From Pseudomonas monteilii (GTDB lineage Bacteria; Pseudomonadota; Gammaproteobacteria; Pseudomonadales; Pseudomonadaceae): DNA of 64,000 nt. The first letter of the stretch is position 1. Each line of letters begins with the position of its first letter. This document shows, piece after piece, positions 1-64,000 of the stretch. Location: positions 248,001 through 312,000 of the forward strand of contig CP013997.1 of NCBI GenBank assembly GCA_001534745.1, read 5' to 3'. The notes under the pieces are model-generated. The model saw only the letters and a program-made list of their open reading frames with translations. It was not told the DNA's origin and made no database searches. Both the position numbers and the translations under genes were made by a program.

Positions 1-813
1 CTGACCCTGGGCGGCGAACGTCACGGTCTTGCCGGCCAGCGGCTCACCGGACGTCTCGCCGGACAGGCGCATGTCTTCGAGGGTGTAGCGCTTGTTGGTG
101 CGGTCGAAGCGCGCCTGCCCGGTCAGCTCGGCACGCACCTTGAGGTTCGGCTGGCCGACGCTGAGAAAGCCCGAGGCCTTGAGCGGGATATTGATGCCTT
201 CGTGCACGGCATCGGTGCTGACCTGGATGCTTTCGGCCTCGAAGGTCTGGCCCGTGGTGGCGTCGCTGTAGTGCACGCGGGCGTTGTTGACGGTCAGGCT
301 GTCGATGTCGAGCTTGAGCGCGCGTTCGTTGCCCTCGCGCGCGGCCGGTGCGTCCTTGCCGTCAGCCGAAGGGCTGGCGTCGGGCGAGGCAGGTGCCGTG
401 GCGTCCGCCACCGGCTTGCCGATGTCTTCCCAGTTGCCGTGACCCTGGGCGTCACGCGCCAGCGTCAGGTTCAGGCCTTCGATGCGCACGTCGCTCATCT
501 GCACTTCACGGCGCAGCAGCGGCAGCACGCGGACCGACAGGCCGAGCATCTGCAGGTCGGCGAAGGGGGTCTTGGGGTTCTGCAGGGTGGCGACGCTGGC
601 CTGGTGCAATTCCAGGCCCAGCCAGGGGAACAGGCTCCAGCCGATGTCACCGTCGAGGGTCAGTTCGACGTGGGCCTTTTCGCGAGCCAGCTGGCGAATC
701 TCGTCTTTGTAGTCGTTGGGATCGAAGAGGTGGGTCAGGGCGAATCCCAGAGCCACGATGATCAGCAGCAACCCGAGCAGCACCAGCCCCAGGATTTTGC
801 CAAAGGCTTTCAT
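1..813 (-). CDS. asmA: AsmA family protein (5' part, gene runs off the window edge)
   Basis: Read on the minus strand from the ATG at 813, this is the N-terminal 271 residues of an AsmA-type protein. Residues 1-28 form one hydrophobic helix after MKAFGKILG, the usual AsmA inner-membrane anchor. It is followed by the family pattern of FDPNDYKDEI, LDGDIGWSLFPWLGLEL and repeated short beta segments. AsmA proteins are anchored in the inner membrane and extend into the periplasm; they are linked to outer-membrane assembly and lipid transport. Residues about 125-150 are a low-complexity Ala/Pro/Asp linker. The C-terminus lies beyond base 1. The family call is firm; the exact AsmA paralogue is less certain. 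Confidence 0.85.
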   Translation of the reverse strand, partial: MKAFGKILGLVLLGLLLIIVALGFALTHLFDPNDYKDEIRQLAREKAHVELTLDGDIGWSLFPWLGLELHQASVATLQNPKTPFADLQMLGLSVRVLPLLRREVQMSDVRIEGLNLTLARDAQGHGNWEDIGKPVADATAPASPDASPSADGKDAPAAREGNERALKLDIDSLTVNNARVHYSDATTGQTFEAESIQVSTDAVHEGINIPLKASGFLSVGQPNLKVRAELTGQARFDRTNKRYTLEDMRLSGETSGEPLAGKTVTFAAQGQ

Positions 814-1192
814 GGGCGAGTCCTTGTAGTCCGATTTCTGAATATGGCGACCGCCGAGTATAACGCCGCCGCTCGCGGGCCTGAGTATCCGACAAGACAT
901 ATGGGGCATTTCGCGCACTTTTTGTCGGCTTTGGCGACAGTCAGGGCCTACCGTCGTCCTTTCATGCAGGAGCGCGCGGCCGAAGTGTCGCAAAGCGGCG
1001 CATGCGTCAATGATGGCATTTCGTCTCTAAAGGCGCGCGCGACCGTCTCGTCGCTGGTACTCTTGCGCGCCTGCAAAACGCCTGCGACCGGTTGTCGCGG
1101 CGTTATCAGCACCGGCTGGCCATCGCCTGCGTGCAGTCAGGACGGCACCGCGCATCGATCCGCCTCGCGAATCCGACACTTGAGGAACAACA
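814..1192. other. Divergent intergenic region, asmA / MFS gene
   Basis: This gap of about 380 bases separates two divergent genes and must hold both promoters. It is somewhat less GC-rich than the flanking genes. I saw no convincing REP element, terminator, RNA gene or strong promoter hexamer pair. A Shine-Dalgarno (TGAGGAA) lies just before 1193. Confidence 0.5.
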
Positions 1193-2854
1193 ATGAACAA
1201 GAGTATCGAGACCGGAGCCAGGGCCCGCGCCCCAGGTTTCCTGTCCAAGGAGCGCATCATCGCTCGCCCTGGCTTCAACCGCTGGCTGGTCCCGCCGGCG
1301 GCGCTGGCCATCCACCTGTGCATCGGCATGGCCTACGGCTTCTCGGTGTTCTGGCTGCCGCTGTCGCAAGCCATCGGTATCAGCGCTCCCGTCGCCTGCT
1401 CGCCGGACATGGGCTTCATCGCTCGCCTGTTCAGCGCCGAATGCGACTGGCCGATCTCGATGCTGAGCTGGATCTATACCTTGTTCTTCGTGTTCCTGGG
1501 CTGCTCGGCCGCGGTCCTCGGTGGCTGGCTCGAACACGCCGGCCCACGCAAGGCCGGCCTGGTCTCGGCCTTGTGCTGGTGCGGCGGCCTGCTGATCTCG
1601 GCCATTGGCGTGAAGACCCACCAGCTGTGGCTGATGTGGCTGGGCTCGGGGGTGATCGGGGGGATCGGCCTGGGTCTGGGCTACATCTCGCCGGTCTCGA
1701 CACTGATCAAGTGGTTCCCGGACAAGCGCGGCATGGCCACCGGCATGGCGATCATGGGCTTCGGCGGCGGCGCGATGGTCGGCGCTCCCCTGGCCACCAC
1801 GCTGATGGGGCATTTCGCTACCGGCCAGGACGTCGGTGTCTGGCAGAGCTTCATGGTCATGGCGGCGATCTACTTCGTGTTCATGACCGCTGGCGCGCTC
1901 GCCTACCGCGTACCGCCGACCGGCTGGAAACCCGCCGGTTGGACCCCGGTCCAGAAGAAGGCCGGCAGCGGCATGATCACCGACCGTCACGTGCACGTCA
2001 GCGTGGCCTGGAAGACGCCTCAGTTCGTGCTGATCTGGCTGGTGCTGTGCCTGAACGTCTCGGCCGGTATCGGCATCCTCGGCATGGCCTCGCCGCTGCT
2101 GCAGGAAGTGTTCGGTGGCAAGCTGCTGGGCAATGAGCTGAGCTTCAGCGAACTCAATGCCGGCCAGCTGGCACAGATCGCCGCCATCGCCGCCGGCTTT
2201 ACCGGTCTGCTGAGCCTGTTCAACATCGGCGGGCGGTTCTTCTGGGCCTCGTTCTCCGACTACATCGGGCGCAAGAACACCTACTTCGCCTTCTTCGCCC
2301 TGGGCGTGGCGCTGTACGCGCTGATCCCGAACATGGGCCACATCGGCAACGTCGCGCTGTTCGTGGCGGCCTTTTGCATCATCCTGTCGATGTACGGCGG
2401 TGGCTTCTCCACCGTGCCGGCCTACCTGGCCGACCTGTTCGGCACCCAGATGGTCGGGGCGATCCACGGTCGTCTGCTGACCGCCTGGGCCGCCGCCGGC
2501 GTGCTCGGCCCAGTGCTGATCACCTACCTGCGCGAGTACCAGCTGGCGCTGGGCGTCGAGCGTTCGGCCGCCTACGACATCACCCTGTACATCCTGGCCG
2601 GCCTGCTGGTGCTGGGCTTCATCTGCAACGCCCTGGTGCGTCCGGTGGCCGACAAATACTTCATGACCGAGTCCGAGCTGGCCGCCGAGCGCGCGCTGAG
2701 CCATGACAAGGGTGCCGATGGCAGCCAGGTCCTGGAGTGGAGCGCAGCCCCGGCCAGCAAGCCGCTGGTGGTAGTGGCCTGGCTGGTGGTGGGCATTCCG
2801 CTGGCGTGGGGGATCTGGATCACCCTGCAGAAGACCGCTGTGCTGTTCAACTGA
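1193..2854 (+). CDS. OFA-family MFS transporter (oxalate/formate antiporter-like)
   Basis: This 553-residue polytopic inner-membrane protein shows the MFS pattern of about twelve hydrophobic segments, starting near residue 30. It carries the OFA-subfamily signatures PPAALAIHLCIGMAYGFSVF and LGLGYISPVSTLIKWFPDKR, the latter followed by GMATGMAIMGFGGG. Compared with a minimal MFS protein (about 400 residues) it has an insertion with two cysteines (SAPVACSPDMG...SAECDW, residues 63-86) and a C-terminal extension ending in an extra hydrophobic helix near residues 520-540. Such features are common in Pseudomonas OFA proteins. The start has a good Shine-Dalgarno (TGAGGAA, 6 bases away). The substrate cannot be read from sequence; a small organic acid anion is the family default. 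It is transcribed alone, upstream of the his genes. Confidence 0.85.
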   Translation: MNKSIETGARARAPGFLSKERIIARPGFNRWLVPPAALAIHLCIGMAYGFSVFWLPLSQAIGISAPVACSPDMGFIARLFSAECDWPISMLSWIYTLFFVFLGCSAAVLGGWLEHAGPRKAGLVSALCWCGGLLISAIGVKTHQLWLMWLGSGVIGGIGLGLGYISPVSTLIKWFPDKRGMATGMAIMGFGGGAMVGAPLATTLMGHFATGQDVGVWQSFMVMAAIYFVFMTAGALAYRVPPTGWKPAGWTPVQKKAGSGMITDRHVHVSVAWKTPQFVLIWLVLCLNVSAGIGILGMASPLLQEVFGGKLLGNELSFSELNAGQLAQIAAIAAGFTGLLSLFNIGGRFFWASFSDYIGRKNTYFAFFALGVALYALIPNMGHIGNVALFVAAFCIILSMYGGGFSTVPAYLADLFGTQMVGAIHGRLLTAWAAAGVLGPVLITYLREYQLALGVERSAAYDITLYILAGLLVLGFICNALVRPVADKYFMTESELAAERALSHDKGADGSQVLEWSAAPASKPLVVVAWLVVGIPLAWGIWITLQKTAVLFN

Positions 2855-3005
2855 CCTTGCAGCGAGCCGGGGCGGCGCAGTGCGTCGAACCCCGGCACGA
2901 AGACGGCCCGTGCAACGCGGGCCCTCGTCGACGGGCACATGCCTGCGACCGGCAAATTTCCCCGATCACACGTCATCCGCGTTTCAAGCCGGGCATTTCT
3001 GCGCC

Positions 3006-3011
3006 TATAAT
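3006..3011 (+). promoter_or_regulatory. Sigma-70 -10 box upstream of hisB
   Basis: A perfect TATAAT lies 38 bases before the hisB ATG. The best -35 is weak (TTTCAA at 2982-2987, 18-base spacer). It gives a short leader of about 30 nt and is the probable start of the hisB-hisF transcript. I see no leader peptide or attenuator. Confidence 0.55.
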
Positions 3012-3049
3012 GTGGCCCTTTTCGCCCAACGATTCTTGCGGAGCTGGTG

Positions 3050-3643
3050 ATGGTCGAACGTAAGGCTTCCGTCGAGCGCAATACCCTGGAAACCCAGGTG
3101 AAGGCCTCGATCAACCTCGATGGCAGTGGCAAAGCACGCTTCGCCATCGGTGTGCCCTTCCTTGAACACATGCTCGACCAGATCGCCCGGCACGGGCTGA
3201 TCGACCTGGACATCGAGTGCCAGGGCGACCTGCACATCGACGACCACCATACGGTCGAAGACGTCGGCATCACCCTCGGCCAGGCCTTCGCTCAGGCCAT
3301 TGGCGACAAGAAGGGCATCCGTCGCTACGGCCATGCCTACGTGCCGCTGGACGAAGCCCTGTCGCGGGTGGTGATCGACTTCTCCGGTCGCCCCGGCCTG
3401 CAGATGCACGTGCCCTACACCCGCGCGTCGGTCGGTGGCTTCGATGTCGACCTGTTCCAGGAATTCTTCCAGGGCTTCGTCAACCACGCCCTGGTGACCC
3501 TGCACATCGACAACCTGCGTGGGCACAACACCCATCACCAGATCGAGACCGTGTTCAAGGCCTTCGGCCGCGCACTGCGCATGGCCGTGGAACTGGACGA
3601 CCGCATGGCCGGGCAGATGCCCTCCACCAAGGGTTGCCTCTGA
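3050..3643 (+). CDS. hisB: Imidazoleglycerol-phosphate dehydratase
   Basis: HisB catalyses the sixth step of histidine synthesis, imidazole glycerol phosphate to imidazole acetol phosphate. The 197-residue protein is the monofunctional type, without the phosphatase domain of enterobacterial HisB. The Mn-binding histidine motifs are visible: [13 protein letters not shown], the cluster DDHHTVED and GHNTHHQIE near the C-terminus. A GTG at 3047 is also in frame, but the ATG at 3050 gives the usual [15 protein letters not shown] start. Its stop overlaps the hisH ATG by one base (TGATG), so the two are translationally coupled. It is the first gene of the his cluster here. Confidence 0.97.
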
Positions 3644-4281
3644 TGCAGACAGTAGCCGTGATCGACTATGGCATGGGCAACCTGCATTCGGTGGCCAAGG
3701 CCCTGGAGCACGTAGGTGCCGGCAAGGTGCTGGTCACCAGTGACGCGGCCGTGATCCGCGAGGCGGACCGGGTGGTCTTCCCAGGCGTCGGCGCGATCCG
3801 CGACTGCATGGCCGAGATCCGTCGCCTGGGCTTCGACAGCCTGGTGCGCGAGGTCAGCCAGGACCGCCCGTTCCTCGGCATCTGTGTCGGCATGCAGGCG
3901 CTGCTCGAGCACAGCGAGGAAAACGACGGCGTCGACTGCATCGGTCTGTTCCCGGGCAAGGTCCGGTTCTTCGGCAAGGACCTGCATGAAGACGGCCAGC
4001 ACCTGAAGGTGCCGCACATGGGCTGGAACGAAGTGACCCAGGGTGTCGACCACCCGCTGTGGCACGACATCCCCGACCGGGCGCGCTTCTATTTCGTGCA
4101 CAGCTACTACATCGAGGCCGGCAAGCCGAACCAGGTGGTCGGTCGCGGTCACTACGGTGTCGACTTCGCCGCCGCGCTGGCCGAAGGCTCGCGCTTCGCC
4201 GTGCAGTTCCACCCGGAAAAGAGCCATACCCACGGCCTGCAACTGTTGCAGAACTTCATCAGCTGGGACGGCCGCTGGTAA
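3643..4281 (+). CDS. hisH: Imidazole glycerol phosphate synthase, glutaminase subunit
   Basis: HisH hydrolyses glutamine and channels ammonia to HisF. The 212-residue protein is a class I glutamine amidotransferase. The catalytic triad is present: Cys81 in GICVGMQ, and His190 and Glu192 in VQFHPEKS. The oxyanion strand [10 protein letters not shown] is also seen. The start ATG overlaps the hisB stop and its own stop overlaps the next ATG (TAATG), so hisB, hisH and the DUF2164 gene form a tightly coupled run. HisF lies two genes downstream. Confidence 0.97.
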
Positions 4282-4544
4282 TGACCCGTGCGCGCCCCAC
4301 GCCACCGCGCATGACCCTGGCGCCCGAGCAGGAGCGCCAGGCGCTGGAGACCCTCAAGCGGTTTCTCGAAGACCGCTTCGAGCTGCAGCTGGGGTCGTTC
4401 GAGGTGGCCGAGGTGCTCGAGGTGTTCAGCCGGGACATCGCACCCCACTACTACAACCGGGCCATCGCCGATGTGCAGGTGCACCTCAAGGACCGCTTCG
4501 AGAGCATCGAAAGCGACCTGTGGGCGCTCGAGAAAGGCGACTGA
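4281..4544 (+). CDS. DUF2164 family protein
   Basis: This 87-residue protein has the DUF2164 layout: a run of charged helices with LKRFLEDRFELQLGSFEVAEVL, followed by the APHYYNRAIADVQ and KDRFESIESDLWALE segments. No catalytic motif, signal peptide or membrane helix is visible, so a small cytosolic helical protein is likely. It starts on the last base of the hisH stop and is therefore co-translated with the histidine genes. About 100 bases then separate it from hisA. I recall this gene in the same place in other Pseudomonas; its function is not known to me. A link to histidine synthesis is inferred only from position. Confidence 0.85.
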   Translation: MTRARPTPPRMTLAPEQERQALETLKRFLEDRFELQLGSFEVAEVLEVFSRDIAPHYYNRAIADVQVHLKDRFESIESDLWALEKGD

Positions 4545-4650
4545 CCCGACGATCACCGCACGCACGGCACGATCGCCAGACGAACCATTGACGCGCATGC
4601 GTGCGGCCATCGACGCGCAGCATGCCGCCTGAACCGACGAAGGACACAGC

Positions 4651-5379
4651 ATGCTGATTATCCCCGCTATCGATCTGAAGGACGGCGCCTGCGTGCGTCT
4701 GCGCCAGGGCCGCATGGAAGACTCCACGGTGTTTTCCGATGACCCGGTGAGCATGGCCGCCAAGTGGGTGGAGGGCGGTTGCCGCCGGCTGCACCTGGTC
4801 GACCTGAACGGCGCCTTCGAAGGCCAGCCGGTCAACGGTGAGGTGGTGACCGCGATCGCCAAGCGCTACCCGCACCTGCCGATCCAGATCGGCGGCGGCA
4901 TCCGTTCGCTGGAGACCATCGAGCACTACGTCAAGGCCGGCGTCAGCTACGTGATCATCGGCACCAAGGCGGTCAAGCAGCCTGAGTTCGTCGCCGAAGC
5001 CTGCAAGGCCTTCCCCGGCAAGGTGATCGTCGGTCTGGACGCCAAGGACGGCTTCGTCGCCACCGACGGTTGGGCCGAAGTCAGCTCGGTGCAGGTCATC
5101 GACCTGGCCCGTCGCTTCGAGGCCGACGGCGTCTCGGCGATCGTCTACACCGACATCGCCAAGGACGGCATGATGCAGGGCTGCAACGTGCCCTTCACCA
5201 AGGCCCTGGCCGAAGCCACCTCGATCCCGGTGATCGCCTCCGGCGGCATCCACAACCTGGGCGACATCCAGGCCCTGCTGGATGCCAGGACGCCAGGCAT
5301 CATCGGCGCCATCACCGGTCGTGCCATCTACGAAGGCACCCTCGACGTCGCCGAAGCCCAGGCGCTCTGCGACCGTTGA
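4651..5379 (+). CDS. hisA: ProFAR isomerase (phosphoribosylformimino-AICAR-P isomerase)
   Basis: HisA carries out the Amadori rearrangement of ProFAR to PRFAR in histidine synthesis. The 242-residue protein is a single (beta/alpha)8 barrel. The catalytic acid/base Asp8 sits in [10 protein letters not shown], and the second Asp is in YTDIAKDG. The phosphate-binding loops IGGGIRS and ASGGIHN are both present, reflecting the half-barrel duplication shared with HisF. The Shine-Dalgarno is AAGGA before ATG. It is followed after 40 bases by hisF. Confidence 0.97.
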
Positions 5380-5386
5380 ATGGGTG

Positions 5387-5404
5387 AGCTGCAAGCGTGC
5401 AGCT
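5387..5404. repeat. Short perfect inverted repeat between hisA and hisF
   Basis: AGCTGCA-AGCG-TGCAGCT forms a 7-bp stem with a 4-base loop, directly before the hisF Shine-Dalgarno (AAAGGAG). No U-run follows, so it is more likely an intercistronic hairpin affecting RNA stability or hisF translation than a terminator. A related CTGCAAGCT repeat occurs at 45352-45427. Confidence 0.6.
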
Positions 5405-5419
5405 TAAAGGAGAAAGTTC

Positions 5420-6190
5420 ATGGCTTTAGCGAAACGCATCATCCCCTGCCTGGACGTGGACAACGGTCGGGTGGTCAAGGGCGTCAAGTTCGAGAACATC
5501 CGCGACGCTGGCGACCCGGTGGAAATCGCCCGGCGCTATGACGAGCAGGGTGCCGACGAGATCACCTTCCTGGACATCACCGCCAGCGTCGATGGCCGCG
5601 ACACGACGTTGCACACCGTCGAGCGCATGGCCAGCCAGGTGTTCATCCCGCTGACCGTGGGCGGCGGCGTGCGTACCGTGCAGGACATCCGCAACCTGCT
5701 CAACGCCGGTGCCGACAAGGTCTCGATCAACACGGCTGCCGTGTTCACCCCCGAGTTCGTGGGCGAGGCGGCCGACCGCTTCGGTTCCCAGTGCATCGTC
5801 GTGGCCATCGATGCCAAGCAGGTCTCCGCGCCTGGCGAGCCACCGCGCTGGGAGATCTTCACCCATGGCGGTCGCAAGCCGACCGGCCTGGATGCCGTGG
5901 CCTGGGCGCGCAAGATGGAAGGGCTGGGGGCGGGGGAGATCCTGCTGACCAGCATGGACCAGGACGGCATGAAGAATGGCTTCGACCTGGGCGTGACCCG
6001 GGCCATCAGCGACGCGGTCGGTATCCCGGTGATCGCCTCGGGCGGCGTCGGCAACCTGCAGCACCTGGCCGACGGTATCCTGGAAGGGCACGCCAGCGCG
6101 GTACTGGCGGCGAGCATCTTCCACTTCGGCGAGTACACCGTACCGGAAGCCAAGGCTTACCTGGCACAGCGCGGGATCGTGGTGCGCTGA
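5420..6190 (+). CDS. hisF: Imidazole glycerol phosphate synthase, cyclase subunit
   Basis: HisF joins ammonia from HisH to PRFAR and cyclises it, giving imidazole glycerol phosphate and AICAR. It is 256 residues, the usual length. The catalytic Asp12 ([13 protein letters not shown]) and the second Asp in VVAIDAK are present, as are the two phosphate loops VGGGVRT and ASGGVGN. It is the last gene of the his run; REP elements begin about 30 bases after its stop. Confidence 0.97.
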
Positions 6191-6217
6191 GGGTTGTGCG
6201 ACGTGGTTGCGGGTTGC

Positions 6218-6460
6218 CTGTATCGCTGGCAAGCCCGCTCCCACAGGTGGCGTCGCCATCGTGCCGATACCTGCTTGAAATGCGTGCCTGTGGGAGCTGG
6301 CTTGCCAGCGATAGGGCCTGTGCATTCACCTCAGAGTTGGCAGGCCAATGTTCAAGCTGTCGGTCACGTGTCGGGTTTGCCACCGCTATCGCGGGCAAGC
6401 CCGCTCCCACAGGTGGCGTCGCCATCGTGCTGCTGCCTGCTTGAAATGGGTACATGTGGG
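6218..6460. repeat. REP cluster with a 166-bp repeated unit
   Basis: GCAAGCCCGCTCCCACAGG-type palindromes occur near 6228, 6290 (inverted) and 6394, plus a partial inverted copy near 6450. The segment from the first CCCGCTCCCACAGGTGGCG through CCTGCTTGAAATG recurs almost unchanged 166 bases later (AAGCCCGCTC at 6231 and 6397), so the unit has duplicated in tandem. It lies between the convergent ends of hisF and cbcV. Confidence 0.8.
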
Positions 6461-6547
6461 AGTCCACCCGCCGCCTTGGCGCCGCGCTGTCGCGCAGAGA
6501 ATATGATGATAGCTGGCAGGATCCGAAGCTTCATTGCTAAGCGATTT

Positions 6548-6672
6548 TAGGGCCGCCTTGCGGCCCATCGCGGCACAGGGGCCGCTCCTACACCCGTAGT
6601 CCCACCGCGGGATTGCAGGGTATCGCGGTCACCTGTAGGAGCGGCCCCAGTGCCGCGATTGGGCCCGCAGGG
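6548..6672. repeat. Second-type REP pair (GCGGCAC...GGGGCCGCTCCTAC)
   Basis: Two inverted copies of a different REP type are seen. They share GCGGCACAGGGGCCGCTCCT / AGGAGCGGCCCCAGTGCCGC, flanked by GGGCCGC...GCGGCCC and GGGCCCGCAGGGCCC hairpins. The same type reappears at 61371-61437. The whole gap 6191-6750 holds only these repeats and the hairpin at 6712-6735. Confidence 0.75.
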
Positions 6673-6711
6673 CCCACGAAATCATCGACACGGTAATGCA
6701 GGGATCAAACC

Positions 6712-6735
6712 GCAGGTACCCCACGGGATACCTGC
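6712..6735 (-). terminator. Hairpin downstream of cbcV
   Basis: GCAGGTA and TACCTGC form a perfect 7-bp stem, extended inside by CCC/GGG, just after the cbcV stop. The U-tract is poor, so it may be a weak or Rho-assisted end of the cbcXWV transcript. Confidence 0.4.
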
Positions 6736-6750
6736 ACCTCCCACGCCTAC

Positions 6751-7929
6751 CTACCCATGACTACGCCCCAACAGCGCATGGTACAGCTCGCTGTCCCCCA
6801 GGATCCCCACCACCGAATTGCCTTCCTGCAGCACCAGCTTGTTGCCAGTCTGGTAACGGATCTGCAAGGCTTCGCGCATGCCGATGTCGGCATGCACCAG
6901 CGTCGGCGTGCGGGCCAGGTCGTCCACCGATTGTCCCGGCGCCCAGTTCTGCAGGGCCATGCCATTGACGCCCTGGCGTGCGCCCTTGATGGTGTTGCCC
7001 TCGGCCAGGTCGAGCCAAGAGTCGTTGCTCGGGTCCAAGCACACCGACCCGTTGAGGCGTTTGCAGTTGTCCAGCGTGCGCATCAGGCTGCGGCCGCACA
7101 GTACGTTGAGCGGGTTGGTGTGGGCGACGAAGGTGCGCACGTAGTCGTCGGCCGGATTGAGGACGATTTCTTCAGGACGGCTGTATTGAATGATGCGGCC
7201 ATCTTTCATGATGGCGATGCGGCTGCCCAGCTTGAGCGCTTCGTCCAGGTCGTGGCTGACGAACACGATGGTCTTGCTCAGCTTGCGTTGCAGTTCCAGC
7301 AGCTCGTCCTGCAGCCCCTGCCGGATCAACGGGTCGAGCGCCGAGAACGGCTCGTCCATCAGCAGGATGTCGGCGTCCATGGCCAAGGCCCGTGCCAGCC
7401 CGACGCGCTGCTGCATGCCACCAGACAGCTCGTCGGGCTTCTTGTTGCGCCACTGCGTCAGGCCGACCAGTTCGAGCTTCTCGTCCACCAGCTTGCGCCG
7501 CTCCTTCTCGGGGCGACCCTGCATTTCCAGGCCGAAGCTGATGTTCTCGCGCACGGTAAGCCAGGGCATCAGGGCGAACTTCTGGAACACCATGGCGATG
7601 CGCTGGGTGCGCATCATCTTCAGCTCGGCCGGCGTGCAATGGGCGATGTCGATCTGGCTCCCTTCGTGCTCGACGAACAGCTTGCCGCGGCTGACGGTGT
7701 TCAACCCGTTGATGCAGCGCAGCAGGCTCGACTTGCCCGAGCCGGACAGCCCCATCAGCACGCAGATCTCGCCTTTCTGGATGTCCAGGTTGGCTTTCTC
7801 CACCCCCAGGACCAGCCCGGTGCGCTTGAGGATCTGTTCGCGGTTCAAGCCTTGATCAAGCAGGGCCAGGGCTTCGCGTGGCTTGTTGGAGAACACCACG
7901 TCGACGTCTTCGAATCGAATGATACTCAT
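6751..7929 (-). CDS. cbcV: Choline/betaine/carnitine ABC transporter, ATPase
   Basis: CbcV is the ATPase of the quaternary-amine importer CbcXWV. The 392-residue protein belongs to the ProV/OpuAA group. Walker A is at 60-67 (GLSGSGKS), the Q-loop Gln at 116, the LSGGMQQR signature at 168-175, Walker B ILLMDEP at 188-194 and the switch His at 226. The region after about 275 is the CBS-like C-terminal module typical of osmolyte-type ATPases. Its ATG overlaps the cbcW stop by 4 bases. Gene order on the minus strand is cbcX-cbcW-cbcV, beside sdaB and gbdR as in P. aeruginosa. The transporter's substrate role is taken from that characterised system. Confidence 0.93.
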   Translation of the reverse strand: MSIIRFEDVDVVFSNKPREALALLDQGLNREQILKRTGLVLGVEKANLDIQKGEICVLMGLSGSGKSSLLRCINGLNTVSRGKLFVEHEGSQIDIAHCTPAELKMMRTQRIAMVFQKFALMPWLTVRENISFGLEMQGRPEKERRKLVDEKLELVGLTQWRNKKPDELSGGMQQRVGLARALAMDADILLMDEPFSALDPLIRQGLQDELLELQRKLSKTIVFVSHDLDEALKLGSRIAIMKDGRIIQYSRPEEIVLNPADDYVRTFVAHTNPLNVLCGRSLMRTLDNCKRLNGSVCLDPSNDSWLDLAEGNTIKGARQGVNGMALQNWAPGQSVDDLARTPTLVHADIGMREALQIRYQTGNKLVLQEGNSVVGILGDSELYHALLGRSHG

Positions 7930-8771
7930 GCTTCGCTCCTGGCTGGCAGCTCGGGTTGCTTGCAGATACGGTCGAGCATGATCGCCAGCAGCACGATGGC
8001 CAGACCCGCTTCGAAGCCCAGTGAAATGTCAGCGGTGTTCAAGGCGTTGACCACCGGTTTGCCCAGCCCGTCGGCACCGACCAGGGCCGCGATCACCACC
8101 ATCGACAGCGACAGCATGATGCATTGCGTGACGCCGGCGGCGATGCTCGGCATGGCGTGGGGCAGCTCGATGCGCGTGAGCAGCTGACGGCGCGAACAGC
8201 CGAATGCCTTGCCGGCGTCGAGCAGTTCCTGGGGGACGTCGCAGATGCCCAGGTAGGTCAGGCGGATGGGCGCTGCGATGGCGAACACCACCGTCGAGAT
8301 CAGCCCAGGCACCACGCCGAGGCCGAACAGCGTCAGCGTGGGGATCAGGTAGACGAAGGTCGGTACGGTCTGCATCAGATCCAGTACCGGGCGCAGGCCG
8401 GTGTAGAACATGGGCTTGTGCGCCGCGACGATGCCCAGCGGCACACCGATGGCCACGCACACCACCGTGGCGAAGGTGACCTGGGCCAGGGTCTCCATGG
8501 TTTCCTGCCAGTAGCCCAGGTTGAGGATCAACAGAAAGGAGAGGGCGCAGAACAGGGTCAGCGACCACTTGCGCTGGATCAGGTGCGCCAGCCCGGCGAG
8601 GAGGGCAATCAGGACGAGGGGGTTGAACCAGGTCAAGGCACTGGTGACACCATGGATCATCAGTTCCAGGCCTTGGGCGATAGCGTCGAAGTAGTTGGCG
8701 CCATGCTGGGTCAACCATTCGACAAATGAGGCCATGTACTGCCCTAGCGGTAATTTCTGATCGATAAGCAT
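7926..8771 (-). CDS. cbcW: Choline/betaine/carnitine ABC transporter, permease
   Basis: CbcW is the inner-membrane permease of CbcXWV. I chose the ATG at 8771 because it gives MLIDQKLPLGQY, the usual start, and 281 residues; a frame extension to 8819 adds sequence I do not recognise. It has several membrane segments from about residue 50 onward. The EAA-type permease loop lies around CDVPQELLDAGKAFGCSRRQ and IELPHAMPSIAAG. It lies 75 bases downstream of cbcX and overlaps cbcV. Confidence 0.92.
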   Translation of the reverse strand: MLIDQKLPLGQYMASFVEWLTQHGANYFDAIAQGLELMIHGVTSALTWFNPLVLIALLAGLAHLIQRKWSLTLFCALSFLLILNLGYWQETMETLAQVTFATVVCVAIGVPLGIVAAHKPMFYTGLRPVLDLMQTVPTFVYLIPTLTLFGLGVVPGLISTVVFAIAAPIRLTYLGICDVPQELLDAGKAFGCSRRQLLTRIELPHAMPSIAAGVTQCIMLSLSMVVIAALVGADGLGKPVVNALNTADISLGFEAGLAIVLLAIMLDRICKQPELPARSEA

Positions 8772-8846
8772 GATAGCGAACGTCCACCTGCGAGGATTGA
8801 GGTCAACCTGCGCCGTCACGGCGGCGACGCAGGGGCATGCGTGCGG

Positions 8847-9794
8847 TTACTGCGCCAGCTTGGCTTTCGCGGCTTCCAGCCCCGGTTGGCCATCCACGGT
8901 CGTCACCCCGGCCAGCCAGGTGTCGAGCACCTGGGGGTTGGCCTTCAGCCAGGCCTTGGCGGCGGCCTCGGGTTTGACCTTGTCGTCCAGAATGGCGCCC
9001 ATCAGCGTGCTTTCCATGTCCAGGGTGAACGACAGGTTCTGCAACAGGCGTCCGACGTTGCTGCACTGCTCGACATAGCCCTTGCGGGTATTCGTGAAGA
9101 CGGTCGCCTTGCCATAGTCGGGGCCGAAGAAATCATCGCCGCCGGAGAGGTACTTGAGCGCGAAGCGCTTGTTCATCGGGTGGGGTTCCCAGCCGAGGAA
9201 CACGATGTCCTCGCCGCGCTGCTGGGCGCGTGCGACCTGGGACAGCATGCCCGCCTCGCTGGACTGCACCAGCTTGAAGCCGGCGTCCTTCAGGCCAAAG
9301 GCGTTCTTGTCGATCATGCTCTGGATCGTGCGGTTGCCGTCGTTGCCCGGCTCGATGCCGTAGAGCTTGCCGCCCAGCTGCTCCTTGAAGCGGACGATGT
9401 CGGCGAAGTCCTTCAGGCCCTTGTCGTACAGCGCCTGGGGGACGGCCAGGGTGTACTTGGCGTTTTCCAGGTTGGCGCGCACGGTGTCCACCGTGCCGGC
9501 GTCGCGGTAGGGCTTGATGTCGTTTTCCATGGTCGGCATCCAGTTGCCGAGAAAGACGTCCAGGTCCTTGCCGGCCGCCAGGGACTTGTAGGTCACCGGT
9601 ACCGAGATCATGGTGGTTTTCGTCGTGTAGCCCAGTGCCTGGAGCACCGTGCTGGTCACCGCGGTGGTGGCGGTGATGTCGGTCCAGCCGACATCGGAGA
9701 AACGAACGGTCTGGCATTGTTCCGGCTCGGCGGCCGAAGCCATCAAGGCGGTTCCGAGCAATGCGACCGGCAACAGCGAAAGCGGGCCTCTCAT
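8847..9794 (-). CDS. cbcX: Choline/betaine/carnitine periplasmic binding protein
   Basis: CbcX is the substrate-binding protein that delivers quaternary amines to CbcW. The ATG at 9794 gives a 315-residue product with a clear signal peptide (RGPLSLLPVALLGTALMASA, cleavage near AAEPEQ). The mature protein belongs to the OpuAC/ProX-like family, with conserved aromatic and glycine patches such as SDVGWTDITATT, FLGNWMPTM and VFLGWEPHPMN that supply the aromatic cage for trimethylammonium groups. It is the first gene of the minus-strand operon and divergent from the serine dehydratase gene, with 442 bases between them. Confidence 0.93.
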   Translation of the reverse strand: MRGPLSLLPVALLGTALMASAAEPEQCQTVRFSDVGWTDITATTAVTSTVLQALGYTTKTTMISVPVTYKSLAAGKDLDVFLGNWMPTMENDIKPYRDAGTVDTVRANLENAKYTLAVPQALYDKGLKDFADIVRFKEQLGGKLYGIEPGNDGNRTIQSMIDKNAFGLKDAGFKLVQSSEAGMLSQVARAQQRGEDIVFLGWEPHPMNKRFALKYLSGGDDFFGPDYGKATVFTNTRKGYVEQCSNVGRLLQNLSFTLDMESTLMGAILDDKVKPEAAAKAWLKANPQVLDTWLAGVTTVDGQPGLEAAKAKLAQ

Positions 9795-10236
9795 GGGGTG
9801 GACTCCTGTGTTCTTTTCTTCGGGTGTCCCGGGTCGCCGTGCTTCTGTGGCAGCGGTCGGCCAATGGCTGCCGGGCGGCAGCGGTCGGGGCCGTGCAGTG
9901 ATGAGTCGCATTCGATCATCCACCAGCCTCGGGCGATCGACTACTGCCAGGGTCGTAACCAGTACAGGGTGGGTCGTATCCAGAGAGGAGGGTGTCGCAT
10001 ATGGAGATTTCCCCGGGGATGGGGGCGGGTTTGCGTCATTAGCCACCCTGAAAGCGCCCTGTGACGCCTTTCGGGGCGGGGCGTAGGCGGACAACATTAC
10101 GTCGGTTGCAGACCGCGTGCGACCCGGCAAAAGCCCGATGATGCGTGCCTGTGCGGCGGTCCCCTGCCTGAGCCTGTCAGGCCCGCCACCCGCGTCATGT
10201 CGCGGGAAGACAAGCCCATCAAGAGGTGATTCGACA
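9795..10236. promoter_or_regulatory. Divergent promoter region cbcX / serine dehydratase
   Basis: This gap holds no gene. It must contain both promoters, and these genes are known GbdR targets in P. aeruginosa. A GTCGCA element followed by TATGG lies at 9994-9999; similar GTCGCAGA elements occur upstream of the dipeptidase (16083) and of gbcB (26620). I could not identify clear -10/-35 boxes or a terminator. Confidence 0.45.
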
Positions 10237-11616
10237 ATGGCCATCAGCGTGTTCGACCTGTTCAAGATAGGCGTCGGGCCTTCCAGTTCCCATACCGTCG
10301 GCCCGATGCGCGCCGCAGCCCTGTTCGTTCAGGGCCTGCGTGAACGTGGCGAGCTGGATCGGGTCGAGCGAGTCGAGGTCCGCCTCTACGGTTCGCTGTC
10401 GGCCACCGGCGTCGGCCACGGCACGGACAACGCCACGATCATGGGGCTGATGGGGGAGTGGCCCGACGCCATCGACCCGACCCAGATCGTCCCGCGCATT
10501 GCCGACCTGCGCGAAACCAATACCCTGCTGCTGGATAACCGCCGCCCCATCGAGTTCGTCTGGGCGCGCGACATGCAGCTGCTCGACGAGAACCTGCCCT
10601 ACCACCCCAACGCCATGACGCTGATCGCCGAAGGCCCGGGTGGCAGCACCCTGCACAGCGACACCTACTACTCGGTGGGCGGTGGCTTCGTGGTCGATGC
10701 CGCGCAGGCGGCCAGCGGGGTGCTGGACGCCGATACCACCGTGCTGCCCTACGATTTCGACAGCGCCGCGCAACTGCTGCGGCTGTGCGAGGAAAACGAC
10801 CTGAGCGTGGCGCAATTGATGATGGCCAACGAACGGGTCTGGCGCAGCGAGGCGGAGATCCGTGCAGGCCTGCTCAAGCTCTGGGACGCCATGCAGGAGT
10901 GCGTGAACAACGGCCTGAAGTACGAAGGCATCCTGCCCGGTGGGCTCAACGTCCGTCGTCGGGCCGCCAAGCTGCACCGCAGCCTGCAGGAACTGGGCAA
11001 GCCGAACGTCATCGGCTCGACCTTGAGTGCCATGGAGTGGGTCAACCTGTTCGCCCTGGCGGTGAACGAGGAAAACGCCGCCGGCGGGCGGATGGTCACG
11101 GCGCCGACCAATGGCGCGGCAGGAATCATTCCGGCGGTGCTGCACTACTTCATGCGCTTCAGCAGCGTGGTGGGCGAAGCCGATGTGGTGGACTTCTTCC
11201 TGGGCGCGGCCGCCGTGGGCATCCTGTGCAAGAAGAACGCTTCGATCTCGGGCGCCGAAGTGGGCTGCCAGGGCGAAGTGGGTTCGGCCTGCGCCATGGC
11301 CGCCGCCGGGCTGGCCCAGGTGCTGGGCGCCACGCCCCGGCAGCTGGAAAACGCTGCCGAAATTGCCCTGGAGCACAACCTGGGGCTGACCTGCGACCCG
11401 GTGGGCGGCCTGGTCCAGGTGCCCTGCATCGAGCGCAATGCGATCGCGGCGGTGAAAGCGATCAATGCCGTGCAGATGGCATTGCGCGGGGACGGCGAGC
11501 ACTTCATCTCGCTCGATCAGGTCATCCGCACCATGCGCGACACCGGGGCCGACATGCACGACAAGTACAAGGAAACCTCGCGCGGCGGCCTGGCCGTCAG
11601 CGTCATCGAGTGCTGA
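10237..11616 (+). CDS. sdaB: L-serine ammonia-lyase (iron-sulfur type, single chain)
   Basis: This enzyme deaminates L-serine to pyruvate and ammonia. The ATG at 10237 gives 459 residues starting MAISVFDLFKIGVGPSSSHT, the standard beginning of the single-chain (alpha plus beta) type. The N-terminal SDH_beta region has GPSSSHTVGPMRAA. The C-terminal alpha region has the APTNGAAGIIPAVL loop and the Fe-S cluster cysteines in GCQGEVGSACAM and LTCDPVGG. In the betaine pathway it drains serine made by GlyA into central metabolism. It sits between cbcX and gbdR, as in P. aeruginosa. The symbol follows that locus; sdaA would be equally acceptable. Confidence 0.94.
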   Translation: MAISVFDLFKIGVGPSSSHTVGPMRAAALFVQGLRERGELDRVERVEVRLYGSLSATGVGHGTDNATIMGLMGEWPDAIDPTQIVPRIADLRETNTLLLDNRRPIEFVWARDMQLLDENLPYHPNAMTLIAEGPGGSTLHSDTYYSVGGGFVVDAAQAASGVLDADTTVLPYDFDSAAQLLRLCEENDLSVAQLMMANERVWRSEAEIRAGLLKLWDAMQECVNNGLKYEGILPGGLNVRRRAAKLHRSLQELGKPNVIGSTLSAMEWVNLFALAVNEENAAGGRMVTAPTNGAAGIIPAVLHYFMRFSSVVGEADVVDFFLGAAAVGILCKKNASISGAEVGCQGEVGSACAMAAAGLAQVLGATPRQLENAAEIALEHNLGLTCDPVGGLVQVPCIERNAIAAVKAINAVQMALRGDGEHFISLDQVIRTMRDTGADMHDKYKETSRGGLAVSVIEC

Positions 11617-11645
11617 GCCGCCTGCACTCTTCTGCACCATGAACC

Positions 11646-11676
11646 CTTCGGCGTGCCGCGTTGCGGTGCGCCGAAG
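11646..11676 (+). terminator. Hairpin after serine dehydratase gene
   Basis: CTTCGGCG and CGCCGAAG form a perfect 8-bp stem 30 bases after the stop. The U-tract is weak, so termination would be imperfect. Confidence 0.45.
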
Positions 11677-11900
11677 TGCCCTCTGTCCCCCCTTGTCTGA
11701 AGACGACACGATCACCAACGGTGACAGGTAGATTCTGTCGCGTGCAGGTATGTTTCCTGCCAGTGCTACTTAAATGCTCACTGGGGACAAGGAAACGCAC
11801 TGGCACAAGGGTCGGTGAAGGATTACAGACTCTGTAGAAACCGCCTACAAACTGACTGCATGGTCGTTTTCAGGATTTTTTGGACGACCGTTCAATCTCA

Positions 11901-11915
11901 GGCACGACATTTGCG
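11901..11915 (+). promoter_or_regulatory. Candidate sigma-54 promoter of gbdR
   Basis: GGCACGACATTTGC matches the sigma-54 consensus GGCACG-N4-TTGC exactly at the invariant GG (-24) and GC (-12). Only the preceding T is missing. It would start transcription near 11926, about 80 bases before the gbdR ATG. The same stretch contains the inverted repeat CACGAC-N6-GTCGTG (11903-11920). A wider inverted repeat GGTCGT...ACGACC lies at 11862-11889. RpoN/NtrC involvement in choline catabolism is reported for P. aeruginosa; this site itself is an inference. The rest of the 392-base gap (11617-12008) shows no gene. Confidence 0.6.
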
Positions 11916-12008
11916 TCGTGTTTGGCAAAGCCCCGCAGACGAATCGGGGCCATGACAAGAAACAGTGCCCGCCTGAGGCACACCCTGCATTTGTGTGGAG
12001 AACTCGCG

Positions 12009-13115
12009 ATGACGTCGTACACCTCCGGAAGCCAGAACCAGAACCGCACGGCCCCTCAGTCCATCGGCTTCCTGCTGCTGGACAATTTCACGCTCATCTC
12101 CCTGGCTTCGGCCGTCGAGCCGCTGCGCATGGCCAACCAACTGTCCGGGCGCGAGCTGTATCGCTGGCACACCCTGACCCTGGATGGCGGACAGGTCTGG
12201 GCCAGCGACGGTCTGCAGATCACCCCGGACGCCTCCATGCACAGCGCACCGCCCATGGACACGATCATCGTGTGCGGGGGCGTCGGCATCCAGCGCGCCG
12301 TGACCCGCGAGCATGTGAGCTGGCTGCAGACCCAGGCCCGACAGTCGCGTCGGCTGGGCGCGGTCTGTACCGGCAGCTGGGCACTGGCCTGTGCGGGTCT
12401 GCTCGATGGGTTTGATTGCAGCGTGCACTGGGAATGTCTGGCCGCGATGCAGGAAGCCTTCCCTCGGGTCAACATGAGCACTCGCCTGTTCACCCTCGAC
12501 CGCAACCGCTTCACCAGTTCCGGCGGCACCGCGCCCCTGGACATGATGCTGCACCTGATCAGCCGCGACCATGGTCGCGAACTGTCGGCGGCGATCTCCG
12601 AGATGTTCGTCTACGAGCGTATTCGTAACGAACAGGATCACCAGCGGGTACCCCTCAAGCACATGCTGGGCACCAACCAGCCGAAGCTGCAGGAGATCGT
12701 CGCGCTGATGGAGGCCAACCTGGAAGAGCCGATCGACCTGGACGAGCTGGCGGTGTACGTATCGGTCTCACGCCGACAGCTGGAGCGCCTGTTCCAGAAG
12801 TACCTGCACTGCTCGCCGTCGCGCTACTACCTCAAGCTGCGCCTGATCCGCGCGCGGCAGTTGCTCAAGCAGACGCCCATGTCGATCATCGAGGTGGCTT
12901 CGGTCTGCGGTTTCGTGTCCACGCCGCACTTCTCCAAGTGCTACCGCGAATACTTCGGCATTCCGCCGCGTGACGAGCGTGTCGGTTCGAACACCACCCA
13001 GCAGGTGGCGATGATGCCGATTCCCCAGGCGATGGTGCTGTCGCCGCACAGCGGCCCGATGGCGGCGCTGAGCCAGGCGCGCAACGAGTCGACCTTTGCC
13101 AGCGTGAGGCTCTGA
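12009..13115 (+). CDS. gbdR: GbdR, AraC-family activator of betaine/dimethylglycine genes
   Basis: GbdR senses glycine betaine and dimethylglycine and activates the catabolic and uptake genes. The ATG at 12009 gives 368 residues. The N-terminal DJ-1/PfpI-like domain spans roughly residues 18-190 (GFLLLDNFTLISLASAVEPL; nucleophile-elbow region GAVCTGSWALACAG). The C-terminal AraC DNA-binding domain spans about 225-325, with two helix-turn-helix units (LDELAVYVSVSRRQLERLF and IIEVASVCGFVSTPHFSKCY). The tail after 330 is variable. The neighbours (cbcXWV, sdaB, dgcAB, gbcAB) are its known targets. Longer in-frame starts exist but lack a Shine-Dalgarno; GGAG lies before 12009. Confidence 0.95.
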   Translation: MTSYTSGSQNQNRTAPQSIGFLLLDNFTLISLASAVEPLRMANQLSGRELYRWHTLTLDGGQVWASDGLQITPDASMHSAPPMDTIIVCGGVGIQRAVTREHVSWLQTQARQSRRLGAVCTGSWALACAGLLDGFDCSVHWECLAAMQEAFPRVNMSTRLFTLDRNRFTSSGGTAPLDMMLHLISRDHGRELSAAISEMFVYERIRNEQDHQRVPLKHMLGTNQPKLQEIVALMEANLEEPIDLDELAVYVSVSRRQLERLFQKYLHCSPSRYYLKLRLIRARQLLKQTPMSIIEVASVCGFVSTPHFSKCYREYFGIPPRDERVGSNTTQQVAMMPIPQAMVLSPHSGPMAALSQARNESTFASVRL

Positions 13116-13127
13116 GAGGGCGGCGTC

Positions 13128-13242
13128 TGCATCGCAGGCAAGCCCGCTCCCACAGGCCCGTTACAGCCCGCAGGCACTGCGACGGCTTGTCTACCTCGGC
13201 GTGACGACGGGGTGTGGGAGCGGGCTTGCCCGCGATGAGGCC
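13128..13242. repeat. Inverted REP pair after gbdR
   Basis: GGCAAGCCCGCTCCCACAGG (near 13137) and its inverted copy GTGGGAGCGGGCTTGCC (near 13213) form a convergent pair. They can fold together in RNA and probably mark the 3' end of the gbdR transcript. Confidence 0.75.
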
Positions 13243-13342
13243 GGTGCAGGCGATGCATCGGCCTCAGAAGGTTGGGAAAGGGGCGAACGCCGCCTGAAAG
13301 CCCACGCCTTGGCAGAACATCCACCAAGGCCCGGTCTTGGTA

Positions 13343-13600
13343 TCAGCCGCGGGTCTTGAACTGTGCCAAGGCTGGCAACAGTTGCTTGTCGATCGCCTGG
13401 CGTACCGCCGGCAGAATCGTCGCGCTGCCGGTGTACATGGCCTCGACCACATCCTTGAGCGCTCGGGCGTTGGCGTCCGTCAGCCCGCGCACCACCGTCT
13501 CGCAGGCCTGTTCGGCACTGGCGCCGGCCGGAATGTCGAACCCGCGCGAACGCAGGTGGCCTGCCAAATCGTCCTGGTCAATCAAATCCGCATGCATCAT
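13343..13600 (-). CDS. Small hypothetical protein (85 aa)
   Basis: I do not recognise this family. It is an 85-residue, soluble, mostly helical protein with no signal peptide or membrane helix. It contains an N-terminal DLIDQDDLAGHLRSRGFDIP segment and a repeated-looking helix pattern (ACETVVRGLTDANARALKDV and ILPAVRQAIDKQLLPALAQF). A Shine-Dalgarno (AGAGGAA) precedes the ATG at 13600, with a second in-frame ATG at 13597. Coding support comes from GC-rich third positions and the ribosome site. It stands alone between a REP pair and a non-coding gap; its function is unknown. Confidence 0.65.
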   Translation of the reverse strand: MMHADLIDQDDLAGHLRSRGFDIPAGASAEQACETVVRGLTDANARALKDVVEAMYTGSATILPAVRQAIDKQLLPALAQFKTRG

Positions 13601-13638
13601 GGCTGTGTTCCTCTTCGATCGCTGAGCGTGTGCTGCTG

Positions 13639-13867
13639 TTGTTTGCGACCGATTCTGTGGTCACAGCGACAGCCTCGCAACCTTGGCGTACGCACATGGC
13701 CGCTTTGGCTAAGAACAGGTCGTTTCCGGCTAAACCAGGCGCTCGGCAAGTGGCCACACTGCATGCATCGACCGCACCGAAGGGCTTGGTCACCCTCGTT
13801 CGTGCATCGTGGACAGTGCTCGCGCTTGGCCCCGGACGCTCACGGCTGTCCGGGGCCATTTTTTATG
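13639..13867 (+). ncRNA. Candidate small RNA ending at an orphan terminator
   Basis: The stretch 13601-13920 has no convincing gene, yet its plus strand ends in a strong intrinsic terminator (13828-13866) that serves no plus-strand gene. At the other end, 13643-13680 carries nested inverted repeats (TTGCGA...TCGCAA around CTGTG-GT-CACAG) suitable for a regulator site or a 5' hairpin. A plus-strand small RNA of up to about 200 nt is the simplest explanation. I could not assign -10/-35 boxes or a known RNA family, and the 5' end is a guess. Confidence 0.4.
13828..13866 (+). terminator. Strong intrinsic terminator with no upstream gene
   Basis: GGCCCCGGAC and GTCCGGGGCC form a perfect 10-bp stem with a 10-base loop, followed by ATTTTTT. 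On the minus strand no U-run follows, so it acts on plus-strand transcripts only. The nearest plus-strand gene is gbdR, 700 bases upstream and beyond a REP pair. Confidence 0.85.
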
Positions 13868-13920
13868 CGGTGTGTCGTTTGCCCGAAGGGGCGAGTGCGA
13901 GAAGCGGACTGGTCTGGCAG

Positions 13921-14316
13921 CTAGGGCTGCAGAATCGATTGCAGGTATTCGGAGCGGTCGTCGCTGTGCTGGGCCATGCAGTTGTTCCAGGCGGCCTGAT
14001 AGGCCTGACTGTCCGCTTGCAGAGTGCCTGTTTCGGCCTCGCAATCGGCCTTGCGCACCTGGTACCACAGGGTATTGGCCGCGTTCAGACGAGTCGTCAG
14101 CGTTTCGGCCTGGGCCTGCGGGTATTGTTCGGTGACACGCTGCAAAAGCTCCTCGAACGCTGCCTTGAGTTCACGCTCTGCAGTCTGCTGATTGAACGCC
14201 GCGCACGCATAGGCCTGTTGGTCGTTCTCGACCGTATCGCAGGGCGTGCTCTCGTCCTGCGCGGCATGGGCGTTCAGTAAACAGCACATCAGGGCCAGGC
14301 CCGCCATACGTCTCAT
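13921..14316 (-). CDS. DUF1311 (LprI-like) periplasmic protein
   Basis: This 131-residue protein has a cleavable signal peptide (RRMAGLALMCCLLNAHA, cleavage near AAQDE). The mature part resembles the DUF1311/LprI N-terminal module: paired cysteines in PCDTVENDQQAYACAA and later KADCEAETG and NNCMAQH, probably two disulfides, on a helical hairpin scaffold. Some members of this family inhibit lysozyme; others have no known role. It is therefore likely periplasmic. It is transcribed alone on the minus strand, 135 bases after the next minus-strand gene. The family call is moderate; a lysozyme-inhibitor role is not shown. Confidence 0.7.
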   Translation of the reverse strand: MRRMAGLALMCCLLNAHAAQDESTPCDTVENDQQAYACAAFNQQTAERELKAAFEELLQRVTEQYPQAQAETLTTRLNAANTLWYQVRKADCEAETGTLQADSQAYQAAWNNCMAQHSDDRSEYLQSILQP

Positions 14317-14451
14317 TCGTTACGCTCCAGGTCACCGGGGAAAGGGCGCGATTTTCGCGCAACACCCCGAGGGTTGAACAGCAGGGGGCGGCGGTTTTCA
14401 TCGAAACGCTTGCCGCCTTGTCGGCCTGCACACGGCAAGCGTGTCGTTACA

Positions 14452-15195
14452 TCATGCCCTGTCGGTCTTGGGCGTGGGGTGCTGGGCCGGCTCCAGCAGG
14501 TCCTGTGGCTCGGGAACGTCCGGCAGGTCCGGCAGGTCCTGGCCATGCTCGATCGGGCTGATGTACTGGCTCACCTTGTCGCCGAGCGCCTTGCTCACCT
14601 TGCCTCGGATGGCATCGTAACCTGGCCCCAGCTCGAACTGCCCACAGCGCAGTTTGAACACCGAGCCTTCGGGCAAGGGGTCGAACACGTCAGCCGACGC
14701 CTTGAATACCTTGCCCAAGGCCGGGGTTTCGACGGTCAGTGCGAAGGTCTGGATACTGGAGGCGTCCGTCACCTGAACCAGTTCGAACCAAAGGTCTTTC
14801 GGCGGCCGAATGCCACGGGGCTTGTAGATCGACGTGTGGAAAATGGACAGGGCTGGCGCGTTGACCGGACGGCGCAAGCTGCGCAGCAGGTACAGCAGCG
14901 ACTCCTTCGTATGGGTCGACATGGCAGCGGCGTCGACCAGCTCGGAAAGCGTGGTGCTTTGCTCTTCGAGCTTCAGCGTATGGATCGTGTAGCCCTTGCG
15001 TACCCACTGAGTGCGCGCCAAGGCCGACGTGTAGTGATGATGCCAATCGCTCAAGGTGGTGAAAGAGGCCTTGTCGGCCATCAGCTGCGCCAGCAGGCTG
15101 GATTGCAGGATATCGACTTTCAACGTATCGGCGACGGAGTCTGGGAACGCGACGATCTGCGCGGCATTGACATAGCATTGAGCAAAATCCGACAT
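14452..15195 (-). CDS. Unknown protein A of a paralogous pair (247 aa)
   Basis: I do not recognise this family. It has no signal peptide and no membrane helix. The N-terminal half is helical and the C-terminal half is strand-rich (from about residue 125), followed by a Pro/Asp-rich tail after residue 215 (DLPDLPDVPEPQDLLEP). It aligns by eye with the upstream gene product: DILQSSLLAQ...LSDWHHHYTSALARTQW here against DVMNCVSLAQ...LGKWFDAYFEVLRYAGW there. Both also have a closing FELGPGYDAIRGKV / IELNIHHYSKIRNQI segment. The start at 15195 has GGAGG 9 bases away. It lies 49 bases downstream of its partner, with a strong hairpin between them. Confidence 0.75.
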   Translation of the reverse strand: MSDFAQCYVNAAQIVAFPDSVADTLKVDILQSSLLAQLMADKASFTTLSDWHHHYTSALARTQWVRKGYTIHTLKLEEQSTTLSELVDAAAMSTHTKESLLYLLRSLRRPVNAPALSIFHTSIYKPRGIRPPKDLWFELVQVTDASSIQTFALTVETPALGKVFKASADVFDPLPEGSVFKLRCGQFELGPGYDAIRGKVSKALGDKVSQYISPIEHGQDLPDLPDVPEPQDLLEPAQHPTPKTDRA

Positions 15196-15214
15196 GGGAT
15201 GTGTCCTCCGGTAG

Positions 15215-15237
15215 GGTGCGCCGCGCGGCGGCGCACC
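15215..15237 (-). repeat. Perfect 10-bp stem hairpin between the paired unknown genes
   Basis: GGTGCGCCGC-GCG-GCGGCGCACC lies between the stop of the first gene (15245) and the Shine-Dalgarno of the second. No U-run follows. It could protect the upstream message, or lower expression of the second gene relative to the first. Confidence 0.8.
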
Positions 15238-15244
15238 TGTGATC

Positions 15245-16015
15245 TCACAGTTCGATGCCGGCAAAGAAATCTTCGGCGCCCTTGTTGAGCTTGTCTTCGA
15301 TCTGGTTGCGAATCTTGCTGTAGTGGTGGATGTTCAGCTCGATTTGCGTGGCCGCGCGGTAGATCGTCACGTCGCTCTTGTTGAAGCGGAAGAACAGCAC
15401 CTTGCGTTGCCTGACGTGCTTCTTGAAGTCGATGCAGGTCATGACCATGGCCGGCACGCCCGAGCGGGTTTCCGTGCAGGGCAGCGTCTGGAACGTGGCG
15501 TAGGTTTCGGAGGCGCTATTGTTTTCCAGGATGTTCAAGGCTTTTTCGTTGCCTTCCAGGGCGCCGAACGCCCGGCGCGCCATGTCAACGAAGGCCAATT
15601 GCCCCTGGCTGGCCGCCTGGATGATCTCCAGCGCGATATCGTCCATGGAGAAGGTGCGTGCTTTCGGGGAGTACAGCTGGCGTGCGTAGTTTCGGGTGTT
15701 CCAGCCGGCGTACCTGAGCACTTCGAAATAGGCGTCGAACCATTTGCCGAGGTGGGTCTCCTTGTTGGCCTTCTTGTTGGCCACCTGTTGGGCGAGCGAC
15801 ACGCAGTTCATGACGTCCTTGGCATTCTGCTCGGACAGGCGATCAGTCAGGCCGAGCACGGCATCGCCGACCACCGCGCCATTGTCCTGGCCAGGGACGA
15901 TCAGGTCGCCGGGTTTGGAGGTGAGCGCCGACGTCTGGGACGTCAGGGCCATGCGGCGCGGCATGGGCGCCAGCTCGATTTGCGAGAAGAATTCGATGGC
16001 TTCGGATTGCAACAT
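15245..16015 (-). CDS. Unknown protein B of a paralogous pair (256 aa)
   Basis: I do not recognise this family. It is the first gene of a two-gene minus-strand unit. The ATG at 16015 has AGGAGA 7 bases upstream and gives 256 residues. There is no signal peptide or membrane helix. Residues 1-45 are Ser/Thr/Gly-rich, about 50-150 are helical (SLAQQVANKK, KWFDAYFEVL, QAASQGQLAFVDMARRAF), and about 165-256 are strand-rich, with FKKHVRQRKVLFFRF and a final helix NQIEDKLNKGAEDFF. It aligns with the downstream product, which suggests an old tandem duplication and perhaps a heteromeric pair. It is divergent from the dipeptidase-dgcAB operon; no pathway link is shown. Confidence 0.78.
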   Translation of the reverse strand: MLQSEAIEFFSQIELAPMPRRMALTSQTSALTSKPGDLIVPGQDNGAVVGDAVLGLTDRLSEQNAKDVMNCVSLAQQVANKKANKETHLGKWFDAYFEVLRYAGWNTRNYARQLYSPKARTFSMDDIALEIIQAASQGQLAFVDMARRAFGALEGNEKALNILENNSASETYATFQTLPCTETRSGVPAMVMTCIDFKKHVRQRKVLFFRFNKSDVTIYRAATQIELNIHHYSKIRNQIEDKLNKGAEDFFAGIEL

Positions 16016-16267
16016 GTCAGGTCTCCTGATGAATGGGCCGCATCGGTGCGGCGTGATCCAGCATGCAGGGGGCGCGTTCGACGTCGCAGAGGGAGGGGTT
16101 TCAGCGCGAGCCAGACGTTCGGCGATGCCCCGAATCGGCGATTGACGCTTTCGGCAAACCCCCTGTCGTTTTTGCATCCTGTTCGTCGGTCGCGCAGGCA
16201 TATGCTGGCCTCCAAAGCGCCCATGCACTCGCGGCGCGACCAAGATCGATAAGAAGGGGACAGCCTG

Positions 16268-17245
<978 letters not shown>

Positions 17246-17323
17246 GCCCTCACCTACACGTTTCAGCCTTGGCCACCGCGCCAGGGCGCTCTCATCCAAC
17301 AATAATTCTGGAGTTAGGTTTCC

Positions 17324-17854
17324 ATGGCCAAGATCGCCCCGCAATTGCCCATCGAAGTCGACAGCGAGACTGGCGTCTGGACCTCCGATGCCTTGCCGAT
17401 GCTGTACGTGCCGCGTCATTTCTTCGTCAACAACCACATGGGTATCGAAGAAGTCCTGGGCGCCGACAAGTACGCCGAGATCCTCTACAAGGCCGGCTAC
17501 AAGTCCGCCTGGCACTGGTGTGAGAAAGAAGCCGAGTGCCATGGCCTGGAAGGCGTGGCGGTGTTCGAGCACTACATGAAGCGCCTGTCCCAGCGTGGCT
17601 GGGGCCTGTTCGAGATCCAGGACATCGACCTGGACAAGGGCACCTGCAGCGTCAAGCTCAAGCACTCGGCGTTCGTGTACGTGTACGGCAAGGTCGGCCG
17701 CAAGGTCGACTACATGTTCACCGGCTGGTTCGCCGGTGCCATGGACCAGATCCTCGCTGCCCGTGGCAGCTCGATTCGCACCGTGGCCGAGCAGGTCTAC
17801 GGTGGCTCTGAAGAAGGTCACGAAGATGGCCTGTTCGTAACGAAGCCGTTGTAA
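17324..17854 (+). CDS. DUF5943 protein of the dimethylglycine operon
   Basis: This 176-residue soluble protein corresponds to the DUF5943 gene found just before dgcA in pseudomonads. It has a helical N-terminal part (YVPRHFFVNNHMGIEEVLGA) and a C-terminal part resembling the 4-vinyl-reductase/V4R ligand-binding fold (CSVKLKHSAFVYVYG, FTGWFAGAMDQILAARG). A cluster of His/Cys/Trp residues (SAWHWCEKEAECHG) sits mid-protein. It lies 16 bases before dgcA and shares its transcript. A role as a small-molecule or formaldehyde/THF-handling accessory to DgcAB is inference from position alone. Its function is not established to my knowledge. Confidence 0.8.
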   Translation: MAKIAPQLPIEVDSETGVWTSDALPMLYVPRHFFVNNHMGIEEVLGADKYAEILYKAGYKSAWHWCEKEAECHGLEGVAVFEHYMKRLSQRGWGLFEIQDIDLDKGTCSVKLKHSAFVYVYGKVGRKVDYMFTGWFAGAMDQILAARGSSIRTVAEQVYGGSEEGHEDGLFVTKPL

Positions 17855-17870
17855 AGCCGGAGAACGCGTC

Positions 17871-19931
17871 ATGGCCTTCGAAGCAATGTTCCAGCCGATC
17901 CAGATCGGCAAACTGACCATCCGTAACCGTGTGCTCAGTACCGCCCACGCCGAGGTGTACGCCACCGACGGCGGGATGACCACCGATCGTTACGTCAAGT
18001 ACTACGAAGAGAAGGCCAAGGGCGGCATTGGCATGGCGATCTGCGGTGGATCGTCCGTGGTGGCCATCGACAGTCCCCAGGAATGGTGGGCGTCGGTGAA
18101 CCTGTCGACCGACCGGATCATCCCGCATTTCCAGAATCTGGCCGACGCCATGCACAAGCATGGCGCCAAGATCATGATCCAGATCACCCACATGGGGCGG
18201 CGTTCGCGCTGGGACGGCTTCAACTGGCCGACCCTGATGTCGCCGTCCGGCATCCGTGAACCCGTTCACCGGGCCACCTGCAAGACCATCGAGCCCGAGG
18301 AAATCTGGCGGGTGATCGGCAACTACGCCCAGGCCGCGCGCCGGGCCAAGGAAGGCGGCCTGGACGGCGTCGAACTGTCGGCCGTGCACCAGCACATGAT
18401 CGATCAGTTCTGGAGCCCGCGCGTCAACAAGCGCACCGACGAATGGGGCGGCAGCTTCGAAGGTCGCATGAAGTTCGGCCTGGAAGTGCTCAAGGCCGTG
18501 CGTGCCGAGGTCGGCGACGACTTCTGCGTCGGCATGCGCATCTGTGGCGACGAGTTCCACCCGGACGGTCTCAGCCACGAAGACATGAAGGAAATCGCCA
18601 AGTACTACGATGCCACCGGCATGGTTGATTTCTTCGGGGTGATCGGCTCGGGGTGCGACACGCACAACACCCTGGCCAACGTCATTCCCAACATGAGCTA
18701 CCCGCCGGAGCCGTTCCTGCACCTGGCGGCCGGCATCAAGGAAGTGGTCAAGGTCCCGGTCCTGCACGCGCAGAACATCAAGGACCCGAACCAGGCCCAG
18801 CGTATCCTCGAGGGCGGTTACGTCGACATGGTCGGCATGACCCGCGCCCACATGGCCGACCCGCACCTGATCGCCAAGATCAAGATGGGCCAGGTCGACC
18901 AGATCAAGCAGTGCGTCGGTGCCAACTACTGCATCGACCGTCAGTACCAAGGCCTGGACGTGCTGTGCATCCAGAACGCCGCGACCTCCCGTGAATACAT
19001 GGGCGTGCCGCACATCATCGAGAAATCCACCGGGCCCAAACGCAAGGTGGTGGTGGTTGGTGCCGGCCCTGCCGGGATGGAAGCTGCACGGGTCGCCGCC
19101 GAGCGTGGCCACGACGTGACCGTGTTCGAGAAGAAGGAGCAGATCGGCGGGCAGATCACCATCGCCGCCAAGGCGCCGCAACGCGATCAGATCGCCGGCA
19201 TCACCCGCTGGTACCAGCTGGAGTTCGCCCGTCTGAAGATCGACCTGCGCCTGGGCACTGCCGCGGACGTCGACACGATCAAGGACCTGCGTCCGGACAT
19301 CATCGTGCTGGCCGTCGGCGGCCACCCGTTCGTCGAGCAGAATCCGCACTGGGGCGCCGACGAAGGGTTGGTGGTGAGCAGCTGGGACGTGCTCGACGGC
19401 AAGGTCGCGCCGGGCAAGAACGTGCTGGTCTACGACACCATCTGCGAATTCACCGGCATGTCCACCGCCGACTTCATTGCCGACAAGGGCAGCCAGGTCG
19501 AGATCGTCACCGACGACATCAAGCCGGGCGTGGCCATGGGCGGCACGACCTTCCCGACCTACTACCGCAGCATGTACCCCAAGGAAGTGATCATGACCGG
19601 CGACATGATGCTGGAAAAGGTCTATCGCGAGGGTGACAAGCTGGTGGCGGTGCTCGAGAACGAATACACCGGGGGCCGTGAAGAGCGTGTGGTCGACCAG
19701 GTGGTGATCGAGAACGGCGTGCGCCCCGACGAAGCGTTGTACTACGCCCTCAAGGACGGTTCGCGCAACAAGGGCCAGATCGACGTCGAGGCGCTGTTCG
19801 CCATCCAGCCTCAGCCGATCCTGTCGCAGCCGGGCGAAGGCTACCTGCTGTATCGCATCGGTGACTGCGTGGCCCAGCGTAACGTGCATGCGGCGATCTA
19901 CGATGGCCTGCGGTTGTGCAAGGACTTCTGA
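17871..19931 (+). CDS. dgcA: Dimethylglycine demethylase subunit A
   Basis: DgcA, with DgcB, oxidatively demethylates dimethylglycine to sarcosine. The 686-residue protein has an FMN old-yellow-enzyme barrel (about 5-340: QPIQIGKLTIRNRV, HQHMIDQFWSPRVNKRTDE) and a C-terminal FAD/NAD domain (dinucleotide motif VVVVGAGPAGMEAARVAAER near 393). It is therefore related to trimethylamine dehydrogenase and dienoyl-CoA reductase. The Fe-S cysteine region at about 348-366 reads CVGANYC...LC; the second cysteine of the usual CxxCxxC is Ala here. It follows the DUF5943 gene by 16 bases; REP elements separate it from dgcB. Confidence 0.93.
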   Translation: MAFEAMFQPIQIGKLTIRNRVLSTAHAEVYATDGGMTTDRYVKYYEEKAKGGIGMAICGGSSVVAIDSPQEWWASVNLSTDRIIPHFQNLADAMHKHGAKIMIQITHMGRRSRWDGFNWPTLMSPSGIREPVHRATCKTIEPEEIWRVIGNYAQAARRAKEGGLDGVELSAVHQHMIDQFWSPRVNKRTDEWGGSFEGRMKFGLEVLKAVRAEVGDDFCVGMRICGDEFHPDGLSHEDMKEIAKYYDATGMVDFFGVIGSGCDTHNTLANVIPNMSYPPEPFLHLAAGIKEVVKVPVLHAQNIKDPNQAQRILEGGYVDMVGMTRAHMADPHLIAKIKMGQVDQIKQCVGANYCIDRQYQGLDVLCIQNAATSREYMGVPHIIEKSTGPKRKVVVVGAGPAGMEAARVAAERGHDVTVFEKKEQIGGQITIAAKAPQRDQIAGITRWYQLEFARLKIDLRLGTAADVDTIKDLRPDIIVLAVGGHPFVEQNPHWGADEGLVVSSWDVLDGKVAPGKNVLVYDTICEFTGMSTADFIADKGSQVEIVTDDIKPGVAMGGTTFPTYYRSMYPKEVIMTGDMMLEKVYREGDKLVAVLENEYTGGREERVVDQVVIENGVRPDEALYYALKDGSRNKGQIDVEALFAIQPQPILSQPGEGYLLYRIGDCVAQRNVHAAIYDGLRLCKDF

Positions 19932-19974
19932 TCGCCCCCGTATCGACCCCGTCCTGATGGGCGGGATTGGTTCC

Positions 19975-20066
19975 CTTGGAGGAGCGGGCTTGCCCGCGAT
20001 GCGCCAGTACACGCAACGGTGTTGTCTGATCTGACGCAGTCGCGGGCAAGCCCCGCTCCCACAGGG
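19975..20066. repeat. Inverted REP pair inside the dgcA-dgcB gap
   Basis: GGAGCGGGCTTGCCCGCGAT (near 19981) and CGCGGGCAAGCCCCGCTCCC (near 20041) are convergent copies located within the operon, about 55 bases before the dgcB start. Such pairs can stabilise the upstream message or cause partial termination. Confidence 0.75.
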
Positions 20067-20120
20067 GTCGGCGTCGCCCGCAAGCGCGGCGCGCAATCGC
20101 AGTTGTTGTGGGAGCCTCCC

Positions 20121-22076
20121 ATGTTGAACACCCTGATACCCATTCTCCTGTTCGCCGCGTTGGGCCTGGCCGTGCTGGGTGCCGTGCGCCGCGTGCGCAT
20201 GTGGCGCCGTGGGCGGCCGTCCAAGGTGAACGTGCTCGGCGGCCTGCTGGCCGTGCCGCGTCGCTACCTGGTCGACCTGCACCATGTGGTCGGGCGCGAC
20301 AAGTACATCTCCAATACCCACGTGGCGACTGCGGGCGGCTTCGTGCTGTCGGCACTGCTGGCCATCCTGGTCTACGGCTTCGGCCTGCAGAGCCAGATCC
20401 TCGGCTACGCGCTGCTGGTGGCCACGGCGATCATGTTCACGGGTGCCATCTTCGTCTACAAGCGTCGCGTGAACCCGCCAGCGCGCCTGTCCAAAGGCCC
20501 CTGGATGCGTCTGCCCAAGAGCCTGCTGGTGTTCGCCGCGACCTTCTTCATCGCCACCTTGCCAGTGGCGGGCATCCTGCCGGCCGGGACCGGTGGCTGG
20601 ATCCTGGTCGGTCTGCTGTGCCTGGGCGTGTTCTGGGGCGTGTCCGAGATGTTCTTCGGCATGACCTGGGGCGGGCCGATGAAGCACGCCTTCGCCGGTG
20701 CCCTGCACCTGGCCTGGCACCGTCGCCCCGAGCGCTTCGGCGGTGGCCGTTCCAGCGGGCTCAAGCCGATCGACCTGGAAGACCCGAATGCATTGCTGGG
20801 CGTGGAAAAGCCGGCCGACTTCACCTGGAACCAGCTGCTGGGCTTCGACGCCTGCGTCCAGTGCGGTCGCTGCGAAGCAATGTGCCCGGCGTTCGCCGCC
20901 GGCCAGCCGCTCAACCCGAAGAAACTGATTCAGGACATGGTCGTCGGCCTGGCCGGCGGCACCGATGCCACCTTCGCCGGCAGCCCTTACCCGGGCAAGC
21001 CGATCGGCGAGCACGGCGGTGGTCCTCACCAGCCGATCGTCAACGGCCTGGTCGATGCCGAAACGCTGTGGTCGTGCACCACCTGCCGCGCCTGCGTCGA
21101 GGAATGCCCGATGATGATCGAGCACGTCGATGCCATCGTCGACATGCGCCGTCACCTGACGCTGGAAAAAGGCGCCACGCCGAACAAGGGCGCCGAAGTG
21201 CTGGAAAACCTGATCGCCACCGATAACCCGGGCGGCTTCAACCCAGGCGGGCGGATGAACTGGGCGGCGGACCTGAACATGCAGCTGCTCAGCGAGGTCA
21301 AGCGTACCGAGGTGCTGTTCTGGGTCGGTGACGGCGCCTTCGACATGCGCAACCAGCGTACCCTGCGCGCCTTCGTCAAGGTGCTCAAGGCGTCCGGTGT
21401 GGACTTCGCCGTACTCGGTCTGGAAGAACGCGACAGCGGCGACGTGGCGCGCCGACTGGGCGACGAGGCGACCTTCCAGCAACTGGCCAAGCGCAACATC
21501 CAGACCTTGAGCAAGTACAGCTTCCAGCGCATCGTGACCTGCGACCCGCACAGCTTCCACGTGCTCAAGAACGAATACGGCGCGCTGGGCGGCGAGTACC
21601 AGGTGCAGCACCACAGCACCTACATCGCCGAACTGATCGCGGCCGGCAAGCTCAACCTGGGGCAGCACAAGGGCGGTAGCGTGACCTACCACGACCCGTG
21701 CTACCTGGGCCGCTACAACGGCGAATACGAAGCTCCGCGCGAAGTGCTGCGCGCGCTCGGGATCGAAGTGCGCGAGATGGAGCGCTCGGGCTTCCGCTCA
21801 CGTTGCTGCGGCGGTGGCGGCGGTGCGCCGATCACCGACATCCCGGGCAAGCAGCGGATCCCGGACATGCGCATGGACGACATCCGCGAAACCGAGGCCG
21901 AGGTGGTCGCGGTGGGCTGCCCGCAATGCACGGCCATGCTCGAAGGCGTGGTCGAGCCACGGCCACAGATCAAGGACCTGGCCGAGCTGGTGGCCGACGT
22001 GCTGATCGAGGACGAGACGCCTGCTGCCACGCGAAAGGCAGCGCCTGCCAAACCTGAACTCGCGGAGGTGCACTGA
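20121..22076 (+). CDS. dgcB: Dimethylglycine demethylase subunit B (membrane Fe-S protein)
   Basis: DgcB is the membrane partner of DgcA. The ATG at 20121 gives 651 residues. The N-terminus has about five membrane helices (residues 5-25, 70-110 and 140-200). Then come two 4Fe-4S clusters (CVQCGRCEAMCP near 250 and CTTCRACVEECP near 320) and a C-terminal CCG-type domain (HDPCYLGRYN, SRCCGGGGGAP, GCPQCTAML). This is the layout of heterodisulfide-reductase-like electron carriers. Electrons from DgcA probably pass through it to EtfAB or the quinone pool. The stop overlaps the etfA ATG (TGATG), so they are coupled. A longer in-frame extension upstream runs through REP DNA and is rejected. Confidence 0.92.
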   Translation: MLNTLIPILLFAALGLAVLGAVRRVRMWRRGRPSKVNVLGGLLAVPRRYLVDLHHVVGRDKYISNTHVATAGGFVLSALLAILVYGFGLQSQILGYALLVATAIMFTGAIFVYKRRVNPPARLSKGPWMRLPKSLLVFAATFFIATLPVAGILPAGTGGWILVGLLCLGVFWGVSEMFFGMTWGGPMKHAFAGALHLAWHRRPERFGGGRSSGLKPIDLEDPNALLGVEKPADFTWNQLLGFDACVQCGRCEAMCPAFAAGQPLNPKKLIQDMVVGLAGGTDATFAGSPYPGKPIGEHGGGPHQPIVNGLVDAETLWSCTTCRACVEECPMMIEHVDAIVDMRRHLTLEKGATPNKGAEVLENLIATDNPGGFNPGGRMNWAADLNMQLLSEVKRTEVLFWVGDGAFDMRNQRTLRAFVKVLKASGVDFAVLGLEERDSGDVARRLGDEATFQQLAKRNIQTLSKYSFQRIVTCDPHSFHVLKNEYGALGGEYQVQHHSTYIAELIAAGKLNLGQHKGGSVTYHDPCYLGRYNGEYEAPREVLRALGIEVREMERSGFRSRCCGGGGGAPITDIPGKQRIPDMRMDDIRETEAEVVAVGCPQCTAMLEGVVEPRPQIKDLAELVADVLIEDETPAATRKAAPAKPELAEVH

Positions 22077-23308
22077 TGAGCGAGATCATTCGTCGCGACC
22101 CACGGGTCGAATGGATTGCCCGCAACCGCCTGCACCCGCTGCATGCGGCGATGCAGACGCAACAGACCCAGTGGATGGGCCCCCACGGGGTGATGCGCAA
22201 GAACGTCCACGCGATGGCGGCCGGCTTCATCGGCCCCAGCGGCCTCAAGCGCATCGACCGCAGTGGCGCCCAGCAGGGCACCGCGACGGGCACGCGCCGT
22301 GGCGCCGCAGCCGAAGTCCAACTGCCGCTGCATCAGGTCCTGAACCCGGCCTTCTACGTCGCGGTGGTACCCGACATGATCGGTGGCCGCCTGGGCGCCT
22401 ACGACCGCGACGTGCTCGGCCTGGCGCGCAGCCTGGCAGGCAGCGACGGCGCGGTCCTGGCGATCGTGTTCGGTGAGCACAAGGAAGACCACTTCGACAC
22501 CGCGGGCGTCGATCGTCTGCTTGTGATCGAAGGCGATCAGTACAAAGGATACGCACCAGAGCAACTGGTCCAGGGCCTGCGCGCGGTGGACAGCCAGTTC
22601 GCGCCGCAGCACTGGCTGCTGCCGGACAGCCGTGGCAGTGGCGGTGAGCTGGGGCGTCGGCTCTCGGCGGCACTGGGCGAGCGGCCGGCCACGCGTGTCT
22701 GGCAGGTCAAGGACGGCCAGTGCATCGGCCGTGCCGGGGCTGGACAACAGGACCTGCAACGCAGCCTGCCACGGGTGATCCTGGCAGCGCCCGAATGCGC
22801 CGAACCCGTCAGCGAGACGCGTCACGAGGCACTGCCGGTGGAGCTTTCGGTACAGGTGGCGCGCAGTCTGTCGCGCATCGAGGACCTGGGCTCGGTTGCG
22901 GTCGATCCTGCCTCGATCGCCATGGCCGAATCGGAATTCATCGTCTCCGGGGGCAACGGTATCAAGGACTGGGACCTGTTCCACCGGGCTACTGCCGCGC
23001 TGGGCGCGACCGAGGGCGCTTCGCGGGTGGCGGTCGACGATGGCTTCATGCCGCGCCACCGTCAGGTCGGTGCGACCGGTACCTGGGTTACCGCACGGGT
23101 GTACGTGGCCGTGGGCATTTCCGGGGCCGTTCAGCACCTGCAGGGCATCGGTGCCTGCGAGAAGGTGGTGGCGATCAACATGGACCCGGGTTGCGACATG
23201 ATCAAGCGCGCGGACCTTTCGATCATCGGCGACAGCACGGCGGTGCTGCAGGCACTGATCGAGGCCGTCGAACAGCTACGCGGTGGCGAACAGCGCGACG
23301 CGGCCTGA
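22076..23308 (+). CDS. etfA: Electron transfer flavoprotein alpha subunit (betaine cluster)
   Basis: This 410-residue ETF alpha subunit is longer than the housekeeping EtfA (about 310), with an N-terminal extension of roughly 75-100 residues (RNRLHPLHAAMQTQQ...). The C-terminal FAD domain is clear: SGGNGIKDWDLF, GATGTWVTARVYVAVGISGA and AINMDPGCDMIKRADLSIIG. It starts on the dgcB stop and is followed by etfB after 10 bases. The partners are most likely DgcAB in dimethylglycine oxidation, matching PA5400. The direction of electron flow is inferred from the neighbours. Confidence 0.92.
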   Translation: MSEIIRRDPRVEWIARNRLHPLHAAMQTQQTQWMGPHGVMRKNVHAMAAGFIGPSGLKRIDRSGAQQGTATGTRRGAAAEVQLPLHQVLNPAFYVAVVPDMIGGRLGAYDRDVLGLARSLAGSDGAVLAIVFGEHKEDHFDTAGVDRLLVIEGDQYKGYAPEQLVQGLRAVDSQFAPQHWLLPDSRGSGGELGRRLSAALGERPATRVWQVKDGQCIGRAGAGQQDLQRSLPRVILAAPECAEPVSETRHEALPVELSVQVARSLSRIEDLGSVAVDPASIAMAESEFIVSGGNGIKDWDLFHRATAALGATEGASRVAVDDGFMPRHRQVGATGTWVTARVYVAVGISGAVQHLQGIGACEKVVAINMDPGCDMIKRADLSIIGDSTAVLQALIEAVEQLRGGEQRDAA

Positions 23309-23318
23309 GGAGGCAAGC

Positions 23319-24089
23319 ATGAAGACCAAAGTCATCAGTCTGGTGTCGATCGGCTCGCACCCGGGGTCGGGCCGTGCGCGGCGCGCCGAGCAGGACGCGC
23401 GTGCCGTGGAACTGGGCTTGCAGTTGGCCGGCGACGCGTTGCAGGTCGTGCATGCCGGGGATCCTCGGGAAGAGGCCCTGCGTGGCTACCTGGGCATGGG
23501 CCTGGATCACCTGGACGTGCTCGAGCAACCGGTCGGGGCAGACGTGCTCAACGTCCTCACCGACTACCTGCGAGAGGCTGGCGCGCAATTGGTGCTGACC
23601 GGCAGCCAGGCCGAAACCGGCGAGGGGTCGGGCATGCTGCCGTTCCTGCTGGCCGAGCGTCTCGGCTGGCCGCTGGTGGTCGGCCTGGCCGAGGTGGAAT
23701 CGATCGAGAACGGCACCGCGCATGTGCTGCAAGCCTTGCCACGAGGTCAGCGACGTCGTCTCAAGGTTCGTTTGCCCGTGCTCGCCACCGTCGACACCGC
23801 CGCGCCCAAGCCTCGCCAGAGTGCGTTCGGCCCGGCACGCCGGGGTGTACTGGCCGCCCGTAGCGCGGCCATCGTGGAAGACGATCTGCTGGCCGAGGCC
23901 GAGCTGCAGCCGGCCAAGCCACGCCCCAAGCGCCTCAAGGTGATCAAGGCCAAGAGCGGCGCCGACCGGATGAAGGCGGCGACGGCCAAGGCCAGTGGGG
24001 GAGGCGGCAAGGTGCTCAAGGATGCTTCACCCACTGAAGCGGCCGATGCAATCATGAAGCTTCTGATCGAGGAAGGCGTGTTTCGTTAA
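23319..24089 (+). CDS. etfB: Electron transfer flavoprotein beta subunit (betaine cluster)
   Basis: This 256-residue beta subunit binds AMP and pairs with the alpha subunit just upstream. Seen features are LVSIGSHPGSGRARR at the N-terminus, the DYLREAGAQLVLTGSQAETGEGSG loop region and the LAERLGWPLVVGLAEVE beta-domain segment. A Lys-rich tail follows (about 205-230). The ATG at 23319 follows GAGGAGG. It is the last gene of the dipeptidase-DUF5943-dgcAB-etfAB run. An RHS-core mini-gene begins 87 bases later. Confidence 0.91.
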   Translation: MKTKVISLVSIGSHPGSGRARRAEQDARAVELGLQLAGDALQVVHAGDPREEALRGYLGMGLDHLDVLEQPVGADVLNVLTDYLREAGAQLVLTGSQAETGEGSGMLPFLLAERLGWPLVVGLAEVESIENGTAHVLQALPRGQRRRLKVRLPVLATVDTAAPKPRQSAFGPARRGVLAARSAAIVEDDLLAEAELQPAKPRPKRLKVIKAKSGADRMKAATAKASGGGGKVLKDASPTEAADAIMKLLIEEGVFR

Positions 24090-24108
24090 GCCTGTCTTGC
24101 CGCGTGCG

Positions 24109-24126
24109 ACTGACAAATTTGCCAGT
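24109..24126 (+). promoter_or_regulatory. RHS-associated palindromic element (copy E)
   Basis: ACTGACAAATTTGCCAGT is palindromic in 8 of 9 base pairs and lies 50 bases before the RHS mini-gene ATG. Related 18-bp copies sit upstream of all four RHS mini-genes or fragments at 39.6-43.0 kb. An operator or a mobility-linked signature are both possible. Confidence 0.6.
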
Positions 24127-24176
24127 TGCACGCATTTCTCAGCGTTGCAAAATGGTCAGCACCATGGAGCGACGCA

Positions 24177-25061
24177 ATGATGACCACTTTCTTGCTGGCG
24201 ACTAATATGCAGGGTTCTGTGCTGGGGGGCAGCGGCTTTCCTCATAGAAGCTACCCTCCCTACGGGGCATTACTCACCACTTCCGGGCCTCGCTTGGCCT
24301 TCACAGGCCAGCCGAGAGATCCTCTGACCGGTTGCTATCATCTTGGCAATGGGCGACGTCAGTTCAACCCCCGCACGCGGCGTTTCAACAGCCCTGATTG
24401 TTCGAGCCCTTTTGCCAGGGGCGGATTGAATGCCTACAGCTATTGCGCAGGGGATCCCCTCAACCGTGTTGACCCCACGGGTGCGTACTTCCAGTTTGTC
24501 ATCAACGCTGCGAGAATTCTTGCCCCCGCGTCCACGTTGTTTGGTGCGGTGCTGCGTACGGCAAGAAATGTCATCGGGCGCATGCAGCCCGGCGCCGCCA
24601 CCTTCCCAGATCCGCATGTCTCCACGCGTGTCGGCAACGCCCAGTACATGGTGTCAGGTGCTACAGGCATAGCAGCGCAGACGCTCAATGTCGTTAGTAT
24701 GGGCCTTGGAGCGGCTGACCTGTCGTCGCCCGTGACGTGGCTCAATTTTGCCAACAATGTGGGAACGATCAGTGCCTCGGTTTCAGCTAACTTCTTGGCT
24801 GGACGCGACGTCTACCGCTACTTGCGCAGTCACCCTGGGCAACTGGGGAGAGTGGCGGGAGAAACGTTATTGGAATTGACGTTCGTTGACGAGACATTGT
24901 CTGCCGTAGCCAGAGGCGTGACCGCAGCGGGGCGGCGAGTCTTTGATGCAGGACGCAGGATTCAGCAGTTTGGACATGACATGCTGCAGCGCACTTTGCG
25001 TGCCGAGGGTGAACAACCACCCTCGATTTCGCTGAGTAACCTGTCCATTCGAACTGGCTAG
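24177..25061 (+). CDS. RHS-core orphan mini-protein (294 aa)
   Basis: This is a stand-alone RHS-repeat-associated core with no upstream YD repeats. The start at 24177 follows GGAGCGA. The core signature is complete: LLATNMQGSVL (5-16), LAFTGQPRDPLTG (about 41-53), YHLGNGRRQFNPRTRRFNSP, FARGGLNAYSYCAGDPLNRV, ending in DPTG near residue 103. What follows is a unique C-terminal region of about 190 residues, rich in Ala/Gly and hydrophobic stretches (GATGIAAQTLNVVSMGLGAADL), with no toxin motif I recognise. Full-length RHS proteins deliver C-terminal toxins; what orphan cores do is unclear. It is less GC-rich than its neighbours etfB and gbcA, which suggests insertion into the cluster. Confidence 0.82.
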   Translation: MMTTFLLATNMQGSVLGGSGFPHRSYPPYGALLTTSGPRLAFTGQPRDPLTGCYHLGNGRRQFNPRTRRFNSPDCSSPFARGGLNAYSYCAGDPLNRVDPTGAYFQFVINAARILAPASTLFGAVLRTARNVIGRMQPGAATFPDPHVSTRVGNAQYMVSGATGIAAQTLNVVSMGLGAADLSSPVTWLNFANNVGTISASVSANFLAGRDVYRYLRSHPGQLGRVAGETLLELTFVDETLSAVARGVTAAGRRVFDAGRRIQQFGHDMLQRTLRAEGEQPPSISLSNLSIRTG

Positions 25062-25112
25062 GCCCTGTATCCAGAAACAGCTCTTCAGCGGTACCCGGGT
25101 ACAGGGCCAAGG
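25061..25112 (+). terminator. Long-loop hairpin ending the RHS gene, facing gbcA
   Basis: GGCCCTGTA (25061-25069) and TACAGGGCC (25100-25108) form a perfect 9-bp stem around a 30-base loop that holds part of the 12-bp palindrome GTACCCGGGTAC (25090-25101). A short TTTT follows on the plus strand. gbcA ends 6 bases later on the other strand, so it may serve both convergent transcripts. Confidence 0.5.
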
Positions 25113-25114
25113 TT

Positions 25115-26407
25115 TTACTGCGTCTTAACTTCCTTGAGATAGGGCGCAGGCTCAGCCCCCAGGTTGTTCAACACTCGCTCGCTGTACCAGTCGATGAAGT
25201 TCACCACGCCGAACTCGTAGGTCTTGGAGTATGGGCCCGGCTGGTACGCCGTGGAGTTGATGCCGCGCTGGTTCTCTTCGGCCAAACGACGGTCCTGGTC
25301 ATTGGTGGCATCCCAGACCTTGCGCATGTTCGCCGGATCGTAGTCGACGCCTTCGACGGCGTCCTTGTGCACCAGCCACTTGGTGGTGACCATCGATTCC
25401 TGGGCGCTGATCGGCCACACGGTGAAGACGATCATGTGGTCGCCCATGCAGTGGTTCCAGGCATGGGGCAGGTGCAGGATACGCATCGAGCCCAGGTCCG
25501 GGTTCTGGATGCGGCCCATCAGCTTCTTGCATGCCGGCTTGCCGTCCATGGTCATCGACACGGTGCCCTTGAGCAGCGGCATGCGCACGATACGGTTACG
25601 CAGGCCATGGCTCTTGTGCAGGTACGGAATCTTCTCGGCTTCCCAGGCGGCGGAGCAGGCCGCGACCTGGTCCTTGAATTCCTGGCTGGCGCGCGGATCG
25701 TTGGTGTCGTCGAACTCCAGCAGGGTCTGCAGCAGCTCGGGGTGCGAACCGTTGCAGTGGTAGCACTCGCGGTTGTTTTCCAGCACCAGCTTCCAGTTGG
25801 CCTTTTCGAACAGCTGGGTCTGCACCGCGACCTTGGTGTTCTCCATGTCGTACGGTTCCATGTAGTGGTCCAGAGTGGCCAGGAACTCGTCGATGGCCGG
25901 CGGGTTTTCCGCCAGGCTGATGAAGATGTAGCCGCCAGCAACCTTCACGTTGACCGGCTTGAGACCGTACTGCTTCATGTCGAAGTCGGTGCCCATCTCG
26001 GTACCGGCGAACAGCAGGCGACCGTCGAGCTCGTAGGTCCACTGGTGGTACGGGCAGACCAGCTTGGCCACCTTGCCCTTGTCGCTGACGCACAGGCGCG
26101 AGCCACGGTGACGGCAGACGTTGTGGAAGGCGTGCACCTTGCCCTCGGTACCGCGTACCACCAGGATCGGGTTCTTGCCGATCTGCAGGGTGATGTAGTT
26201 GCCCTTGGCCGGGATCTCGCACGTCATGCCCGCGATCAGCCACTCTTTATGGAAGATTTCCTCCATGTCGATCTGGAACAGACGCTCGTCGGTATAGAAC
26301 GGCTGGGGCAGCGAGTAGGTGCGCTCGCGGGTCTGCAGCATCTCGGCGGTGGCCTTGCGTGCAGGTTCCAGTGGATCGCCCAGGCTCAGGGTTGCGGTGA
26401 CGTCCAT
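25115..26407 (-). CDS. gbcA: Glycine betaine monooxygenase, Rieske oxygenase subunit
   Basis: GbcA removes one methyl from glycine betaine, giving dimethylglycine and formaldehyde, with electrons from GbcB. The 430-residue protein is a Rieske non-haem iron oxygenase. The Rieske ligands are Cys98, His100, Cys118 and His121 (CRHRG...CPYHQW). The mononuclear iron region reads NNRECYHCNGSHPELL with a later conserved Asp. The length matches the family (about 430). It diverges from gbcB over a 295-base shared promoter region. It is a known GbdR target in P. aeruginosa (PA5410). Confidence 0.95.
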   Translation of the reverse strand: MDVTATLSLGDPLEPARKATAEMLQTRERTYSLPQPFYTDERLFQIDMEEIFHKEWLIAGMTCEIPAKGNYITLQIGKNPILVVRGTEGKVHAFHNVCRHRGSRLCVSDKGKVAKLVCPYHQWTYELDGRLLFAGTEMGTDFDMKQYGLKPVNVKVAGGYIFISLAENPPAIDEFLATLDHYMEPYDMENTKVAVQTQLFEKANWKLVLENNRECYHCNGSHPELLQTLLEFDDTNDPRASQEFKDQVAACSAAWEAEKIPYLHKSHGLRNRIVRMPLLKGTVSMTMDGKPACKKLMGRIQNPDLGSMRILHLPHAWNHCMGDHMIVFTVWPISAQESMVTTKWLVHKDAVEGVDYDPANMRKVWDATNDQDRRLAEENQRGINSTAYQPGPYSKTYEFGVVNFIDWYSERVLNNLGAEPAPYLKEVKTQ

Positions 26408-26617
26408 CGTATCGGTCCTCTTGGCCGCCAGCGGCCAACGAAAAAGTGGCTAATCGTTCTTGTTGTGCCGCAGGGCTGCTTGCATGAAACAGCGTGTTCA
26501 TTTGCGGTGGAGTGTGCGTTCGCCGCAGTCCCGATCCGTATCCATGGGCGACATGGCCGAATCCGTTCCCGACGCGCCAGCCCTTGCCACGCAAGGCTGG
26601 TCGCGATAAGCACGCCG

Positions 26618-26643
26618 ACGTCGCAGATAGGCAAGTGCGACGT
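26618..26643. promoter_or_regulatory. Perfect 8-bp inverted repeat in the gbcA-gbcB promoter region
   Basis: ACGTCGCA-N10-TGCGACGT lies 60 bases before gbcB and about 210 bases from gbcA. Its size and symmetry suit a dimer-binding operator. The left arm with its flank (CGACGTCGCAGA) recurs before the dipeptidase-dgcAB operon at 16079-16090. GbdR is the obvious candidate, but I cannot confirm its consensus from sequence. Confidence 0.5.
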
Positions 26644-26702
26644 ATCGGGCTTGCGCATCATCGGGCCATAAAAAATGCCGTTGTCGGCTGTTGGAGACGA
26701 AC

Positions 26703-27803
26703 ATGTCCAATCCTTTCCTCAATCCGGTCACCACCCAGACCTGGGCCAATGGCCGCCATGTCGTGCGCTGCGTCAAGGTCATCCAGGAAACCTGGGACGT
26801 GCGTACGTTCTGTTTCATGGCCGACCAGCCGATCATGTTCTTCTTCAAGCCCGGGCAGTTCGTGACCCTCGAGCTGGAGATCGAAGGCCAGCAGGTGATG
26901 CGCTCCTACACCATCTCCAGCTCGCCCTCGGTGCCCTACAGTTTCTCGGTGACCATCAAGCGCGTACCGGGGGGCAAGGTCTCGAACTGGCTGCACGACA
27001 CCCTGCACGAGGGTCAGGAGCTGGCCGTGCACGGACCGGTGGGGCTGTTCAACGCCATCGACTTCCCATCGCCCAAGGTGCTGTACCTCAGCGGTGGCGT
27101 CGGCATCACGCCGGTGATGTCGATGGCCCGCTGGTTCTACGACACCAACGCCAACGTCGACATGGTCTTCGTGCACAGCGCCCGCTCGCCCAAGGACATC
27201 ATCTACCACCGCGAACTGGAGCAGATGGCGTCGCGCGTGCCCAACTTCGGCCTGCACATCATCTGCGAGAAGCATGGGCTGGGTGAGCCCTGGGCCGGCT
27301 ACCGGGGCTACCTGAACCAGCGCCTGCTGGAGCTGATGGCGCCGGACTTCCTCGACCGCGAGATCTTCTGCTGCGGCCCGACGCCCTACATGACCGCCGT
27401 CAAGCGCCTGCTCGAGGAAGCAGGCTTCGACATGAAGCGCTACCACGAGGAATCCTTCGGTGCGACCCCGGCGGAAGCCAAAGCCGACGCCGTGGAGCAC
27501 GCCGAGCAGGCAGCCGACGCACCGGACGTGCCGACGGCGGACCTGAACCTGGTGGAGTTCGTCGACAGCGGCAAGAGCATCCGCATCGCCCCGGGCGAAA
27601 CCGTGCATGCTGCTGCTGCCAAGGTCGGCCTGATGATTCCGAAAGCCTGCGGCATGGGCATCTGCGGCACCTGCAAGGTGCTCAAGCTCGGCGGCGAGGT
27701 GGACATGGAACACAACGGTGGTATCACCGAGGAAGACGAAGCCGAGGGCTACATCCTGTCGTGCTGCAGCGTGCCGAAGGGCGACGTGCGCATCGAATAC
27801 TGA
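26703..27803 (+). CDS. gbcB: Glycine betaine monooxygenase, ferredoxin reductase subunit
   Basis: GbcB passes electrons from NAD(P)H to GbcA. The ATG at 26703 gives 366 residues; an in-frame ATG four codons earlier has a poorer ribosome site. Order of domains: FAD-binding barrel (about 15-115, RSYTISSSPSVPYSFSVTIK), NAD domain (about 120-245, YLSGGVGITPVMSMARW, FCCGPTPYM), linker, and a plant-type 2Fe-2S ferredoxin at the C-terminus (about 285-366) with CGMGICGTC and a distant Cys in SCCSVPKG. This fused layout matches PA5411. Confidence 0.95.
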   Translation: MSNPFLNPVTTQTWANGRHVVRCVKVIQETWDVRTFCFMADQPIMFFFKPGQFVTLELEIEGQQVMRSYTISSSPSVPYSFSVTIKRVPGGKVSNWLHDTLHEGQELAVHGPVGLFNAIDFPSPKVLYLSGGVGITPVMSMARWFYDTNANVDMVFVHSARSPKDIIYHRELEQMASRVPNFGLHIICEKHGLGEPWAGYRGYLNQRLLELMAPDFLDREIFCCGPTPYMTAVKRLLEEAGFDMKRYHEESFGATPAEAKADAVEHAEQAADAPDVPTADLNLVEFVDSGKSIRIAPGETVHAAAAKVGLMIPKACGMGICGTCKVLKLGGEVDMEHNGGITEEDEAEGYILSCCSVPKGDVRIEY

Positions 27804-27816
27804 CGCCAGTTGCACC

Positions 27817-27847
27817 GCGCCGGCCGCTGCTGCCGGTGCTTTCTTCT
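27817..27847 (+). terminator. Terminator after gbcB
   Basis: GCGCCGGC and GCCGGTGC form an 8-bp stem (one G-U pair) with a 7-base loop, followed by TTTCTTCT. Confidence 0.6.
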
Positions 27848-28002
27848 CGCTGGGTTCTGGACGAGCGGACAGCCGTTTCCGGAACCCAGTGCGCTCGCTC
27901 GAGTCCATGTGCCCAGCTGGTAACGGATGTTACCGATATTTAATGGCAGGCCTGGGCGCTTTTCTTTATCGTGTGCGCCCCCGCAACAACCGAGATAGCG
28001 CA

Positions 28003-28233
28003 ATGTTGGAAGCATCCCTGAACACCCTCGAACAACTGGTTGGCGACCTGGTGCAGCAGAACGCCCGTCTGACCGAGCAGAACGCCCAGCTCAGCCAGGA
28101 GCTGACCCAGTCCAAGGAAGAGAACGACACGCTGCAGCTGGCGTTGATGGAGCACGAGGAGAAGCACGGTGCCACCGCCGCGCGTATCCAGGCCCTGGTC
28201 GAGCGCGCCAGCGCCGGTACCGTCGGCGCATGA
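28003..28233 (+). CDS. Small coiled-coil protein upstream of a ZapA-like gene (ZapB/TIGR02449-like layout)
   Basis: This 76-residue protein is almost wholly a leucine-heptad coiled coil (LNTLEQLVGDLVQQNARLTE, QNAQLSQELTQSKEENDTLQ) with no other domain. It overlaps the next gene by 4 bases (ATGA), and that gene encodes a ZapA-type protein. This mirrors the arrangement of a TIGR02449/ZapB-like gene before zapA at the usual Pseudomonas zapA-6S RNA locus. The sequence differs from the canonical TIGR02449 protein as I remember it, so this is a divergent analogue. A role with the adjacent ZapA at the division ring is inference. Confidence 0.7.
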   Translation: MLEASLNTLEQLVGDLVQQNARLTEQNAQLSQELTQSKEENDTLQLALMEHEEKHGATAARIQALVERASAGTVGA

Positions 28234-28520
28234 GTTCGGTCAACGTCGTGTCGATCCTCGGCAGCGACTACTCGATCAAGGCGCCCGAGGGGCAGGAGCA
28301 GACGCTGGCCCAGGCCGTGCAGATGCTGCAGCGCTCGCTGAGCGAGACCAAGCGCCAATACCCGACCCTGATCGGCGACAAGCTGCTGGTGCTGGCCGCG
28401 CTCAACCTGTGCTCGCGCCAGATCGACCTGCAGCGTGAGCATCAGCAGACGCTCGACCGTTGCCAGGAGCAGGTCAGCGCCACGGTCCAGACCCTCAGCC
28501 GCACCTTGGGTGAAGGCTGA
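28230..28520 (+). CDS. Divergent ZapA-family cell division protein
   Basis: This 96-residue protein fits the ZapA fold. A short N-terminal beta-hairpin (VNVVSILGSDYSIKAPEG) is followed by a helix (QTLAQAVQMLQRSLSETKRQ), the typical DKLLVLAALNLCSRQIDLQR segment, and a C-terminal coiled coil. ZapA cross-links FtsZ filaments. The canonical Pseudomonas zapA sits beside the 6S RNA gene and ygfA, neither of which is here, so this looks like a second, diverged copy. It is co-translated with the coiled-coil gene just upstream. No symbol is given because the main zapA is probably elsewhere. Confidence 0.72.
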   Translation: MSSVNVVSILGSDYSIKAPEGQEQTLAQAVQMLQRSLSETKRQYPTLIGDKLLVLAALNLCSRQIDLQREHQQTLDRCQEQVSATVQTLSRTLGEG

Positions 28521-28561
28521 GGCCGATCAGTTCGCCGGTCGTGGCCTCGGTGTCGGCACGG

Positions 28562-28668
28562 GCGCCATCGCGGGCAAGCCCGCTCCCACGGGCCTCCATT
28601 TCAGGCACACAGTACGGCCACTTCGGCGCGGCCTGTGTGGGAGCGGGCTTGCCCGCGATAGCGGCAGT
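28562..28668. repeat. Inverted REP pair between zapA-like gene and ltaE
   Basis: CGCGGGCAAGCCCGCTCCCA (near 28568) and GGGAGCGGGCTTGCCCGCGA (near 28640) face each other between two convergent genes. They probably end both transcripts. Confidence 0.75.
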
Positions 28669-28721
28669 CCCGCTACAGTGCCCTTGCCAGGCCAGCTCGA
28701 TCCTGTCAGCCCCTGGAGCTC

Positions 28722-29762
28722 TCAACCCGCCATGACCTGTCGGATATCCGCCGCCAGTTCCTGCACCCGCGCCACCTGAATGTCCCATGAGCACATGAAC
28801 CGCGCACCGCCGCTGCCGATGAAGGTGTAGAAGCGCCACCCCTTGTCACGCAAAGCCTGCAACGCCGCCTCCGGCATCTGCAGGAACACCCCGTTGGCCT
28901 CGACCGGGAACATCAGGCTCACCCCAGGAATGTCACTCACCAGGCTGCCCAACAGCTGCGCGCACTGGTTGGCATGCTGGGCATGACGCAGCCAGGCGCC
29001 GTCCTCCAGCAACCCGACCCAGGGCGCCGACAGGAAGCGCATCTTCGAAGCCAGTTGCCCAGCCTGCTTGCAGCGATAGTCGAAGTCGGCCGCCAGGTCA
29101 TGGTTGAAGAACAGGATCGCCTCGCCCACGGCCATGCCGTTCTTGGTCCCGCCGAAGCACAGCACATCGACCCCCGACTTCCAAGTCAGCTCGGCCGGCG
29201 AGCACCCCAGGAACGCGCATGCGTTGCTGAACCGCGCCCCGTCCATGTGCAGGTTCAGGCCCAGTGCCTTGCAGGTCGCGCTGATGGCCTTGAGTTCGTC
29301 GGGGCGGTAGACGGTCCCCACCTCGGTGGCCTGAGTCAGCGTCACCACACGCGGCTTGGGGTAATGGATGTCCTGGCGTTTGCTGGCCACGTCACGAATC
29401 GACTCGGGCGTGAGCTTGCCGCCGACGCTGCCTGCCGTGAGCAGCTTGGAACCATTGGAGAAGAACTCGGGCGCGCCGCATTCGTCGGTCTCGACGTGGG
29501 CGGTCTCCGAACAGATGACGCTGTGGTAGCTCTGGCACAACGAGGCCAGGGCCAGGGAGTTGGCGGCCGTCCCGTTGAAGGCGAAGAACACTTCGCAGTC
29601 GGTTTCGAACAGCTGGCGGAAGTGATCGGCCGCGCGCTGTGTCCATTGGTCGTCGCCATAGGCACGTTCGTGGCCCAGGTTGGCCTGCTCCATCGCCGCC
29701 CAGGCTTCGGGGCAGATGCCGGAATAGTTGTCGCTGGCGAATTGCTGATTGTTGTTGTTCAT
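28722..29762 (-). CDS. ltaE: Low-specificity L-threonine aldolase
   Basis: LtaE is a PLP enzyme that splits threonine or allo-threonine to glycine and acetaldehyde. The 346-residue protein is a fold-type I aldolase. It has FASDNYSGICPEAW near the start, the GTAANSLAL phosphate loop, HMDGARFSNACAF and the PLP lysine Lys207 in FGGTKNGM. It lies on the minus strand, divergent from glyA. Both are glycine/serine/threonine enzymes placed beside the sarcosine oxidase genes, as in P. aeruginosa. Confidence 0.94.
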   Translation of the reverse strand: MNNNNQQFASDNYSGICPEAWAAMEQANLGHERAYGDDQWTQRAADHFRQLFETDCEVFFAFNGTAANSLALASLCQSYHSVICSETAHVETDECGAPEFFSNGSKLLTAGSVGGKLTPESIRDVASKRQDIHYPKPRVVTLTQATEVGTVYRPDELKAISATCKALGLNLHMDGARFSNACAFLGCSPAELTWKSGVDVLCFGGTKNGMAVGEAILFFNHDLAADFDYRCKQAGQLASKMRFLSAPWVGLLEDGAWLRHAQHANQCAQLLGSLVSDIPGVSLMFPVEANGVFLQMPEAALQALRDKGWRFYTFIGSGGARFMCSWDIQVARVQELAADIRQVMAG

Positions 29763-30109
29763 GAGGCAGTCCCGAAAGGGTGAAAACGCACTCTAAACCA
29801 TTGCCAGGCCTACTGCCTACGCACGCTGCCCAGGCTGCCGGACACCACTGCGTGGCCTGTGCGCAGGCTCTCTGGCAAGGGCATTTCCGGCATCTTCACC
29901 GTACAGCGTCACACCATCACAGGCCCTTGCCCGAAGCGGCCCGACAGACAGCCCATCGTCAGGTTCCGTCGTCTCGACCGAGCAATGTCGTAAACGCGCC
30001 ATTGCAAGGCGTGCGCAGGCATCTGCCACCCCCCGTCGCGGCCCTACCATCGCCGCAAAGGGTCGAAGTGCCCTCAATGACAAGAATGATCGCTGCCGGG
30101 AGAATCAAG
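29763..30109. promoter_or_regulatory. Divergent promoter region ltaE / glyA-sox
   Basis: This 347-base gap has no gene. It holds a widely spaced perfect 9-bp inverted repeat, GGCAAGGGC (29874-29882) and GCCCTTGCC (29923-29931). The glyA Shine-Dalgarno is GGGAGA. I looked for a glycine riboswitch (tandem aptamers before a glycine gene) and saw none. The sox promoter of P. aeruginosa is known to answer to sarcosine; no site can be assigned here. Confidence 0.45.
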
Positions 30110-31363
30110 ATGTTCAGCAAGCAAGACCAGATCCAGGGTTACGACGATGCACTGCTGGCGGCGATCAATGCCGAAGAGCAGCGTCAGGAAGACCACATCG
30201 AGCTGATCGCCTCGGAAAACTACACCAGCAAGCGCGTGATGCAGGCTCAAGGCAGCGGCCTGACCAACAAGTACGCCGAAGGATACCCGGCCAAGCGTTA
30301 CTACGGCGGTTGCGAGCACGTCGACAAGGTCGAGCAGCTGGCCATCGACCGCGCCAAGGAACTGTTCGGTGCCGACTACGCCAACGTCCAGCCGCACTCC
30401 GGCTCGTCGGCCAACAGCGCGGTCTACCTGGCGCTGCTGCAGCCGGGCGATACCTTGCTGGGCATGAGCCTGGCCCATGGCGGTCACCTGACCCACGGCG
30501 CCAAGGTCTCGTCCTCCGGCAAGCTGTACAACGCCGTGCAGTACGGCATCGACACCGCCACCGGCCTGATCGACTACGACGAAGTCGAGCGCCTGGCCGT
30601 CGAGCACAAGCCGAAGATGATCGTCGCCGGCTTCTCGGCCTACTCCAAGACCCTGGACTTCGCCCGTTTCCGCGAGATCGCCGACAAGGTCGGTGCGCTG
30701 TTGTTCGTCGACATGGCCCACGTCGCGGGCCTGGTCGCCGCCGGTCTGTACCCGAACCCGATTCCGTTCGCCGACGTGGTCACCACCACCACCCACAAGA
30801 CCCTGCGCGGTCCACGTGGCGGCCTGATCCTGGCCAAGTCCAACCCGGACATCGAGAAGAAGCTCAACGCCGCAGTCTTCCCGGGCGCTCAGGGTGGCCC
30901 GCTGATGCACGTCATCGCCGCCAAGGCCGTGTGCTTCAAGGAAGCGCTGGAGCCTGAATTCAAGACCTACCAGAAGCAGGTCATCGAGAACGCCCAGGCC
31001 ATGGCCCAGGTCTTCGTCGACCGTGGCTACGATGTGGTCTCCGGCGGCACCGACAACCACCTGTTCCTGGTCAGCCTGATCCGTCAGGGCCTGACCGGCA
31101 AGGACGCCGATGCGGCCCTGGGTCGCGCTCACGTCACCGTCAACAAGAACGCCGTTCCCAACGATCCGCAGTCGCCGTTCGTCACCTCCGGCCTGCGCAT
31201 CGGCACCCCAGCCGTCACCACCCGTGGCTTCAAGGTCGCCCAATGCGTGGCACTGGCTGGCTGGATCTGCGACATCCTCGACAACCTCGGCGATGCCGAT
31301 GTCGAGGCCGATGTCGCCCGGAACGTCGCCGCCTTGTGCGCGGACTTCCCCGTTTACCGCTGA
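30110..31363 (+). CDS. glyA: Serine hydroxymethyltransferase
   Basis: GlyA interconverts serine and glycine using methylene-THF. In this operon it combines glycine and the one-carbon unit released by sarcosine oxidase into serine. The ATG at 30110 gives 417 residues, starting [16 protein letters not shown]. The PLP lysine is Lys230 in [15 protein letters not shown]; the substrate loop [15 protein letters not shown] and GCEHVDKVE are intact. It is the first gene of glyA-soxBDAG-purU and corresponds to glyA1 (PA5415). Pseudomonads normally carry a second glyA elsewhere. Confidence 0.96.
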
Positions 31364-31378
31364 GTGGGAGCTTTGATC

Positions 31379-32629
31379 ATGAAACGCTTTTCAGGCTTCG
31401 GCCTTCTCAAACATTCCCTCAGCCACCACGAGAACTGGCAGCGCATGTGGCGCACGCCGACGCCGAAGAAAGTCTACGACGTGGTCATCGTCGGCGGTGG
31501 CGGTCACGGGCTGGCCACGGCCTACTACCTGGCCAAGGAACACGGCATCACCAACGTGGCCGTGATCGAGAAAGGCTGGCTGGGCGGCGGCAACACCGCC
31601 CGTAACACCACCATCGTGCGCTCCAACTACCTGTGGGACGAATCGGCCCGCCTGTACGAACATGCCATGAAACTGTGGGAGGGCCTGTCCCAGGACCTGA
31701 ACTACAACGTCATGTTCTCCCAGCGCGGCGTCTACAACCTGTGCCACACCCTGCAGGACATCCGTGACTCCGAGCGCCGCGTGAGTGCCAACCGCCTCAA
31801 CGGCATCGACGGCGAACTGCTGAACACCGAACAGGTGGCGGCCGAGATCCCGTACCTGGACTGCTCGAAGAACACCCGTTACCCGATTCTCGGCGCCACC
31901 GTGCAGCGTCGCGGCGGCGTGGCTCGTCACGATGCCGTGGCCTGGGGCTTCGCCCGTGCCGCCGACGCCCTGGGCGTGGACCTGATCCAGCAGACCGAGG
32001 TCACGGGCTTCCGCAAGGAGAACGGCGCGGTCATCGGCGTCGAGACCAACAAGGGCTTCATCGGCGCCAAGCGCGTCGGCGTGGTCACCGCGGGCAACTC
32101 CGGGCACATGGCGCGCCTGGCCGGCTTCCGCCTGCCGCTGGAATCGCATCCGTTGCAGGCTCTGGTATCCGAGCCGATCAAGCCGATCATCGACAGCGTG
32201 ATCATGTCCAACGCCGTGCACGGCTACATCAGCCAGTCCGACAAGGGTGACCTGGTCATCGGCGCCGGTATCGACGGCTACGTAGGCTACGGCCAGCGCG
32301 GTTCGTACCCGGTCATCGAGCACACCGTCCAGGCCATCGTCGAGATGTTCCCGATCCTCTCGCGCGTGCGCATGAACCGCCAGTGGGGCGGCATCGTCGA
32401 CACCTGCCCGGATGCGTGCCCGATCATCACCAAGACGCCGGTCAAGAACCTCTTCTTCAACTGCGGCTGGGGTACCGGTGGCTTCAAGGCCACCCCGGGC
32501 TCGGGCAACATCTTCGCGGCCAGCCTGGCCAAGGGCGAGATGCACCCGATCGCCAAACCCTTCTCGATGGATCGCTTCTACACCGGCGCATTGATCGACG
32601 AGCACGGCGCCGCCGCCGTCGCCCACTAA
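31379..32629 (+). CDS. soxB: Sarcosine oxidase beta subunit
   Basis: SoxB carries the flavin site of heterotetrameric sarcosine oxidase, where sarcosine is oxidised. The ATG at 31379 gives 416 residues. The FAD dinucleotide fold [20 protein letters not shown] is at about 34-53. [19 protein letters not shown] holds the His-linked-flavin region equivalent, and [15 protein letters not shown] closes the FAD site. It lies 15 bases from glyA and 15 bases from soxD. Covalent FMN and non-covalent FAD are known for the family; they are not visible here. Confidence 0.95.
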
Positions 32630-32644
32630 TCGGAGACAACGTCC

Positions 32645-32980
32645 ATGTTGCATATTTTCTGTCCCCACTGCGGCGAGCTGCGCTCCGAAGAAGAATTCCA
32701 CCCTTCCGGACAGGCGCACATCGCCCGCCCCCTGGACCCGGCGGCCTGCTCCGACGCGGAGTGGGGCGAGTACGTGTTCTTCCGTGACAACCCCCGTGGC
32801 ATCCACCACGAGCTGTGGGATCACGTCGCCGGCTGCCGCCAGTATTTCAACGTCACGCGCAACACCGAGACCTACGAGATCCTGGAATCCTACAAGATTG
32901 GCGAGAAGCCGAAGATGGCCGCTCGTGAACACACACCCGCTCAGTCGGCGGCCGTCAACGCACGGGGAGAAAACGTATGA
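32645..32980 (+). CDS. soxD: Sarcosine oxidase delta subunit
   Basis: This small (111 aa) zinc-binding subunit of the SoxBDAG complex has the zinc knuckle at the N-terminus, IFCPHCGELRSEEEFH, with further His and Cys in HHELWDHVAGCRQYF. The C-terminal 15 residues are disordered. Its stop overlaps the soxA ATG by 4 bases, so the subunits are translated together. Confidence 0.95.
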   Translation: MLHIFCPHCGELRSEEEFHPSGQAHIARPLDPAACSDAEWGEYVFFRDNPRGIHHELWDHVAGCRQYFNVTRNTETYEILESYKIGEKPKMAAREHTPAQSAAVNARGENV

Positions 32981-35900
32981 GCCAGACCTATCGCCTCTCC
33001 AGCGGTGGCCGCGTCGACCGTAGCAAGGTGCTGAACTTCACCTTCAACGGCAAGAGCTACCAGGGCTATGCCGGTGACACGCTGGCCGCCGCGCTGCTGG
33101 CCAACGGTGTCGACATCGTCGGTCGCAGCTTCAAGTACTCGCGTCCGCGCGGGATCATCGCCGCCGGTTCCGAAGAGCCGAACGCGATCCTGCAGCTGGG
33201 CTCCAGCGAAGCCACCCAGATCCCCAACGTGCGTGCCACCCAGCAGGCGCTGTACTCGGGCCTGGTTGCCACCAGCACCAACGGCTGGCCGAACGTCAAC
33301 ACCGACGTGATGGGCATCATCGGCAAGGTCGGCGGCAACATGATGCCGCCCGGGTTCTACTACAAGACCTTCATGTACCCCAAGTCCTTCTGGATGACGT
33401 ACGAGAAGTACATCCGCAAGGCCGCCGGCCTGGGCCGTTCGCCGTTGCAGAACGACCCGGACAGCTACGACTACATGAACCAGCACTGCGACGTGCTGAT
33501 CGTCGGCGGTGGCCCTGCGGGTCTGGCCGCCGCCCTGGCCGCCGGACGCAGTGGCGCCCGGGTGATCCTGGCCGACGAACAGGAAGAGTTCGGCGGCTGC
33601 CTGCTCGACAGCCGTGAAACCCTCGATGGCAAACCGGCCGCCGACTGGGTCGCCGCTGTCGTGGCCGAGCTGGAATCGCTGCCGGAAGTGACCTTGCTGC
33701 CGCGTGCCACGGTCAACGGCTACCATGACCACAACTTCCTGACCATCCACGAACGACTGACCGACCACCTGGGCGATCGCGCACCGATCGGCCAAGTCCG
33801 TCAGCGCGTCCACCGCGTGCGCGCCAAGCGTGTGGTGCTGGCGGCAGGGGCCCAGGAGCGTCCGCTGGTCTACGGCAACAACGACCTGCCCGGCAACATG
33901 GTGGCGGGTTCGATTTCCACCTATGTGCGCCGCTACGGCGTGGCACCGGGCCGCAAGCTGGTCCTGTCGACCAACAACGACCATGCCTACCGTGTGGCCC
34001 TGGACTGGCACGACGCAGGCCTGCAGGTCGTGGCCGTGGCCGACGCCCGCCACAACCCGCGCGGCTCGCTGGTCGAGGCAGCACGTGCCAAAGGCATCCG
34101 CATCCTCACCTCCAGCGCCGTGATCGAGACCCGGGGCGGCAAGCATGTGACCGCTGCCCGCGTGGCGGCCATCGACGTGCCGGGCCACCAGGTCACCAGC
34201 CCGGGCGAATGGCTCGAGTGCGACCTGGTCGGCACCTCCGGCGGCTACAGCCCGGTGGTCCACCTGGCCTCGCACCTGGGCGGTCGTCCGGTATGGCGTG
34301 AAGAAATCCTCGGCTTCGTGCCGGGCGATGCGCCGCAGAAGCGCGTCTGCGTAGGCGGCGTGAACGGCATCTACGCCCTGGGCGATGTCCTGGCCGATGG
34401 CTTCGAAGGTGGCGTGCGCGCGGCCAATGAAGCAGGCTTCAAGGCGGTCGTCGGCACCTTGCCGAAAACCGTCGCGATCAAGGAAGAAGCCACCGTCGCG
34501 CTGTTCCAGGTTCCGCACGACAAGGGCACCGCCCGTGCACCGAAGCAGTTCGTCGATCAGCAGAACGACGTCACGGCCGCGGCCATCGAGCTGGCCGTTC
34601 GTGAAGGCTTCGAGTCGGTCGAGCACGTCAAGCGCTACACCGCGCTGGGCTTCGGTACCGACCAGGGCAAGCTGGGCAACATCAACGGCCTGGCCATCGC
34701 CGCGCGTTCGATGGGCATCACCATCCCGCAGATGGGCACCACCATGTTCCGCCCGAACTACACGCCGGTGACCTTCGGCGCGGTAGCCGGTCGTCACTGT
34801 GGGCACATCTTCGAGCCGGTGCGCTTCACCGCGCTGCACGCCTGGCACCTGAAGAACGGCGCCGAGTTCGAGGACGTCGGCCAGTGGAAGCGTCCGTGGT
34901 ACTTCCCCAAGGCGGGCGAAGACATCCATACCGCCGTGGCCCGCGAGTGCAAGGCCGTGCGTGACAGCGTCGGCCTGCTCGACGCCTCGACCCTGGGCAA
35001 GATCGACATCCAGGGCCCGGATGCACGCGAGTTCCTCAACCGGGTGTACACCAACGCCTGGACCAAGCTCGACGTGGGCAAGGCGCGGTATGGCCTGATG
35101 TGCAAGGAAGACGGCATGGTCTTCGACGACGGCGTCACCGCCTGTCTGGCCGACAACCACTTCCTGATGACCACCACCACCGGCGGCGCCGCCCGCGTCC
35201 TGCAGTGGCTGGAGCTGTACCACCAGACCGAATGGCCGGAGCTGAAGGTGTACTTCACCTCGGTCACCGACCACTGGGCCACTCTGACCCTGTCCGGCCC
35301 CAACAGCCGCAAGCTGCTGGCCGAGGTCACCGACATCGACCTGGACAAGGACGCCTTCCCATTCATGACCTGGAAGGAAGGGCTGGTCGGCGGTGTGCCG
35401 GCGCGGGTCTTCCGGATTTCGTTCACCGGCGAGCTGTCGTACGAGGTCAACATCCAGGCCAACTACGCCATGGGCGTGCTGGAGAAGATCGTCGAGGCCG
35501 GCAAGCAGTACAACCTGACGCCGTACGGCACCGAGACCATGCACGTGCTGCGCGCCGAGAAGGGCTTCATCATCGTCGGTCAGGACACCGACGGCTCGAT
35601 GAACCCGGACGACCTGAATATGAGCTGGTGCGTCGGTCGCAACAAGCCGTTCTCCTGGATCGGCCTGCGCGGCATGAACCGCGAAGACTGCCTGCGCGAA
35701 GACCGCAAGCAACTGGTCGGCATCAAGCCGCTGGACCCGACCAAGTGGCTGGCCGAGGGCGCGCAGATCATCCTCGATCCTCAGCAGCCGATGCCGCAGG
35801 AGATGGTGGGTCACATCACCTCCAGCTATGCCCACAACTCGCTGGGGTATTCCTTCGCGATGGGCGTGGTCAAGGGCGGCCTCAAGCGCATGGGCGAACG

Positions 35901-35994
35901 CATCTGGGTCTCGCAATCGGACGGTAGTGTGAGCGAAGCGGAGATCGTGTCTTCGGTCTTCTTCGACCCGAAAGGTGAACGTCAGAACGTCTGA
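32977..35994 (+). CDS. soxA: Sarcosine oxidase alpha subunit
   Basis: SoxA (1005 residues) is the largest subunit and holds the NAD and folate sites. Order seen: a ferredoxin-like 2Fe-2S-type fold without the cluster (about 10-105), a two-dinucleotide FAD/NAD reductase domain (about 165-500, VLIVGGGPAGLAAALAAGRS near 168), and a C-terminal aminomethyltransferase (GCV_T) domain (about 610-990) that takes up the methyl carbon on THF. The product is methylene-THF when folate is present and formaldehyde otherwise. It overlaps soxD by 4 bases. A 172-base gap with a REP element separates it from soxG. Confidence 0.96.
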   Translation: MSQTYRLSSGGRVDRSKVLNFTFNGKSYQGYAGDTLAAALLANGVDIVGRSFKYSRPRGIIAAGSEEPNAILQLGSSEATQIPNVRATQQALYSGLVATSTNGWPNVNTDVMGIIGKVGGNMMPPGFYYKTFMYPKSFWMTYEKYIRKAAGLGRSPLQNDPDSYDYMNQHCDVLIVGGGPAGLAAALAAGRSGARVILADEQEEFGGCLLDSRETLDGKPAADWVAAVVAELESLPEVTLLPRATVNGYHDHNFLTIHERLTDHLGDRAPIGQVRQRVHRVRAKRVVLAAGAQERPLVYGNNDLPGNMVAGSISTYVRRYGVAPGRKLVLSTNNDHAYRVALDWHDAGLQVVAVADARHNPRGSLVEAARAKGIRILTSSAVIETRGGKHVTAARVAAIDVPGHQVTSPGEWLECDLVGTSGGYSPVVHLASHLGGRPVWREEILGFVPGDAPQKRVCVGGVNGIYALGDVLADGFEGGVRAANEAGFKAVVGTLPKTVAIKEEATVALFQVPHDKGTARAPKQFVDQQNDVTAAAIELAVREGFESVEHVKRYTALGFGTDQGKLGNINGLAIAARSMGITIPQMGTTMFRPNYTPVTFGAVAGRHCGHIFEPVRFTALHAWHLKNGAEFEDVGQWKRPWYFPKAGEDIHTAVARECKAVRDSVGLLDASTLGKIDIQGPDAREFLNRVYTNAWTKLDVGKARYGLMCKEDGMVFDDGVTACLADNHFLMTTTTGGAARVLQWLELYHQTEWPELKVYFTSVTDHWATLTLSGPNSRKLLAEVTDIDLDKDAFPFMTWKEGLVGGVPARVFRISFTGELSYEVNIQANYAMGVLEKIVEAGKQYNLTPYGTETMHVLRAEKGFIIVGQDTDGSMNPDDLNMSWCVGRNKPFSWIGLRGMNREDCLREDRKQLVGIKPLDPTKWLAEGAQIILDPQQPMPQEMVGHITSSYAHNSLGYSFAMGVVKGGLKRMGERIWVSQSDGSVSEAEIVSSVFFDPKGERQNV

Positions 35995-36035
35995 GCCCCC
36001 GGCACCCACCGGTGCCTGGCGCACCATAGAAGCTT

Positions 36036-36102
36036 CTTGTGGGAGCGGGCTTGCCCGCGAAGGCGGTGTTCATATCACCGCCTTCTTTCGCGGGTCCGCC
36101 TG
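36036..36102. repeat. REP element between soxA and soxG
   Basis: TTGTGGGAGCGGGCTTGCCC, followed by a GAAGGCGGTG...CACCGCCTTC inverted repeat (36059-36084), forms a stable intercistronic structure. Confidence 0.7.
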
Positions 36103-36145
36103 CGCCCACGCAAGCACCGACGCTCCAGGCATCGCGGTCGAATCC

Positions 36146-36163
36146 AGAATTCAAGGCAGGTAA
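36146..36163 (+). promoter_or_regulatory. Leader motif before soxG, shared with fdhA
   Basis: AGAATTCAAGGCAGGTAA sits directly before the soxG ATG and contains its ribosome site (AGGTAA). The fdhA leader at 38289-38306 reads AGAATTCAAGCGAGGTAA, identical at 16 of 18 positions. Confidence 0.55.
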
Positions 36164-36166
36164 AAA

Positions 36167-36799
36167 ATGAGTGCGATCAACGTCTACCAGCAAAACCCCA
36201 GCGCCGACGTCAAGGCCCAGACCCCGCTGCACCATGCCGACCTGGCCAGCCTGGTCGGCAAGGGCCGCCAGAACGCCGGCGTCACCTTGCGGGAAAAGAA
36301 ATTCCTCGGGCACCTGACCCTGCGCGGCGATGGCCATAACCCGGCGTTCGCCGCGGGCGTGCAGAAGGCCCTGGGCCTGGAGCTGCCGGTCGCCCTGACC
36401 GTGGTGGCCGACGGCGAGACCTCGCTGCAATGGGTCGGCCCGGATGAGTGGCTGCTGATCGTCCCTGGCGGTCAGGAGGTCGAGGCCGAGCAGAAGCTGC
36501 GCGCGGCCCTCGAAGGCCAGCACATCCAGGTGGTCAACGTCAGTGGCGGGCAGACCCTGCTGGAGCTGCGTGGCCCGAACGTACGCGACGTGCTGATGAA
36601 GTCCACCAGCTACGACGTGCACCCGAACAACTTCCCGGTCGGCAAGGCCGTCGGCACCGTGTTCGCCAAGTCGCAGCTGGTGATCCGCCGCACCGCCGAG
36701 GACACCTGGGAGCTGATGATCCGTCGCAGCTTCGCCGATTACTGGTGGCTGTGGCTGCAGGACGCGTCGGCTGAATACGGCCTGACCATCGAGGCCTGA
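36167..36799 (+). CDS. soxG: Sarcosine oxidase gamma subunit
   Basis: SoxG (210 residues) packs against the folate-binding half of SoxA in the heterotetramer and has a GCV_T-like fold without active-site residues. Visible segments are LREKKFLGHLTLRGDG, LQWVGPDEWLLIVPGG, VNVSGGQTLLELRGPNVRDV and the closing RRSFADYWWLWLQDASAEYG. It is followed by purU after 11 bases. Confidence 0.94.
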   Translation: MSAINVYQQNPSADVKAQTPLHHADLASLVGKGRQNAGVTLREKKFLGHLTLRGDGHNPAFAAGVQKALGLELPVALTVVADGETSLQWVGPDEWLLIVPGGQEVEAEQKLRAALEGQHIQVVNVSGGQTLLELRGPNVRDVLMKSTSYDVHPNNFPVGKAVGTVFAKSQLVIRRTAEDTWELMIRRSFADYWWLWLQDASAEYGLTIEA

Positions 36800-36810
36800 G
36801 GAGAACACCG

Positions 36811-37668
36811 ATGAGCCGAGCACCGGATACCTGGATCCTGACTGCCGACTGCCCAAGCACGCTCGGCACCGTCGACGTGGTGACGCGTTTTCTGCACGAG
36901 CAGCAGTGCTATGTCACGGAGCACCATTCGTTCGACGACCGGCTGTCCGGCCGCTTCTTCATCCGCGTGGAATTCCGCCAGCCTGCCGGTTTCGACGAGG
37001 CCGCGTTCCGCGCGGGCCTCGGCGAGCGCAGTGCGGGCTTTGGCATGGGCTTCGAACTGACCGCCCCGGATCACCGCCCCAAGGTGGTGATCATGGTGTC
37101 CAAGGCCGACCACTGCCTGAACGACCTGCTGTACCGGCAACGCATCGGCCAGCTGGGCATGGACGTGGTCGCGGTGATCTCCAATCACCCCGACCTCGAA
37201 CCCCTGGCCCAGTGGCACAAGATTCCCTATCACCACTTTCCGCTCGACCCCAAGGACAAGCCCGGGCAAGAGCGCAGGGTGCTCAAGGTCATCGAAGAGA
37301 CCGGCGCCGAACTCGTGATCCTCGCCCGCTACATGCAGGTGCTGTCACCCGAGCTGTGCCGTCGGCTTGACGGCTGGGCGATCAACATCCATCACTCGCT
37401 GTTGCCAGGCTTCAAGGGCGCCAAGCCCTACCATCAGGCCTACAACAAGGGCGTGAAGATGGTCGGCGCCACGGCCCACTACATCAACAACGACCTGGAC
37501 GAAGGCCCGATCATCGCCCAGGGCGTCGAGACCGTGGACCACAGCGACTACCCCGAGGACCTGATCGCCAAGGGCCGCGACATCGAATGCCTGACGCTGG
37601 CGCGAGCGGTGGGGTATCACATCGAGAAGCGCGTGTTCCTCAATGCCAATCGGACGGTGGTTCTGTAG
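36811..37668 (+). CDS. purU: Formyltetrahydrofolate deformylase
   Basis: PurU hydrolyses 10-formyl-THF to formate and THF. Beside sarcosine oxidase it would release excess one-carbon units made from methylene-THF. The 285-residue protein has an N-terminal ACT domain (about 8-90, ILTADCPSTLGTVDVVTRFL) and a C-terminal formyltransferase-fold domain with the catalytic stretch NIHHSLLPGFKGAKPYHQA, then ATAHYINNDLDEGPII. Its Shine-Dalgarno is GAGGAG. It matches purU2 (PA5420) in context. Confidence 0.94.
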   Translation: MSRAPDTWILTADCPSTLGTVDVVTRFLHEQQCYVTEHHSFDDRLSGRFFIRVEFRQPAGFDEAAFRAGLGERSAGFGMGFELTAPDHRPKVVIMVSKADHCLNDLLYRQRIGQLGMDVVAVISNHPDLEPLAQWHKIPYHHFPLDPKDKPGQERRVLKVIEETGAELVILARYMQVLSPELCRRLDGWAINIHHSLLPGFKGAKPYHQAYNKGVKMVGATAHYINNDLDEGPIIAQGVETVDHSDYPEDLIAKGRDIECLTLARAVGYHIEKRVFLNANRTVVL

Positions 37669-37759
37669 GCGGTAGCGTCCAGGTCTGTATTGACGGGGCG
37701 GGGCGATGTGTCGCTTGCGGGACATGGATCCGTGCAGGCTTGCCATGGAGGCTGTGCCG

Positions 37760-38126
37760 ACGCCATCGCGGGCAAGCCCGCTCCCACAGGGGCCGGTCCG
37801 ACGTCCCGGCAGTATCGCTTCTGCATGCGCTGTAAACGCCTGTACCACACGGGTGGGGCTGCGGGTGTGGGAGCGGGCTTGCCCGCGATGGCAGTCGTGC
37901 CGACAGCCGTGCGGTGACAGGCCGCCCCTCCCTCTGAAGGCTGACACTCTCACAGCTGCCGGTCCCGCGCTCCGGCAAGTCAGCCTGCCCATGCGCTGCG
38001 ATGGCCTGTACCACCCCGGTGGGTCTACGGGTGTGGGAGCGGGCTTGCCCGCGATGGCGATCATGCCGACAACCGTGCAGTGGCAGGCCGACGTGTCCCA
38101 TTGAAGGCTGACGCTCCAAAGCAAGT
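37760..38126. repeat. REP array with a 166-bp tandem duplication
   Basis: The 642-base gap 37669-38310 has no gene. REP copies lie near 37767 (forward), 37865 and 38031 (both inverted). The two inverted copies sit in a direct repeat of 166 bases: CATGCGCTG...CCTGTACCAC, the REP, then GATGGCAGTCGTGCCGACA and CTGAAGGCTGACACTC recur at about 37795-37960 and 37961-38126 with roughly 80% identity by eye. The rest, to 38310, is the fdhA leader. Confidence 0.8.
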
Positions 38127-38310
38127 CACTGTCGTTCCCAGTCACCGTCCCCCCCTTCCGACAAGACCACAATGGACCGCACCAATGCGCGGCCCTGTAC
38201 GCCTTTGCGCCGTGGCAGACGTCCCTCCACGGCATCCGCAACATCTGTCGCCCATGAAGGGCGGCGCTTCAACCACCGCTGCATAACTAGAATTCAAGCG
38301 AGGTAAGAGC

Positions 38311-39510
38311 ATGTCAGGCAATCGTGGAGTGGTGTATCTCGGCGCCGGCAAGGTCGAGGTGCAGAAGATCGACTACCCGAAAATGCAGGACCCACGTGGC
38401 AAGAAAATCGAGCACGGGGTGATCCTCAAGGTGGTCTCCACCAACATCTGCGGCTCCGACCAGCACATGGTCCGCGGCCGCACCACTGCCCAGGTCGGCC
38501 TGGTCCTGGGTCACGAAATCACCGGTGAAATCGTCGAGAAGGGCAGCGACGTCGAGCGCATGCAGATCGGCGACCTGGTCTCGGTGCCGTTCAACGTTGC
38601 CTGCGGCCGTTGTCGCTCCTGCAAGGAAATGCACACCGGTGTCTGCCTCACCGTCAACCCGGCCCGCGCCGGGGGCGCCTACGGCTATGTGGACATGGGT
38701 GACTGGACCGGCGGCCAGGCCGAATACGTGCTGGTGCCGTACGCCGACTTCAACCTGCTGAAACTGCCCGAGCGCGACAAGGCCATGGAAAAGATCCGTG
38801 ACCTGACCTGCTTGTCCGACATCCTGCCGACCGGCTACCACGGCGCCGTGACCGCGGGCGTCGGCCCAGGCAGCACCGTCTACGTCGCCGGTGCCGGTCC
38901 GGTCGGCCTGGCCGCTGCCGCCTCGGCTCGCCTCCTGGGCGCCGCCTGCGTGATCGTCGGCGACCTCAACCCGGCTCGTCTGGCCCACGCCAAGTCGCAA
39001 GGCTTTGAAGTGGTCGACCTGTCCAAGGACACCCCGCTGCACGAGCAGATCGTCGACATCCTCGGCGAGCCGGAAGTGGACTGCGCGGTCGATGCCGTCG
39101 GCTTCGAGGCCCGTGGCCATGGCCATGAAGGCGCCAAGCACGAAGCCCCGGCCACGGTGCTGAACTCGCTGATGCAAGTGACCCGCGTGGCCGGCAGCAT
39201 CGGTATCCCGGGCCTGTACGTGACCGAGGACCCGGGCGCATCGGATGCCGCCGCCAAGATCGGCGCCCTGAGCATCCGCTTCGGCCTGGGCTGGGCCAAG
39301 TCGCACAGCTTCCACACCGGCCAGACCCCTACCATGAAATACAACCGTCAGCTGATGCAGGCGATCATGTGGGACCGGATCAACATCGCCGAGGTGGTGG
39401 GCGTGCAGGTGATCAACCTCGACCAGGCACCGCAAGGCTATGGCGAGTTCGATGCCGGGGTGCCGAAGAAATTCGTGATCGACCCGCACAAGATGTGGGG
39501 CGCGGCGTGA
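38311..39510 (+). CDS. fdhA: Glutathione-independent formaldehyde dehydrogenase
   Basis: FdhA oxidises formaldehyde to formate with tightly bound NAD and needs no glutathione. The 399-residue protein is a zinc-type medium-chain dehydrogenase. The catalytic zinc ligands are Cys47 (NICGSDQH) and His68 (GHEI), and the structural zinc ligands are Cys98, Cys101, Cys104 and Cys112 (CGRCRSCKEMHTGVC). The nucleotide fold is VYVAGAGPVGLAAAASARLL. It detoxifies formaldehyde from GbcAB, DgcAB and Sox activity and ends the cluster, as in P. aeruginosa (PA5421). A decayed partial copy lies at 41889-42135. Confidence 0.95.
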   Translation: MSGNRGVVYLGAGKVEVQKIDYPKMQDPRGKKIEHGVILKVVSTNICGSDQHMVRGRTTAQVGLVLGHEITGEIVEKGSDVERMQIGDLVSVPFNVACGRCRSCKEMHTGVCLTVNPARAGGAYGYVDMGDWTGGQAEYVLVPYADFNLLKLPERDKAMEKIRDLTCLSDILPTGYHGAVTAGVGPGSTVYVAGAGPVGLAAAASARLLGAACVIVGDLNPARLAHAKSQGFEVVDLSKDTPLHEQIVDILGEPEVDCAVDAVGFEARGHGHEGAKHEAPATVLNSLMQVTRVAGSIGIPGLYVTEDPGASDAAAKIGALSIRFGLGWAKSHSFHTGQTPTMKYNRQLMQAIMWDRINIAEVVGVQVINLDQAPQGYGEFDAGVPKKFVIDPHKMWGAA

Positions 39511-39533
39511 TGCCGTGAGGTGACGTCACGAAG

Positions 39534-39558
39534 AGCCCCTCGCATCGAGGGGCTTTTT
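39534..39558 (+). terminator. Terminator of fdhA
   Basis: AGCCCCTCG-CAT-CGAGGGGCT forms a perfect 9-bp stem with a 3-base loop, followed by TTTT. It abuts the end of the RHS fragment on the other strand. Confidence 0.9.
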
Positions 39559-39767
39559 CATGGCTGCTCGTCTGGGTGTTGCACGACGAGGACCGAGCCT
39601 TTGTCGTCGGTGGCCAGCAGGCCGTTGGTTCGGGGGGCGTTGGCGCTCACTTCAGCCAACGGCTGTTCTGCAGTGCGGAAGATAGTGCGATGCTGACCGC
39701 CCTGACTCACGGTGATCAGCTTGCCGGCTTGATAGAAGAAAAGCGAGCAGTTCGAGGCTTTGCTCAT
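39558..39767 (-). pseudogene. RHS-core mini-gene, N-terminal fragment (copy A)
   Basis: These 69 codons read FFYQAGKLITV, IFRTAEQPLAEV and GLLATDDKGSVL. They match, in order, the start of RHS-core orphans and the first part of copy D (FYQAGHLATEL...VDQANSVL). The frame stops right after GSVL, before the YG...FNGE...DPLTG core, so everything that defines the fold is missing. The break coincides with the fdhA terminator. The truncated gene still has its upstream palindrome (39842). Confidence 0.72.
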
Positions 39768-39841
39768 GATTCAAATTCCCATTGGGCTAGGTGAAGGGAG
39801 ACTGCATGGAGTCTATTCTGAGCGCCCGTAGGGATTTTGAT

Positions 39842-39859
39842 ACTGGCAGAAATGACAGT
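39842..39859 (-). promoter_or_regulatory. RHS-associated palindromic element (copy A)
   Basis: ACTGGCAGAAATGACAGT on the plus strand lies 74 bases upstream of RHS fragment A. It matches the reverse complement of copy E at 14 of 18 positions. Confidence 0.55.
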
Positions 39860-39991
39860 TCATGGGCTGCTGTGATCTCTGTGGGGTTTCGTACAGCTTT
39901 GCCAAGAATTTCAGCCAACCTTGTCGGCGATTATAGTTACAGCAGTTTTCGAACTAAGTCTACGGTCACGTTGAAGACATGATTTTTCGTC

Positions 39992-40771
39992 TTAATTATA
40001 AAGCAGGCCTCGGATGCGGTCGCGATGTTGCCGAATGTTCTCTAGGTTTCGAGTTAAATAGTCAGGAACAGAAATTCCAGTTCTGCGCATTGCTCTGATG
40101 TTTCTTCTGATTCTTTCGGCCCTAGCCGATTCCTCTTGGAGCTCAGTCCGATATCTTTCAACCCGTTCGGGAGGGAGCGAAGTTTTTATGTGAGGGCGAG
40201 CAGGAAGTCTTTCATACTTTGGTGGGGGCGGTGGTTCTATACGTGCACCGGAAGGAGTCAACGTTGGAACTACTGCGCGCGTATGGCCTTTGGGTAACCG
40301 CCTGGAATAGGGGGGGAGGTGACCTGGATTATAATTGGGTGGCGAAACAGGAGATGAAAAGGCGTGAGGACTCGACGAGAAGTAGGGGGGCGCGTCCATT
40401 GAAGAAGGCGTGATGACATGAGCTGGGCTATCGAGGTTCATCAGGAGTTGTGAACGTGTTTGCATTTTTGGTTTCAAACGTCTCAAGACTCGAACGCTAG
40501 CTTTGAAATGGCCTGTAGGGTCAGTGTAATTAGTGGGATCGCCGTTGTTGTAACTGTAGGTGTTAAGACCTCCTGCGCCAAAAGGAGCTAGGATGTCTGG
40601 TGCGGTATAACGCATTAAGGCCGCGCTGTACGGTCTATACCCTGCACCTAATATATATAGCCCTGTAAGAAGATCAAGGGGTTCGCCATTAAATGACAGC
40701 AGGCTTGATTTGTCGAAGCAAAGAGGCGTGTAGCCATAGGTTGTATAATTATGTGTGAGATTATTTGTCAT
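39992..40771 (-). CDS. RHS-core orphan mini-protein (259 aa, copy B)
   Basis: This short-start RHS core begins MTNNLTHNYTTYGYTP. It then has LLSFNGEPLDLLTG, YILGAGYRPYSAALMRYTAP and FGAGGLNTYSYNNGDPTNYT, with DPTG near residue 86. The unique C-terminal part is basic and proline-rich (PPYSRRLPKGHTRAVVP, EPPPPPKYERLPARP), ending in a charged helical segment (ERVERYRTELQEESARAERI...ENIRQHRDRIRGLL). No nuclease or other toxin motif is recognised. It is clearly AT-richer than the flanking chromosome, and its ribosome site is weak. It may be expressed or a relic; the frame is intact. Confidence 0.7.
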   Translation of the reverse strand: MTNNLTHNYTTYGYTPLCFDKSSLLSFNGEPLDLLTGLYILGAGYRPYSAALMRYTAPDILAPFGAGGLNTYSYNNGDPTNYTDPTGHFKASVRVLRRLKPKMQTRSQLLMNLDSPAHVITPSSMDAPPYFSSSPHAFSSPVSPPNYNPGHLPPYSRRLPKGHTRAVVPTLTPSGARIEPPPPPKYERLPARPHIKTSLPPERVERYRTELQEESARAERIRRNIRAMRRTGISVPDYLTRNLENIRQHRDRIRGLLYN

Positions 40772-40842
40772 TGGAAAGTACCGTTAAGTCCCAAGGGTTA
40801 CGGGCTTAGTCTCCAGTGTTTGGGAAAAATAGTGATGGCGCT

Positions 40843-40860
40843 ACTGGCAGAAATGTCAGG
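40843..40860 (-). promoter_or_regulatory. RHS-associated palindromic element (copy B)
   Basis: ACTGGCAGAAATGTCAGG (plus strand) lies 71 bases upstream of RHS copy B. The first 13 bases are identical to copies A and C. Confidence 0.55.
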
Positions 40861-41089
40861 AGGCGTTATCACGGCTACGCGTTTCGGTGGCCCCGTCATG
40901 ACCGGTCTGAAGAAAAACCTTGAAGGTTTAAGGGGGCACTCATCTCCGGGGGCATGTTGGCCGACAGGAGGCCACAAAACCAATTTCAGGTACTTATAGC
41001 CCAGGCCAGCCTAATCAATGCCCTAGTGTGGTGTTTCAGAAGTATCACTAAACATTTGGTCTATGCTCTCTAGACGTTCACTATCCAGG

Positions 41090-41329
41090 GTATCGACCGT
41101 GGAAAAGACCTTCAAGCTTTCTACTGATCCGTTGTTTGTCGACAAGGTGCACGACAGCGTTGGGCTTTACTTGAACCCACCCGAACGAGCCTTGGTGCTG
41201 TGCGTCGATGAGAAGAGTCAGATCCAAGCATTAAACCGCACGCAGCCCGGCTTACCGCTTTCCCCCGGTAACCCTGCAACCCGCACATATAACCACAAAC
41301 GACACGGTTGGAGTTATTTCGCGGGTTGA
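41090..41329 (+). pseudogene. IS630-family transposase remnant
   Basis: A plus-strand frame carries [39 protein letters not shown] and [17 protein letters not shown], then a KRHG motif. This is the start of the IS630 DDE domain (first catalytic Asp in VDEKSQ). The rest of the transposase and both inverted ends are missing; the frame stops shortly after KRHG. About 220 bases of gene remain. The stretch 40861-41090 just upstream shows nothing I can assign. Confidence 0.75.
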
Positions 41330-41790
41330 GCTCAGCATGGCACATCTGGCTTCGTGTAGTTCAAATGTGGAAGCCTTGAGCACGTATTTATTGTGGAGAT
41401 CATTCAAATCCTTCAGAAACTCTGCTTCGAAGGATCTAGCCATCAAGCGTGTGGGTGGCGTCGGTAACGTGAGCTCGGGCCCCTGTTTGGGTAACCGGAG
41501 CACAGGCGGTTTCTTCAAAGGGTACAGGAAAAATGTCCCGTAGGATCGGTGCGATTTACAGGGTCTCCTGAACAGTAGGCGTAGGTATTTATGCCGTCAT
41601 CACCAGAAAGACTCAGGCTGTCAGGTGAAATGAAGTGCATTGATTGAGTGTCGTAAGCTCTAAAGCTCAGTATAGAGAGCGTCGTCACGGGGCGTGGGTG
41701 TTCTCCGTTGAATCCAATCAGGTGTTCTGTTGATTGGATTGTTGTGGGGAAGCCATAAGTTAAGTAAGCATGCGTGCCATAGGTATTCAT
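41252..41790 (-). pseudogene. RHS-core mini-gene broken by a frameshift (copy C)
   Basis: The first frame (41790-41515) reads YLTYGFPTTI, LIGFNGEHPRPVT, FISPDSLSLSGDDGINTYAY and NRTDPTGHF, then stops. The core is degenerate (SILSFRAYDTQ in place of YLLGNGYRxYxP). The adjoining frame (41518-41252) continues with KKPPVLRLPKQGPEL and a charged helix FEAEFLKDLNDLHNKYV, which looks like the lost C-terminal region. One frameshift would join them. It has the same short-start layout as copy B and has its palindrome at 41879. Confidence 0.62.
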
Positions 41791-41878
41791 GCGACTTTGC
41801 TCGCTGTCAGAGAAACCGTTGTTTTCTCTCTGTCACCACGCCCGTGTCTCGCTATGTTTATTACTTGCGCATGGCGGA

Positions 41879-41896
41879 ACTGGCAGAAATGAAAGG
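41879..41896 (-). promoter_or_regulatory. RHS-associated palindromic element (copy C)
   Basis: ACTGGCAGAAATGAAAGG (plus strand) lies 88 bases upstream of RHS copy C and touches the fdhA remnant. The left arm is intact, the right arm decayed. Confidence 0.5.
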
Positions 41897-42135
41897 TGGC
41901 AGGCCAACTCTATACTCGTGCGGTACGCCGACATTCAACCTGCCAAACTGCGGAAAGGCCAGGGAGGCGATCCGTGATCTGCCCGTTCGATATCCCTCCG
42001 GCCAGCTACCACGGTGCTGTCGCCGCGAACGTAGGCCTGGGCGGCACCGTCTATGTCGCCGCTGAGGCCCGCCTGCTCGGCGCTGCCGTGGTGATCGTCG
42101 GCGACCTAAAGCTGGCGCACCCGGCGCAGCGGTAA
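41889..42135 (+). pseudogene. Decayed partial second copy of fdhA
   Basis: Split over two frames, this matches fdhA residues about 134-225. GQANSILVRYADIQPAKL corresponds to GQAEYVLVPYADFNLLKL; then, after a frameshift, PPASYHGAVAANVGLGGTVYV corresponds to PTGYHGAVTAGVGPGSTVYV, and ARLLGAAVVIVGDLK to ARLLGAACVIVGDLN. The GAGPVGLAAAAS loop is deleted. No zinc ligands remain. The intact fdhA lies 2.4 kb away in the same orientation. Confidence 0.8.
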
Positions 42136-42996
42136 TCAGGGTCCCTTCCGGATTCCCTCAAGTGCTTGATTCAACATATCAACGCGTTGCATTGCTTTTT
42201 TTACCTGCCCGGTTAATTGCGAAAAACTGTTTGCTTCAGCTGTGCGCCCGAGGTTTAGATCTTTCCGACGTTTCAGCTGGGAATAGGCATACTCAAGTTG
42301 TTCTTTAAGGAGGCTAAGCTCTTTTTGAGCTTCTCTTCTGTGGGACAATAAGGTTTTTTCTATACTTTCCGTCTGCAGGTTGCGGCCACTGGTTGCTTGA
42401 CGACTGCCTTCTGAGAGCCGTTGACCTGAGGACCGTTCTGGAAGCGGTCTTGTGCGTGTAGTGACAGGTGATTGCTCTTGGGAAGTGAACTTCTTTAAAA
42501 CAGGCGGTGGGGTTTTGCCTTTAGGTGTTCTTAGGCGTAAACGGTTAGCCGCGCCCTTGAAAAAGCTCCGAATGAATTGCGGAACGTTTCCAGAGGGATC
42601 CATTTTATTGATGGGGTCATTATTGCAGTAAGCATATGCATTAAGCCCGCCTTGGTCAAATGGACTAAGTAGGTCAGGGCTGGAGAAACGAAAAAGTGTC
42701 GGATGGTAGGTCCGATTTCCGTTGCCCAATGCGTAGGTTCTTGTCAGAGGGTCAAGGCGTTGCCCGTTAAATGCGAGTATCGCTGTTGACTGTCCTGCTT
42801 CAAAAAAACCATAGGCTGCGTAAGTCGTCTTGTCAGGCACTTTGTTGAGAACAGAGTTGGCTTGGTCAACGTGCAGTATGTGAGCGGCCTTACCTGGATC
42901 GAGTTGCGCTATGACAGTGGTGTGTGATCGCACTATGTGGCGAATACCTTTATCAGAAAGCTCAGTTGCCAAGTGGCCAGCTTGGTAAAAGAGCAT
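42136..42996 (-). CDS. RHS-core orphan mini-protein (286 aa, copy D)
   Basis: This is the most complete RHS-core orphan here. The ATG at 42996 has a textbook ribosome site (AGGAGATACT), better than upstream in-frame ATGs. It reads MLFYQAGHLATEL, IVRSHTTVIAQL, VDQANSVL, YGFFEAGQSTAILAFNGQRL, DPLTRTYALGNGNRTYHP, FDQGGLNAYAYCNNDPINKM and DPSGN. The C-terminal part has a basic Pro/Ser/Thr-rich linker, then a coiled coil (LSHRREAQKELSLLKEQLEY...KKAMQRVDMLNQALEGI). No enzyme motif is recognised. Its 3' end abuts the fdhA remnant. It is AT-richer than neighbouring genes. Confidence 0.78.
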   Translation of the reverse strand: MLFYQAGHLATELSDKGIRHIVRSHTTVIAQLDPGKAAHILHVDQANSVLNKVPDKTTYAAYGFFEAGQSTAILAFNGQRLDPLTRTYALGNGNRTYHPTLFRFSSPDLLSPFDQGGLNAYAYCNNDPINKMDPSGNVPQFIRSFFKGAANRLRLRTPKGKTPPPVLKKFTSQEQSPVTTRTRPLPERSSGQRLSEGSRQATSGRNLQTESIEKTLLSHRREAQKELSLLKEQLEYAYSQLKRRKDLNLGRTAEANSFSQLTGQVKKAMQRVDMLNQALEGIRKGP

Positions 42997-43139
42997 AGTA
43001 TCTCCTTCCGGCGGCGTTCCCGATGTGGTGGCCAGGGCGCTCAGGCGTGGGGGGTGTTTTTCATTATGGGTCGTCATGACGTCGAGGCTCATGAAGCGAG
43101 AGAAGGCTTTCAATCTGCACGACCGCGCACGTGGCCACA

Positions 43140-43157
43140 ACTGACACATTTGCCAGG
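43140..43157. promoter_or_regulatory. RHS-associated palindromic element (copy D)
   Basis: ACTGACACATTTGCCAGG lies 143 bases upstream of copy D. Its asymmetry is reversed relative to the other copies, so it may belong to a lost plus-strand gene. Confidence 0.45.
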
Positions 43158-43214
43158 TAATGGTTACTGAAACGTCTCGTCATCCAAGCCCTTCCGACTC
43201 GACAGGTTCGCCCG

Positions 43215-43719
43215 GTGAACGCATTGACGTTAATGGCTAAGCGGGTATCTGGACAGCCGCACGACAGGCATGGGGTATCGGAAAGGCGTTGGACACGGGA
43301 TGGAGGCCGCAGCGATTTGGGCAAGACGTTCAAAGTGCTTGAGGCGGGTGTCGGAACGGTCAAATTTGCGCCATTGATCCTGCACGATCTGGAGCAGCAA
43401 GGGATTACCAACCCGCTGTTGCAGACCCTAGAGAGTGTTCAAACGACCCCGTTCTGATGGGGTTACCTCGGCCTTAGGCAGGGTGGGCGAGCCTTTGGAC
43501 AAGACAGCCACAACACTTGACTCTGACCAATGCCCTGGGCAATGTCGAAAACCGCGCCGACCTGGACACGGCGTTCTAGGCGCTGGGATGCATATTGAAA
43601 TGATCGGTCAGTTCGCGCCCTTGATCCTTCAGTCTTTAAGACAGCAGGGCATTGGCGGACCGCTGCTGCAAAGCCTGGGTTCCTTGTGGACGACACCGGC
43701 TGCCGTGCCGTCCGTGTAA
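43215..43719 (+). pseudogene. Two tandem DUF2780 C-terminal remnants
   Basis: Remnant 1 (about 43300-43457) reads DLGKTFKVLEAG and KFAPLILHDLEQQGITNPLL, then QTLESV. Remnant 2 (about 43512-43719) reads LTNALGNVENRADLDTAF, an in-frame TAG at 43574, a one-base frameshift, then MIGQFAPLILQSLRQQGIGG and PLLQSLGSLW. Both match the end of the DUF2780 proteins I know from Pseudomonas (GQFAPLILQYLxxQGVxxxLLQxL). The signal peptide and N-terminal part are missing. Confidence 0.68.
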
Positions 43720-43738
43720 TCCTCGGCCAACGCCAGTG

Positions 43739-44635
43739 TCAGTGGGCCAGACGCATCTCTGAACGCAACGCCTCAATGCGTTCGTCCTTTTCCAGCCACA
43801 GCCGATTGACCCACGCCTGCACCCTCTGTCGAAACACCGGATCCTCTTCATAATCCCCTGCCCACAACGCAGAATCCAGCTCACGTACCTGGATATCTAC
43901 GATCACCCGCGAAATGCTGCCGTCGAGCAACGCCCAAAACCCCGGCGCCTTGTCGCCGGGATAGACGACCGTCACGTCCAGCAACGCATCGAGCTGCTCT
44001 CCCATGGCCGCCAGCACGAACGCCACGCCGCCTGCCTTGGGTTTAAGCAGATGACGGTAGGGCGACTGCTGCTCCCGGTGCTTGGCCTGGGTGAAACGGG
44101 TACCTTCAAGGTAATTGACCACGGTCACCGGCTGACGCTTGAACAGCTCGCAGGCGGCCTTGGTGATCTCAAGATCCTTGCCCTTGAGTTCCGGATGCTT
44201 TTCCAGGAAGGCCTTGCTGTAGCGCTTCATGAACGGATAGTCCAGACCCCACCAGGCCAGCCCCAGCAGAGGTACCCAGATCAGCTCCTTCTTCAGGAAG
44301 AACTTGAAGAACGGCGTGCGGCGGTTGAGGCTTTCCATCAGCGCCGGGATGTCCACCCAACTCTGATGGTTGCTAACGCACAGGTAGGAAGTATCCGTTC
44401 GCAGGTTGTCGATGCCGCGGATGTCCCAGCGGGTCGGGATGCACGCGGCGAAGATCCGCTTGTCGATCTCGGCCCAGGTTTCGGCCACCCACATGACCGC
44501 GCGCGAGGCCCAGTCGCGGCCACGGGCCGGCAGCACCAGCTTGAGCACGGCGAAGAACAGCAAGGGGCAAATCAATACCAGTGTGTTGAGCAACAGCAGG
44601 GTGGCCACGAGGATGCCGGTGAACAGGCGACGCAT
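43739..44635 (-). CDS. 1-acyl-glycerol-3-phosphate acyltransferase family protein (YihG-like)
   Basis: This inner-membrane PlsC-type acyltransferase moves a fatty acyl group to lysophosphatidic acid or a related acceptor. The ATG at 44635 gives 298 residues with an N-terminal membrane helix (GILVATLLLLNTLVLICPLL). The catalytic HX4D motif is His90-Asp95 (NHQSWVDI), with the FFLKKELIWVPLLGLAWWGL block and the EGTR motif at 177-180. The length and the C-terminal 110 residues match the YihG branch rather than short PlsC. A frame extension upstream is not needed. It marks the return to ordinary GC-rich core genome. Confidence 0.87.
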   Translation of the reverse strand: MRRLFTGILVATLLLLNTLVLICPLLFFAVLKLVLPARGRDWASRAVMWVAETWAEIDKRIFAACIPTRWDIRGIDNLRTDTSYLCVSNHQSWVDIPALMESLNRRTPFFKFFLKKELIWVPLLGLAWWGLDYPFMKRYSKAFLEKHPELKGKDLEITKAACELFKRQPVTVVNYLEGTRFTQAKHREQQSPYRHLLKPKAGGVAFVLAAMGEQLDALLDVTVVYPGDKAPGFWALLDGSISRVIVDIQVRELDSALWAGDYEEDPVFRQRVQAWVNRLWLEKDERIEALRSEMRLAH

Positions 44636-44829
44636 AGGGAAACTCTTGTGGTCTGAGCAGGGGGCCATGATAAGCATGCCATTGCGCCCCGCCAAATGTG
44701 TCGGGCCGGGCGGCGCGAACAAATGTTTCACATTGTGTTGGCTAGAGTCGCAGGCCGTTGCCAGGAGCCGTTGAAACATCGACGTGCGATTGGCGTCCAA
44801 CCGGTACTGTCGAATCAGGAGCCTTGCCC

Positions 44830-45330
44830 GTGAAACCCATGCTTGCCTTGCTGTGCACCTTGTCTCTGCCCGTCATGGCGGCGGACCCCATGCTCTATGG
44901 GCGCTACGAACACGTCGGCCTGCCGGAACTCGGCGAAACCCTCAAGGCCAAGATGGACACCGGTGCCTGGACCGCCTCGCTGTCGGCCAAGGACATCGAG
45001 CGCTTCAGCCGCAATGGCGACGACTGGGTACGCTTCCGCCTGGCGACCCCGGACGCCGACGGCAAGGTCTACGAGCACAAGCTGGCGCGCATCAGCAAGA
45101 TCAAGAGCCGCGCCGACGAGGACGACGAAGGCGAGGCGGCCGGTTTCGCCAAGCGGCCGGTGATCGACCTGGACCTGTGCCTGGGCAACGTCAAGCGCAC
45201 CGTCGAGGTGAACCTCACCGACCGCAGCAGCTTCGACTACCCGCTGCTGATCGGCGCCAAGGCCCTGCGCGAGTTCAAGGCGGCCATCGACCCGGCGCAG
45301 CGTTACACCGCGGACAAGCCGGACTGCTGA
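44830..45330 (+). CDS. Retropepsin-like (RimK/LysX-associated, Zn_protease family) protein
   Basis: This 166-residue protein belongs to the family often labelled ATP-dependent zinc protease, whose fold is that of a retroviral-type aspartic protease. The catalytic-type motif is at 42-46 (MDTGA). I chose the GTG at 44830 because AGGAG lies 8 bases upstream; an ATG three codons later is possible. A signal peptide (LALLCTLSLPVMA, cleavage near AADPML) suggests a periplasmic location. The closing YPLLIGAKALREFKAAIDP is typical. It precedes creB by 115 bases on the same strand. A proteolytic role is known only for some relatives. Confidence 0.82.
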   Translation: MKPMLALLCTLSLPVMAADPMLYGRYEHVGLPELGETLKAKMDTGAWTASLSAKDIERFSRNGDDWVRFRLATPDADGKVYEHKLARISKIKSRADEDDEGEAAGFAKRPVIDLDLCLGNVKRTVEVNLTDRSSFDYPLLIGAKALREFKAAIDPAQRYTADKPDC

Positions 45331-45351
45331 GAGAAGGGCTGCAAGTCGTAC

Positions 45352-45427
45352 GCTGCAAGCTAGAAGCTAGAAGCCGTAACCAGTAGGATTCCAGCGCACA
45401 TCCATACGCCTGCTTCCAGCTTGCAGT
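45352..45427. repeat. CTGCAAGCT inverted repeat between protease-like gene and creB
   Basis: CTGCAAGCT (near 45352) and AGCTTGCAG (near 45418) are inverted, with direct AGCTAGAAGC units beside the first. The same core occurs before hisF (5387) and loosely near 49060. It seems to be a small dispersed element of this genome. Confidence 0.5.
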
Positions 45428-45445
45428 TCGCCGCCCGAGATCCTC

Positions 45446-46126
45446 ATGCCCCACATCCTCATCGTCGAAGACGAAGCCGCCATCGCCGACACGTTGGTCT
45501 ACGCCTTGCAGGCCGATGGCCACAGCACCGACTGGGTCACCCTGGGCGGCGCGGCGCTCGAGCGGCTGCGCCTACAGCCGGCGGACCTGGTGATTCTCGA
45601 CATCGGCCTGCCTGACATCAGCGGGTTCGAGACGTGTCGGCAGTTGCGTCGGTTTTCCGAGGTGCCGGTGATGTTCCTCAGCGCACGCGATGGCGAAATC
45701 GATCGGGTGGTGGGGCTGGAGATCGGGGCCGACGATTATGTCGTCAAGCCGTTTAGCCCGCGCGAAGTGACGGCGCGGGTACGGGCGATTCTCAAGCGCA
45801 TGGCGCCACGGGTCGAGCCGGTGGAGGCCGCAGCGGCATTTCAGGTGGACATCCTGCGCATGCAGATCCACTACCGGGGGCAGCCGTTGTCGCTGACGCG
45901 CCATGAGTTTCGCCTGCTGCACTGCCTGTTGGCGCAACCGCAGCGGGTGTTCAGTCGCGAGCAACTGCTCGACGCGCTCGGGGTGGCCTCCGATGTCGGC
46001 TACGAGCGAACCATCGACAGCCACATCAAGAGCCTGCGTGCCAAGCTGCGCCAGGTCGCCGCGCACGCCGAGCCGATCCAGACCCACCGCGGCCTGGGCT
46101 ACAGCTACAGCCCGGACCAGGCCTGA
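45446..46126 (+). CDS. creB: CreB response regulator
   Basis: CreB (BlrA) is the OmpR-type response regulator of the CreBC system. The 226-residue protein has an N-terminal receiver with phospho-acceptor Asp52 (LVILDIGLPD), the early acidic pair in VEDEAA and Lys in VKPFSP. Its C-terminal winged helix (about 130-225) has LSLTRHEFRLLHCLL and TIDSHIKSLRAKLRQV. In pseudomonads CreBC controls biofilm, fitness and beta-lactam responses. The stop overlaps the creC ATG (TGATG). Identity rests on the creB-creC-creD order. Confidence 0.92.
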   Translation: MPHILIVEDEAAIADTLVYALQADGHSTDWVTLGGAALERLRLQPADLVILDIGLPDISGFETCRQLRRFSEVPVMFLSARDGEIDRVVGLEIGADDYVVKPFSPREVTARVRAILKRMAPRVEPVEAAAAFQVDILRMQIHYRGQPLSLTRHEFRLLHCLLAQPQRVFSREQLLDALGVASDVGYERTIDSHIKSLRAKLRQVAAHAEPIQTHRGLGYSYSPDQA

Positions 46127-47556
46127 TGCGCCTGGGGATACGGATTTTCCTGGTGTACTTCCTGTTCGTCGGCCTGGCCGGCTACTTTCTGCTCAATACC
46201 GTGCGTGAGCAGATCCGCCCGGTGGTCCGCCAGTCCTCCGAAGAAACCTTGGTGGACACCGCCAACCTGCTGGCGGAAATCCTGCACGATGACGTCAAGG
46301 CCGGCACCTTGGGCCAGAGTCGCCTACCCGAAGTGCTCAAGGCCTATGGCCTGCGCAGCCCTGGCGCGCAGATCTGGGGGTTGACCAAGCATCAGGTCAG
46401 CCACCGCATCTACGTCACCGACGCCCACGGCATCGTGCTGCTCGACTCCAGTGGTCAGGCGCTCGGCCAGGACTACTCGCGCTGGAACGACGTCTACCTG
46501 ACCTTGCGGGGCCAGTATGGCGCGCGCTCCACGCGCAGTGTCGAGGCAGACGAGAGCACCTCGGTCATGCATGTGGCCGCACCCATCCTGGATGAAGGCC
46601 GCATCATTGGCGTGGTCACCGTGGCCAAGCCCAACAGCTCTTTGCAGCCCTACATCGACCGTTCCGAACGACGTCTGCTGACCCTCGGGCTGGGCGTGAT
46701 CGTCATGGGCCTGCTGGTCGGGGCAGCCTTGTCCTGGTGGCTGGCGCGTGCCCTGCGCAAACTGGCCCGTTACGCCCAGGCGGTCAGCGAGGGCGAACGT
46801 GCCGCGCTGCCGTTCTACAAGGGGGGCGAGCTGGCGCACCTGGCCGGTGCCGTCGAGCGCATGCGCACGCAGCTCGAGGGCAAGGCGTACGTCGAGCGTT
46901 ACGTCCACACCCTGACCCATGAGCTGAAAAGCCCGCTGGCCGCGATCCGTGGCGCCGCGGAGCTGCTGCAGGGAGAGATGCCGGCCGAGCAGCGGGCGAA
47001 GTTCGCCGCCAACGTGGAGCGCGAGAGCGAACGCGTGCAGCAGATGATCGAACGCCTGCTCGACCTGGCCAAGGTCGAGCAGATGCAGGCGTTGGACGAC
47101 GAACAGCATGTGGACATCGCGGCACTGGTCGATGAGCTGTTGATGGCCCAGGCGAGTCGCCTGGCGGCTGCGGATATCCAGGTGCGCCAGGGGCTGCCGA
47201 TGCGCCGCGTGCTGTGCGACCCCTTCCTGATGCGTCAGGCCCTGGCCAATCTGCTGGACAATGCCCTGGACTTCACGCCTCCGGGCGGCGCTCTGACGTT
47301 CGACCTGACACACGAGGGCGAACGGGTGGCGCTGAGCGTGTTCAACCAGGGGGAGGCGATTCCGGACTACGCCATCGGCCGGGTTGCCGAGCGGTTCTAC
47401 TCACTGCCTCGTCCCGGCAGCGGGCGCAAGAGCACCGGCCTGGGGCTCAACTTCGTGGCCGAGGTGATGCACCTGCATGGCGGCGCCCTGGCCGTGGACA
47501 ATGTCGAGGGCGGAGTGCGCGTGCAGCTGTGGCTGCCGGCGCGACGCTTCGGCTAA
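46126..47556 (+). CDS. creC: CreC sensor histidine kinase
   Basis: CreC (BlrB) is the membrane sensor kinase for CreB. The 476-residue protein has a first membrane helix at 5-24, a periplasmic region (about 25-180), a second helix near 185-207, a HAMP linker, and a DHp domain with the phosphorylated His265 (TLTHELKSPLAAIRGAAELL). Its ATPase domain contains the N box (ANLLDNALDF), the G boxes (STGLGLNFV) and a short C-terminus. It is translationally coupled to creB. Confidence 0.92.
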   Translation: MRLGIRIFLVYFLFVGLAGYFLLNTVREQIRPVVRQSSEETLVDTANLLAEILHDDVKAGTLGQSRLPEVLKAYGLRSPGAQIWGLTKHQVSHRIYVTDAHGIVLLDSSGQALGQDYSRWNDVYLTLRGQYGARSTRSVEADESTSVMHVAAPILDEGRIIGVVTVAKPNSSLQPYIDRSERRLLTLGLGVIVMGLLVGAALSWWLARALRKLARYAQAVSEGERAALPFYKGGELAHLAGAVERMRTQLEGKAYVERYVHTLTHELKSPLAAIRGAAELLQGEMPAEQRAKFAANVERESERVQQMIERLLDLAKVEQMQALDDEQHVDIAALVDELLMAQASRLAAADIQVRQGLPMRRVLCDPFLMRQALANLLDNALDFTPPGGALTFDLTHEGERVALSVFNQGEAIPDYAIGRVAERFYSLPRPGSGRKSTGLGLNFVAEVMHLHGGALAVDNVEGGVRVQLWLPARRFG

Positions 47557-47583
47557 GCCTGCACGGGTCGAGCTTCCTGCAAC

Positions 47584-47599
47584 TTCACACACACACCAC
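47584..47599 (+). promoter_or_regulatory. Possible CreB-box upstream of creD
   Basis: TTCAC-ACACAC-ACCAC matches the cre/blr tag TTCAC-N6-TTCAC at 8 of 10 positions (first half exact). It lies in the 105-base creC-creD gap, where CreB is known to act in relatives. Confidence 0.4.
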
Positions 47600-47661
47600 A
47601 CAGGCTCCTCGAAGCCTCCACACAGCCTGCGCACACTGCCTCCATTGCCACAGGAGGCCCC

Positions 47662-48990
47662 ATGAACAAGACCCTTGCTTTCAAGCTTGGCACCATTGCC
47701 CTGCTGACGTTGCTGCTGCTGATTCCGCTGCTCATGATCGGTGGCCTGATCGGCGAACGCCAACGTCTGCGCGACAGCGTGGTGCAGAACATTGCCCAGA
47801 GCGCCAGCTTCGACCAACGCATCAGCGGCCCGCTGCTGGTGGTGCCATACCGCAAGCTGCAACGCCGCTGGATCGACAAGGACGGCCAGCGTGTGCAGGA
47901 CGTCAGCACGGTCGCCGGGCAGCTCTACATCCTGCCCGAGACCTTCGCCGCCGACCTGAACGTGGACACGGAACAGCGGGCGCGTGGCATCTACCAGGCA
48001 CGGCTGTTCCACGCCAAGGGGCACCTGGGCGGCAGCTTCCGGTTGCCGGCGCGCTGGGGCATCGACAAGGATTTCGAAGACTACCGCTTCGACACGCCAC
48101 GTCTGGTGGTCGGCATCAGCGACATTCGTGGGATCGAGAATGCCCTGCAACTGACCGTCGACGGCAAGGCCCAGACCTTCGAGGCCGGCACCGGACTGGA
48201 CTGGCTACGCGACGGGGTGCAGGTGGCCTTGCCCCAGCTCGAGGATCCGGTCGCCCGTGAGTTCGAGTACGGTTTTGACCTGGCGTTGCAGGGCACGGGG
48301 CAGTTGCAGCTCCTGCCGGTCGGACGCACCAGCCGTGTCGACCTGCGCGCCAGCTGGCCGCACCCGAGCTTCATCGGCAGCTACCTGCCCAACCGCCATG
48401 CGATCGACGACAACGGCTTCACCGCGCACTGGCAGACGTCCTTCTTCGCCACCAACCTCGAAGACGCCTTGCAACAATGCGCCATGAACGGGCAGTGCGA
48501 GGCCTTCGGCGAGCGCACCTTCGGCGTGAGTTTCGTCGACCCGGTCGACCAGTACCTGAAAAGCGAACGCGCCATCAAGTACGCCCTGCTGTTCATCGCG
48601 CTGACCTTCGCCGGTTTCTTCCTGTTCGAGGTGCTCAGGAACCTCAGTGTCCACCCGGTGCAGTACATCCTGGTCGGCACGGCCCTGGCCTTCTTCTACC
48701 TGCTGTTGCTGTCGTTGTCCGAGCATCTGGGCTTCGGGCTGGCGTATGGCCTGTCGGCGACGGCCTGCGTGGCGCTGATCGGGTTCTACCTGAGCCATGT
48801 GTTGCACAGCGCGGCCCGCGGTGTCGGCTTCGCGGCGGGGTTGGCGGCGCTGTACGCCTTGCTTTACGGGCTGCTCAGTGCCGAGGATTACGCCCTGCTG
48901 ATGGGGTCGCTGCTGTGCTTCGGTTTGCTGGGCGTGTTCATGGTTCTCACGCGCCGGCTCGACTGGGCGCGGGTGGGGCGGCCGACATGA
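47662..48990 (+). CDS. creD: CreD inner membrane protein
   Basis: CreD is the main output gene of CreBC; its biochemical role is still unclear. The 442-residue protein has an N-terminal membrane helix (about 9-28, LTLLLLIPLLMIGGLIGERQ), a large periplasmic beta-rich domain to about residue 300, and five or six C-terminal membrane helices (about 305-435), e.g. YALLFIALTFAGFFLFEVLR and the LCFGLLGVFMVLTRRLDW end. The family start MNKTLAFKLGTIALL and a GGAGG ribosome site support the ATG at 47662. Confidence 0.92.
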   Translation: MNKTLAFKLGTIALLTLLLLIPLLMIGGLIGERQRLRDSVVQNIAQSASFDQRISGPLLVVPYRKLQRRWIDKDGQRVQDVSTVAGQLYILPETFAADLNVDTEQRARGIYQARLFHAKGHLGGSFRLPARWGIDKDFEDYRFDTPRLVVGISDIRGIENALQLTVDGKAQTFEAGTGLDWLRDGVQVALPQLEDPVAREFEYGFDLALQGTGQLQLLPVGRTSRVDLRASWPHPSFIGSYLPNRHAIDDNGFTAHWQTSFFATNLEDALQQCAMNGQCEAFGERTFGVSFVDPVDQYLKSERAIKYALLFIALTFAGFFLFEVLRNLSVHPVQYILVGTALAFFYLLLLSLSEHLGFGLAYGLSATACVALIGFYLSHVLHSAARGVGFAAGLAALYALLYGLLSAEDYALLMGSLLCFGLLGVFMVLTRRLDWARVGRPT

Positions 48991-49121
48991 GGGAGGATAA
49001 AGCGATCGGGCGTTGGCTGGCGCAGCGGGTTGGGCAGTTGTTCGGTACGACGCCGCAGCTACACGCTACAAGCAGAGCGACGTAGAGACTTGCGCGGTAG
49101 GCATCCGGTCCGGCGGCGCCG

Positions 49122-49254
49122 ACATCGCGGGCAAGCCCGCTCCCACAGAGGGCTGTGCCAGCCCGACGAATTGGCGCTGCGAGCGACCGATCCATCGAGC
49201 TGATACATGCCCGAAGCAGGACCTTGTGGGAGCGGGCTTGCCCGCGATGCAGAC
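49122..49254. repeat. Inverted REP pair between creD and the GST gene
   Basis: CGCGGGCAAGCCCGCTCCCA (near 49127) and TGGGAGCGGGCTTGCCCGCG (near 49228) separate two convergent genes. Nothing else is seen in the gap 48991-49275. Confidence 0.75.
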
Positions 49255-49275
49255 GCCGAGGAGGGAGCAGTGCTC

Positions 49276-49899
49276 TCAGGCCGTCGGCACCGTGGCACGC
49301 ATGGACGGCCGTTGGGCGACCTCGGCATACCAGGCCGCCAGCCCCGGTTGTCGCTCACGCCAGCCGAACCCAGGCTGGCGCAGATCCAGGTAGCCCAGGG
49401 CACAGGCCACGCCGATGGCGGCGATGTCGAATGCCGAAGCCAGCTCGGCCAGGTGTGCCTGCTCGAAGTCGGCCAGGGCGCGCTGGATCTTCTGCGTCTG
49501 CGCCTCTGTCCAGCCGTCCCAGCGCTTGTCCTCGGGACGCAGAAAGGTCTCGTAGCGGGTCGAGACCGCCGCATCCAGTACGCCGTCGGCCTGGGACGCC
49601 AGGGTCAGCCGCCGCCAACGGGCGGCGCCTTCGCGTGGAATCAGAGGGTGGCCGACATGCTGCTGGTCCAGGTACTCGCAGATCACCCGGCTGTCATGCA
49701 GCACGGTGCCATCGGCCAGGCGCAGGGCCGGGATCTTGCCGAGCGGGTTGTCCTGGTTGAGCGTTTCGTCACCGTTGACCGGGCTGATGTTCACACCCTG
49801 CAGGGTGACCCGGTCCTGCTGCCCGGTCTCGTGCAGCAAGACCATGACCTTGCGCACGAACGGCGACAAGGGCGAGTGGAACAGTGTCATGCCGCTCAT
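49276..49899 (-). CDS. Glutathione S-transferase family protein
   Basis: This 207-residue protein has the GST layout. The thioredoxin-fold N-terminus ([20 protein letters not shown]) carries the Ser/Pro active-site region, the cis-Pro motif reads GKIPALRL, the [10 protein letters not shown] glutathione-gamma-Glu site follows, and then the helical C-terminal domain with the N-capping motif [17 protein letters not shown] chose the ATG at 49899 (AGGAG upstream) over 49890. The substrate is unknown. It lies 10 bases downstream of msrA on the minus strand, so it is probably co-transcribed and linked to oxidative or electrophile stress. Confidence 0.88.
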
Positions 49900-49909
49900 C
49901 GCCGGCTCC

Positions 49910-50575
<666 letters not shown>

Positions 50576-50638
50576 GGCCATACCTCTTGAGTCGGTCGAA
50601 AGGGAAGATCCCTAGTGTGCCCGAGAGTCGCGCGGCTG

Positions 50639-53332
50639 TCAGGTCGCCGGGCCACGGGGATAGCGTGTGAGGCGCTCGACCAGTTCGCGGCCTGGAATCG
50701 GCTTGTCGAACAGATAGCCTTGGCCGACATCGCAGCGATGACGCCGCAGGAACGCCAGTTGCGCCGCCGTCTCGATGCCTTCGGCCACGACCTTGAGCTT
50801 GAGGTTATGGGCCATGGCGATCACCGCCGAGGTGATTTCCATGTCGTCCTGGTTGTCGGGAATCTCGCTGATGAAGCTGCGATCGATCTTGAGGATGTCG
50901 ATCGGGAATTTCTTCAGGTAGCTCAGGGATGAGTACCCGGTACCGAAATCGTCCATCGCCAGGTTCAGCCCCAGCTCCTTGAGCTGTTCGAGCTGGCGCC
51001 GGGTGTCGTCGGTGGCTTCCAGCAGCAGGCCCTCGGTCAGTTCCAGCTCCAGCAGATGAGCCGGCAGGGCCTGCTCCTGGAGGATGCCCGCGATCGAGCT
51101 GACCAGCTCAGGGTCGGAGAACTGCTTCGGCGAAAGGTTGATGGCCACATGCAAGTCGCCCATGCCCGCCGCGCTCAGGCGCTTGCTCATGGCGCACGAC
51201 TCGCGCACCACCCACTTGCCGATGGGGATGATCAGGCCGGTTTCCTCGGCCACGCTGATGAACTGGTCCGGACGGATCATGCCGCGCTCGGGGTGGTTCC
51301 AGCGCAGCAAGGCCTCCAGGCCCAGCAACCGACCGCTGCGCAGGCACAGCTTGGGTTGGTAGAAGACTTCCAGCTCGTCCTGGGTCAGGGCGCGGCGCAG
51401 GTTGTTCTCGACGAACAGCTTGTAGCTGGCCTCTGCGTTGAGCACTTCGGTGAACACCTGCACCTGGTGCTTGCCGTTGGCCTTTGCCTTGTGCAGCGCC
51501 AGGCCGGCGTTCTTCATCAAGGTCTGCGGGTCACGGCCGTGCAGCGGCGCGCAGGCCAGCCCGACCGAGGCGGTGACGTTGATCAGCTGGTTGTCGACGA
51601 ACATCGGCTTGTCGAGGGTATGCAGCAGGCGTTGGGCGATGTGCTGGCCGTCTTCCAGGGCCGTGTCGTCGAGCAGCACGGCGAACTCGTTGCTGGCAAA
51701 GCGCGCCAGGCACCCACTGTCGTCCAGGCTGTTGCGCAGGCGCCGGGCCAGGCTGACCAGCAGCTTGTCCCCGGCATGATGGCCGAGGCTGTCGTTGATG
51801 CGCTTGAAGTTGTCGATGTCCACGAACAGCAGGCAGATCAGGCTGTCGCCATCGCGCGCGAAGCGCTCGTCGAGGCAGCGGATGAACGCCGGCCGGTTGC
51901 CCAGGCTGGTGAGGTTGTCGGTGTAGGCCAGACGCTCGATGCGCTGCTGGGCCAGCTTGCTCTGGGTGATGTCTTCGTAGATGCCGATGTAGTGGGTCAG
52001 CTCGCGGTTGTCGCCATAGACCTTGGAGATCGACAACTGGCCCCAGTAAGGCTCCAGGCTCTTGCGGCGGCTCTTGAACTCGCCCTGCCAGCTGTTGCCG
52101 ATGGCCAGGGTGGAAGGGGAATCGAACAGCAGCTCGCTGAGGTTTGCCAGCGCCGGCAGCTCAGCCAGGTGATGGCCCTGCACTTCCTCGGTGCTGTACT
52201 GCGTGATGGCCGTGAAGCTCGGGTTCACATACTCGACCACGCCCTCGCGGTTGACCAGCAGGAAGGCGCTGGCGCTCTGTTCCACCGCCCGCTGGAACAG
52301 GTGCAAGGCACTGGTCGCGGTGCGCCGATTCTGGCTGGTGATGACCTGGGCGACCTGATCGGCCAGCTCGCCGGCGAAGGCAATCTCGTCGGCCTGCCAG
52401 GTGCGTGGACCGCTGGTCTGCTCCAGGCACAGCACGCCTACCACCTGGCCGTCGATGCGAATGCCTGCGTCCAGCAGGGCATTGTTGCCGGTCGGGTACA
52501 GGCCATCGACCAGGTCCCGCGTGCGCGGATCGTGGCTGGCGTTGTGCGCATCGATGGCCCGGCTGGCGTGCAGGGCATCGAGGTAGTCGGGAAAATGGGC
52601 AATGTCGAGCGGCTCGGGCAGCACGTGCTGCTGCTCGTCCTGGTACCAGGCGGAAATCGGCTCCAGCCGCTGGTCGACCAGGTGCCACAGGCTGGCGCGG
52701 TCGACCCGGTAGATCTCGCAGGCACTGCGGGTGATCAGTTCGGCCGCTTCGCGCAAGGGATTCACGGCGCTGTAGCGCTGGCGCGCCAGGCGCAGGATCA
52801 GGTTCTGCTGGGCCTGCACGCGCTCGAGGTGCTCGAGCTGTGCCTGCTGCACGCTCTGGTTGGCCAGCAAGGCGCGCTCCAGGTGCGTGTTGCGGCTTTC
52901 CAGGTCGAGGGCATCAAGGTCCGGATCGGCAATCGACGTGTCGTCGAGCACGGTCAGGTAACCGCGCAACATCTGCCGGGTCGCCTGACGGAATGCCTCG
53001 CCCGCTTCCAGCACGCGCAGGATCCGGTCGTCCAGGTGCAGGGTATAGCGCACCTGGTAGTGGGGCCGGTGCGCCAGTTGCAGCTGGATGTCGTCATGCA
53101 GCCGGTAACGGGCTTCGGGCTCCATCAGGCTGGCGAACGGCGAGCCGACCAGGGCGCACAGTTCGGCAGCGGGCTGGCCCAGGGCACGCTCGCACGCGGG
53201 GTCGAGGTAGAGGAGCGCCCAACTGGCTTCGTTGAGCCGCTCGAAACGCAGCATGCCGAGCCGGGAGGGCACGGGCAACTGCGTGACGACCTCGGCCACC
53301 ACGCGGCTGATGGCATCGGGTTGGCTTTTCAT
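50639..53332 (-). CDS. PAS/GAF-GGDEF-EAL protein with degenerate GGDEF (likely c-di-GMP phosphodiesterase)
   Basis: I read 897 residues from the ATG at 53332 (MKSQPDAISRVV); an ATG at 53377 is an alternative, and neither ribosome site is strong. Order: PAS-like module (about 15-115), coiled linker, GAF (about 175-335), PAS (about 345-460), GGDEF (about 475-635), EAL (about 645-897). The GGDEF signature reads ASNEF (546-550), so cyclase activity is unlikely. The EAL signature is intact: EAL at 673-675, NLSPKQF, LELTEGLLLE, MDDFGTGYSSLSYL, KIDRSFI and VVAEGIET. There is no membrane helix, so it is a cytosolic sensor. It lies next to aceF but is transcribed on its own. Confidence 0.9.
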   Translation of the reverse strand: MKSQPDAISRVVAEVVTQLPVPSRLGMLRFERLNEASWALLYLDPACERALGQPAAELCALVGSPFASLMEPEARYRLHDDIQLQLAHRPHYQVRYTLHLDDRILRVLEAGEAFRQATRQMLRGYLTVLDDTSIADPDLDALDLESRNTHLERALLANQSVQQAQLEHLERVQAQQNLILRLARQRYSAVNPLREAAELITRSACEIYRVDRASLWHLVDQRLEPISAWYQDEQQHVLPEPLDIAHFPDYLDALHASRAIDAHNASHDPRTRDLVDGLYPTGNNALLDAGIRIDGQVVGVLCLEQTSGPRTWQADEIAFAGELADQVAQVITSQNRRTATSALHLFQRAVEQSASAFLLVNREGVVEYVNPSFTAITQYSTEEVQGHHLAELPALANLSELLFDSPSTLAIGNSWQGEFKSRRKSLEPYWGQLSISKVYGDNRELTHYIGIYEDITQSKLAQQRIERLAYTDNLTSLGNRPAFIRCLDERFARDGDSLICLLFVDIDNFKRINDSLGHHAGDKLLVSLARRLRNSLDDSGCLARFASNEFAVLLDDTALEDGQHIAQRLLHTLDKPMFVDNQLINVTASVGLACAPLHGRDPQTLMKNAGLALHKAKANGKHQVQVFTEVLNAEASYKLFVENNLRRALTQDELEVFYQPKLCLRSGRLLGLEALLRWNHPERGMIRPDQFISVAEETGLIIPIGKWVVRESCAMSKRLSAAGMGDLHVAINLSPKQFSDPELVSSIAGILQEQALPAHLLELELTEGLLLEATDDTRRQLEQLKELGLNLAMDDFGTGYSSLSYLKKFPIDILKIDRSFISEIPDNQDDMEITSAVIAMAHNLKLKVVAEGIETAAQLAFLRRHRCDVGQGYLFDKPIPGRELVERLTRYPRGPAT

Positions 53333-53594
53333 CGAAGACTCGCTCGGACAAGGCAATGGGCGCGGAATACGGTTCATCGACGGCGCGTTCAGCAAGGTTG
53401 CATCATGCCCCATGGACTGGCAAGCGGCCATAGAGGCCTGCAGGCAGTTTATCGGTCGAAGACGGGAAGTCTGAAGGGTTCAGACGAGGCGTTAGGAGGG
53501 AAATGGCCCCAGACGCAGAGGTGACGGTGTCCGAGACGGACCGGGTCGCACCTGCAGGCCCCGTGCGTGGCGGGGCCCCGGTGTGAGACACCAG

Positions 53595-53622
53595 CGCCGC
53601 TCTCCTGGCGAGGACAGCGGCG
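53595..53622 (-). terminator. Hairpin after aceF
   Basis: CGCCGCT and AGCGGCG, with an inner TCCT/AGGA stem, form a strong hairpin just after the aceF stop. A second GGGGCCCCG...CGGGGCC hairpin follows near 53560-53582. There is no long U-run. The stretch 53333-53629 otherwise only carries the promoter of the EAL gene. Confidence 0.5.
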
Positions 53623-53629
53623 AAGGGGG

Positions 53630-55288
53630 TTACAGCAGCAGCGTGCGGATGTCCGCCAGCAGGTCACCCAGGCGCTTGGTGAAGCGCGCGGCAGCGGCGC
53701 CGTTGATCACACGGTGATCGTAGGACAGCGACAGCGGCAGCATCAGCTTGGGCTGGAAGGCCTTGCCGTCCCAGACCGGCTGCATGGTGGCCTTGGACAC
53801 CCCGAGGATCGCCACTTCCGGCGCGTTGACGATCGGCGTGAAGCCGGTGCCGCCAATGTGCCCGAGGCTGGAGATCGTGAAGCAGGCGCCCTGCATGTCG
53901 TCGGCGGCCAGCTTCTTGGTACGGGCTTTTTCGGCCAGTGCCGCCGCTTCGCCGGCCAGTTGCAGCAGGCTCTTCTGGTCGACGTTCTTGATCACCGGGA
54001 CCAGCAGACCATCCGGGGTGTCCACGGCGAAGCCGATGTTGACGTACTTCTTGCGGATGATCGCCTTGCCGCTCGGGGCCAGCGAACTGTTGAAGTCCGG
54101 CAGTTCCTTGAGCAGGTGGGCACAGGCCTTGAGCAGCAGCGGCAGCACGGTGAGCTTGACGCCGGCCTTCTCGGCCACGGCCTTCTGCGCCACGCGGAAA
54201 GCTTCGAGCTCGGTGATGTCGGCCGAGTCGAACTGGGTCACGTGCGGCACGTTCAGCCAGCTGCGGTGCAGGTTGGCGGCACCGACCTGCATCAGGCGGG
54301 TCAGGGCGACTTCCTCGACTTCGCCGAAACGGCTGAAATCGACGGCCGGGATCGGCGGAATGCCCGCACTACCGGTCGCGCCTGCAGCAGCCGGCGCTTC
54401 CTTGGCCTTCTGCATCATGGACTTGACGTACGCCTGTACGTCTTCCTTGAGGATGCGACCGTGTGGACCGGAGGCGCTGACGGCGCCCAGCTCGACGCCG
54501 AACTCACGGGCCAGCTGGCGTACCGCCGGGCCTGCATGGACCTTGGCGTTGTTGCCAGCGGCGGGTGCAGCAGGCGCAGCAGCCGGTTTCTCGGCAGCCG
54601 GCGCAGGGGCGGCGGCCTTTTCAGGCGCGGCGGCTGGCGCAGGTGCCTCGGCCTTGGCCGGGGCCGGCTTCTCGGCCGCCTGCGCTGGCGCGGCGCCAGC
54701 GATCTTGAGCTTGAGGATCAGATCGCCCGTGCCGACTTCGTCGTCGAGCTTGGCGATCACTTCCTCGACCACACCGGCGGCCGGAGACGGGATCTCCATG
54801 GAGGCCTTGTCAGACTCCAGGGTGATCAGCGACTGGTCGGCTTCGACGGTGTCACCGGCCTTGACCAGCATCTCGATGATCTTGGCCTTGCCCGACGAAC
54901 CGATGTCCGGCACGTGGATGTCCTGCACGCTGGAGCCCGCGGCAGGCGCAGGTTCAGCGGCAGCCGGCTGAGCCGGGGCGGCTGGTTTTTCCTCGGCAGC
55001 GGGCGCGGCGGCCGGCTTGTCCTCGGCAGCAGGCGCCTCGGACGCCGCGTCGGCGCCCTCGGCTTCCAGTTCCAGCAGTTCGTCGCCTTCCTTGAGGGTG
55101 TCGCCCAGCTTCACCTTCAGGGACTTGATCACACCGGCCTTGGGGGCCGGAATTTCCATGGAAGCCTTGTCGGATTCCAGGGTCAGCAGGCTCTGGTCAG
55201 CCTCGATGCGATCGCCGACCTTGACGAACAGCTCGATGACTTCACCTTCACCGCTGCCGATGTCAGGTACGCGAATGAGTTCGCTCAC
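53630..55288 (-). CDS. aceF: Pyruvate dehydrogenase E2 (dihydrolipoamide acetyltransferase)
   Basis: AceF is the acetyltransferase core of pyruvate dehydrogenase. I chose the GTG start at 55288 (SD GAGGAG, 8 bases); it gives 552 residues. Two lipoyl domains are present, each with the lipoylated Lys in ESDKASMEIP (Lys41 in the first), joined by long Ala/Pro-rich linkers. The peripheral-subunit-binding domain is near VHAGPAVRQLAREFGVELG. The catalytic domain ends with the HXXXDG-type motif SLSYDHRVINGAAAARF. Two lipoyl domains instead of the three in E. coli is usual for Pseudomonas. It lies 11 bases downstream of aceE. Confidence 0.96.
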   Translation of the reverse strand: MSELIRVPDIGSGEGEVIELFVKVGDRIEADQSLLTLESDKASMEIPAPKAGVIKSLKVKLGDTLKEGDELLELEAEGADAASEAPAAEDKPAAAPAAEEKPAAPAQPAAAEPAPAAGSSVQDIHVPDIGSSGKAKIIEMLVKAGDTVEADQSLITLESDKASMEIPSPAAGVVEEVIAKLDDEVGTGDLILKLKIAGAAPAQAAEKPAPAKAEAPAPAAAPEKAAAPAPAAEKPAAAPAAPAAGNNAKVHAGPAVRQLAREFGVELGAVSASGPHGRILKEDVQAYVKSMMQKAKEAPAAAGATGSAGIPPIPAVDFSRFGEVEEVALTRLMQVGAANLHRSWLNVPHVTQFDSADITELEAFRVAQKAVAEKAGVKLTVLPLLLKACAHLLKELPDFNSSLAPSGKAIIRKKYVNIGFAVDTPDGLLVPVIKNVDQKSLLQLAGEAAALAEKARTKKLAADDMQGACFTISSLGHIGGTGFTPIVNAPEVAILGVSKATMQPVWDGKAFQPKLMLPLSLSYDHRVINGAAAARFTKRLGDLLADIRTLLL

Positions 55289-55299
55289 AAAAAATCTCC

Positions 55300-57945
55300 T
55301 CAGCAGTCCAGTGGGTTGCGCTTGTCCGGGTCGATGCCGAACTTGGTGATGGCCTCGGCCACCACGCTCGGTTCGATCTCGCCGCGATCGGCCAAGGCTT
55401 CCAGAGCGGCCAGCACCACGAAGTGACGGTCGACTTCGAAGAAGTGACGCAGCTTCTTGCGGCTGTCGCTGCGACCGAAGCCATCGGTGCCCAGCACCTT
55501 GAACTCCTGGCTCGGTACCCACTGGCGAATCTGTTCGGCGAACAGCTTCATGTAGTCGGTAGAGGCGATGACCGGGCCCTTGCGGCCGCCCAGGCACTGC
55601 TCGACGTAGGTCTTCTGCGGGGTCTGGCCCGGCTTGAGACGGTTGGCGCGTTCCACGGCCAGGCCGTCACGACGCAGTTCGTTGAAGCTGGTGACGCTCC
55701 AGACGTCGGCACCGACGTTGTACTCCTCGCGCAGGATCTTGGCCGCTTCGCGGACTTCGCGCAGGATGGTGCCCGAACCCAGCAGCTGCACATGGTGCGC
55801 GGCTTCGCGGGTGTCTTCCTCGAGCAGGTACATGCCCTTGACGATGCCTTCCTCGGCGCCGGCCGGGATGGCAGGCTGCTGGTAGGACTCGTTCATCACG
55901 GTGATGTAGTAGAAGACGTCCTGTTGCTCTTCGGTCATCTTCTTCATGCCGTCCTGGATGATCACCGCCAGCTCGTAGCCGTAGGTCGGATCATAGGTGC
56001 GGCAGTTCGGGATGGTCGCGGCCAGCATGTGGCTGTGACCGTCTTCGTGCTGCAGGCCTTCACCGTTGAGGGTGGTACGGCCGGCGGTGCCGCCGATCAG
56101 GAAGCCACGGGTACGGCTGTCGCCAGCGGCCCAGGCCAGGTCACCGATACGCTGGAAGCCGAACATCGAGTAGAAGATGTAGAACGGCAGCATCGGCTGG
56201 TTGTGGCTGCTGTACGAAGTACCGGCGGCGATGAACGACGACATGGCGCCAGCTTCGTTGATGCCTTCCTCGAGGATCTGGCCCTTCTTGTCCTCGCGGT
56301 AGAACATGACCTGGTCCTTGTCGACCGGATCGTACAGCTGGCCGACGGAGGAGTAGATGCCCAGCTGACGGAACATGCCTTCCATGCCGAAGGTACGCGC
56401 TTCGTCAGGGATGATCGGCACGATGCGCTGACCGATTTCCTTGTCCTTGACCAGCTGCGCGAGGATTCGCACGAAGGCCATGGTGGTGGAGATTTCGCGG
56501 TCGCCCGAGCCGTCGAGGATGGCCTTGAGGGTGTCCAGCGGCGGCGTCGGGATGCTGAAGCTCTTGGCGCGACGCTGGGGCACGAAGCCACCCAGGGCTT
56601 CGCGACGCTTGGCCAGGTACTTGGCCTCGGCGCTGTCGGCTTCCGGACGGAAGAACGGCAGGTTCTCGAGGTCGGCATCCTTCACCGGAATGTCGAAGCG
56701 GTCGCGGAATTTGCGCAGGCTGTCGACATCGACCTTCTTGGTGTTGTGCGCGGTGTTCTTGGCTTCGCCTGCACCGGTGCCGTAACCCTTGATGGTCTTG
56801 GCCAGGATGACGGTGGGCTGTTCCTTGTGGTTGACCGCCTGGTGGTAGGCCGCATAGACCTTGTACGGGTCGTGGCCACCACGGTTGAGCTTCCACACTT
56901 CCTCGTCGGACAGGTCTTCGACCATGGCCTTGAGTTCGGGCGTGTTGAAGAAGTGCTCACGGACGAACGCACCGTCCTTGGCCTTGTAGTTCTGGTACTC
57001 GCCGTCGATGACTTCGTCCATGCGGCGCTGCAGGGCACCGTTGGTGTCCTTGGCCAGCAGTGGGTCCCAGAAGCGGCCCCAGACGACCTTGTTGACGTTC
57101 CAGCCACCGCCACGGAACACGCCTTCGAGTTCCTGGATGATCTTGCCGTTGCCGCGCACCGGGCCGTCCAGACGCTGCAGGTTGCAGTTGATCACGAAGA
57201 TCAGGTTGTCCAGCTTCTCGCGGCCGGCCAGGGAGATGGCGCCCAGGGATTCCGGCTCGTCGCACTCGCCGTCGCCCATGAAGCACCAGACCTTCTGCTT
57301 GCCGGCCGGGATGAAACCGCGCGCTTCCAGGTACTTCATGAAGCGTGCCTGGTAGATCGCCTGGATCGGGCCCAGGCCCATGGACACGGTCGGGAACTGC
57401 CAGAAGTCCGGCATCAGCCACGGGTGCGGGTACGACGACAGGCCGTTGCCGTCCACTTCCTGGCGGAAGTTGTTCATCTGGTCTTCGCTGATGCGGCCTT
57501 CGAGGAAGGCACGGGCGTAGATGCCCGGCGAGGCGTGACCTTGATAGAAGATCAGGTCGCCGCCATGTTCTTCGGTCGGGGCCTGGAAGAAGTAGTTGAA
57601 GCCGATGTCGTACAGCGTCGCGCTGGAGGCGAAGCTCGAAATGTGACCACCCAGGTCCGAATCTTTCAGGTTGGTGCGCATGACCATGGCCAGGGCGTTC
57701 CAACGTACCATCGAGCGGATGCGGCGTTCCATGAACAGGTCGCCAGGCATGCGCGCTTCGTGGGTGACAGGGATGGTGTTGCGGTATGGCGTGGTGATGG
57801 CATACGGCAGCTGCGAACCACTACGGGTGGCCAGCTCGCCCATGCGGGTCATCAGGTAGTGAGCGCGGTCTTCGCCTTCTTTGTCGATGACCGACTCCAA
57901 GGCATCCAGCCATTCCTGGGTTTCGACGGGATCGAGGTCTTGCAT
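55300..57945 (-). CDS. aceE: Pyruvate dehydrogenase E1 component
   Basis: AceE is the homodimeric thiamine-diphosphate E1 subunit that decarboxylates pyruvate. It is 881 residues, the usual length. The TPP/Mg motif is FMGDGECDEPES with the later INCN. The transketolase-like middle domain shows GFQRIGDLAWAAGDSRTRGF and RTTLNGEGLQHEDGHSH. The C-terminus reads DGFGRSDSRKKLRHFFEVD. It is the first gene of aceEF, divergent from glnE. A palindrome at 58055-58069 lies about 110 bases upstream of its start. Confidence 0.97.
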   Translation of the reverse strand: MQDLDPVETQEWLDALESVIDKEGEDRAHYLMTRMGELATRSGSQLPYAITTPYRNTIPVTHEARMPGDLFMERRIRSMVRWNALAMVMRTNLKDSDLGGHISSFASSATLYDIGFNYFFQAPTEEHGGDLIFYQGHASPGIYARAFLEGRISEDQMNNFRQEVDGNGLSSYPHPWLMPDFWQFPTVSMGLGPIQAIYQARFMKYLEARGFIPAGKQKVWCFMGDGECDEPESLGAISLAGREKLDNLIFVINCNLQRLDGPVRGNGKIIQELEGVFRGGGWNVNKVVWGRFWDPLLAKDTNGALQRRMDEVIDGEYQNYKAKDGAFVREHFFNTPELKAMVEDLSDEEVWKLNRGGHDPYKVYAAYHQAVNHKEQPTVILAKTIKGYGTGAGEAKNTAHNTKKVDVDSLRKFRDRFDIPVKDADLENLPFFRPEADSAEAKYLAKRREALGGFVPQRRAKSFSIPTPPLDTLKAILDGSGDREISTTMAFVRILAQLVKDKEIGQRIVPIIPDEARTFGMEGMFRQLGIYSSVGQLYDPVDKDQVMFYREDKKGQILEEGINEAGAMSSFIAAGTSYSSHNQPMLPFYIFYSMFGFQRIGDLAWAAGDSRTRGFLIGGTAGRTTLNGEGLQHEDGHSHMLAATIPNCRTYDPTYGYELAVIIQDGMKKMTEEQQDVFYYITVMNESYQQPAIPAGAEEGIVKGMYLLEEDTREAAHHVQLLGSGTILREVREAAKILREEYNVGADVWSVTSFNELRRDGLAVERANRLKPGQTPQKTYVEQCLGGRKGPVIASTDYMKLFAEQIRQWVPSQEFKVLGTDGFGRSDSRKKLRHFFEVDRHFVVLAALEALADRGEIEPSVVAEAITKFGIDPDKRNPLDC

Positions 57946-58054
57946 GGCTTGCTCCAGGGCGGAAAGGCAACCAGAATCGATTGCCTGAGTTTGCGACTGG
58001 CCTTTTGGGCAGACGTCGTGAATTCTTGGGGCGCCGTGCAGTGCGCCGGCGTCG

Positions 58055-58069
58055 TGTAGTTTTACTACA
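58055..58069 (-). promoter_or_regulatory. Candidate GntR/PdhR-type operator upstream of aceE
   Basis: TGTAGT-TTT-ACTACA is a perfect 6-bp inverted repeat with a 3-base spacer, and fits the GT-N3-AC core common to FadR-type GntR regulators. The rest of the 380-base aceE-glnE gap (57946-58325) is AT-richer, with a CGCTA-N8-TAGCG repeat near 58170 and a GCTTCG...CGAAGC repeat near 58203-58234. No gene is seen. Confidence 0.45.
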
Positions 58070-58325
58070 AACGGCCATGTATTTCATGCTTTTGCGCCGA
58101 AGGGGGGACAGCGGCGCGACGCACGCGTGGCTTCTGGCCACTTCACACGTTGTGAACTAAAACGATACCGCTAAGAAAAAATAGCGAGATACCGAAGAAT
58201 GCTTCGCTCTTATTGCCCTAAAAGCCAAGACGAAGCTATTTAACGCTTTTGTACGACAGTCCGATCATCGGTCGGACGGCCGCATCTGCCGCCACGCGTT
58301 TTCACACGCCGATCAAGGATAGCCC

Positions 58326-61256
58326 ATGCGTCTGCCTTTGCCGCCCCAACTTCCCGCCATTCTCCAGCCCCTGGTCACTCGCAACCGACAGGCCCTGGAC
58401 GACGCCTTGGCCGCCCATCTCGAGGCGGCGGGGCATGCCTTCAGCGAGGCGCGGCGTCGCCAGTTCGACCAGGTCGCGGCCGCCAGCGAGTTTGTGCTCG
58501 ACCAGAGTCTGCGCGAGCCGGGCATGGTCTGCGAGCTGCTGGCCAGCGGTGAACTGGAGCGCGCCTTGGCGCCGGGCGAGTTGCGTGAGCGCATCGCCAC
58601 TGCGGCAGCGGCGGCAGACAGCGAAGACGCCCTGGCGCGCCAGTTGCGCCGCGAGCGCAACCGCCAGCAGGTGCGCATCATCTGGCGCGACATCACCCGC
58701 CAGGCCGATCTGGCGCAGACCTGCCGTGACCTGTCCGACCTGGCCGATGCGTCGATCGACCTGGCCTACCACTGGCTGTATCCGCGCCACTGCCAGCAGT
58801 TCGGCACCCCGATCGGCCGCAGCGGCGCGCCGCAGCACATGGTGGTGCTGGGCATGGGCAAGCTGGGCGCCGTGGAACTGAACCTGTCTTCGGACATCGA
58901 CCTGATCTTCGCCTTCCCCGAAGGTGGGGAGACCGAAGGCGTCAAGCGCCCGCTGGACAATCAGGAGTTCTTCACCCGTTTGGGACAGCGCCTGATCAAG
59001 GCGCTCGACCCGGTCACCGTCGACGGCTTCGTGTTCCGCGTCGACATGCGCCTGCGGCCCTATGGCTCGGCGGGCGCCCTGGTGCTGAGCTTCAATGCCC
59101 TGGAGCACTACTATCAGGACCAGGGTCGCGACTGGGAACGCTACGCCATGATCAAGGCGCGTGTGGTGGCGGGTGACCAGGACAGCGGCGCGCAGCTGCA
59201 GGCGATGCTGCGGCCTTTCGTCTATCGCCGCTACCTGGACTTCTCGGCCATCGAGGCGCTGCGCACCATGAAGCAGCTGATCCAGCAGGAGGTGCGGCGC
59301 AAGGGCATGGCCGACAACATCAAGCTCGGCTCCGGCGGCATCCGCGAGGTCGAGTTCATCGCTCAGGCCTTCCAGCTGATCCATGGCGGACGCGACCTGA
59401 GCCTGCAGCAGCGGCCGTTGCTCAAGGTGCTGGCCACGCTCGAAGGGCAGGGCTATCTGCCCCCGGCGGTCGTGACCGAGCTGCGCGACGGGTACCAGTT
59501 CCTGCGTTATACCGAGCATGCCATCCAGGCTATCGCCGACCGTCAGACCCAGATGCTGCCAGAGGACGAGACCGGCCGCGCCCGGGTCGCCTACATGCTC
59601 GGTTTCGACGACTGGGAGACCTTCCACGCGCAGCTCATGCACTGGCGCGGCCGCATCGACTGGCACTTCCGTCAGGTGATCGCCGACCCCGACGAGGACG
59701 AGGCCGAAGGGGAGCTGGTGGTCGGCGGCGAATGGTCGCCACTGTGGGAGCAGGTCCAGGACGAAGAGGCGGCCAGCCGCCAGCTGCACGAAGCCGGCTT
59801 CGGCCGTCCCGACGAGGCCCTGCGGCGCCTGGCCGGTTTGCGCGCCAGCCCTTCGTTGCGCTCGATGCAGCGCATCGGTCGCGAACGCCTCGACGCCTTT
59901 ATCCCGCGCCTGCTGGCCCAGGCCGTGGAGCACGCCGACCCGGACCTGGTGCTCGAGCGTGTACTGCCGTTGGTGGAGGCCGTGGCGCGGCGCTCGGCCT
60001 ATCTGGTGCTGCTGACGGAAAACCCTGGGGCCCTGCGCCGCCTGCTGACCCTGTGCGCGGCCAGCCCGTGGATCGCCGAGCAGATCGCCCGCTACCCGCT
60101 GTTGCTCGACGAGCTGCTCAACGAAGGACGGCTGTTCAGCCCGCCCCTGGCGCCCGAACTGGCCTCGGAGCTGCGCGAGCGGTTGACGCGCATTCCCGAG
60201 GACGACCTGGAGCAACAGATGGAGGCCCTGCGGCATTTCAAGCTGGCCCACAACCTGCGCGTGGCCGCCTCGGAGATCACCGGCCACCTGCCGCTGATGA
60301 AAGTCAGCGACTACCTGACCTGGCTGGCCGAAGCGATCCTCGACCAGGTGCTGGCCCTGGCCTGGCGCCAGACCGTGGCTCGCCACGGGCAGCCCAAGCG
60401 TCTCGACGGCAGCCTGTGCGACCCAGGATTCATCATCGTGGGCTACGGCAAGGTCGGCGGAATCGAACTGGGGCACGGCTCGGACCTGGACCTGGTGTTC
60501 ATCCACGACGGCGACCCGCAGGCCGAAACCGATGGAGCCAAACCGATCGATGGGGCGCAGTTCTTCACCCGCCTGGGGCAACGCATCATCCACCTGCTGA
60601 CCACCCATACCGCGTCCGGCCAGCTCTACGACGTCGACATGCGCCTGCGGCCGTCGGGGGCTGCCGGCCTGCTGGTCAGTTCGCTCGGGGCATTCGAGCG
60701 TTACCAGCAGAAAGAGGCCTGGACCTGGGAGCACCAGGCACTGGTCCGGGCACGCGTGCTGGTCGGCTGTGGCCAGGTCGGCCAGGCGTTCGAGGCGGTG
60801 CGGGCCCAGGTACTGGGACAGCCACGGACCCTGGAGACGTTGCGTGGGCAAGTCAGCGAGATGCGCGCCAAGATGCGCGACAACCTCGGTAGCCGCGCCA
60901 CCGCTGCCGGTACGGCAGCCAACGCGTTCGACGCCGGTCAGCCGTTCGACATCAAGCAGGACGCCGGTGGCATCGTCGACATCGAGTTCATGGTGCAGTA
61001 CGCCACGCTTGCCTGGTCCCATACGCACCCGGCGCTGCTGCGCTGGACCGACAACGTGCGCCTGCTCGAAGAACTCGAGCAGGCCGGGCTGCTGCCAGCC
61101 AGCGATGCCGGGCTGCTGCGCGAAGTCTACAAGGCCTACCGTTCGGCCTCCCACCGGCAGGCCCTGCAGAAGCACCCAGGCGTGATCGATGCAGCGCAGT
61201 TCGCCGACGAGCGCCGTCAGGTACGGCGCATCTGGGCGGCGCTGGGGTTGTCGTGA
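58326..61256 (+). CDS. glnE: Glutamine synthetase adenylyltransferase / adenylyl-removing enzyme
   Basis: GlnE adds and removes AMP on glutamine synthetase according to PII and glutamine. The 976-residue protein has two nucleotidyltransferase domains. The N-terminal, deadenylating one has LSSDIDLIFAFPEGG near 200. The C-terminal, adenylylating one has GHGSDLDLVFIHDGD near 715. Both have GKLG/GKVGG motifs before the acid pairs and RLRPYG / RLRPSG after, with helical regulatory regions between and a C-terminal helical bundle. It stands alone between aceE and the LPS core genes, the usual Pseudomonas position. Confidence 0.96.
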   Translation: MRLPLPPQLPAILQPLVTRNRQALDDALAAHLEAAGHAFSEARRRQFDQVAAASEFVLDQSLREPGMVCELLASGELERALAPGELRERIATAAAAADSEDALARQLRRERNRQQVRIIWRDITRQADLAQTCRDLSDLADASIDLAYHWLYPRHCQQFGTPIGRSGAPQHMVVLGMGKLGAVELNLSSDIDLIFAFPEGGETEGVKRPLDNQEFFTRLGQRLIKALDPVTVDGFVFRVDMRLRPYGSAGALVLSFNALEHYYQDQGRDWERYAMIKARVVAGDQDSGAQLQAMLRPFVYRRYLDFSAIEALRTMKQLIQQEVRRKGMADNIKLGSGGIREVEFIAQAFQLIHGGRDLSLQQRPLLKVLATLEGQGYLPPAVVTELRDGYQFLRYTEHAIQAIADRQTQMLPEDETGRARVAYMLGFDDWETFHAQLMHWRGRIDWHFRQVIADPDEDEAEGELVVGGEWSPLWEQVQDEEAASRQLHEAGFGRPDEALRRLAGLRASPSLRSMQRIGRERLDAFIPRLLAQAVEHADPDLVLERVLPLVEAVARRSAYLVLLTENPGALRRLLTLCAASPWIAEQIARYPLLLDELLNEGRLFSPPLAPELASELRERLTRIPEDDLEQQMEALRHFKLAHNLRVAASEITGHLPLMKVSDYLTWLAEAILDQVLALAWRQTVARHGQPKRLDGSLCDPGFIIVGYGKVGGIELGHGSDLDLVFIHDGDPQAETDGAKPIDGAQFFTRLGQRIIHLLTTHTASGQLYDVDMRLRPSGAAGLLVSSLGAFERYQQKEAWTWEHQALVRARVLVGCGQVGQAFEAVRAQVLGQPRTLETLRGQVSEMRAKMRDNLGSRATAAGTAANAFDAGQPFDIKQDAGGIVDIEFMVQYATLAWSHTHPALLRWTDNVRLLEELEQAGLLPASDAGLLREVYKAYRSASHRQALQKHPGVIDAAQFADERRQVRRIWAALGLS

Positions 61257-61370
61257 CCGGGAGCGGGCGCACGGTGGTACACTGATCGGCATTTAGCCTG
61301 AAGAGCACGTGGTGCCTCGGGTGGTCGGCAGCATAGGGCAGGAAGGGGCAACAAGACCGCATGGCGGTCC

Positions 61371-61437
61371 ATCGCGGCACTGGGGCCGCTCCTACAGAGG
61401 CCGCAAGGCGCCTCGATTCGGGAGCGGCCCCAGCGTC
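61371..61437. repeat. Second-type REP pair between glnE and waaF
   Basis: CATCGCGGCACTGGGGCCGC and the inverted GGGAGCGGCCCCAGCG copy form the same REP type as at 6548-6672. The gap 61257-61515 holds nothing else visible apart from the waaF ribosome site (GGAAGA). Confidence 0.7.
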
Positions 61438-61515
61438 TTTGAACGCCCTGCCACCATTCGCCGCCCCTCAGCCCGATCGAGGCCCCAGGCTTCCCGGAGC
61501 GATACTGGAAGACGC

Positions 61516-62565
61516 ATGAACATTCTGATCATTGGGCCCAGCTGGGTCGGCGACATGGTGATGGCGCAGACCTTGTTCCAGTGCCTGAAACTGCAGCACC
61601 CCGAGTGCGCGATCGACGTGCTGGCCCCCGAGTGGAGCCGGCCGATCCTCGAACGCATGCCCGAAGTCCGCCAGGCCTTGAGCTTTCCGCTCGGCCACGG
61701 CGCGCTTGAGCTCGGCATCCGGCGGCGCATCGGCAAGTCCCTGGCCGGTCAGTACGACCAGGCGATCGTGCTGCCCAACTCGCTGAAATCGGCGCTGGTG
61801 CCCTTCTTCGCCGGGATCCCCAAGCGCACCGGCTGGCGGGGCGAACTGCGCTTCGGCCTGCTCAACGATGTGCGCACGCTGGACAAGGCCCGGTACCCGC
61901 TGATGATCGAGCGCTTCATGGCGCTGGCCTATGCGCCCGGTACCGAACTGACCCAGCCTTACCCGCGGCCGGCGCTGCGCATCGAGCCTGCCAGTCGCGA
62001 CGCGGCCCTGGCCAAGTTCGGCCTGGAGCTGGACCGGCCGGTCCTGGCGCTGTGCCCCGGGGCCGAGTTCGGCGAATCCAAGCGCTGGCCGGCCGAGCAT
62101 TACGCCGAGGTGGCCGAGGCCCTGATTCGCCTGGGCTGGCAGGTCTGGCTGTTCGGCTCGAAGAAGGACCACCCGGTGGGTGAGTCGATTCGCGAGCGGT
62201 TGATCCCAGGCTTCAGGGAAGAGTCGGTGAACCTCTCAGGGGAAACCTCGCTGGCCGAGGCCATCGACCTGCTGTCCTGCGCCAAGGCGGTGGTATCCAA
62301 CGATTCAGGACTGATGCACGTGGCCGCCGCGCTGGCCCGGCCCCTGGTGGCCGTGTACGGCTCGACCTCGCCGGGGTTCACGCCGCCGCTGGCCGAGCAG
62401 GTCGAGGTGGTGCGCCTGGGGATCGAGTGCAGCCCCTGCTTCGAGCGCACCTGCCGGTTCGGGCACTACAACTGCCTGCGCCTGCTCGAGCCGCCCGCGG
62501 TCATTGCCGCCCTGCGCCAGCTCCCCGGTGCGGCGCTGATCGATGTCGTGGCCGAGGTCGACTGA
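61516..62565 (+). CDS. waaF: LPS heptosyltransferase II
   Basis: WaaF adds the second heptose to the LPS inner core at the cytosolic face of the inner membrane. The ATG at 61516 gives 349 residues. It is a family 9 glycosyltransferase: MNILIIGPSWVGDMVMAQTL at the N-terminus, LPNSLKSALVPFFAGIPKRT mid-protein, and the donor-site blocks LCPGAEFGESKRWP and SNDSGLMHVAAALARPLVAV, YGSTSPGFTPP. It is followed by waaC one base after its stop. Confidence 0.95.
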   Translation: MNILIIGPSWVGDMVMAQTLFQCLKLQHPECAIDVLAPEWSRPILERMPEVRQALSFPLGHGALELGIRRRIGKSLAGQYDQAIVLPNSLKSALVPFFAGIPKRTGWRGELRFGLLNDVRTLDKARYPLMIERFMALAYAPGTELTQPYPRPALRIEPASRDAALAKFGLELDRPVLALCPGAEFGESKRWPAEHYAEVAEALIRLGWQVWLFGSKKDHPVGESIRERLIPGFREESVNLSGETSLAEAIDLLSCAKAVVSNDSGLMHVAAALARPLVAVYGSTSPGFTPPLAEQVEVVRLGIECSPCFERTCRFGHYNCLRLLEPPAVIAALRQLPGAALIDVVAEVD

Positions 62566-62566
62566 C

Positions 62567-63625
62567 GTGCGTGTGCTGATCGTCAAGACCTCGTCCCTAG
62601 GCGACGTGATCCATACGCTGCCGGCGCTGACCGATGCGGCCCGCGCCATCCCCGGCATCCGCTTCGACTGGGTGGTGGAGGAGGGCTTCGCCGAAATTCC
62701 CGGCTGGCACCCGGCCGTGGACCAGGTCATCCCGGTGAACATCCGCAGGTGGCGCAAGCAGCTCTGGCAGACGTTCAAGAACGGCGAGTGGCGCCAGTTC
62801 AAGGCGCGCGTGCGCGAGCGTTCCTACGACCTGGTCATCGATGCCCAGGGCCTGCTCAAGTCGGCGTGGCTGACGCGCTACGTCAAGGCGCCGGTCGCCG
62901 GGCTGGACCGTTATTCGGCACGCGAAGGCTGGTCGAGCCGCTTCTACGACCGACGCCTGTCGGTCGCCCTCTGCCAGCATGCCGTGGAGCGCGTGCGCCA
63001 ACTGTTCGCCCTGGCGCTGGCCTACGACCTGCCCGAGGGGCTGGGCGACTACGGCCTGGACCTGTCCCGTCTGGACCTGCCGCCGACTGCGCCGTACGTG
63101 GTGTTCCTGCATGGCACCACCTGGGACACCAAGCACTGGCCGGAAGCCTACTGGCGTACCTTGGCCGAGCGCATGGATCAGCACCGCCTGAAGGTCTGCC
63201 TGCCCTGGGGCAACCCGGTCGAGAAGGCCCGGGCCGAGCGCATCGCCCAAGGCCTGGCGCATTGCCAGGTATTGCCCAAGCTGAACCTGGCTGGCGTCGC
63301 CCGTATCCTGGCCGCTGCCAGGGCCTGCGTGGCAGTGGACACCGGCCTCGGGCACCTGGCCGCGGCACTGGACGTGCCGACCGTGTCGCTGTTCGGCCCC
63401 ACCGACCCTGGCCTGACCGGCGCTTACGGGCGTGCCCAGGTGCATCTGGGCAGCGACTGGCCCTGCGCGCCTTGCCTGCAGAAGACCTGCACCTACAAAC
63501 CGAGCGCCGAGGACCTGCGCCGGTTCGACATCCAACGCGAGTGGCCGCTGTGCTTCACTCGCCTGAATCCCGAGCACGTGGCGAGCCGCCTGAGCACGCT
63601 GCTGCTGACCGAGGCTGTTCGTTGA
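62567..63625 (+). CDS. waaC: LPS heptosyltransferase I
   Basis: WaaC adds the first heptose to Kdo of the LPS core. I chose the GTG at 62567 because it gives the family start MRVLIVKTSSLGDVIHTLPA and lies one base after the waaF stop; it encodes 352 residues. GT9 motifs: VVEEGFAEIPGWHP, DAQGLLKSAWL, VFLHGTTWDTKHWPEAYW, AVDTGLGHLAAALDVPTVSL and FGPTDPGLTGAYG. The TGA overlaps the waaG ATG. Confidence 0.95.
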   Translation: MRVLIVKTSSLGDVIHTLPALTDAARAIPGIRFDWVVEEGFAEIPGWHPAVDQVIPVNIRRWRKQLWQTFKNGEWRQFKARVRERSYDLVIDAQGLLKSAWLTRYVKAPVAGLDRYSAREGWSSRFYDRRLSVALCQHAVERVRQLFALALAYDLPEGLGDYGLDLSRLDLPPTAPYVVFLHGTTWDTKHWPEAYWRTLAERMDQHRLKVCLPWGNPVEKARAERIAQGLAHCQVLPKLNLAGVARILAAARACVAVDTGLGHLAAALDVPTVSLFGPTDPGLTGAYGRAQVHLGSDWPCAPCLQKTCTYKPSAEDLRRFDIQREWPLCFTRLNPEHVASRLSTLLLTEAVR

Positions 63626-64000
63626 TGCAACTGGCTTTCGTACTCTACAAATACTTCCCCTTCGGCGGACTGCAGCGTGACTTCATGCGCATCGCCCTGG
63701 AGTGCCAGGCACGGGGTCACCAGATCCGCGTGTACACCCTGATCTGGGAAGGCGACGTGCCGCCCGGCTTCGAGGTGAACGTGGCCCCGGTCAAGGCGCT
63801 GTTCAACCACCGGCGCAACGAGAAGCTCAGCGCGTGGATGGCGGCGGACCTGGCACGGCGCCCGGTCGATCGCCTGATCGGCTTCAACAAGATGCCGGGC
63901 CTGGACGTCTACTACGCTGCCGACGGCTGTTTCGAGGACAAGGCGCAGACCCTGCGCGGCGGGCTGTACCGCCGTTGGGGCCGCTACCGGCACTTCGCCG
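63625..64000 (+). CDS. waaG: LPS core glucosyltransferase (5' part, runs off the window)
   Basis: These are the first 125 residues of a family 4 glycosyltransferase of the WaaG type, starting MQLAFVLYKYFPFGGLQRDF with the donor-loop GGLQRD typical of WaaG. Further family blocks are RGHQIRVYTLIWEGDVP, NHRRNEKLSAWM and GFNKMPGLDVYYAADGC. It adds the first outer-core sugar to heptose. It overlaps the waaC stop (TGATG), so waaF-waaC-waaG form one coupled unit. The C-terminal two thirds lie outside. Confidence 0.94.
   Translation, partial: MQLAFVLYKYFPFGGLQRDFMRIALECQARGHQIRVYTLIWEGDVPPGFEVNVAPVKALFNHRRNEKLSAWMAADLARRPVDRLIGFNKMPGLDVYYAADGCFEDKAQTLRGGLYRRWGRYRHFA

Follow-up and report, generated by a model that had tools for sequence, protein, structure and literature searches.

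The 18-bp element that precedes the orphan RHS-core mini-genes of Pseudomonas monteilii is probably an operator of the lux-box kind, to which a LuxR-type activator would bind, and would unite these genes in one regulon. That the elements form a common operator had already been proposed in the original prediction and is well supported by the sequence; the operator class (lux-box-like) is the part that is new. The element is a near-palindrome with the dyad CTRNYA-N4-TRNYAG and, as judged from its sequence, is lux-box-like, fitting the published CT(N12)AG form (PMC2018727). The lux-box form of the element was absent from the original prediction.

Elements and genes of the window

The window, i.e. 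the whole stretch of 64,000 nucleotides that was analysed, contains all five of the 18-bp elements that had been predicted upstream of RHS mini-genes. The elements, the putative −10 hexamers and the genes are as follows.

24109..24126, + strand: operator E0, lux-box-like, ACTGACAAATTTGCCAGT; exact match to the consensus NCTRNYANNNNTRNYAGN
24148..24153, + strand: putative −10 hexamer CAAAAT behind E0; A-N3-T at +23 from the box end, the usual spacing minus one base
24177..25061, + strand: RHS-core mini-gene after E0, with its own C-terminal region; TIGR03696, E 4.4e-18
39842..39859, − strand: operator EA, lux-box-like, gene-sense ACTGTCATTTCTGCCAGT; consensus matched exactly
39815..39820, − strand: putative −10 hexamer CAGAAT of gene A, read by eye; usual spacing minus one base
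39558..39767, − strand: gene A, a fragment of 69 codons that corresponds to the family's N-terminal part; ORF, A1 profile positions 4-58, E 3e-8
40843..40860, − strand: operator EB, lux-box-like, gene-sense CCTGACATTTCTGCCAGT; consensus matched exactly
40815..40820, − strand: putative −10 hexamer AACACT of gene B; usual +23..+28 spacing
39992..40771, − strand: gene B, RHS-core mini-gene, 259 aa; TIGR03696, E 4.3e-16
41879..41896, − strand: operator EC, degenerate, gene-sense CCTTTCATTTCTGCCAGT; one mismatch to the consensus
41515..41790, − strand: gene C, 91 aa, RHS core with the C-terminal region nearly missing; ORF, TIGR03696, E 2.8e-18
43140..43157, − strand: operator ED, lux-box-like, gene-sense CCTGGCAAATGTGTCAGT; consensus matched exactly
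43112..43117, − strand: putative −10 hexamer CAGATT of gene D; usual spacing
42136..42996, − strand: gene D, RHS-core mini-gene, likely start at the ATG of MLFYQAGHL according to the family alignment; TIGR03696, E 1.4e-18 (for the longer ORF)

The RHS repeat-associated core was recognised in four window genes (TIGR03696, E 4.3e-16 to 1.4e-18). When six window ORFs were searched, NCBIfam returned the RHS core alone, in four of the six, and Pfam returned no match at E ≤ 0.001; gene A showed no match to TIGR03696, and gene D, used as a query against the genome contigs, retrieved no relative. The coding start of gene D is most likely 42996 rather than the ORF-list start 43149, because the latter falls within the box.

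The pattern of the original prediction, at up to three mismatches, has 11 matches in the window as compared to 1.27 expected, and nine of these come from the five sites, read on a single strand or on both; none of 100 shuffles of the window reached 11 matches. The refined consensus NCTRNYANNNNTRNYAGN occurs at four places only (24109, 39842, 40843 and 43140), each before an RHS orphan, and the element at 41879 differs from it by one mismatch.

Distribution of the box in the genome

Among the 11 RHS-core orphans of the genome, the box is exact before seven, has one mismatch before two (gene C and the orphan at 3018334) and two mismatches before one (3176034). The second gene of a tandem, at 1005554, has no convincing box, its best one-mismatch site lying 429 nt upstream of the core and lacking a −10. 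With fragment A included, 11 of 12 members are boxed at two mismatches or fewer. At the other RHS-core places, 16 in number, of which the 16th (E 0.79) was excluded from the box count, the exact box was found in 0 of 15 and a one-mismatch form in 3 of 15; the long RHS genes of relatives carry it in 1 of 18 cases.

The genome scan at up to three mismatches gave 88 matches for the original pattern and 79 for the reversed control pattern, and it was not used as evidence because the two counts are alike. Whether the motif is equally frequent away from RHS genes, a point on which the original prediction was to stand or fall, was examined for 386 kb of background with the refined motif, which has 14 exact matches there (both strands counted). 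The genome also contains 13 non-RHS sites at two or fewer mismatches to the original pattern, eight of which lack a −10 at the usual spacing in either orientation. L006 (482 aa) and L009 (283 aa), two genes of this genome regarded as candidate targets, gave no match in Pfam or NCBIfam. The Tc-toxin A (TcA) gene of this genome displays the same box and −10 as the RHS orphans.

Conservation of the box across Pseudomonas

The consensus NCTRNYANNNNTRNYAGN was derived from a first set of 90 rows, in which the exact box is present in 63 (300 nt upstream of the domain; an in-sample value). These rows represent 88 genes, two genes of the own genome being doubled through overlapping loci, and the counts omit 4 of 94 genes. 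The corresponding controls gave the exact box in 0.49% of shuffled windows, in 0/90 for each of two in-gene windows and in 3/89 further upstream. A second set, drawn from named genomes, has the exact box before 83 of 112 orphans and the box at one mismatch or fewer before 94, with 1/112 inside genes and 1/109 further upstream as controls. This set was limited to the best 80 of at least 577 stretches and overlaps with the first set in some of its genomes; of 127 genes, it omits nine repeats, four long genes and two unclear ones, both of which are exactly boxed.

The C-terminal regions behind this common upstream element had been described as unrelated, which is broadly so, as 190 regions, left from 202 rows after removal of 12 that were short or repeated, fall into 130 clusters with 102 singletons. 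A shared box promoter of RHS mini-genes was not found described in openly licensed PubMed Central papers.

Promoter geometry

A −10 signature of the form A-N3-T keeps one fixed distance from the box. For the 71 unique sites of the first set, A is found at +24 in 54 (p 2e-19), T at +28 in 49 (p 1e-16) and both in 46, whereas no other offset between 1 and 76 exceeded 14. The second set gave A at +24 in 77, T at +28 in 73 and both in 73 of 94 sites, other offsets from 1 to 60 reaching at most 20. Departures from the usual spacing in the window are EC, which has no A-N3-T at +23, +24 or +25, and E0 and EA, in which it lies one base closer. The fixed distance of this signature would place the box centre near −43 from the predicted transcription start, which would correspond to the usual place of a LuxR-type activator; a distance of 42.5 nt between a start and the lux box upstream of it has been reported (PMC7585371).

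The operator reading rests on the exact dyad before most second-set orphans, the fixed-distance −10 and the near absence of the box at other RHS genes.

Candidate regulator

The likely candidate for the regulator in the own genome is the LuxR solo PpoR. The genome has two genes with the autoinducer-binding domain of LuxR-type regulators (PF03472), and its LuxR solo (locus L054) has fpr and an rRNA methyltransferase gene, both recognised by sequence, as its neighbours, an arrangement described for PpoR, the LuxR solo of subgroup A of fluorescent pseudomonads (PMC8546723). LuxI was not found in this genome, and its absence is believable because the PF00765 search, run over 40 genomes, gave matches in eight, the own genome not among them. 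PpoR is known to bind 3-oxo-C6-HSL (PMC2703642).

In a survey of 249 genomes, PF03472 was present in 53 of the 55 orphan-rich genomes, defined by at least three matches at E ≤ 1e-34, and in 160 of the 194 others (p 0.008, with kinship uncorrected). At most 16 and at most 14 candidates were scored per genome in this survey, the per-genome matches being lower bounds. Among the orphan-rich genomes, G132 contains only long RHS genes and G018 mostly long ones. A PpoR-like LuxR (E ≤ 2e-37) occurs in 40 of the 55 and another LuxR family in 10, with both in none. The co-occurrence of PpoR and orphans is weak, since the tree places PpoR-like genes commonly in orphan-free genomes too and kinship is uncorrected. 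In G025, one of five orphans, a boxed one, directly follows ppoR and the methyltransferase gene.

The spacing between box and −10 varies by LuxR family. In PpoR-type genomes (64 sites) the −10 lies at +24 in 45, at +25 in 8 and at neither in 11, as compared to 12, 21 and 2, respectively, of the 35 sites of genomes with the other family, a difference that kinship could also produce.

In G181 and G201, drafts of about 100-120 contigs each, boxes at one mismatch or fewer precede 5/5 orphans each (two and four exact, respectively), and neither of the searched LuxR families was found. PF03472 at E ≤ 0.01 is matched in 213 genomes, G181 not included and G201 only near E 1e-3. These two genomes tell against the LuxR reading, as do the PpoR array compared below, the covariation of positions 4 and 15 across genomes, the departures from the usual spacing in EC, E0 and EA, and the eight non-RHS sites that lack the −10.

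Alternative explanations

It is rather unlikely, though compatible with the operator reading, that the box chiefly marks the left end of a cassette that moves or recombines. The cassette would be a unit of about 600 bp, running from the box and the promoter through the 5′ leader and the N-terminal part to the RHS core, copied between sites, with variable C-terminal regions and upstream contexts swapped around it. The diversity of the C-terminal regions (130 clusters from 190) agrees with such swapping. Of 619 pairs with homology across the promoter (213 regions; the pairs are non-independent), 507 have its left end between −10 and +17 relative to the box start. Among 40 close pairs (≥85% identity over ≥200 nt), the right end falls at +574 to +616 on the same scale, close to where the RHS core ends, in 33, and the left end at −20 to +17 in 17, but homology reaches further upstream than −20 in the other 23. 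Pairs at least 90% identical in +1 to +60 (n = 13) fall to 0.63 at −10 to 0, to 0.38 at −30 to −10 and to about 0.3 further up. The recombination signature suggested in the original prediction is partly supported in relatives, where a homology edge often lies at the box, but not in the own genome, where the flanks share nothing beyond it; their identity of 0.25 and 0.27 is no better than chance, so the box persists there although the shared unit around it is gone. A fixed −10 distance is also unexpected for a pure recombination site.

That the dyad serves a regulator other than an autoinducer-binding LuxR, e.g. another genus-conserved helix-turn-helix protein, is improbable. The boxed genomes G181 and G201, in which neither LuxR family was found, would suit such a regulator. 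However, the half-site form, the CT-N12-AG length and the place with respect to the predicted −10 agree with lux boxes, and the spacing differs with the LuxR family of the genome, subject to the effect of kinship mentioned above.

The action of the element as an RNA hairpin in the 5′ leader is most improbable. The arms are near-complementary around a 4-nt loop, and positions 4 and 15 covary across genomes (0.78 paired vs 0.47 shuffled), but within genomes the arms do not covary (0.78, 0.41 and 0.73 for pairs 4-15, 5-14 and 6-13 vs 0.76, 0.40 and 0.70 shuffled), and the predicted −10 sits downstream of the element, which would thus not be transcribed; the hairpin was dropped on these two grounds. 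Chance, or descent of neighbouring DNA, can practically be dismissed: some pairs are recent copies, especially in tandem arrays, but the window shuffles and the second-set counts oppose it, and the own-genome flanks are at background identity (the box value there, 0.70, is inflated by site selection). LexA and other known dyads were dropped on consensus shape.

Proposed mechanism and significance

A dimeric LuxR-type protein would bind the box just upstream of the −35 region and recruit RNA polymerase in the style of a classical lux-box promoter. In the own genome this protein would, with lower certainty, be the LuxR solo at the PpoR position (G000:C1:726399-726821), and in species with the other LuxR family, encoded beside methionine-salvage genes, that protein would replace PpoR. 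Since LuxI was not found, the solo may respond to AHLs or related signals that neighbours release, or to some signal not yet known. The mini-genes, and in the own genome also the Tc-toxin A gene, would be switched on jointly as a polymorphic toxin-like set; the cell may turn on the whole set of mini-genes together.

A wider, tentative reading is that a lux-box regulon of polymorphic mini-toxins extends across the genus, in which a portable LuxR-dependent promoter and RHS core of about 600 bp carry ever-changing C-terminal domains, LuxR solos hear the signals of neighbours, and the own genome adds the Tc-toxin A gene and fimbrial/RHS loci. If this is true, a bacterium that lacks its own AHL synthase would arm an entire, constantly reshuffled arsenal upon the signalling of others.

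Orphan RHS genes are often regarded as debris or reserve cassettes. A conserved, predicted working promoter speaks for their being expressed as they stand, and in one strain the common box connects a Tc-toxin gene with them. LuxR solos occur widely among fluorescent pseudomonads. The mechanism of those of the PpoR group remains unknown (PMC8546723); a putative binding-site consensus with a target family makes it directly testable.

Comparison with known systems

The box resembles las-rhl/lux boxes in its near-palindromic CT(N12)AG form (PMC2018727) and in its predicted position close to 42.5 nt upstream (PMC7585371). Typical lux boxes are imperfect dyads of 16-20 bp that adjoin or overlap the −35 region. 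Here, however, the box precedes orphan RHS mini-genes in many Pseudomonas, LuxI was not found in the strain, and the regulator is a candidate. The own-genome solo shares the gene neighbourhood of PpoR of Pseudomonas putida (PMC8546723), whereas the published target tables of PpoR hold no RHS gene: the over-expression array of P. putida WCS358, from one biological sample in minimal medium, gave 62 genes, none of them RHS, and a text search found neither 'lux box' nor 'rhs' in that paper (PMC2703642).

In Pseudomonas chlororaphis PA23, a phz box, a lux-box-like site, is listed ahead of an operon whose genes include one for a 'Type IV secretion protein Rhs' (PMC7048289). As presented there, that operon is longer and has phosphatase and kinase genes rather than orphan mini-genes, and the printed site, compared by eye, does not fit NCTRNYANNNNTRNYAGN.

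As regards Tc toxins, the profile of the mini-gene family matches PDB TcdB2-TccC3 chains (E about 1.3e-4) and an Rhs-family chain (E 1.3e-6), but the mini-genes are too short for the long RHS repeat shell, and no RHS-core place was found in the 18 kb around the own TcA gene. C-terminal displacement and toxin cassettes are known for orphan rhs genes and polymorphic toxins of the CDI/Rhs type (PMC2935791, PMC3967940, PMC3482391). The mini-genes are like these in that a variable C-terminal region comes after the RHS-associated core, and differ from them in having, at scattered sites or in tandem arrays, a predicted promoter of their own and a putative common operator.

The box in the window and in the host genome

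All five elements of the original prediction, an 18-bp near-palindromic box upstream of orphan RHS-core mini-genes, are present at the claimed positions when checked on the window sequence, and its degenerate pattern, allowing up to 3 mismatches, gives 11 matches in the window as compared to 1.27 expected, a number reached in 0 of 100 shuffles. The RHS repeat-associated core model (TIGR03696) matched four window mini-genes; fragment A lies below its detection, and a Pfam search gave no match for any of the six window ORFs. The P. monteilii genome (one contig, C1, of 4.71 Mb, with the window at 248001-312000) has 27 TIGR03696 places at E≤1, of which 11 are orphan mini-genes of the family; fragment A, detected with the family profile, is a twelfth member.

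Boxes were counted in the 600 nt upstream of the core, leaving out one other RHS-core place (E 0.79). The exact NCTRNYANNNNTRNYAGN box precedes 7 of the 11 orphans as compared to 0 of 15 other RHS-core places, three of which have a one-mismatch site. Gene C and orphan 3018334 have a one-mismatch box, and orphan 3176034 has a two-mismatch box, which is not the top-scoring site of the search and is followed, by eye, by A at +24 and T at +28 (counted from the box end in gene sense). No convincing box was found in the 600 nt upstream of the core of orphan 1005554, the second in a tandem. Counting fragment A, 11 of the 12 members have a box within two mismatches of the consensus. Judged by eye from the ORF list, a short stretch between C and D (41995-42135) looks similar to a segment of the dehydrogenase gene at 38311-39510, suggestive of a copied piece.

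The box in related genomes

A profile of nine orphans of the host genome (A1) was searched against 40 genomes of the genus, and 60 stretches were taken from 12 of them; after dropping repeats, long genes and genes short of upstream DNA, 90 rows (88 genes) from 13 genomes, counting the host, formed the first set. The exact box occurs in 63/90, rising to 73/90 when one mismatch is allowed; these are in-sample values, as the consensus came from these rows. Exact boxes occur in 0.49% of shuffled windows, in 0/90 of both within-gene windows and in 3/89 at 600 to 300 nt upstream.

The second set came from a search of named genomes with a closer alignment (A2), limited to the 80 best-scoring stretches; these contained 79 loci with 127 genes, 9 of them already in the first set, and 112 orphans were counted. 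Among these, drawn from the best 80 stretches, 83 have the exact box (94 when one mismatch is allowed), as compared to exact boxes in 1/112 just within the gene and 1/109 at 600 to 300 nt upstream. The titles are Pseudomonas throughout, including P. putida, P. mosselii, P. fluorescens, P. jessenii and P. lundensis. The long RHS genes of the relatives have the exact box in 1/18. Tandem arrays of mini-genes were seen at three loci (L090, L253 and L397), that of L090 holding six in ~13 kb, five of which have an exact or one-mismatch box.

Putative promoter architecture

In the box-anchored alignment, A at +24 and T at +28 stand out downstream: 54/71 and 49/71 in the first set (both, 46/71; other offsets ≤14), and 77/94 and 73/94 in the second (both, 73/94; other offsets ≤20). 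Reducing TATAAT to just two of its strongest positions leaves A-N3-T; we therefore read +23 to +28 as a putative −10 hexamer. Assuming a start about seven bases past this −10, the box centre would lie near −43. The dyad arms do not covary within genomes, which fits a protein site rather than an RNA stem. Across genomes, positions 4 and 15 covary (0.78 as compared to 0.47 shuffled) because some genomes have CTG..CAG and others CTA..TAG.

A possible cassette edge

Pairwise comparison of 213 boxed regions gave 619 non-independent pairs with homology spanning the promoter, and in 507 of these the left end lies at −10 to +17 relative to the start of the box. Counted from the same point, homology in 33 of the 40 close pairs stops on the right at +574 to +616, close to where the RHS core ends; on the left it begins at −20 to +17 in 17 of the 40, and further upstream in the other 23. 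These end positions suggest that the segment from the box through promoter, leader and N-terminus to the core often behaves as one unit, with different flanking material to either side. Part of this edge pattern could come from selection acting only on promoter and core; in 13 pairs, identity is at least 90% over the leader and near background upstream, which argues that real exchange happened in some. The box flanks within the host genome resemble each other at chance level (0.25 and 0.27).

Further boxed sites

Thirteen non-RHS sites given by the predicted pattern in the host genome (G000, contig C1) were examined in both orientations. A at +24 plus T at +28 is present in at least one orientation in 5 and absent in 8.

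Boxed sites away from RHS-core orphans in the host genome

G000:C1:2682323: Tc-toxin A gene (locus L408:3824-12193); box and −10 present; TcB-binding domain PF18276
1336030: divergent pair, fimbrial gene (PF00419) and 482-aa gene (L006); A at +24, T at +28
3905783: 283-aa gene (L009); A at +24, T at +28
4664346: boxed site; A at +24, T at +28
3660183: boxed site; A at +24, T at +28; just a 73-aa ORF behind
L409:10086-10224 (G000:C1 ~1322.6 kb): three exact boxes, two with −10; outside the 13-site list

The Tc-toxin A gene encodes 2769 aa from the chosen start codon (PF18276, PF20220, PF18413, PF03538), and no RHS-core place lies in the 18 kb around it. The 482-aa and 283-aa products have no Pfam or NCBIfam match; both genes are possible further members of a putative regulon. 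The boxes near 1322.6 kb are intergenic, between an operon (1712-aa RHS and chaperone-usher gene) and a divergent 642-aa gene.

Candidate regulator

In the host genome, the autoinducer-binding domain PF03472 occurs in two genes, one of which occupies the position of the LuxR solo PpoR as described in the excerpted text of PMC8546723. No LuxI was found in it; the same model found LuxI in 8/40 genomes, and therefore works. Among 249 genomes, PF03472 is present in 53/55 orphan-rich ones (at least 3 family matches at E≤1e-34) as compared to 160/194 others (Fisher p 0.008, ignoring kinship). Of the 55, 40 have a PpoR-like LuxR (E≤2e-37) and 10 a second LuxR family (E≤2e-78) adjoining methionine-salvage genes, neighbours recognised from sequence at three loci viewed; the two never share a genome among the 55. 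The second family is represented at L179, L180, L183 and L198, where the autoinducer-binding domain is weak.

Five of the 55 have neither family. In G088 a PpoR-like match is split in two pieces in different frames (C21:117468-118161), and 9/10 orphans have exact boxes; the RHS genes of G132 are all long, and G223 is 73% complete. In G181 and in G201, every one of the 5 orphans has an exact or one-mismatch box (2 and 4 exact, respectively), which speaks against a simple two-family account.

The spacing between box and −10 varies with LuxR type: PpoR-type genomes (64 sites) have 45 at +24, 8 at +25 and 11 at neither, as compared to 12, 21 and 2 for the other type (35 sites), where 20 of the 21 +25 sites have a box not ending in T. 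Such family-linked spacing is a trace that a regulator change would leave, and kinship could produce it too. In G025, one of the five orphans, itself boxed, directly follows the ppoR and methyltransferase genes. Counting against PpoR, its published over-expression array gave 62 genes, with no RHS gene among them (PMC2703642), and PpoR-like genes are common in orphan-free genomes too.

Comparison with known systems

On sequence evidence, the common-operator reading of the original prediction is right, and it is sharpened here to a putative lux-box-like promoter that is common to many Pseudomonas. Lux boxes are already known, as are LuxR solos and orphan RHS genes; searches of openly licensed PubMed Central papers gave no description joining the three. 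In the excerpted texts, the lux box of Pseudomonas aeruginosa has the form CT(N12)AG (PMC2018727), and a lux box sits 42.5 nt ahead of the transcription start (PMC7585371); both form and position agree with the mini-gene box and its inferred start.
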